Positions 1-26,232 of a stretch of 26,232 nt of DNA are shown piece by piece. Under the pieces are notes generated by a model that was not told where the DNA came from, did not search any database, and saw only the letters and a program-made list of their open reading frames with translations. The translations under genes and the position numbers were made by a program. Position 1 is the stretch's first letter. Every line of letters begins with the position of its first letter. The stretch is from a virus. The DNA lies in IMG/VR virus record IMGVR_UViG_3300046004_000051, positions 1-26,232 of that record; one strand, 5' to 3'.

Positions 1-43
1 GTGCGATATACCCGGTTCGGGTCTTGGGGTTGTATAACTTCAT
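1..43 (-). CDS. N-terminal fragment of an unidentified protein, cut by the left edge
   Basis: A leftward ATG at 43-41 opens a frame that stays open to the window edge and encodes 14 residues, beginning MKLYNPKTRTGYIA. An AAGGA Shine-Dalgarno sequence lies about 9 nt upstream on the minus strand, which makes this a credible gene start. It follows the DUF7227-like gene in the same direction with about 68 nt between them. Two inverted repeats lie in that gap. Too little protein is visible to name a family. Confidence 0.5.
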   Translation of the reverse strand, partial: MKLYNPKTRTGYIA

Positions 44-64
44 GATATGTTGTCCTTACGTTAT

Positions 65-78
65 CGGGAATATTCCCG
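65..78. promoter_or_regulatory. Perfect 14-bp palindrome, possible operator
   Basis: CGGGAATATTCCCG reads the same on both strands. It lies just upstream of the Shine-Dalgarno of the leftward gene starting at 43, where a repressor or activator dimer could sit. No matching promoter hexamers stand out, so function is inference. Confidence 0.35.
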
Positions 79-79
79 C

Positions 80-102
80 CACTGCCCACGGCATGGGCAG
101 TG
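80..102 (-). repeat. Inverted repeat (9-bp stem, 5-nt loop) after the DUF7227-like gene
   Basis: CACTGCCCA and TGGGCAGTG pair perfectly around a 5-nt loop, 10 nt beyond the stop codon of the leftward gene at 112-837. A T tract is missing on the minus strand, so it is not a classic intrinsic terminator. It could attenuate read-through, protect the mRNA 3' end, or act as a binding site. Confidence 0.4.
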
Positions 103-111
103 ACTGGCACA

Positions 112-837
112 TTAAACCGGGGCAATATTGATCACGCGGCGCGCCACGCTATCGGCTTTTTTGACCCCGGTCCCATGGGCAGGAAAACCCACAATAACGG
201 TTCTATCGGCGCGCGCGCACAATTGGCAGGTGGCGCACGACACGTCATCTCTTGCAATAGCAGGGCAGATGACCACGCGACGGCCAGCAGGTGTCAACAG
301 GTTATCGGCCTGAGTTACGGGCAGAACAACGCACACGGGCAGGCCGGTATCGGCCAGGGTATCGGCATGGTCCAAATCATTGGCCGATAGGTTGACAGTA
401 AACCCGCCCAAGTTAGCTAACTCGATCAGGTCCAGGTTATTACCCAGGCCAATATCGTGATGGGTATACGTAAACCCGCGCTTACCCCAATTGGCCTCAA
501 TCAACATATGCAACGCGCCCGGATCGATCATCCCGCCAATATGGGGCAGGTCACCGGCTTGATTGTGGCGCCACAGCGACTCATCCGGCAACGCGGCCAC
601 TGTGGCGCAAAATACTTCAATGGTCACACCACGCGCCTGGGCAGTGACTGCATTCCAATGCAAGCGAAGCGGCCCAGTCTCTGCGTAGCAGCCATTATTA
701 AAAAACGGGCAGGTTGGGGAACACGACTCGCGGGTAGTCGTGCTAACGGGTATTGGACCCGTTTTCACGTTTGCCGATACGGGCGTCAAGTGGAAATACT
801 GGGTTGCAACGATGGGATTGAGTTTGAATATTGTCAT
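112..837 (-). CDS. Cysteine-rich phage protein, DUF7227-like (possible Fe-S protein)
   Basis: This 241-residue protein matches, from memory, a phage/plasmid family annotated DUF7227, recognised by the run KTGPIPVST, then RESCSPTCPF and GCYAETGPL, then HNQAGDLP, a FTYTH strand, VNLSAN, and near the C-terminus VIVGFPAHGT. Two cysteine clusters are visible: C39, C43 and C50, and C191, C201, C204 and C207. This spacing could bind an iron-sulfur cluster or zinc. The GCYA element recalls the Gp37/Gp68 (DUF5131) phage proteins, but homology is not shown. No reaction is established. Start ATG at 837 has an AGGA site 7-8 nt upstream, and family members often begin near residue 16, so the N-terminus may be extended here. 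A strong leftward promoter candidate lies at 879-908. Confidence 0.75.
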   Translation of the reverse strand: MTIFKLNPIVATQYFHLTPVSANVKTGPIPVSTTTRESCSPTCPFFNNGCYAETGPLRLHWNAVTAQARGVTIEVFCATVAALPDESLWRHNQAGDLPHIGGMIDPGALHMLIEANWGKRGFTYTHHDIGLGNNLDLIELANLGGFTVNLSANDLDHADTLADTGLPVCVVLPVTQADNLLTPAGRRVVICPAIARDDVSCATCQLCARADRTVIVGFPAHGTGVKKADSVARRVINIAPV

Positions 838-878
838 ATCTTGTCCTAACTGTTACCTGGCGATGTTGCCATATTGAG

Positions 879-908
879 ATTATAGCCCAATGGGTTTTCC
901 CATGTCAT
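879..908 (-). promoter_or_regulatory. Leftward sigma70-type promoter for the DUF7227-like gene
   Basis: On the minus strand, -35 ATGACA (908-903, 5 of 6 consensus) and a perfect -10 TATAAT (884-879) are 18 bp apart. Transcription would start near 872, giving a leader of about 35 nt before the ATG at 837. A CCCAATGGGTT motif (886-896) lies inside the spacer, one base from the -10, and the dyad at 908-923 touches the -35. Both are classic repressor positions. Confidence 0.7.
886..896. repeat. Isolated copy of the CCCAATGGGT motif, inside a promoter
   Basis: CCCAATGGGTT is the leftmost copy of the motif that forms the tandem array at 1162-1263. It occupies the spacer of the leftward promoter, so a bound protein would block RNA polymerase. 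Confidence 0.7.
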
Positions 909-923
909 GTCACATAAGTGACA
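908..923. promoter_or_regulatory. Perfect dyad, 6-bp arms and 4-bp centre, operator candidate
   Basis: TGTCAC-ATAA-GTGACA overlaps the -35 box of the leftward promoter by one base. Related TGTGAC or GTCACA words recur at 985-991, 1082-1089 and 1134-1141, which suggests a second regulator family in this region. Function is inferred from position and symmetry only. Confidence 0.45.
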
Positions 924-950
924 GTTTGTAAACTATTTTCTAGGGATAAA

Positions 951-961
951 CCCTATGGGTT
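951..961. repeat. Variant copy of the motif (CCCTATGGGTT)
   Basis: One central base differs from the array motif, and the CCC/GGG arms are kept. A change at the symmetry centre is what a dimer-binding site would tolerate best. Confidence 0.55.
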
Positions 962-1155
962 AGCCACTGTTTCAACTGTGTCAATTGTGACTAGCCAGGG
1001 GGGTATTGATTTGGGGGTTTTTGAAAAGGCACAAGAAAAGAGAAAAAGTCTAATTTTCGGGTCTCCTGTGCGGAGAGCAAGTTGTCACATTCGCATGACC
1101 ATTTGCTTAAAAAATAGGCATTATTGCATCAACTGTGACAACTGCGCCAAGTTTT

Positions 1156-1184
1156 ATCATACCCAATGGGTCAATTATTCCCAA
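1156..1184 (-). promoter_or_regulatory. Second leftward promoter candidate at the array edge
   Basis: On the minus strand, TTGGGA (1184-1179, 4 of 6) and TATGAT (1161-1156, 5 of 6) are 17 bp apart. The array copy at 1162-1171 abuts the -10, the same geometry as at 879-908. Transcription would run about 300 nt toward the DUF7227-like gene. The match is moderate. Confidence 0.35.
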
Positions 1185-1263
1185 TGGGTTGACCATACCC
1201 AATGGGTCAATTATGCCCAATGGGTTGACCATTGGACAATGGGTTGACCATACCCAATGGGTT
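1162..1263. repeat. Tandem array of CCCAATGGGT, 18-bp period (iteron- or operator-like)
   Basis: Copies start at 1162, 1180, 1198, 1216 and 1253, with a degenerate copy around 1236-1245. The higher-order unit is 36 bp: 1162-1197 and 1198-1233 differ at only two positions. Each motif has CCC and GGG arms arranged as CCCA-A-TGGG, symmetric around one base. The 18-bp spacing is a little under two helical turns. Such arrays serve as plasmid or phage origin iterons, terminase small-subunit pac sites, or clustered operators, and the sequence alone does not decide. Confidence 0.85.
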
Positions 1264-1349
1264 ACTATTGCCCGATACACAATGATTCCAGGTGCATAAT
1301 GATAACCCATTGGGTTACTGTTACCATATGCACAATGATTCCAGATGCA
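1259..1349. repeat. Imperfect 38-bp direct repeat, 53 bp apart
   Basis: Segments 1259-1296 and 1312-1349 align without gaps with six mismatches. Both start with GGGTTACT from a CCCAATGGG-type motif and share the core CACAATGATTCCAG. A third partial core is at 1366-1376. This looks like an older, diverged duplication of a longer repeat unit beside the array. Confidence 0.7.
1304..1316. repeat. Motif copy in opposite orientation (AACCCATTGGGTT)
   Basis: This 13-bp copy is symmetric about one central base. The centre is T rather than A, so it is the reverse complement of the array motif, with full AA and TT flanks. Confidence 0.7.
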
Positions 1350-1463
1350 CCGTGGTTGCCAAATGCACAATGGATTTCGAGGGGGTGGGTAGGGCCGAGC
1401 GGCAATGGGCCACGGTTACGGAGGCATCACGAACAATTTTTTTTTATTTTTCATTTACACAAT

Positions 1464-1476
1464 AACCCAATGGGTT
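1464..1476. repeat. Rightmost full copy of the motif (AACCCAATGGGTT)
   Basis: This full 13-bp copy sits 80 bp before the terS start. A TTTACA hexamer (1454-1459) precedes it, but no good -10 follows at the right distance, so its effect on rightward transcription is uncertain. Confidence 0.65.
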
Positions 1477-1514
1477 CACATACATCACTTATTCCATTTA
1501 TTCCATGTATTCAC

Positions 1515-1544
1515 TTGCACCATGTTCCATCACGGTGTGATAGT
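1515..1544 (+). promoter_or_regulatory. Weak rightward promoter candidate before terS, with dyad
   Basis: TTGCAC (1515-1520), an 18-bp spacer and an extended -10, TGT-GATAGT (1536-1544), would start transcription around 1550, only a few bases before the terS ATG. ATCAC-GGT-GTGAT (1529-1541) forms a dyad over the -10. The -35 match is poor, so this is tentative. Confidence 0.3.
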
Positions 1545-1555
1545 ATCCGGCCACT

Positions 1556-2119
1556 ATGAATAATGAATTCACAGGCGCATCTGTCACAACAGATCAGGTT
1601 ACAAATCAAGTCGAATTGCCTGATTGGCTCAGTGCGCCCGAACAAACTATCCCGATCTCCCCTACCGTCATCAAGGCTCAAACTGACTTGATGCTTACGC
1701 AGTACGAAATCGTGTTCATGCGCGTGATTGAACAGATTGCCGCCGGCCGCACGTTCCAGTCCGTGATCAAGGATGACTTTCGTGAGTTTGAGCATGGCGC
1801 GTTCCTTCGGTGGATCAAGCGCGATCCAGAACGGCACCAGTTGTACAAAGAGGCCAAGGAGCTTCGCACGGAGACATGGGCCAACGAGATCATCGAGATT
1901 GCCGATGCCGACGACTCTATAGAAGACGTTGCCCGGTCCAAGCTGCGGATCGACACTCGCAGGTGGTTGATGGGGACTGACAATCGTAAACAGTACGGTG
2001 AGGTCAAGACTATCGACCACGGTGGTCAGATCAGTATTATTGGCGCACTGAGTGCGGCCGACAACCGAGTGATCGACATGGCCGATATAGAAGATGTAAC
2101 TCCAAGGATCGACGACTGA
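1556..2119 (+). CDS. terS: Terminase small subunit
   Basis: This 187-residue protein lies directly before, and overlaps, the large terminase. It has the usual layout: a variable N-terminus, a helical DNA-binding part (about residues 50-90, including a WIKRDPE turn), then the conserved KEAKELRTETWANEIIEIAD and RRWLMGTDNRKQYG segments. TerS recognises the packaging site on concatemeric DNA and hands it to TerL. The ATG at 1556 lacks a clear Shine-Dalgarno, and a promoter candidate would start transcripts almost at the ATG, so a leaderless message or a later start is possible. Its DNA target could be the repeat array just upstream. Family assignment rests on motif memory and gene order. Confidence 0.9.
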   Translation: MNNEFTGASVTTDQVTNQVELPDWLSAPEQTIPISPTVIKAQTDLMLTQYEIVFMRVIEQIAAGRTFQSVIKDDFREFEHGAFLRWIKRDPERHQLYKEAKELRTETWANEIIEIADADDSIEDVARSKLRIDTRRWLMGTDNRKQYGEVKTIDHGGQISIIGALSAADNRVIDMADIEDVTPRIDD

Positions 2120-3645
2120 TGCAGAAGCCTATATATAGTGGTGAGGAGGAGCAGACGCTCATGACAAAGCTGTGGAGTCCTCAGATCAAGGATGACCCTG
2201 AGAGCTTCGTGCTGTTCACCTTTCCCTGGGGCATGGAGAACACACCGCTGGCTAACTTCAAGGGGCCGCGTAAGTGGCAGCGCAGGGTGCTGCGTGAGAT
2301 CACAATGCACATCAAGGCCAACAAGGGTGTGCTGGACATGGAGGCGCTGCGCATAGCCGTGTCATCTGGCCGGGGGATAGGTAAGTCGGCACTGGTGGCG
2401 TGGCTGATACTGTGGATGCTCAGCACCAGGATAGGCAGCACTGTCATCGTATCGGCTAACAGCGAGAACCAGCTTCGCACGGTGACATGGGGTGAGTTGA
2501 CCAAGTGGGCCACGATGGCGATCAATGCCCACTGGTGGGAGGTAAGTGCGACCAAGCTGAGTCCGGCCGTGTGGCTGACCGACCTGGTGGAGCGTGACCT
2601 TAAGAAGGGCACCCGGTACTGGGCAGCCGAGGGTAAGCTGTGGAGCGAGGAGAACCCAGACGCCTATGCGGGTGTCCACAACCATGACGGCATGATGGTG
2701 ATCTTTGACGAAGCCAGTGGCATACCTGATGGCATCTGGAGCGTGGCGGCGGGGTTCTTTACAGAGAAGATATTGGACAGGTACTGGCTGGCGTTCTCGA
2801 ACCCACGGCGTAACACCGGGTACTTCTTTGAGACGTTCCACGGCAAGCGGGACTTCTGGAACGGGCAGATGATTGATGCCCGGACGGTAGAGGGCACCGA
2901 TCAGGCTGTGTACAACCAGATCATTGCTGAGTATGGGGACGACTCGCGTGAGGCGCGGGTGGAGGTCTATGGTGAGTTCCCGGCCACGGGTGAGGACCAG
3001 TTCATATCGCCCACGCTGGTCGAGGATGCGTTCAAACGGCCGAAATACAAGGACATGACTGCGCCTATCGTTATCGGCGTTGACCCGGCGCGTGGTGGCA
3101 TGGACAGCACCGTGATCTGTGTTCGCCAAGGGCGTGACATCATTGCGATCAAACGATACAAGGGTGAGGATACCATGTCCGTGGTGGGCCACGTTATCGA
3201 CGCCATCGAGGAGTACAAGCCCCTGTTGACCGTGATTGACGAGGGGGGGCTGGGCTACGGGATACTTGACAGGTTGACTGAACAGCGGTACAAGGTGCGG
3301 GGTGTGAACTTCGGTTGGAAGGCGAAAAGCCCCATAATGTGGCAAAATAAACGTGCTGAGATGTGGGGCGCAATGAAGGATTGGCTCAAAACGGCCAGTG
3401 TTTCGGCAGATCGACAGTTAAAGGCCGACTTGGTTGGCCCCATGCGGAAAACGAACTCGGCTGGTGCCATTTTGCTGGAAAGTAAGAAGGAGATGAAGGC
3501 TCGGGGGCTGGCTTCGCCGGACGCTGCGGATGCGCTTTGTGTAACTTTTGCCTTTCCTGTAGCGCATCGTGACTATAATGCGAAAACTGAACGCCGTGTA
3601 AACGCGCAGTCCGGCAGCGCAGCAACATCATGGATGGGGTCTTAA
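2119..3645 (+). CDS. terL: Terminase large subunit (ATPase and nuclease)
   Basis: This 508-residue packaging motor pumps DNA through the portal and cuts it. Walker A is SGRGIGKS at 83-90, and Walker B plus catalytic Glu is MMVIFDEAS at 192-200. A SNPRR coupling-type motif lies near 227. The RNase H-like nuclease carries acidic residues at D322 (GVDPARGG), D374 (VIDEGG) and D468/D471 (SPDAADAL). The length is normal for the family. The ATG shares its A with the terS stop (TGATG). A second ATG at 2161 follows a GAGGAGG sequence by about 11 nt and would remove 14 residues, so the true start is not certain. Confidence 0.96.
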   Translation: MQKPIYSGEEEQTLMTKLWSPQIKDDPESFVLFTFPWGMENTPLANFKGPRKWQRRVLREITMHIKANKGVLDMEALRIAVSSGRGIGKSALVAWLILWMLSTRIGSTVIVSANSENQLRTVTWGELTKWATMAINAHWWEVSATKLSPAVWLTDLVERDLKKGTRYWAAEGKLWSEENPDAYAGVHNHDGMMVIFDEASGIPDGIWSVAAGFFTEKILDRYWLAFSNPRRNTGYFFETFHGKRDFWNGQMIDARTVEGTDQAVYNQIIAEYGDDSREARVEVYGEFPATGEDQFISPTLVEDAFKRPKYKDMTAPIVIGVDPARGGMDSTVICVRQGRDIIAIKRYKGEDTMSVVGHVIDAIEEYKPLLTVIDEGGLGYGILDRLTEQRYKVRGVNFGWKAKSPIMWQNKRAEMWGAMKDWLKTASVSADRQLKADLVGPMRKTNSAGAILLESKKEMKARGLASPDAADALCVTFAFPVAHRDYNAKTERRVNAQSGSAATSWMGS

Positions 3646-3900
3646 ATGAAGAAGACGGTTTCACTATCTGTTGGACGCGGCGAGAAGCTGCCCATATCCA
3701 AGGGCGCTGGTTTGACTGCCAAAGGCAGAGAGAAGTACAACGCTGCGACTGGCTCAAACCTCAAGGCGCCAGCCCCGAACCCTAAGACCAAGGCCGATCA
3801 AGGCCGTAAGGATTCATTTTGTGCAAGAATGGGTGCAGTCGCGGCTAATGCCAAGGATGGCGAACGCGCCAAGGCGGCCCTTAAACGATGGAAGTGCTAA
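3646..3900 (+). CDS. Small basic protein, DUF6321-like
   Basis: This 84-residue lysine-rich protein abuts the terL stop. The segments GAGLTAKGREKYNAATGSNLKAP and DSFCARMGAV (named here by their ends) resemble small phage proteins annotated DUF6321, which typically sit between terminase and portal. No function is established. High charge, the lack of membrane segments and the location suggest binding to DNA or to the packaging machinery, which is inference. Two even smaller Lys-rich genes follow with 2 nt or less between them, so the three are co-translated. Confidence 0.8.
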   Translation: MKKTVSLSVGRGEKLPISKGAGLTAKGREKYNAATGSNLKAPAPNPKTKADQGRKDSFCARMGAVAANAKDGERAKAALKRWKC

Positions 3901-3902
3901 TC

Positions 3903-4058
3903 ATGGCTACAAAACCTGGTCTTTACGCTAATATTCACGCAAAACAGGCACGTATCGCCGCTGGCTCCAAAGAAAAGATGCGTAAGCCTGGCACTGAGGG
4001 CGCACCTACTGCCAAGGCATTCAAAGAGTCTGCCAAGACTGCAAAGAAGGGTAAATAA
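3903..4058 (+). CDS. Small Lys/Ala-rich protein (51 aa)
   Basis: ATG at 3903, stop TAA at 4056-4058. The protein begins [18 protein letters not shown] and ends in TAKKGK. The GLYANIHAK and KMRKPG segments are familiar from small phage proteins that follow terL. It is strongly basic, without cysteine or hydrophobic stretches. Start choice is clear: it begins 2 nt after the previous stop, and its own stop overlaps the next start (TAATG). A DNA-binding or condensing role fits the composition, but nothing proves it. Confidence 0.78.
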
Positions 4059-4207
4059 TGCCACTCGTCAAATCCAAAAGCCCCGCAGCATTTCGCAAGA
4101 ATGTTGCTGCTGAAGTAAAAAGTGGCAAACCCGTCAAGCAGGCCGTAGCAATTGCCTATTCGGTGAAGCGTGAAGCTGCCAAAACAGCACCAAAAGGCAA
4201 GAAATAA
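4058..4207 (+). CDS. Small Lys-rich protein (49 aa), DUF6496-like
   Basis: ATG at 4058 shares its A with the preceding stop, and TAA is at 4205-4207. It begins [20 protein letters not shown] and contains [14 protein letters not shown], a pattern seen in small phage and bacterial proteins annotated near DUF6496 (a short helix-forming basic domain). Function is unknown. It is the third basic mini-gene in a row between terL and the portal, translationally coupled on both sides. Confidence 0.75.
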
Positions 4208-4208
4208 C

Positions 4209-4940
4209 ATGGCTGACAGCCAAAATGCTCTGGCTCCGCAGGCAGGAATGCTCAATCAGCTTTATAAAGCTGTAGTTCCTGTCAATGCTAGAACTTTTTT
4301 GGATACCGTTACAGGCTCTACAGCGCCCATAACAGAGAAAAACTTTGCCCCTGAAGAACTTGATGCTCTTCGCCAAATGTACATAGAAAAACAAGCTAAG
4401 AATGCTGCATGGAAACAACAACTAGCTAACAAACTGTCTATCTCAAAACAGGCTTACGAGCAAAAGCCAGAAACAAAACTTGTATACGATGAAGGCGGCA
4501 CAAAAGCTCAAGCAGTCCCACAAACTTATGATGAATACATAAGAAATCTTACCAATCAAATTGCGTCTTTTGACAGAACCAAGAACAAGACAAGTCTTAG
4601 CTACAATGACTATCCAGATCAAATGGCTGCTCCAACTTTTGATTCATGGCTTGGTTCAGTATACAAATCATATACGGACCCAGCCTATAGAATGAAGACC
4701 ATATTGGGCAGCTTTAATGTCATGGATACGCCAGAAGGACAAAAAGCTGTAGATCAGTACAAATTTGATGCATCAGATTACTATAAAGGTAATTACGGAA
4801 TTGATCCGGCAAGTGCAAGCGTGGCCGATATGTACAAAAGAGCCAATGGCCCGATAGACTTTTTGGACATGCTTATGATAAAAAAATTCCCTAAAATGAT
4901 TCGCCCGGTTGATATAAATCTGGGAAAAGGAAACAAATAA
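4209..4940 (+). CDS. Unrecognised 243-aa protein between terminase and portal
   Basis: I start it at ATG 4209, two bases after the previous stop. An in-frame GTG at 4170 would add 13 residues but lies inside the preceding gene. The N-terminal half is helical and Gln/Lys-rich, with likely coiled-coil character. The C-terminal part has LGSFNVMDTPEG followed by DQYKFDASDYY. This faintly recalls the DxYDF-type strands of colicin M-like and related phage domains, but the His-Arg of the colicin M active site is absent, so no activity is claimed. The gene is visibly more A/T-rich than terL and the portal, suggesting separate acquisition. Confidence 0.8.
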   Translation: MADSQNALAPQAGMLNQLYKAVVPVNARTFLDTVTGSTAPITEKNFAPEELDALRQMYIEKQAKNAAWKQQLANKLSISKQAYEQKPETKLVYDEGGTKAQAVPQTYDEYIRNLTNQIASFDRTKNKTSLSYNDYPDQMAAPTFDSWLGSVYKSYTDPAYRMKTILGSFNVMDTPEGQKAVDQYKFDASDYYKGNYGIDPASASVADMYKRANGPIDFLDMLMIKKFPKMIRPVDINLGKGNK

Positions 4941-4941
4941 C

Positions 4942-7137
4942 ATGGCTGACGTAACAGGCATCGTAGCCGCCGCAGCCGTTGCTGTTGGCGGTTCATCCAA
5001 AGACAAGAGCAACGCTGATGTGCTGGCTACCGCCCGTGCCCGGCTGGACTTGGCTATGTCGGCATTGTCTGAGTCCCGTGAAGACGAGATTGACGACCTA
5101 AAGTTCTACGCTGGCTCCCCTGACAACCACTGGCAGTGGCCCTCAGATGTCTTGGCGACTCGTGGTGCTGTGCAGGGCCAGACTATCAACGCCCGGCCCT
5201 GTTTGACCATCAACAAGCTGCCACAGCATGTGCGCCAGGTGACCAACGACCAGCGGCAGAACCGTCCTGGTGCTAAGGTTATCCCGGTAGACGACAAGGC
5301 TGACGTTGAGATTGCTGACATTTTTAACGGCATGATTCGGCACATCGAGTACATCTCTGACGCTGATGTGGCCTATGACACCGCCTGCGAGAACCAGGTA
5401 TCCTACGGTGAAGGCTACATACGTTTGCTGACTGAGTATTGCGACGACAACACGTTTGACCAAGACATCAAGATTGGCCGGGTGCGTAACAGCTTCTCCG
5501 TCTACATGGACCCTACGATCCAAGACCCTACGGGTGCGGATGCGAAATGGTGCTTTATTACTGAAGACCTAACAAAGGCTGAATATGCCCGTTTGTACCC
5601 TGACGCAGCGCCTATCACGACTCTCCAGTCTTTGGGTGTTGGTGACCAGTCTATCTCTAATTGGCTCAATGAGGACACGATTCGCATTGCTGATTACTAC
5701 TACGTTGACTATGACCGCGCCACGCTGAACCTGTATCCGGGCAATGCCACAGCATTCGTGGGTACACCAGAAGACAAGCAACTCAAGGCGTTTTACGGCA
5801 AGCCGCTAAAGTCGCGTGAGTCTGATCGTGCAAGGGTCAAGTATTGCAAAATCAACGGTTACGAGATACTGTCCGAAAACGAATGGGCTGGTAAGTGGAT
5901 TCCAGTGATTCGGATTGTTGGCAATGAGTTTGAAGTCGATGGCCGTCTGTACGTTTCTGGCCTAGTTCGTAACGCCAAAGATGCCCAGCGCATGTACAAC
6001 TATTGGGTTTCACAAGAAGCCGAGATGTTGGCCTTGGCACCCAAAGCGCCATTTATTGGCTATGGTGGTCAGTTTGAAGGTTACGAGAACCAGTGGAAAA
6101 CCGCCAACACGACCAACTGGCCGTATCTGGAGGTAAACCCTGACGTTACAGACGGCCAAGGTGCTGTCCTGCCACTACCCCAGCGTGCCCAGCCACCAAT
6201 GGCCTCCAGCGGGCTGCTACAGGCCAAGGCGGGTGCTTCTGAGGACATCAAGTCCACAACAGGCCAGTACAACGCTTCTCTGGGCATGGGAAGCAACGAA
6301 CGCTCAGGGAAAGCCATTCTTGCGCGTCAGCGCGAGGGCGATGTCGGCACATACCATTACGGCGACAACTTGGCCCGTGGCGTCCGTCACATTGCCCGCC
6401 AACTCGTGGACCTGATTCCCAAGATTTACGATACCCAGCGTATTGCCCGGATCATTGGTGAAGATGGTGAGACAAAAATGGTCAAGATTAACCCTGACCA
6501 GGCTGAACCAGTCAACAAGATTGTGGATCAGCAGGGTGTCGTGCTTGAGAAAATCTACAATCCAGGCGTTGGCAAGTACGATGTTGTGGCGACCACTGGC
6601 CCAGGCTACGCTACCAAGCGTCAAGAGGCTCTGGAGGCGATGGCCCAGTTGCTGCAAGGCAACCCACAGTTGTGGCAAGTTGCCGGTGACCTGTTCGTCA
6701 AGAACATGGACTGGCCGGGCGCCCAAGAGATGGCAAAGCGTTTTGCCAAGACCATTGACCCCAAGCTGATGTCTGATGGCGAAGACAATCCTGAGTTGCA
6801 AGCTGCACAGCAGCAGATGCAGGCGATGGGTCAGGAGATGGAGCAGATGCACCAGATGATCCAGAATGTCGGCAAGTCTATTGAGATGCAAGACATGAAG
6901 CGCAAGGACTACGAAGCTGAGATCAAGGCGTACCAAGCTGAAACACAGCGTATCAGTGCTGTGCAGGCTGGCATGACTGAGCAACAGATTCAAGACATTG
7001 CGATGGGCGTGGTTGCTGCTGCAATGGAGCAAGGTGGTGTTCCCGAGATGCGTGAACCGCAAGAAATGCCTCAAATGGAAGAAATGCCACCCGAGCAAAT
7101 GCAAGAAATGCAACCAATGGAAGGAATGCAACAATGA
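4942..7137 (+). CDS. P22-type portal protein
   Basis: This 731-residue protein forms the dodecameric ring at one capsid vertex through which DNA enters and leaves. The conserved N-terminal segment NARPCLTINKLPQHV at 83-97, followed by NDQRQNRPG, is typical of P22-family portals (gp1), as is YGEGYIR further on. Its length is close to the 725 residues of P22 gp1. The C-terminus (about 640-690) is a Gln/Glu/Lys coiled coil and ends in a Met/Glu/Gln/Pro-rich tail. In P22 the equivalent part forms a barrel projecting into the capsid, and the tail here is low-complexity. The stop overlaps the next gene by 4 nt. Confidence 0.95.
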   Translation: MADVTGIVAAAAVAVGGSSKDKSNADVLATARARLDLAMSALSESREDEIDDLKFYAGSPDNHWQWPSDVLATRGAVQGQTINARPCLTINKLPQHVRQVTNDQRQNRPGAKVIPVDDKADVEIADIFNGMIRHIEYISDADVAYDTACENQVSYGEGYIRLLTEYCDDNTFDQDIKIGRVRNSFSVYMDPTIQDPTGADAKWCFITEDLTKAEYARLYPDAAPITTLQSLGVGDQSISNWLNEDTIRIADYYYVDYDRATLNLYPGNATAFVGTPEDKQLKAFYGKPLKSRESDRARVKYCKINGYEILSENEWAGKWIPVIRIVGNEFEVDGRLYVSGLVRNAKDAQRMYNYWVSQEAEMLALAPKAPFIGYGGQFEGYENQWKTANTTNWPYLEVNPDVTDGQGAVLPLPQRAQPPMASSGLLQAKAGASEDIKSTTGQYNASLGMGSNERSGKAILARQREGDVGTYHYGDNLARGVRHIARQLVDLIPKIYDTQRIARIIGEDGETKMVKINPDQAEPVNKIVDQQGVVLEKIYNPGVGKYDVVATTGPGYATKRQEALEAMAQLLQGNPQLWQVAGDLFVKNMDWPGAQEMAKRFAKTIDPKLMSDGEDNPELQAAQQQMQAMGQEMEQMHQMIQNVGKSIEMQDMKRKDYEAEIKAYQAETQRISAVQAGMTEQQIQDIAMGVVAAAMEQGGVPEMREPQEMPQMEEMPPEQMQEMQPMEGMQQ

Positions 7138-7496
7138 AAGCCTGTGATTTTGTAGGAATACTGTTCCTAGCCCGTGATGTGGCCCACTCAGTACATTTCA
7201 ACACCCGCAGCTTTAGCAAGCACAAGGCACTTAACATCTTTTATGAGCGTATTGTTGGCGCAGCCGATGACTTTGCAGAAGCCTACCAAGGCCGTCATGG
7301 TTTAATTGGCCCAATCACACTACAATCGGCCAAGAAGACAAACAATATCACTGAATTTTTGGAAGACTCGCTAAAACAGATTGAAGATTGTCGGTATGAA
7401 GTGTGCGATAAATCAGACTCGTCACTACAACAGTTGATTGACAACATCATTGAAATTTATCTTCGCACTCTGTACAAATTGAGGTTCTTAGCATGA
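7134..7496 (+). CDS. DUF5856-like protein (ferritin-like helical bundle?)
   Basis: This 120-residue protein starts with an AAGGA site 8 nt ahead, inside the portal's Met-rich tail, and overlaps it as ATGA. The pattern LARDVAHSVHF, KHKALNIFYERIV, ADDFAEAYQGRHG and a C-terminal helix resembles DUF5856, a family common in large phages. The His/Glu-containing helices resemble Dps or ferritin-like bundles (for example H18, H21, H31 and E38 region), so metal binding is possible but unproven. Nothing ties it to virion structure except its place between portal and tailspike. Confidence 0.75.
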   Translation: MKACDFVGILFLARDVAHSVHFNTRSFSKHKALNIFYERIVGAADDFAEAYQGRHGLIGPITLQSAKKTNNITEFLEDSLKQIEDCRYEVCDKSDSSLQQLIDNIIEIYLRTLYKLRFLA

Positions 7497-10174
7497 CAGT
7501 AAACCTTTCCCCAGTTGGTGGCGCAGCAGCTCAATTTTTTGACAACAACGGCAATCCATTGTTGGGCGGCAAAATTTTTACCTATCTTGCTGGAACCACA
7601 ACACCGGTAACCACATACACCACCTCTGTGGGCAACATTGCCCACACCAATCCAATCATTTTAGATTCCGCTGGTAGGGTGCCAAGTGGAGGTGAAATTT
7701 GGTTGACGACAGCCCAATCGTACAAGTTTATTTTAAGGACATCAGCAGACGTTCTTATTGGCACATACGACAACATTCCTGCAATTAATGATGTCAATGC
7801 GGCAGACATTGTGTACACACCCGCTGGAGCAAATGCTGTCCCGACAACCGTTGAGGCAAAGTTACGACAATATGTTTCATTGCCAGATTACACATCATTA
7901 CGAAATGCCCTTGCAACTGGTTTGCGTGTGCAAATCCCTAGCAGTACGACAAGTATTTCAGTAAGCACTGCTGATTCACCATCAGTTCTACCGTATTTGT
8001 ATTTAATTGATTGTCAAGCCCCTCTAACAATTGCTCTTGCCACTGGAGTTCATACGACAACACTAGGCAATATTGTTAATGTTGGACAAAATCAAGACAT
8101 TTCTATCAGCGGTGCAACACCAACAACAACAACCATTACATCAATAGACAGCGTGTCAGGCAGTGCTGGCAATTGGGTTGTCACGGCTACGTTAGCAAGT
8201 GCTGCGGGTGTTGCTATAAATAACGTTGTAAAAATAGACGATGTAATACCAGGAAAAGTATATTTTCCAACCACGGTAGGCGATAGGCGTCCAGCAGCAA
8301 ATGAGATGGCTATTGGCATATACGCGATGGGTGAATGCACTACAAGTGGAACGACAGTTTCATTGACCAAATCTGTTGCTGGTTCTTTTTTAGTATCAGG
8401 TGATTTAGTAACTATTCGTGGAGAAACGCGAGTAGTTGATGTGGTTGGAACAAATAGTTTTACAGTAACTTCTGCATTTGAATACGACGTATCAAGCTAC
8501 CAATGGTGGTACTACCATATTCCGAATGCGGGAACAATAACGGCTACTGCCAGCACTACTGTTACTGGTACAAGCACAACATTTTTAACAAATGCCAATG
8601 TGGGTGATTTATTGGTGGTTGATGGTTGCTCATACAAAATTGATGCAGTTGTTGACAATTTAACTTTGACCGTTACGCACAATGTCACAATTCCTGCTGC
8701 TTCAAAATACACAATTGCATCAGCAGGCATCTTGCACAGTGGTAGTTTTGTTATTACCAATGTTGTTGGAAATCAAATTACATACACAAGCAAAGCGCGG
8801 TATGTGCCAGCACTTCCTGTTAGAGGCATATCAGGAGGCGCGGCTGTTATCCTAAAAACTGTAGTTCAACAGACTGGAACTGGGGACGGTTTTTCTTTTA
8901 CTCGTGGTTCAGTTATTGGCAATGTTAAAGATTTAGCAATCAATGGTAATGCTGCATCTACTACATCTGCGGGTATGAAATTAAATAATGATCCATATGG
9001 TGCATCTGGCGCATATAACTTAGGTTCATCTACCGCAAATCTTGGCGCAAACGTAGCGGTAATTAATTGGGGAAGTGGTGCCACGCTGCAATCTGGCTGC
9101 ACTCTTTTTGGAATGAATGCACATTTCTGCAACAACTTGACACGAGGTGTGAGCAATGAAGATGGTGCAACTAGCTATTTGAGAGATGCTGTAATTTCAC
9201 ACAATAATGGAATTGGCATATTTGCCGGTGGTGGATATGTGCGTGGTTCAGGCGCATCTGTTTGTGCTAATCGGTTACAAGGTTTGAGAACTAATGTAGG
9301 CAACGGTTCATACGGTGATGCTTGGTACGCTTGGGGTAATGGATCGCATGGATTCCAAGCAGAAGGTGGTTGCGGATTACATTTTGTAGATGGCTATTCA
9401 AATTGCAATGGTGGAAATGGTGGTAATTTTCAAAATGGCCCAAGTGGACGAGTAACAAGAACATGGTTTGGTGGAAATTCTAATTATGCTTTGTCTGCAA
9501 CCAGTGCTCTTGTTGAGGCAGGGCAAACATGGATGTCAGGAACTTACGATAGTAGCTATGGCGGTGTAAACGTATCACGAGGTAATTTAGATTTAAATTA
9601 TTCTGCACAAACAGGAAATGTCGGGATAGGTCTATATTGTCAAGCGACAAGCACTTGTTACGCAGAATATTCATTCCAATCTAGAAATAATTTACAAGGT
9701 ATTCGCGCTGAAGATTTCGGCACTCGTGTTAGCGCATTCAATTCTGTTTCTATTGATAATGGTTCAGCTAATTTATCAAGCGATGGAGGATTGTTGGCTG
9801 ATCCTATAAATAGATACGCAGAATATCAACAATCCAGCCATTTCACACAATCATTTTCTATTGCAGATGATGCGGTGACTTTTTTAAACTTTGGTACTGT
9901 AACAGTCATTAAGACTATTTATTTACACAGTAGTTCTTCTGCTGCATTGCAAGGTGCCGTTCGCATTCGTACCGTATCTTCACTTGGAACCACATCAATT
10001 TATGGAACTGGTTTTACCATGAACGATTATGGTACTAATCCAACAGGTGTATTAACAGGTACAACAGGTATTGATGGAAACGTAACACTATCTGCCGCTA
10101 ACGATGGGAAGTTTTACATTGAAAACAGGTCTGGTGGAACTAGGGTAATCATTATTGACGTAATGGGGAATTAA
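7493..10174 (+). CDS. Tailspike or tail fiber with virion-binding N-terminus
   Basis: This 893-residue protein begins with a domain widespread in phage spikes (about residues 1-110: FFDNNGNPLLGGKIFTYLAGT, then NPIILDSAGRVPSGGEIWL and LIGTYDNI, named here in parts), which attaches spikes to the virion. The rest is Thr/Ser/Asn/Gly-rich beta structure. The central part has the repeating, Asn- and Gly-rich look of a right-handed parallel beta-helix, as in P22 gp9 and other pectin-lyase-like spikes that bind or cleave surface polysaccharide. I cannot assign catalytic residues. The C-terminal ~130 residues look like a separate beta domain. The gene is A/T-rich relative to head genes, as expected of exchanged host-range genes. 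Confidence 0.85.
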   Translation: MTVNLSPVGGAAAQFFDNNGNPLLGGKIFTYLAGTTTPVTTYTTSVGNIAHTNPIILDSAGRVPSGGEIWLTTAQSYKFILRTSADVLIGTYDNIPAINDVNAADIVYTPAGANAVPTTVEAKLRQYVSLPDYTSLRNALATGLRVQIPSSTTSISVSTADSPSVLPYLYLIDCQAPLTIALATGVHTTTLGNIVNVGQNQDISISGATPTTTTITSIDSVSGSAGNWVVTATLASAAGVAINNVVKIDDVIPGKVYFPTTVGDRRPAANEMAIGIYAMGECTTSGTTVSLTKSVAGSFLVSGDLVTIRGETRVVDVVGTNSFTVTSAFEYDVSSYQWWYYHIPNAGTITATASTTVTGTSTTFLTNANVGDLLVVDGCSYKIDAVVDNLTLTVTHNVTIPAASKYTIASAGILHSGSFVITNVVGNQITYTSKARYVPALPVRGISGGAAVILKTVVQQTGTGDGFSFTRGSVIGNVKDLAINGNAASTTSAGMKLNNDPYGASGAYNLGSSTANLGANVAVINWGSGATLQSGCTLFGMNAHFCNNLTRGVSNEDGATSYLRDAVISHNNGIGIFAGGGYVRGSGASVCANRLQGLRTNVGNGSYGDAWYAWGNGSHGFQAEGGCGLHFVDGYSNCNGGNGGNFQNGPSGRVTRTWFGGNSNYALSATSALVEAGQTWMSGTYDSSYGGVNVSRGNLDLNYSAQTGNVGIGLYCQATSTCYAEYSFQSRNNLQGIRAEDFGTRVSAFNSVSIDNGSANLSSDGGLLADPINRYAEYQQSSHFTQSFSIADDAVTFLNFGTVTVIKTIYLHSSSSAALQGAVRIRTVSSLGTTSIYGTGFTMNDYGTNPTGVLTGTTGIDGNVTLSAANDGKFYIENRSGGTRVIIIDVMGN

Positions 10175-10175
10175 C

Positions 10176-10442
10176 ATGCAAATCAAATTTTTGCGTCCTG
10201 TGGACAATGTAGCAAACCATTACTTTGCGGAAGTTGATGGTGTTGAAATGACCATTGCCACTCGTCCAGGTCAAGACCCAAAGGACGTTTTAAAGGACAT
10301 GTTTGGTGATAACCAGTCGTATGTTGAAAAACGACTTCAGGAATATCCATCAATCCAAGATCAGCTTGATATGATTTATCACAACATTGATGCTTGGCGT
10401 ACTAAGATTGCTGCAATTAAATTGCGGCATCCGAAGGATTAA
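10176..10442 (+). CDS. Small tail fiber assembly-like protein
   Basis: This 88-residue protein lies directly after the tailspike. Residues 57-70 read YPSIQDQLDMIYHN, and the protein ends in an AIKLRHPKD-type helix. This is the signature of a short domain found in phage tail and fiber assembly proteins and at fiber C-termini (also in XkdW-like proteins). It may help the spike or the next adhesin fold or attach. The stop codon region carries the AAGGAT Shine-Dalgarno for the following gene. Confidence 0.7.
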   Translation: MQIKFLRPVDNVANHYFAEVDGVEMTIATRPGQDPKDVLKDMFGDNQSYVEKRLQEYPSIQDQLDMIYHNIDAWRTKIAAIKLRHPKD

Positions 10443-10444
10443 TT

Positions 10445-11578
10445 ATGGCAGCACGATTCTGGGTTGGTGGTACAGGTACATGGGATAACGCAAGCACTGC
10501 CAACTGGTCAGCAACGACTGGTGGCGCTTCAGGTGCTTCTGCGCCTACATCTGTTGATACTGTTACGTTTGATGGGAATTCCGGCACGGGCACATGCACC
10601 ACCGCTGCTGGTTCTGCCTCTAGTACCTTAACACTTAATACTCAAAACATTGCATTGGTTTTTGGTGCTAACCACACAGCTTCAGCAGCTTTAACTCTTA
10701 CACAAGGAAGTATTAATCTTGCTGGTTTTGTTTTGAACTGTACTACTGTGTCAAGCAGTAACGCAAACACCCGTAGTATTGCTTTTGGAAGTACAGGGCA
10801 AATTAATTTGACAGCTACTTCAGGAACATTGTGGACAACTTCAGCAAGCACGGGGTTCACAACATCAGGTACAAACAAAGTAGTTACTGCACCCAATGGT
10901 GGCGCTGGAACAAGAACGTTTAATCCAGGCTCTTCTTTAGCTGAGATAAACGTAATGACTTTCAAAGTAACTTCTGGCAGTGATACGGTTTCATTGCAAG
11001 GTCGTTACTTCAACATTGATCTAACTGGTTTTACAGGATCAATAGCAAATAATGGCCGTGTTATTTATGGTTCGTTAACTCTACAGTCAGGATTGACCTT
11101 TGCAGGAAGCACATCATTTTCTGCAACTTCTGGCTCGCATGTGATTACTACTGCTGGTGTAACTTTAAACGCTTCATTTACATTTAATAATTCTGGTGGT
11201 ATTTGGTCTTTTGCAGATGCTGCAAATTTTGGTACAGGAAACCTTATATTTACTGCTGGAACACTAAGATTGAAAGCAGGAGAAACAACCACTGTTACTG
11301 CTTTTTCTACATCAGGTTCAGCGGAACTTCATTATTTAGAATCAACAACATCTGGTAGTCAAGCAACATTGTCGCAAGCCAGTGGCACGGTTACTGCAAG
11401 TTTTTTGTCAATTAAAGACATTAACGCTACAGGTGGTGCAACTTGGAACGCTTTTGTAGACCAGTCCAACATTGACGCTGGCAACAATGACGGCTGGAAT
11501 TTTGGAATTTCACCTGTAATTGGTGGAAGCGAATATACTTACCAGCTACGGTCTTTCACGCAACCACGGAGATTTTGA
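10445..11578 (+). CDS. Beta-rich adhesin-like structural protein
   Basis: This 377-residue, Thr/Ser/Gly/Ala-rich protein begins MAARFWVGGTGTWDNAST. The FWVGGTGTWD and ANWSATTGG elements open many phage and bacterial surface proteins with stacked beta repeats. The body alternates short strands with T/S/G turns and contains NxGD/NNDGWNF near the C-terminus. It has no signal peptide and sits after the spike and its assembly-like gene, so a second receptor-binding or decorative fiber protein is the likely role. Its composition matches the spike more than the head genes. Confidence 0.72.
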   Translation: MAARFWVGGTGTWDNASTANWSATTGGASGASAPTSVDTVTFDGNSGTGTCTTAAGSASSTLTLNTQNIALVFGANHTASAALTLTQGSINLAGFVLNCTTVSSSNANTRSIAFGSTGQINLTATSGTLWTTSASTGFTTSGTNKVVTAPNGGAGTRTFNPGSSLAEINVMTFKVTSGSDTVSLQGRYFNIDLTGFTGSIANNGRVIYGSLTLQSGLTFAGSTSFSATSGSHVITTAGVTLNASFTFNNSGGIWSFADAANFGTGNLIFTAGTLRLKAGETTTVTAFSTSGSAELHYLESTTSGSQATLSQASGTVTASFLSIKDINATGGATWNAFVDQSNIDAGNNDGWNFGISPVIGGSEYTYQLRSFTQPRRF

Positions 11579-11579
11579 A

Positions 11580-11882
11580 ATGACAATGAACATTAAAGCG
11601 GTAACCACTTGTTTTGGTTACCAGCAACTTACAGTCGATTCATCCAAGGGTTTGACAGTGCCTGTCATTGCCCCGGACGGTTTGAACGCCAAACCCGTGT
11701 TTGCGTTGATTGTTGCCGAAGGCGCACCAGTGCGCTGGCGCGATGACGGCACTGCGCCATCTGCTTCAGTGGGTATGCCTCTTGCAATTGGTGTGCCATT
11801 GCAATATGACGGTGATTTGAATAAAATCCGTTTCATTCAGCAATCTGCCACAGGTATTATCAATATCTCGTATTACAGTTAA
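11580..11882 (+). CDS. Small virion-like protein (100 aa), function unknown
   Basis: ATG 11580 has GGAG about 9 nt ahead and starts 1 nt after the previous stop. An upstream GTG at 11520 lies inside that gene and is less likely, and a second Met at 11586 is also possible. The protein is mostly predicted strand: PVRWRDDGTAPSASVGMPLA, then LQYDGDLNKIRFIQQ and a final INISYYS. Similar short proteins with an RWRDDGTAPT-like turn occur in phage head and tail clusters, suggesting a virion surface or decoration protein. That role is inferred from position. Confidence 0.7.
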   Translation: MTMNIKAVTTCFGYQQLTVDSSKGLTVPVIAPDGLNAKPVFALIVAEGAPVRWRDDGTAPSASVGMPLAIGVPLQYDGDLNKIRFIQQSATGIINISYYS

Positions 11883-11928
11883 CCCAAACCGTACTGGCGC
11901 GTTCACCAGGGAATCGTAGGATTCAAAA

Positions 11929-12702
11929 ATGTCAGAAGAAGTATTAGCGGAGTCACTACCCGTGCCAGAACAGGAAGCAACGGCTGCCCCTGACGCTGAA
12001 GTTCAATCGCCGGAAATCGCTGAAACACAGCCTGCCAAGACATTCTCGCAAGAGGAACTTGACGCTGCAATCGGCAAACGCCTCGCAAGAGAGCAACGTA
12101 AGTGGGAACGAGATCAAGCGCAACGCCAGTCTGAACAACAAACGTTGAGGGCACCAGCCACACAGTCTGTTGATCAGTTTGAAAGCCCTGAAGCCTATGC
12201 TGACGCATTGGCCTACCAGAAAGCCGAAGAACTGATTGCCAAACGTGAGTCTGCTAAACGCCAGTCGCAAGTTCTTGAGAGTTATCACGACAAGGAAGAA
12301 GAAGCACGGACGAAATATGATGACTTTGAACAAGTCGCATACAACCCCAAGCTCCCAATTACTGATGTGATGGCCGAAACGATCCAGTCCTCGGACGTTG
12401 GACCTGAGTTAGCTTACTACCTCGGCTCTAACCCCAAAGAAGCAGATCGCATCTCGCGTATGACGCCCTTCATGCAGGCAAAGGAAATCGGGAAGATTGA
12501 AGGCAAATTGTCCGATAATCCTCCCGTAAAACGAACAACGTCTGCGCCAGCGCCGATTTCACCTGTTACCGCCCGAACCTCCGGTTCGCCAGCACATGAC
12601 ACTACTGACCCACGGTCTATCAAGACCATGACAGCAAGCCAGTGGATTGAAGCTGATAGGGCACGACAGGCGAAGAAGTGGGAATCGCAACGTATCCGCT
12701 AA
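11929..12702 (+). CDS. Scaffolding protein
   Basis: This 257-residue, highly charged helical protein lies directly before the coat gene, the standard place for a P22-type scaffold (gp8). The N-terminus is acidic and Pro/Ala/Glu-rich. A central coiled-coil region of Glu/Gln/Arg (KRLAREQRKWERDQAQRQ) follows. The C-terminus ends in a basic helical segment, QWIEADRARQAKKWESQRIR, analogous to the basic coat-binding helix-turn-helix of P22 scaffold. It would template procapsid assembly and exit before or during packaging. An AGGA site lies about 8 nt ahead of the ATG. Confidence 0.88.
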   Translation: MSEEVLAESLPVPEQEATAAPDAEVQSPEIAETQPAKTFSQEELDAAIGKRLAREQRKWERDQAQRQSEQQTLRAPATQSVDQFESPEAYADALAYQKAEELIAKRESAKRQSQVLESYHDKEEEARTKYDDFEQVAYNPKLPITDVMAETIQSSDVGPELAYYLGSNPKEADRISRMTPFMQAKEIGKIEGKLSDNPPVKRTTSAPAPISPVTARTSGSPAHDTTDPRSIKTMTASQWIEADRARQAKKWESQRIR

Positions 12703-12723
12703 CTTTTTTAAGGACTTTTTGAA

Positions 12724-13935
12724 ATGTCTAACAGCATCCTAACGATCGACATGATCACCCGCAAGGCTCTGGAAATTCTGGAGAACAACCTTGTTCTGAC
12801 CCGTAACGTGAACCGTCAGTACGACGACAGCTTTGCTGTTGAAGGTGCCAAGATTGGTTCTACATTGCGGATTCGCCTGCCTGACCGCGCTCTGGTTACT
12901 GACGGTGCCGCCCTGCAAGTTCAGGACGACAACGAGCAGTTCACTACTTTGTCGGTAGCCAACCAAAAGCACATCGGTGTCAACTTCACATCTGCTGAAC
13001 TGACCATGCAATTGGATGACTTCGCAGAGCGTGTGTTGAAACCTCGTATTAGCCAGTTGGCTTCCAGCATTGATGCTGACGTTGCCAATTCGTACAAGTA
13101 CATCGGTAACTCCGTTGGTACTCCTGGCACCACTCCATCGACTTCTTTGGTGCTGTTGCAAGCCCAGCAAAAGTTGAACGAGAACGCTGCTGTAATGTCT
13201 CCACGTTACGCTACCGTTAACCCTGCCGCCAACGCTGGCCTGGTTGAAGGTATGAAGGGTCTGTTTAATCCAACAGACACCATCAGCAAGCAGTTCCGTA
13301 ACGGCATGATGGGCACTGGCGTGTTGGGCTTTGATGAAGTCAACATGTCTCAGTCGATCAAACAGCACACTACCGGCTCTCGTGATGCCTCGGCCTCCAC
13401 TTTGGTGAAGACTCCTGGCGTGACTTCCGAAGGTTCTGCGACCATTCTGTTGGAGCAAGGTTCCGTAGTCACCACCATTAAAGCTGGCGACGTGTTTACC
13501 GTGTCAACTTGCTACGCAGTGAATCCTCAGACTCGTGAGTCTACTGGTTCGTTGTATCAGTTTGTTGCTCTGGCTGACGCTACTGCTGTGGGTGGTACTT
13601 GGACTGTGACCGTGTACCCCATGTACTCTGCTGCTCACGCTCTGGCTACCATGAACGTTCTGCCCGCTACTGGCGGTGTAGTTACGTTCTTGGGTGCTGC
13701 TTCTAGCCAATACGCACAGAACTTGGTGTACCACAAGGATGCCATCACCTTTGCCACTGCTGACCTGTTGCTCCCACAAGGTGTTGACATGGCTGCTCGT
13801 GCTGTGCATAACGGTATCAGCCTGCGCGTTGTTCGTCAGTACGACATCAACAACGATCGTATGCCTTGCCGTATCGACGTTCTGTATGGCTACAGCACGA
13901 TTCGTCCACAAATGGCTTCCCGCATCTGGGGCTAA
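12724..13935 (+). CDS. Major capsid (coat) protein, P22 gp5 type
   Basis: This 403-residue protein begins with MITRKALEILENNLVLTRNV, then RQYDDSFA and KIGSTLRIRLPDRA, the N-terminal arm of P22-type HK97-fold coat proteins. QKHIGVNFTSAELTM and a C-terminal DINNDRMPCRIDVLYGY segment complete the match. P22 gp5 is slightly longer (430), and the telokin-like inserted domain probably corresponds to the central ~220-330 region. Codon choice is notably G/C-biased and regular, as expected for the most abundant virion protein. An AAGGA site precedes the ATG by about 9 nt. A UUCG-capped terminator follows 8 nt after the stop. Confidence 0.95.
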   Translation: MSNSILTIDMITRKALEILENNLVLTRNVNRQYDDSFAVEGAKIGSTLRIRLPDRALVTDGAALQVQDDNEQFTTLSVANQKHIGVNFTSAELTMQLDDFAERVLKPRISQLASSIDADVANSYKYIGNSVGTPGTTPSTSLVLLQAQQKLNENAAVMSPRYATVNPAANAGLVEGMKGLFNPTDTISKQFRNGMMGTGVLGFDEVNMSQSIKQHTTGSRDASASTLVKTPGVTSEGSATILLEQGSVVTTIKAGDVFTVSTCYAVNPQTRESTGSLYQFVALADATAVGGTWTVTVYPMYSAAHALATMNVLPATGGVVTFLGAASSQYAQNLVYHKDAITFATADLLLPQGVDMAARAVHNGISLRVVRQYDINNDRMPCRIDVLYGYSTIRPQMASRIWG

Positions 13936-13942
13936 ACCTAAT

Positions 13943-13963
13943 GCCCCTTCGGGGGCGTTTTTT
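13943..13963 (+). terminator. Intrinsic terminator after the coat gene
   Basis: GCCCC-TTCG-GGGGC is a 5-bp G/C stem with a stable UUCG tetraloop. One G and six T follow. It would release part of the transcription complexes after the coat gene, keeping coat mRNA in excess over downstream genes. Confidence 0.85.
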
Positions 13964-13986
13964 AAATCTTTTTAAGGAAATTTATC

Positions 13987-14388
13987 ATGGCTCTTCCTAA
14001 TGGCGCAGGCGGTTACCAAGTAGGTGACGGCAATATCGGTGAAGCTGTTCTGTCGGTTCAAGGTGCACCCACTGCCGTGGCTGCCGCTGCGACAATGACA
14101 ACTGCTGAACTGTCTAACGGCTTGTTTGTGTTCAACGGCGCTGCCGGTAATCTGACTTTGCCCACCGTGGCATTGGTAGAAGCCGACATCACAGCCGCAT
14201 CAAAAGTCAACGCTGCTCTTGACTTCATCATCATCAATATTGATGCTTCCGGTTCTGATTCAGTCACTTTGGCTGCGGGCACTGGCTGGACCCTTGTTGG
14301 TGTTGCTGCGGTTGCGGTTAATACTTCTGCCCAGTTCCGCGCCCGTAAAACCGGCGATGGCACTTGGACTGCATACCGCATTGCCTAA
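13987..14388 (+). CDS. Putative head decoration protein
   Basis: This 133-residue protein begins MALPNGAGGYQVGDGN. It is Ala/Thr/Val-rich beta structure with LFVFNGAAGNLTLPTVAL and a closing TGDGTWTAYRIA. Small proteins of this pattern directly follow coat genes in many phages and are considered capsid surface or stabilisation proteins. It has an AAGGAAA ribosome site. It lies alone between two UUCG hairpins (13943-13963 and 14393-14412), so it may be expressed on a distinct transcript level. Confidence 0.72.
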   Translation: MALPNGAGGYQVGDGNIGEAVLSVQGAPTAVAAAATMTTAELSNGLFVFNGAAGNLTLPTVALVEADITAASKVNAALDFIIINIDASGSDSVTLAAGTGWTLVGVAAVAVNTSAQFRARKTGDGTWTAYRIA

Positions 14389-14392
14389 ATCT

Positions 14393-14412
14393 GATGGGGC
14401 TTCGGCCCCATC
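14393..14412 (+). terminator. UUCG-capped hairpin, weak terminator or processing site
   Basis: GATGGGGC-TTCG-GCCCCATC is a perfect 8-bp stem with a UUCG loop, starting 4 nt after the stop of the decoration gene. Only TTCCT follows instead of a T run, so full termination is doubtful. It may protect the mRNA end against exonucleases. Confidence 0.6.
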
Positions 14413-14428
14413 TTCCTAAAGGAAAATC

Positions 14429-15064
14429 ATGGCTACGAATACAAAACCTGTTGGTGTTGCATACGAAGACCCGTATCTAGACGGTGCGGTTATCAACAAC
14501 TCAACTATTACTGGTACGGTAACGTCTAGTGCAGTGTCTAACATTGCTGTGACAAACGCCACTACTGGTAGTAGCGATGCTGCTGCATCTACAACCACAC
14601 TCACCATGACGGGTGCTGGTGGCGTGGGCTGGGCAAGCAAATCGGACTTGGAAGCAAATGTTGCATTGGGCGCATACGCTAACGGTCTGTATGGCTACTT
14701 GGCATTTGGTGCAAGTGGGCGCGTAACTGGCTTGGCCTCGGGTACGGTTGGCGAAGTCGTCTTGTCTGCTGGTTGCACACAAGGAACCTACGCTGCAATT
14801 GAAGCTGAAGTTGGTATGCCTAGCGGCGCTGTAACCGGCACAAACACATCGTTTTTCTACTTGAGTTCATATGGTGCTGATAAAGCAACATTCGACACAA
14901 GCGGCACTTTGTTCAATTTGGCCGGAGTGACTAAAGGTTCTGGTAAGTTCCTGCAAGACACAACTTCTGGTGCAACAGCGCGTCCAACATCCGCAATCAA
15001 AGTGCTTACGCCTGATGGCATCCGCTATCTGCCGTTGTACTCTACTGCTGCTATCGCTGCTTAA
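14429..15064 (+). CDS. Putative virion structural protein (211 aa)
   Basis: The protein begins MATNTKPVGVAYEDPYLDGA and has a Thr/Ser/Val repeat-like segment (TITGTVTSSAVSN). It then has a compact Ala/Gly domain containing LGAYANGLYGYLAFGASGRV, EVVLSAGC and TYAAIEAEVGMP, and ends near IRYLPLYSTAAIAA. Its place just after the coat and decoration genes and the Gly/Thr-rich beta composition suggest a head surface or fiber-like protein. An AAAGGA site precedes the ATG. I recognise the general type from other phages but no characterised homolog. Confidence 0.7.
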   Translation: MATNTKPVGVAYEDPYLDGAVINNSTITGTVTSSAVSNIAVTNATTGSSDAAASTTTLTMTGAGGVGWASKSDLEANVALGAYANGLYGYLAFGASGRVTGLASGTVGEVVLSAGCTQGTYAAIEAEVGMPSGAVTGTNTSFFYLSSYGADKATFDTSGTLFNLAGVTKGSGKFLQDTTSGATARPTSAIKVLTPDGIRYLPLYSTAAIAA

Positions 15065-15066
15065 AG

Positions 15067-15228
15067 ATGATCACCCGTGAAGTGATTATGGAACGGGTGC
15101 AAAGTCTGCAAAAACAAGCCGAGCGTTTGCGTTCCGATTTGGATGCAACGCTCGGTGCGTTACAAGATTGCGGATACTGGCTTGAGCAATTGAAACAGGA
15201 AAACACTGATGTCACTGATTTATCTTGA
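15067..15228 (+). CDS. Small coiled-coil protein (53 aa)
   Basis: ATG 15067 follows the previous stop by 2 nt, and the gene overlaps the next one by 20 nt. The product, starting MITREVIMERVQSLQKQAER, is almost entirely helical, with heptad-like Leu/Val/Ala spacing, and ends in LEQLKQENTDVTDLS. It is too short for most gene finders but has clear frame packing. Its role is unknown. Similar small coiled-coil proteins occur before gp4-like genes. Confidence 0.65.
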   Translation: MITREVIMERVQSLQKQAERLRSDLDATLGALQDCGYWLEQLKQENTDVTDLS

Positions 15229-15406
15229 TCATCCAATACACGGTAGGAAAATTGCTACTATGGAACTTGAAGCCGTATTTGATGAAACAAACGGCTGGAC
15301 ACGCTACAATCCAGAAACGCCTTCGGACTCCGAAGAAGCGGCTCCCGTTAACACACTCGGGATAAAGCGCAAATACACCCGTAAGGTGGAAACTGAAGGA
15401 GTCTGA
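15209..15406 (+). CDS. Small conserved-type phage protein (65 aa)
   Basis: The ATG at 15209 lies inside the end of the 53-aa gene, implying coupling. The protein starts MSLIYLDHPIHGRKIATMEL and ends in KRKYTRKVETEGV. It has an N-terminal strand region and an acidic middle (PSDSEEAAP). This arrangement is familiar from phage genomes but has no known role. An AAGGAG sequence in its last codons is the ribosome site for the gp4-like gene 2 nt downstream. Confidence 0.7.
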   Translation: MSLIYLDHPIHGRKIATMELEAVFDETNGWTRYNPETPSDSEEAAPVNTLGIKRKYTRKVETEGV

Positions 15407-15408
15407 GC

Positions 15409-16125
15409 ATGACAACGTACACCGCTGGCGATCAAATTAATCGGGCACTTCGTTTGCTCGGCGTGTTGGCCGAAGGTGAAACGCCGTCTGCTGCCATGTC
15501 TCAAGACGCTTTGATGGCAATGAACCAAATGATCGACTCGTGGTCTATTGAGCGATTGTCTGTATTTTGTACACAAGATCAAGTATTTACTTGGCCTGCC
15601 GGCGAGTACATTCGCACCCTTGGCCCCTCTGGTAACTTTATCGGCCTGCGTCCTGTAATGCTGGATGACGCTACTTACTTCCGTGATCCGGGCACAAACG
15701 TGTCCTTTGGCATTAAGTTTATTAACCAGCAGCAGTACAACGGCATTGCCGTCAAGACTGTAACCAGCACGTATCCGCAGGTCTGCTTTGTGAACATGGG
15801 ATTCCCCGACATCACCATGTCGATTTACCCCCGGCCAACTCGTGACCTTGAGTGGCATTTTGTGTCAGTGCAGGAACTGAGCAACCCCGCCACCTTGGCG
15901 ACTGATTTGTTTTTTCCACCAGGTTACTTGCGGGCGTTTACCTACAATCTGGCGATGGAAATAGCACCTGAGTTTGGCGTAGAGCCCAGCCCACAGGTGT
16001 CGCGCATCTCCATGACCAGCAAGCGTAACCTAAAGCGTATCAATAACCCTGACGATGTAATGTCTATGCCTTACGCCATTGTGGCAACGCGGCAACGGTT
16101 CAACATCTACGCCGGTAACTATTAA
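15409..16125 (+). CDS. Tail accessory factor, P22 gp4 type (head-to-tail adaptor)
   Basis: This 238-residue protein begins MTTYTAGDQINRALRLLGVL, then MNQMIDSWSIERLSVF and a QVFTWPAGEYIRTLGPSG strand pair. DITMSIYPRPTRDLEWHFVS and a FFPPGYLRAFTYNLAMEIAPE helix follow. These are features of the P22 gp4 family, whose members ring the portal after packaging and start tail assembly. P22 gp4 is shorter (166), and many homologs in other phages are about 200-240, as here. Its stop shares an A with the next ATG (TAATG), and the next gene is the gp10-like partner, as in P22. Confidence 0.88.
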   Translation: MTTYTAGDQINRALRLLGVLAEGETPSAAMSQDALMAMNQMIDSWSIERLSVFCTQDQVFTWPAGEYIRTLGPSGNFIGLRPVMLDDATYFRDPGTNVSFGIKFINQQQYNGIAVKTVTSTYPQVCFVNMGFPDITMSIYPRPTRDLEWHFVSVQELSNPATLATDLFFPPGYLRAFTYNLAMEIAPEFGVEPSPQVSRISMTSKRNLKRINNPDDVMSMPYAIVATRQRFNIYAGNY

Positions 16126-17567
16126 TGAAAACCCAGATTCTTGGTTCAGCGTATGTTGCTCGCAGCGTCAACGCTGCCGACAATCGCATGGTCAATCTGT
16201 TCCCAGAGGTCATTCCAGAAGGCGGCAAGGAGGCGGGGTTTCTTAACCGCGCCCCCGGCCTCAAGTTGCAGCAAACTGTAGGCACCGGCCCAATCCGGGC
16301 TTTGTGGGCACACCAGACCAATGGTTCTGACTTCTACGTTGTCTCGGGTACTGAGTTTTTTAAACTGACAAGCCTGACAGGTACACCCGTTAAGCTGGGC
16401 AATGTGTCTGGCACTGGGCCTGTCTCGATTGCTGACAACGGCACGCAGATATTTCTTGCGGCCAACGGGCCAAGTTACATCTACAACGAGGTTACTAACG
16501 TCTTTGCCCAGATTACAGACCCTGACTTCCCAGGCGCGGTGACGGTGGCTTACCTTGACGGCTATTTCGTATTTAACCAGCCCAACAGCCAGTTCATCTG
16601 GGTGTCGCAACTGCTAGATGGCACATCAGTTGACCCGCTAGACTTTGCAAGCGCCGAAGGCTCTCCAGACGGCGTGGTGGGCCTTATTGCCGACCACCGC
16701 GAACTGTGGGTGTTTGGAACCGATTCGGTTGAGGTCTGGTACAACTCTGGTGCGGTTGATTTTCCCTTGCAGCGCATCCAAGGCGCGTTTAACGAGATTG
16801 GTTGCGTGTCGGCGTACACCATCGCCAAGATGGACAACGGCCTGTTCTGGTTGGGCACAGACGCCCGTGGGCAGGGTATCGTCTACCGCGCTAATGGCTA
16901 CACTGGCGTTCGCATCTCCACCCATGCAATAGAGTACGCTATTGCTCAATACGGCAATATCTCGGACGCCATTGCCTACACCTACCAGCAAGAAGGCCAC
17001 GCTTTTTACGTGCTGACCTTTCCAAGCGGTAACGCCACATGGGTCTATGACGTTTCAACGCAAGCCTGGCACGAGCGTGCTGGCTTTGACAACGGTGAAT
17101 TTATGAGGCACCGCAGCAACTGCCAGTGCAACTTTGGCGGCAACATCATTGTTGGCGACTTTCAGAACGGCAACATCTATACGTTTGACTTGGATGTGTA
17201 CGCTGACAATGGCGGCATCCAAAAATGGTTGCGGTCATGGCGGGCGCTGCCTACTGGTCAAAACAACCTCAAACGCACCGCGCAGCACAGCTTGCAACTG
17301 GACTGCGAAACTGGCGTAGGGCTAAATACCGGCCAAGGTTCTGACCCTGAAGTTATGTTGCGCTGGTCGGATGACGGCGGCCACACATACTCAAACGAAC
17401 ATTGGGCATCAATTGGCAAAATTGGCGCTTACGGGCACAGGACTTTCTGGCGGCGTCTGGGCATGACTTTAAAGCTGCGCGATAGGGTCTATGAGCTTTC
17501 TGGCACTGATCCGGTAAAAATTGCCATCGTGGGCGCGGAACTGATCATAAGCCCAACCAATGCCTAA
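16125..17567 (+). CDS. Packaged-DNA stabilization protein, P22 gp10 type
   Basis: This 480-residue protein, close to the 472 of P22 gp10, forms the tail hub below gp4 and retains packaged DNA. It starts with QILGSAYVARSVNAADNRMV and NLFPEV, with GFLNRAPGL nearby. A beta-propeller-like series of repeats follows (FYVVSGTEFFKL, ADNGTQIFLAANG, AYLDGYFVFNQPNSQFIW, ADHRELWVFGTDSVEVWY, DNGLFWLGTDARG). The propeller pattern and gene order make the call firm. The next gene starts within its last codons (8-nt overlap). Confidence 0.9.
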   Translation: MKTQILGSAYVARSVNAADNRMVNLFPEVIPEGGKEAGFLNRAPGLKLQQTVGTGPIRALWAHQTNGSDFYVVSGTEFFKLTSLTGTPVKLGNVSGTGPVSIADNGTQIFLAANGPSYIYNEVTNVFAQITDPDFPGAVTVAYLDGYFVFNQPNSQFIWVSQLLDGTSVDPLDFASAEGSPDGVVGLIADHRELWVFGTDSVEVWYNSGAVDFPLQRIQGAFNEIGCVSAYTIAKMDNGLFWLGTDARGQGIVYRANGYTGVRISTHAIEYAIAQYGNISDAIAYTYQQEGHAFYVLTFPSGNATWVYDVSTQAWHERAGFDNGEFMRHRSNCQCNFGGNIIVGDFQNGNIYTFDLDVYADNGGIQKWLRSWRALPTGQNNLKRTAQHSLQLDCETGVGLNTGQGSDPEVMLRWSDDGGHTYSNEHWASIGKIGAYGHRTFWRRLGMTLKLRDRVYELSGTDPVKIAIVGAELIISPTNA

Positions 17568-18333
17568 CCTTAATACCCAAATCACGCCGCCCCGCGTGCC
17601 GCTTACTGACGAGCGCACGGGGGCAGTGGCGCGTGAGTGGTATCGCTGGTTTTACAACATTTACAACATTACGGGCGGGGCGCTTGGCATCACGCCGGTT
17701 ATTAACGGCGGCACGGGGCTAGGGACTATTCCTACAAACGGCCAATTGCTGATCGGCAATGGCACAGGGTATACCCTTAACACGCTAGGTTTTGGCGCTG
17801 GCATCTCAGTCACCAACGGTTTAGGCACCATTACGGTAGCCAACACGGGCGTGCTGTCGTTTGCAGGCGGCACTACTGGCCTGACCCCCGCAGCGGCCAC
17901 CACGGGCGCTGTGACGCTTGCGGGCACCTTGATTGCAATCAATGGCGGCACAGGGTTTGGCTCTTACGCTATTGGCGATTTGTTGTACGCGAACACAACA
18001 ACTACTTTGGCAAAACTGTCTGATGTTGCTACTGGCAACGCGCTTATCTCGGGCGGCGTGGGCGTTGCGCCAGCGTGGGGCAAGATTGGCTTGACAACCC
18101 ATGTCAGCGGCATACTGACTGTGCCTAATGGCGGCTCGGGCGCGGCGACTTTAACTGGCTATGTCAAGGGCAATGGCGCTGCGGCTTTTACGGCAGCGGC
18201 TACAATCCCCAACACTGACATTACTGGCTTGGGCACCATATCCGTCAAGAACATTGGCGCAACTGGATCATTCACCACCGTCGATCTAAAGACAGTCACT
18301 GTCACTGACGGCATCATTACAAGCATCGTATGA
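17560..18333 (+). CDS. Short fiber or tail-needle-like protein
   Basis: This 257-residue protein lies exactly where P22 keeps its tail needle gene (26). The N-terminus, PPRVPLTDERTGAVAREWYR and the following WFYNIYNI, looks like an attachment segment. The remainder is made of Gly/Thr repeats such as INGGTGLGTIPTNGQLLIGN, seen again around INGGTGFGSYAIGDLLY and VPNGGSGAATLTGYVKGNG, typical of trimeric fiber shafts. P22 gp26 is instead a coiled coil, so this may be a beta-type plug, a short fiber, or a second receptor-binding protein. Confidence 0.72.
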   Translation: MPNLNTQITPPRVPLTDERTGAVAREWYRWFYNIYNITGGALGITPVINGGTGLGTIPTNGQLLIGNGTGYTLNTLGFGAGISVTNGLGTITVANTGVLSFAGGTTGLTPAAATTGAVTLAGTLIAINGGTGFGSYAIGDLLYANTTTTLAKLSDVATGNALISGGVGVAPAWGKIGLTTHVSGILTVPNGGSGAATLTGYVKGNGAAAFTAAATIPNTDITGLGTISVKNIGATGSFTTVDLKTVTVTDGIITSIV

Positions 18334-18668
18334 TTCAGCACCATTTCAGCGCAGGCGTCTACGCTAAAGAAACGCACATTCCTGCGGGAAGCATTCTTGT
18401 ACAGCACAAGCACAAGTTTGATCATTTGTCCATCCTTGCTGCCGGTTCGGTAGAATTGATCGTAGACGGCGTTAAATCTGTTATCCATGCCCCAGCGTGT
18501 ATAACGATTGAAGCAAATAAGCATCATGGCGTAAAATCGTTAACAGATGTGGTGTGGTACTGTATTCACGCAACTGAATGCACTGACACTGATGAAATAG
18601 ATGAAGTGTTGATTGTGACCGGCAATACTGCCGAAATGCACGAATTAGCCGAAAGTTTGAAGGAGTAA
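18330..18668 (+). CDS. Cupin-fold protein in the tail module
   Basis: This 112-residue protein fits the first cupin motif: G20, H26, H28, H32 and G39, with His in place of the usual Glu at position 32. Motif 2 is around PACITIEANKHHG, with H65/H66. This would be a single metal-binding cupin barrel. The strands HLSILAAGSVELIVDG and VWYCIHATE support the fold. No substrate can be read off. The gene overlaps its upstream neighbour by ATGA, and its last codons contain the AAGGAG site of the next gene. The P22 equivalent position holds gene 14, so a virion assembly role is possible, or a moron enzyme. Confidence 0.8.
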   Translation: MIQHHFSAGVYAKETHIPAGSILVQHKHKFDHLSILAAGSVELIVDGVKSVIHAPACITIEANKHHGVKSLTDVVWYCIHATECTDTDEIDEVLIVTGNTAEMHELAESLKE

Positions 18669-18671
18669 ACC

Positions 18672-19400
18672 ATGCCTTTCTCATTTCTTATACCTGCCGC
18701 TGCCAGTTTAATTGGTGGCAGTATGCAAGCAAGTGCTGCTAAAAGTGCAGCAAATACATCAGCAGCAGCAGCCAATCGTGCAGCTGACCTGCAATACAAG
18801 ATGTTCCAAGAGCAAACAAAATTGCAGGAACCCTACCGTAAAGCAGGTGTCAATGCGCTGGGTAAACTTCAAACTGCTGCTGAATATACTCCGTTTGGCA
18901 TGAGTCAGTTTCAAGCTGATCCTGGTTACGCCTTTCGACTGGGTGAGGGTCAGAAAGCTCTTGAGCGAAGTGCTGCTGCCCGTGGCGGGTTGATCTCAGG
19001 TGGTGCGTTAAGAGCCGCCACTCGATATGGTCAAGAAGCAGGTTCACAAGAATACACCAACGCATTTAACCGCTATCAGACCGAGCGTGCTGCGCGTTTA
19101 CAACCATTGCAAAGTCTTGCTGGTGTTGGACAAACATCCGCAAATACTCTTGGTCAAGCAGCAGGTCAGTACGGTGCCAATGTTGGCAATCTGTACGGTC
19201 AGCAAGGCAATGTGCAAGGCAATGCGTTGATGGCAGGTGCACAAGCACGCACATCGTCGTATGGCGATATTGCCAAACTGTACGGTCAAACAAACCCACA
19301 ATTCGGTGGTATGTTTGGCGGTGGTGGCAGCAGTGGCGGTGGCTCTGCAATTGGATATTCAGACCCATACGCAAGATTTTCTTACGGGTCAAACGCTTAA
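18672..19400 (+). CDS. DNA transfer/ejection protein, gp7-like
   Basis: This 242-residue protein has a hydrophobic N-terminus (FLIPAAASLIGGSM). An Ala-rich helix AAKSAANTSAAAANRAADLQ and a QEQTKLQEPYRKAGVNALGK segment follow. GYAFRLGEGQKALERSAAAR and FNRYQTERAARLQPLQSLAG come next. These are hallmarks of small ejection proteins carried in the head and injected with DNA into the envelope. The C-terminus is Gly/Ser-rich. Gene order (first of three between tail hub and lysis) matches P22 7-20-16. An AAGGAG Shine-Dalgarno overlaps the cupin stop. Confidence 0.82.
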   Translation: MPFSFLIPAAASLIGGSMQASAAKSAANTSAAAANRAADLQYKMFQEQTKLQEPYRKAGVNALGKLQTAAEYTPFGMSQFQADPGYAFRLGEGQKALERSAAARGGLISGGALRAATRYGQEAGSQEYTNAFNRYQTERAARLQPLQSLAGVGQTSANTLGQAAGQYGANVGNLYGQQGNVQGNALMAGAQARTSSYGDIAKLYGQTNPQFGGMFGGGGSSGGGSAIGYSDPYARFSYGSNA

Positions 19401-19409
19401 GGACTGATC

Positions 19410-20918
19410 ATGGCACTTAATTTCGGAATCCTTCAGCCGGTGAATATCGGTGGTCAGTTTATGGCCGGGCGCCAGCAAGCCCAAGAACAAACACAAAGAA
19501 ACGAACTCGCACAGCAGCAAGCCTCAATACGTGAACAAGAGATGGGGATGCGCCAACAAGAGATGGGAATGCGTCAGCAGGAAGCTACCGAAAGAGCCGA
19601 AGACCGCGCAACCAAACTTGCAAATGCTGAAAAACGTAATAAGTTTCTGACAAATTTGTCTATCCAGATGGAAAAAGGTGGTCACAAATTAAATCGTCAA
19701 ACGCTAAGTTCCATGATGAATTTTGGTCTTCAGTCAAACGAAGACTCGTTAGTTAAGTTGGCAGGCGAGGGGTTGAAAGCACTGGATGAGCAAGATCAAT
19801 TTGCCAGCATTATGGGCGGCGGTGCCCCAGCGGCAGTCCGGCCCCCGGTCACACCCGGTGCTTTAGGCAGCGGCACATTTGATCCAAATGCTCCGACACC
19901 TGTTGCACCCATGAATGCGTTGGCACCGACTGCTGAACCTGTTGCGCCCGTGAATGCGTTGGCACCAACTGCCGGACCAGATCAAGCTGCTGTCGGTGAA
20001 ATGCGCCGTAAGCGTGATCAATTACTGGCAATGGGTACGACACGGAGTATTGCAGCAGCCAATGCATTGGACAGAGATATCGCATTGGCGTCCAAAACAT
20101 CTGATACACCAGAAATTGTTACGATGCGGGCACTGGGTTACCCACCCACGCAGGCTGGGTATCAGGCTTATCGTGATGCCCAACGACAAGAGCGAATGCT
20201 TACGCCGCTTGAGGAGGCTCAAAGAATACGGATTGCACAAGCCAGTCGTCCACCCGGTGCCGGTGTTGCAAAGGCACCCTCTGGCTATCGAGTTACCCCA
20301 ACTGGAGAATTGGAACCAATACCTGGAGGCCCTGCCGCAGGCAAACCAATGACAGATTTGCAAAAACAAGCGTACAGAAAAGATTTTGCAAACGACACAT
20401 CAAAAATTAAATCGGCAACTGATACAGCAGATGAACTGGAAAAGTTAACTGATGAGTTGGTCGGTAATCCAGATAAGAAAATTCCCCCGCATCCGGGTCT
20501 AGGTGGCATTACGGGCTACACTGGTATGTTGCCTTCACTTCCAACAGGTGAGGCAGCCAAAGCAGAACAAAAGTTAGAAACCTTTAAAGGAAAAATCAAG
20601 GCACTTGGGCGCGCAATTGCATCGCAAGAAGGCAAACTTGGAAACATGGCAGTTCAAGAATGGCAAATGGTTTCAGACGCTGTTCAAGCAATTAAGCCAA
20701 CTGCTGGAAATCTTGACGAACAGATGCGCGATGTTGTTCGCCAAGCACGTGTGCTTTCTAAGAACATGCAGGACAAGTTTGATCTTACATATGAGGAAAC
20801 CCCATCTGTTGCTGGTAAACCTGCTGCTGCGCCCGCTGCTGCGCCCGCTGCTGGTGGTAAACTGTCTTCAACGGAACAAGCCGAGTTAGATGCACTTCGC
20901 AAACGATTTGGGAAATAA
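19410..20918 (+). CDS. Ejection/internal virion protein, gp20-like
   Basis: This 502-residue protein is mainly helical. Near the N-terminus a coiled coil contains the exact tandem heptad EMGMRQQ at 44-50 and 51-57. The middle (about 155-190) carries a duplicated Pro/Ala linker, PVAPMNALAPTAEP and PVAPVNALAPTAGP, with matching DNA repeats. Near the C-terminus is an Ala/Pro run (APAAAPAAGGK) before a short final helix. The layout and place after the gp7-like gene suggest the second ejection protein. Direct homology to P22 gp20 is not evident by eye. Confidence 0.7.
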   Translation: MALNFGILQPVNIGGQFMAGRQQAQEQTQRNELAQQQASIREQEMGMRQQEMGMRQQEATERAEDRATKLANAEKRNKFLTNLSIQMEKGGHKLNRQTLSSMMNFGLQSNEDSLVKLAGEGLKALDEQDQFASIMGGGAPAAVRPPVTPGALGSGTFDPNAPTPVAPMNALAPTAEPVAPVNALAPTAGPDQAAVGEMRRKRDQLLAMGTTRSIAAANALDRDIALASKTSDTPEIVTMRALGYPPTQAGYQAYRDAQRQERMLTPLEEAQRIRIAQASRPPGAGVAKAPSGYRVTPTGELEPIPGGPAAGKPMTDLQKQAYRKDFANDTSKIKSATDTADELEKLTDELVGNPDKKIPPHPGLGGITGYTGMLPSLPTGEAAKAEQKLETFKGKIKALGRAIASQEGKLGNMAVQEWQMVSDAVQAIKPTAGNLDEQMRDVVRQARVLSKNMQDKFDLTYEETPSVAGKPAAAPAAAPAAGGKLSSTEQAELDALRKRFGK

Positions 20919-20920
20919 TT

Positions 20921-23332
20921 ATGGACCCTCGTGAAGAACTGACGGCATTGCGCCGCATGGCTGAACTAGAGGCTAGGGCGTCTGGGCAAGTTAGCAGCGG
21001 TGTGCCTGTTGGTCGTCAAGGCGTCACTGGAATTACTCAACAACCATTAACTGGCGTTAGTGGTGTAATGGAATCTATTGGCGCACCATTTCAAGCATTG
21101 TCTGAAGGCATTATTAAAGGTGGCGGCAATGTCATGTTTGGTGGTCAGCAACTTGTCGGAAAAGGATTGTCGGCACTGGGTGCGACTAAAACAGGTCAGT
21201 CACTAATCGAAGATGCGTTACGGAGACAAGCCGAGTCACAGACCCGTGTTGCACCGTTTAAACAAGAATATCCAGTCTCTACGGGAATTGGTGAATACGG
21301 TACAGAGGCCGCAATACTAGCGCCTTTAGGTGGTGTACTCGCTAAACCAGTTGCGGCTTTAGCAACCCGCGCTCCAGCACTTGCGCCAGCACTTGCACCA
21401 GTTGCAAACGCGCTACGTTCCTCGGGTTTTAGTTCGGGACTGGTTACAAAGGGCGCTCCATTGGCAACACGTGCTGCCGACATAGGTGCGCGAATCGTAG
21501 GTGGTGGTGTCACAGGTGGAGCAACTGCTGCACTTACGAACCCTGATGAGATAAGCACGGGTGCTGGTGTTGGTGCGGGTCTAGCTGTTGCAGCACCCCC
21601 ACTGGTAAAGATAACAGCAAAAAGCCTTGGGTTTTTGAAAGATGCGTTTACTGGTCGATTGGGTGAAGTTGGTGCCGGAAGAATTGCCCGTGATGTAGCA
21701 GGTGATCGTATCGGTGCTATTCGTGCAGCACTGCTTGCATCACCTGCCGATGTTACGGCAGCCCAAGCCACATCGGGCATTCAGAAAGATGCTTGGCAAG
21801 CCCTTGGGGCTATGACTAGCAAAACTGATGACATTTCATCATTGTTAAAACGTCAGGCAGCAGACGATCTAGCGCAACTGCAACGCATGGCTGAAGGTGG
21901 AAACGCCACTGAAATGCGGGCGGCATATGAGCAATCAATTAAACGATTGAATCAGTTAACTGCCGATATGCGTAATGTTGAACTGCAAGCAGCTAACCAA
22001 GCCAATCAAACCATAAACCAGTTAGCACCACAATTGGAACAACGTCAAGCATCTATGATCAATGCTTTGCGTGAAGGCATGCCTGCAAACTTACCATCTG
22101 GTGCGGCTGGCACTCCAACGCCCGGAGTGTCTGGAATTCATGCGGGTACGGAAGCATTGCAACGTGCAAATGTTGCTGATGATGCCGCTAGACGGTTAAT
22201 GGTTTCCCGTTCTCAAGGCGCTCGCGGTATGGTTTCAGAAGGACCAGTTCCGGGTGTAAACGATAGGCGTGTTGAAAGTGCTAACCGATTCGTGTCGGAA
22301 CAATGGCAAGAAACATCTGATGCTTTTGCAGAGATTGCCAAACAGCGTCGCGCAGAAGCCGGGCTTATTGAACGTCAAATTGGCAGCTTGGAGGACTACG
22401 GGTTGCGCCCACTGGACGCTGGCAGCATCACCGCAGCAATTGACACAAAACTTTCCACACCGGGACTTCGTGCAAGTTCCAATATGACCAAAGTATTGCA
22501 AGCTGTCAAAGAAGATATTGCTAATTTGACCGCCAAAGGGGGCGGCGTTATTGACGCACATGATTTATACACTCTTCGCAAAGAAGGTATCAATGAGCGA
22601 ATTATGCAGATTCTTGGTCAAACTGATCCAAAAGTCAGTGCCAAAGTAACACGGGGTGTGCTTCAAGAAGTTCGCCCATTGATTGATGATGCCATTGAAA
22701 AAGCTGGCGGTACTGGCTGGAGAGATTACCTTAAGACTTACTCGCAAGGAATGCAGTCAATTGACCAAAAAGCAATGGCTGCGGAAGCTGCGCGGCTGTT
22801 TAAAGATTCGCCGCAAGAGTATGTGCGGCTGGTGCGGGGCAACAACCCAGACGCGGTGGAGGCTATATTCGGCCCTGGCAGCTATGACATCTTTAAAGAA
22901 ATGGGCAGCAAGATGCCCACGTTGGAAAAACTAGCGTCCAATGTTGAACGTACAGCGTCAATGAAGGAAGCAGCAGCAGCAGGCACAGAAAAACTGGGCG
23001 ATGTTATTGGCGCTGATTCGTTTCGCTTCCGTATTCCATTTGTATTGTCTAAGGGTGCGACTGCCGCAAACGTAACATTAGACATGTTGGAAAAACGACT
23101 GGATAAAAAAATATTTAGTGAACTGCAAAAAGGCATGGCATCTGGTAAAAGTGCTTTGGAGATGCTTGATACACTACCTGCATCTGACCGTAGCAAGGTT
23201 CTTCGTGTGCTGGCCGATCCGTCATCGTGGGGTAAAACTGGTGCCGTTGCCGCAAGAGTTGTAACACGTCAAGAACAACCTAACAAATTGGCACCAACTT
23301 CTACAAACGTTAACGCACTGACAGGTCAATAA
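20921..23332 (+). CDS. Large ejection/internal virion protein, gp16-like
   Basis: This 803-residue protein begins MDPREELTALRRMAELEARA, an N-terminus common in the last ejection gene of such clusters. Residues roughly 125-235 are Ala/Gly/Pro-rich and weakly hydrophobic, including APALAPALAPVANAL and VGGGVTGGATAAL, and could insert into membrane. The rest is helical, with long Gln/Ala coiled-coil stretches around 330-390 and 480-620. In P22, gp16 is needed for DNA to cross the inner membrane. The assignment rests on order, size and composition. It starts 2 nt after the previous stop. Confidence 0.72.
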   Translation: MDPREELTALRRMAELEARASGQVSSGVPVGRQGVTGITQQPLTGVSGVMESIGAPFQALSEGIIKGGGNVMFGGQQLVGKGLSALGATKTGQSLIEDALRRQAESQTRVAPFKQEYPVSTGIGEYGTEAAILAPLGGVLAKPVAALATRAPALAPALAPVANALRSSGFSSGLVTKGAPLATRAADIGARIVGGGVTGGATAALTNPDEISTGAGVGAGLAVAAPPLVKITAKSLGFLKDAFTGRLGEVGAGRIARDVAGDRIGAIRAALLASPADVTAAQATSGIQKDAWQALGAMTSKTDDISSLLKRQAADDLAQLQRMAEGGNATEMRAAYEQSIKRLNQLTADMRNVELQAANQANQTINQLAPQLEQRQASMINALREGMPANLPSGAAGTPTPGVSGIHAGTEALQRANVADDAARRLMVSRSQGARGMVSEGPVPGVNDRRVESANRFVSEQWQETSDAFAEIAKQRRAEAGLIERQIGSLEDYGLRPLDAGSITAAIDTKLSTPGLRASSNMTKVLQAVKEDIANLTAKGGGVIDAHDLYTLRKEGINERIMQILGQTDPKVSAKVTRGVLQEVRPLIDDAIEKAGGTGWRDYLKTYSQGMQSIDQKAMAAEAARLFKDSPQEYVRLVRGNNPDAVEAIFGPGSYDIFKEMGSKMPTLEKLASNVERTASMKEAAAAGTEKLGDVIGADSFRFRIPFVLSKGATAANVTLDMLEKRLDKKIFSELQKGMASGKSALEMLDTLPASDRSKVLRVLADPSSWGKTGAVAARVVTRQEQPNKLAPTSTNVNALTGQ

Positions 23333-23333
23333 G

Positions 23334-23555
23334 ATGGATTACCAAGTCTTGTTCAACGCCGCAATGATTCTGGCGTCCTTCTTCGGCGGCTGGACACTCA
23401 ACACCATTACCAAATCCCTTGAGCGTCTTGACAAAGATGTTCGTGCAATGCCAATGAATTATGTTGGCCGTGTTGACTACCGTGAAGACATCCGGGAACT
23501 CAAAGAGATCATGAACAAGGTGTTTGAGCGTCTTGATAACAAGGTGGACAAGTGA
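23334..23555 (+). CDS. Small membrane-anchored coiled-coil protein (lysis cassette)
   Basis: This 73-residue protein has an N-terminal hydrophobic segment (about 4-24, including FNAAMILASFFGGWTLN) and then a charged coiled coil (SLERLDKDVRAMP ... DIRELKEIMNKVFERLDNKV). This topology fits a small inner-membrane protein, possibly an antiholin or a spanin-like anchor. No lipobox or Rz1-type partner is present. It ends in a GTGA overlap with the holin gene, so the two are co-translated. Confidence 0.72.
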   Translation: MDYQVLFNAAMILASFFGGWTLNTITKSLERLDKDVRAMPMNYVGRVDYREDIRELKEIMNKVFERLDNKVDK

Positions 23556-23920
23556 TTATTGAATCAATCATTGGCGCTCTGGTGCCTGTGGGCGTCGAGG
23601 GCATCAAGCAACTGATGACCAACTTCTTCGGTGGCGTCAAGGCCACCAGCATCGAAGACCAGATTAAGCTGGACACCAATGAAATTGAAAAAATCAAGGC
23701 GCTGGCAGAACTCGACAAGCCCATAGGACAGCCCTCGCAGTGGGTGGTAGACCTCCGGGCTTCCGCTAGATACATCGGTGCTTTGGCGGTCATTACAGTG
23801 GGCATCAGCACCCTATACGCGCCCGTCGATGTGCGTATCCAAGGTATCGCCCTAGAAGCGGCCAACATTGCCTTTGGTTTCTTGTTCGGTAGCCGCATCG
23901 TTGCCAGCTTCAAGAAATGA
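23552..23920 (+). CDS. Putative holin (3TM-type)
   Basis: This 122-residue protein starts at GTG 23552 within the stop of the previous gene. Hydrophobic segments lie at about 3-24 (amphipathic), 72-90 (ARYIGALAVITVGISTLYA) and 98-119 (IALEAANIAFGFLFGSRIV), with a charged helical linker between. The pattern QWVVDLRASARYIGA before the second segment is common in phage holins of the 3TM superfamily. It would form inner-membrane holes that release the endolysin, whose ATG overlaps its stop by 4 nt. Confidence 0.78.
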   Translation: MIIESIIGALVPVGVEGIKQLMTNFFGGVKATSIEDQIKLDTNEIEKIKALAELDKPIGQPSQWVVDLRASARYIGALAVITVGISTLYAPVDVRIQGIALEAANIAFGFLFGSRIVASFKK

Positions 23921-24426
23921 AATCCAACTTTGCCGAGGCACTTCAGAAGGTGCTGGCTCACGAGGGTGGCTTCTCTGACCATTTGCTTGACCCAGGTGGC
24001 ATGACCAACCTAGGCGTCACTAGGCGCGTCTGGGAAGAGTGGACAGGGCATCCGGTCACCGTGCGCCAAATGACCGAGTTAACCCCCGTTAAAGTGGCTC
24101 CAATGTACCGGCGTAAATACTGGGACAAGGTGCGTGGTGACGAGTTGCCAGCAGGCATTGACCTAGTGGTGTTTGATGCTGCGGTTAACTCAGGACCAGG
24201 TCGTGCAGCCAAGTGGCTTCAGGCTTGCGTTGGTGTAGATGTTGACGGCGACATTGGCCCAAAGACTCTTGCCGCCGTCAATGCGTTTGACGCTACTCAG
24301 TTGATTGACGATTATGGGCGCCGTCGATTGTCGTTCCTGCTTGACCTGCCAACTTGGAATACATTTGGCAAGGGCTGGACGGCTCGGATTGCTGCTGTAA
24401 AAACAGAAGCACAGGCTTTCGTTTAG
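23917..24426 (+). CDS. Endolysin, glycoside hydrolase 108-type muramidase
   Basis: This 169-residue protein carries the GH108 signature: catalytic Glu E16 in LAHEGGFS, then DPGGMTNLGVT (25-35), YRRKYWDKVRGDELPAGIDL, and FDAAVNSGPGRA (86-97). A PG_binding_3-type C-terminal part includes VDVDGDIGPKTLAAVN (107-122) and RRRLSFLLDLPTWNTFGKGW. It cleaves the glycan strand of peptidoglycan after the holin opens the membrane. There is no signal peptide, so export depends on the holin. The last 134 bp are overlapped by the antisense zinc-ribbon gene. Confidence 0.93.
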   Translation: MKSNFAEALQKVLAHEGGFSDHLLDPGGMTNLGVTRRVWEEWTGHPVTVRQMTELTPVKVAPMYRRKYWDKVRGDELPAGIDLVVFDAAVNSGPGRAAKWLQACVGVDVDGDIGPKTLAAVNAFDATQLIDDYGRRRLSFLLDLPTWNTFGKGWTARIAAVKTEAQAFV

Positions 24427-24595
24427 ATTTCAAGTTTCGCACAGCAGCGGGAATCACGATGTCTTCAGAAATTGTCTCCCGGCTGGTGTACTTCCACTTG
24501 CATGATTGGCACTGCTTCGTGCGTACAGTCTCCTCGGGAGCCTTGAAGGTTTCCGTTGTTCTCATATTCTCGGCGTTGCAGTTGGGGCAATTCAT
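24293..24595 (-). CDS. NrdR-like zinc-ribbon protein
   Basis: ATG at 24595 is preceded by a GAGGAAAG Shine-Dalgarno and begins one base after the upstream stop. A frame extension to 24646 exists but lies within the previous gene. The 100-residue protein has Zn ligands C3, C6, C29 and C32 (MNCPNC ... CQSCKWKYTSRETI). This resembles the N-terminal zinc ribbon of NrdR and related phage mini-proteins; the NrdR ATP-cone domain is absent. It may bind DNA. Residues 57-100 are encoded antisense to the end of the endolysin gene and look low in structure, so the functional part is probably the first ~56 residues. Confidence 0.75.
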   Translation of the reverse strand: MNCPNCNAENMRTTETFKAPEETVRTKQCQSCKWKYTSRETISEDIVIPAAVRNLKSKRKPVLLFLQQQSEPSSPCQMYSKLAGQAGTTIDGAHNRQSTE

Positions 24596-24596
24596 C

Positions 24597-24788
24597 TCAA
24601 TCTTTCCTCTTAGGTAATGGTGCCCAGTGACTCCAGAATTGGTCACCGTAAAAGTTGCTGTACTGCGCTACGCCGCCCTTGCCGAGTAGCTGTAGCTTCA
24701 CACCGCGCGGCGTGTGTTCGTCGATGGGTATCCAGTAGTAGTCGGTTGCCACCGCAGCGGTTCCTGTGCTGTTAATGGTGTGGGTCAC
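24597..24788 (-). CDS. Small DUF551-like phage protein (63 aa)
   Basis: The protein has a YYWIPIDEHTPRGVKLQLLG segment, then a strand and a FWSHWAPLPK ending (51-60). The W-I-P ... THW-x-PLP pattern is that of DUF551-type small phage proteins, whose function is not known. The start is GTG at 24788, within the stop of the preceding 33-codon frame (GTGA), with a GAGGA sequence about 9 nt upstream. It belongs to the leftward early-type cluster. Confidence 0.7.
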   Translation of the reverse strand: MTHTINSTGTAAVATDYYWIPIDEHTPRGVKLQLLGKGGVAQYSNFYGDQFWSHWAPLPKRKD

Positions 24789-24886
24789 AATAATGCATCC
24801 TCGTAATTCTCAGGGTTGAACTTCGGCACAGGGCCGTTGGCCGGGGCTACCGGCAGTTGGGTTGGGAAGGGCCAATTAGTATCCAC
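24785..24886 (-). CDS. Tiny Pro-rich protein (33 aa)
   Basis: A GTG at 24886 starts inside the last codons of the 32-aa membrane peptide and runs to TGA 24787-24785, which overlaps the next start as GTGA. The product is MDTNWPFPTQLPVAPANGPV followed by PKFNPENYEDALL. The NWPFP and KFNPENYE segments look protein-like rather than random, and both ends interlock with neighbouring genes. No strong Shine-Dalgarno is visible, so translation may depend on coupling. Unknown family. Confidence 0.5.
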   Translation of the reverse strand: MDTNWPFPTQLPVAPANGPVPKFNPENYEDALL

Positions 24887-24974
24887 TGTCGTCTTTCATG
24901 ATGTAGACCAAGATGCCGGCAACGATGACGATGACTACTACGACGGCCAGCAACGAGATGAGTAAGGTGGTCAT
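24876..24974 (-). CDS. Single-pass membrane mini-protein (32 aa)
   Basis: ATG 24974 overlaps the stop of the 80-aa gene as ATGA, and TAA is at 24878-24876. The peptide has an almost pure Leu/Ile/Val helix at about 3-25 (MTTLLISLLAVVVVIVIVAG, then ILVYIM) and a polar KDDSGY tail. A GGGGG stretch about 8 nt upstream may serve as ribosome site. Phages often carry such mini membrane proteins near helicase or early genes. Roles include lysis control and superinfection exclusion, but none can be assigned. Confidence 0.68.
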   Translation of the reverse strand: MTTLLISLLAVVVVIVIVAGILVYIMKDDSGY

Positions 24975-25213
24975 GTTGAGTACCCCCGGCTTGGCAGCCT
25001 CATGGCATCCTCAGAGCCGGGGCGCATAGCCCCGCGCACTTCACCGTCACCCACTCGGTAAGTGTCACGGCTCCACAGGTCTAAAGTTGGCGGTGTTGCC
25101 TCGTTCCTTCGCTTGATGCGGGGTGTGTACCCCTCAGTGCCGTGTGTGCGCTTGCTGGCCTTATCTGACAGCACGGGGAATGAGTGAGTGTCGGACGTGA
25201 CGTTGGTTCTCAT
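24971..25213 (-). CDS. Small hydrophilic phage protein (80 aa)
   Basis: ATG 25213 has AAGGAG 5-6 nt upstream and overlaps the preceding stop as ATGA, so I prefer it to an in-frame start at 25252. The protein starts MRTNVTSDTHSFPVLSDKAS and has EGYTPRIKRR, PPTLDLWSRDTYRVGDGEVR and a final RLPSRGYST. The composition is polar, rich in Arg, Thr and Pro, and probably disordered. The TPPTLDLWSRDTY block seems familiar from other phages, but no function is known. Confidence 0.7.
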   Translation of the reverse strand: MRTNVTSDTHSFPVLSDKASKRTHGTEGYTPRIKRRNEATPPTLDLWSRDTYRVGDGEVRGAMRPGSEDAMRLPSRGYST

Positions 25214-25365
25214 ACTGTCTCCTTCTTGTTGATAGGGTTGGCCAACAGCCACTTGTCACCGAGAAAGCGGATGGACCGTACCCAAGCACGTTGGTTGTGG
25301 CGATTGATCTGACGATCAGCACAGTTGAAGTGCTGACGCGCTCGTACTAGCATATTGGTTTTCAT
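25210..25365 (-). CDS. Small basic phage protein (51 aa)
   Basis: ATG 25365 has an AAGGA site 6 nt upstream, and TGA 25212-25210 overlaps the next ATG. The protein starts MKTNMLVRARQHFNCADRQI, then has RHNQRAWVRSIRFLGDKWLL and ends NPINKKETV. The NRHNQRAWVRSIRFLGDKWLL pattern is one I associate with short basic proteins of phages of this type. Several Arg and Trp residues suggest nucleic-acid or protein binding, which is inference. It follows the helicase gene by 36 nt. Confidence 0.75.
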   Translation of the reverse strand: MKTNMLVRARQHFNCADRQINRHNQRAWVRSIRFLGDKWLLANPINKKETV

Positions 25366-25401
25366 TTCAGTCCTTGGTTGGTTACGGTGTTACACAGTGT
25401 A

Positions 25402-26232
25402 TCACAGTTTTCTAGACTGTCTATATTCTTTTATTGCGTTTCTCAAACCAGCTTGCGTCTGGGCTTTGTCATCCAGGGCAATTGCTTGGGCTTGGTCAAG
25501 GGTTTCTTGGATCATGATGCGGTGGCAGATGACTGGTGCGCCCTGTCCCTGCCTACGCACTCGCGCATTCATCTGGTCATAGAGATCAAGGCTCCAGTTG
25601 AGTCCGTACCACACAACGATGTGGCCGTTCCTCTGGAGTCCGTCAATGCCGTGGCCCATGCTGGCAGGGTGCCCAATCATCAGGTCACAGTCGCCAGTCT
25701 TCCAACGGTGCATGGCATTTATCAATGACGCTTCGGTCTTGCATTCGGTCAAGTTGATAGGGCGCAGGTGCTTGAACTTGGTCATGATGCGTTCGGCGTC
25801 TGACCGATAAGCATACGAGCATAGGATAGGGCTACCGTTGGCTTCGTCAATGATGTCCTCAAGAGCCTCTAGCTTCAGGTCATGCACTGCTTCCCACAAT
25901 GGCATCCCGGCCACCGGGTACATTGCACCATTGGAGAACTGGAGGCACTTGTTGGTCAGCGATGCCTGGTTAAACATCTCCACCTCGGCACCACTGTCAA
26001 GCCTCAAGAAGAACTCTTTTTCCATCTTGTCATAGCGAACCCGCAGTTCAGGTGGCATCTCGATCTCGATGTTGTTGACCATCAAGTCGGGTAATGGGTT
26101 GTAGTCCTCGGCGCTCATCTCAAGCGTGATGTCACCGATCAGCTTCTTGATGGTGTCCTCGGTGTCCTCGTAGGGCACTTCCTTGTAGGGGCCGGCCTTG
26201 CGGTAAAACCGTGTTCTAAAGGCCGTTTTTCT
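25402..26232 (-). CDS. SNF2/DEAD-type helicase, C-terminal part (cut by right edge)
   Basis: The frame is open to the window edge, so 276 C-terminal residues are visible and the N-terminal RecA domain with Walker A lies outside. A GTG at 26178 is not the real start. The frame continues upstream as KTAFRTRFYRKAGPYKEV, typical inner sequence for the family. Visible motifs are the region SLTNKCLQFSNGAMY, motif IV-like SPILCSYAYRSDAERIM, motif V-like DLMIGHPASMGHGIDGLQ and motif VI-like QMNARVRRQGQ, as in SNF2-family phage helicases (T5 D10-like). It probably acts in phage replication or recombination. It heads the leftward cluster. Confidence 0.88.
   Translation of the reverse strand, partial: RKTAFRTRFYRKAGPYKEVPYEDTEDTIKKLIGDITLEMSAEDYNPLPDLMVNNIEIEMPPELRVRYDKMEKEFFLRLDSGAEVEMFNQASLTNKCLQFSNGAMYPVAGMPLWEAVHDLKLEALEDIIDEANGSPILCSYAYRSDAERIMTKFKHLRPINLTECKTEASLINAMHRWKTGDCDLMIGHPASMGHGIDGLQRNGHIVVWYGLNWSLDLYDQMNARVRRQGQGAPVICHRIMIQETLDQAQAIALDDKAQTQAGLRNAIKEYRQSRKL

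Follow-up and report, generated by a model that had tools for sequence, protein, structure and literature searches.

A cluster of short palindromic repeats beside the terminase small-subunit gene terS raises the question of what purpose such repeats serve in a virulent-looking phage. The window analysed here comprises all 26,232 bases of an IMG/VR virus record and is a genome fragment from a P22-like podovirus whose TerS is of the Sf6 type. A first-pass annotation had offered three readings of the repeats: the operator cluster of a regulator, an origin with iterons, or the terminase recognition (pac) site. Comparison with related phages indicates that a small phage-made regulator very probably docks at the CCCAATGGG boxes, from which it would turn one gene set off and the virion-assembly genes on.

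The boxes are confined to one divergent region

Nine boxes of the ACCCAnTGGGT type are found at 885-1475, between a leftward gene on one side and terS on the other (Table 1). The 9-bp core CCCAnTGGG is present in eight exact copies (886, 1162, 1180, 1198, 1216, 1253, 1306 and 1466), a variant of it, CCCTATGGG, lies at 951, and a scan of the whole window revealed no exact core outside the 885-1475 region. Allowing at most one mismatch, CCCAATGGGT gave 14 matches in the window, a count that takes palindromic boxes on both strands, and all of them fell inside 886-1475. The 100 shuffled controls averaged 2.1 matches and peaked at 7, none of them reaching 14. The first-pass annotation had thus correctly described the motif as symmetric about one central base and restricted to the divergent region.

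Using Tandem Repeats Finder, the central part was resolved into an 18-bp period with 5.8 copies (1158-1263) and a 36-bp unit with 2.1 copies at 97% match (1158-1232), so that the 18/36-bp array and the duplication of the 36-bp unit noted initially both hold. The detail needs revision on two points. Instead of six copies in about 100 bp, the stretch 1162-1262 comprises five full boxes (1161-1171, 1179-1189, 1197-1207, 1215-1225 and 1252-1262) and one degenerate half-box, GGACAATGGGT, at 1234-1244, and by eye the two 36-bp units differ by a single base and not by two. Additional repeats of 17-18 bp, of the type TGCACAATGATTCCA, extend from the box cluster to a G-rich block (1267-1372); they also occur in locus L003 and were not seen in the more distant relatives viewed.

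Table 1. Features of the divergent region and its flanking genes (window coordinates)
Feature	Position	Strand	Basis or remark
DUF7227 gene, first of leftward operon	112..837	-	PF23872, E 6.7e-84
Leftward promoter	879..908	-	-35 ATGACA (908-903), 18-bp spacer with box, -10 TATAAT (884-879)
Putative operator box GCCCAATGGGT in leftward-promoter -35/-10 spacer	885..895	.	Motif scan, placement in promoter
Putative operator box variant ACCCTATGGGT	950..960	.	Motif scan
Central box cluster (18/36-bp array)	1161..1262	.	Motif scan, Tandem Repeats Finder
Putative operator box ACCCATTGGGT	1305..1315	.	Motif scan
terS-proximal box ACCCAATGGGT, probable activator site	1465..1475	.	Centre 71 bp from -10 start
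terS promoter, extended -10 TGA-TAGTAT, no recognisable -35	1538..1546	+	Layout common to relatives
terS, Sf6-type terminase small subunit, first late-operon gene	1556..2119	+	PF20901, E 3.8e-18; PHROG 1482

The array is conserved and exists in two box classes

Relatives were gathered through TerL similarity. Clusters of CCCAnTGGG occupy the same divergent region in these TerL relatives, and dozens of related uncultured podoviruses carry them. In 18 genomes or large fragments we counted 133 boxes in the 29 kb left of terS (1.6 kb per genome) versus 26 in 585 kb elsewhere, a density ratio of about 100. Frequent copies inside structural genes, or lack of conservation in close relatives, had been named at the outset as observations that would speak against a functional array; such copies are rare in the related phage genomes counted, and the array is kept. 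A literature search for the box motif gave no relevant match, which agrees with the earlier remark that no described phage system was known to have it, and the single paper on DSL-LC05, a named relative, uses neither the word repressor nor the word repeat. In Rfam the only match was to a eukaryotic snoRNA, at chance level and well under the threshold.

The consensus of the boxes in class A is ACCC-A-n-T-GGGT (449 boxes). A set of phages, among them L015, L211, L214 and L248, possess AGCC-A-n-T-GGCT boxes instead. CCC-type and GCC-type boxes are distinguished solely by a symmetric exchange at base pair +/-4. CCCAn3TGGG repeats (L039, L040, L047, L048, L051, L054 and L079) were considered as a further variant class and set aside, since L048 and L054, for which enough flank is available, differ in their TerS, lack the HTH gene and contain only two or three such repeats.

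A box lies in the spacer of a strong leftward promoter

The leftward promoter of the window matches the consensus at 11 of 12 positions. A leftward promoter with a box between -35 and -10 was recognised in 24 of 32 dereplicated loci, with the consensus TTGACA-16/18-TAtAaT, in which TTGACA is usually perfect and the spacer measures 16-18 bp. A rightward equivalent was found in none of the 32, and eight loci had no recognisable box-in-spacer promoter. The placement is precise: on the leftward strand a TATAAT-like hexamer begins 6 bp past the box centre at 25 boxes, versus a mean of 0.56 per offset. The GCC-type phage L248 has a leftward promoter of the same design, TTGACT-TAGTAAGCCATTGGCC-TATACT, with the box GCCATTGGC in its spacer. 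Judged by promoter anatomy, the spacer box is in a repressor position. We refer to the leftward operon as early on the strength of its promoter.

Some phages (L071, L074, L077, L056 and L276) have their leftward promoter roughly 500 bp farther to the left, at about 1.0-1.2 kb from terS. It is associated with a pair of boxes spaced 23-24 bp, of which the first occupies the spacer and the second sits immediately upstream of the -35. The leftward -35 region of the window is also surrounded by a perfect palindrome, TGTCACATAAGTGACA (905-920), and TCAACTGTGTCAATTGTGAC repeats related to it are present at 963-995 and 1129-1151. Palindrome and repeats together suggest sites of a second regulator.

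Across relatives, the terS-proximal box lies at one-turn steps upstream of the -10

Transcription of terS is predicted to start at about position 1553, and the terS mRNA appears to be leaderless or nearly so, with the -10 hexamer, about 9 nt and the ATG following each other directly (1538-1558). Upstream of terS in relatives we observed TAnnAT or TACACT 15-16 nt before the ATG, and CACT (or ACT) abutting the ATG; neither a Shine-Dalgarno sequence nor a -35 was seen before terS in the relatives inspected. One of the upstream sets took ATGs after ACT, and a second set collected without such selection gives the same layout.

A box is present in 51 of 54 unique terS upstream sequences, always upstream of the -10 and never over it. 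The distances from box centre to -10 cluster at 32-35, 42-45 and 52-55, which are steps of about one helical turn, and values of 38, 63, 71 and 91 are rare. For the proximal box this register is pronounced (Rayleigh R 0.80 at 10 bp, permutation p 2e-4, jitter test p 5e-4; 33 dereplicated loci). Distances within the array showed no helical period (p 0.27), and the distance from the proximal to the next box gave a weaker 10.5-bp signal (p 0.007). We read the helical register as a sign that RNA polymerase would be contacted from one face of the helix, with a DNA loop as the alternative. The stepwise spacing of the proximal box bears on helical-face activation.

A small HTH protein is the candidate regulator

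Nearly all boxed phages with enough flank encode an XRE-type helix-turn-helix (HTH) protein of 80-100 aa, whose minus-strand gene lies 2.6-5.2 kb to the left of terL and closes the leftward operon at its far end; across all these proteins, sizes are mostly about 70-110 aa. In the phage studied here the gene lies beyond the left end of the window and was read from the near-identical locus L001 (1821-2114, minus strand), where TerL and TerS match those of the window and the DUF7227 protein is 99% identical. In L001 a series of minus-strand genes ends with the HTH gene, which is convergent with the primase gene. According to the G006 genome map, the HTH gene alone among the leftward-operon genes recurs in most other genomes. 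The DUF7227 product was also considered as box binder and rejected, as its gene occurs in only 5 of the other genomes.

The HTH protein belongs to Pfam HTH_3/HTH_31, and the nearest PHROG has no assigned function. Its top profile match in the PDB is MqsA (E 6e-6), with residues 10-60 matching MqsA 73-123 in 3gn5 and the Lys of an xxKW motif aligned to MqsA Arg101. A profile was required for this match; phmmer with a single HTH sequence against the PDB gave spurious RNA polymerase matches only. The AlphaFold model (pLDDT 87) has an XRE fold and consists of a single HTH domain with a short helical tail, and its structural matches include HigA2, MqsA, Aca2 and P22 c2. MqsA binds ACCT-N3-AGGT, for which Asn97 and Arg101 are needed (PMC5422877).

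Recognition helix and boxes change together. Further loci were found by a scan with the HTH alignment. Among 46 dereplicated HTH proteins with enough flank, 39 have a Lys in the recognition helix, and CCC..GGG clusters accompany every one of these 39; the Fisher test on these Lys/box counts treats related phages as independent and scores the truncated helix of L067 as non-Lys, and in the box counts beside HTH types a box matching both patterns is counted twice. GCC..GGC clusters occur with the His-type protein of L211 and the Asn-type protein of L015, while other Asn/Ser types had no recognised box array in the contigs searched (L242, L244-L247, L250, L228, L229, L271 and L273). Since the non-Lys proteins group loosely in the tree, the change from Lys to His or Asn would correspond to one or two evolutionary events. 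Even a distant phage (TerL 60%) pairs ACCCASTGGGT boxes with a Lys helix, GVPVSTLVKW. The two elements are also lost together: L055 has kept TerS and lacks both the HTH gene and the boxes, and L048 and L054, with a foreign TerS, have no HTH gene and no such array. A single recognition-helix residue and a single base-pair position changing together constitute a natural experiment in protein-DNA specificity.

A model for a leftward/late switch

We consider it likely that the boxes are operators of the phage XRE-type HTH protein, through which the leftward operon is repressed and the late operon activated. Of the readings initially proposed, that of an operator cluster gains strong support from the promoter anatomy and from the co-variation with a phage regulator. 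The HTH regulator, with its MqsA-like recognition helix, would bind each ACCCAnTGGGT palindrome, presumably as a dimer. In the -35/-10 spacer it would block RNA polymerase at the strong leftward promoter and so limit expression of the leftward genes, among them the one for the regulator itself at the distal end of the operon. At the terS-proximal box it would recruit or contact RNA polymerase and thereby turn on terS and the late genes. The middle boxes probably serve higher occupancy or the setting of a threshold. We infer binding, dimerisation, leftward repression, rightward activation and the early timing of the leftward operon alike from these patterns, and activation of the late operon is the least certain step of the model.

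More tentatively, we propose that in these apparently virulent, uncultured podoviruses a single MqsA-like mini-regulator may make up the whole leftward/late switch, that a near-leaderless terminase promoter is activated from one-turn positions, and that operator and helix have changed together into orthogonal groups, CCC/Lys and GCC/His-Asn. To judge from our searches, no earlier work describes an on/off switch of this kind in the large group of uncultured freshwater phages concerned. The model would provide abundant freshwater phages that are known almost solely from metagenomes with a gene-control circuit in which the regulator, its operator and two target promoters are named.

The p4 early/late switch of Bacillus phage phi29 (promoters A2b/A2c/A3) is functionally the closest parallel. 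In phi29 a single early protein occupies a number of inverted repeats located in a divergent region, and it both shuts down early promoters and switches on a late promoter whose -35 is poor (PMC3100819). Likewise, the same boxes here overlap a promoter that we take to be early and lie upstream of a late promoter without a good -35. However, neither the protein nor its sites are related to those of phi29: the targets of p4 are CTTTTT-15-AAAATG repeats, and p6 acts alongside it, whereas the candidate here is an XRE/MqsA-like HTH protein with short GC-rich palindromes, ACCCAnTGGGT, and repression would occur from the spacer. The CI proteins of lambda, 434 and P22 repress one promoter and activate another. 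They share with our candidate an XRE-type HTH and palindromic operators that lie between divergent promoters and overlap them, binding being presumed in the present case. In contrast to CI, the phage protein of 80-100 aa has no C-terminal dimerisation or autocleavage domain, an integrase is missing, and the promoter proposed to be activated is that of the terminase and late genes. With MqsA the candidate shares the recognition helix, N3-spaced ACC/GGT half-sites and the same arm and spacer design. Unlike MqsA, it begins near the HTH and has no N-terminal zinc domain, and a cluster of boxes with phage operons as targets takes the place of one or two operators. Mycobacteriophage L5-type stoperators are repressor-binding repeats that also occur in large number in one genome, but they are asymmetric and spread genome-wide, whereas the boxes described here are symmetric and limited to one divergent region.

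Alternative functions of the boxes

The same HTH protein might act as a repressor only and silence both the leftward and the terS promoter, for example through a loop between the proximal box and the cluster, in the service of immunity or pseudolysogeny. The spacer, where one box lies, is a place classically taken by repressors, HTH relatives are mostly repressors or antitoxins, and the register, together with the weak 10.5-bp phasing of proximal-to-next-box distances, could serve a repression loop. Nevertheless, we regard pure repression as unlikely. The proximal box never covers the terS -10 and stays upstream in register across several turns, and the terS promoter has no -35, as is often the case for activator-dependent promoters. 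Furthermore, 13 near-complete genomes gave no match to the tyrosine (PF00589) or serine (PF00239) recombinase families. Close TerL relatives in bacterial genomes reside on short contigs (3-36 kb), all from metagenome bins, some of them named Rhodoferax or Burkholderiales; none is on a plasmid, where all TerL matches are below 60% identity. The phages are thus probably virulent, and a developmental switch fits this better than immunity does. That the boxes are operators of some other phage or host protein, with an indirect link to the HTH gene, is in our view very unlikely. The link between HTH and boxes is drawn from sequence patterns, and the products of the DUF7227 gene and other leftward genes have no assigned function. 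However, the HTH gene is the one leftward-operon gene shared by most other genomes, it disappears together with the boxes in L055, and its recognition helix changes along with the box.

Clustered direct repeats close to A+T-rich DNA would also suit the iterons of a replication origin, the least probable of the functions considered. This reading was rejected because the gaps are irregular (15-60 bp and more) and without helical period, and no cumulative GC-skew extremum coincides consistently with the array; moreover, the boxes mark promoters and co-vary with the XRE regulator. A pac site bound by TerS would explain why the boxes lie near terS, and several relatives assemble as circular contigs, which is compatible with headful packaging. 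Yet L055 retains a homologous TerS and L278 retains TerL, both without boxes, the TerS proteins of CCC-type and GCC-type phages do not sort by box type, and the boxes occupy promoter positions. On this dissociation and the promoter geometry we rejected a pac function of the boxes, which we hold to be highly improbable. A different element stays with the terminase in phages without boxes, namely a G-rich block, GAGGGGGTGGGTAGGGCCGAGCGG, at 1378-1400 of the window, which in the phages usually lies 133-167 bp to the left of the ATG of terS. Of 53 unique upstream sequences 45 contain it, and 503 kb of sequence elsewhere yielded no copy. Since it survives in the box-less L055 and L278, the G-rich block could be the true pac/TerS site or, alternatively, a structured element.
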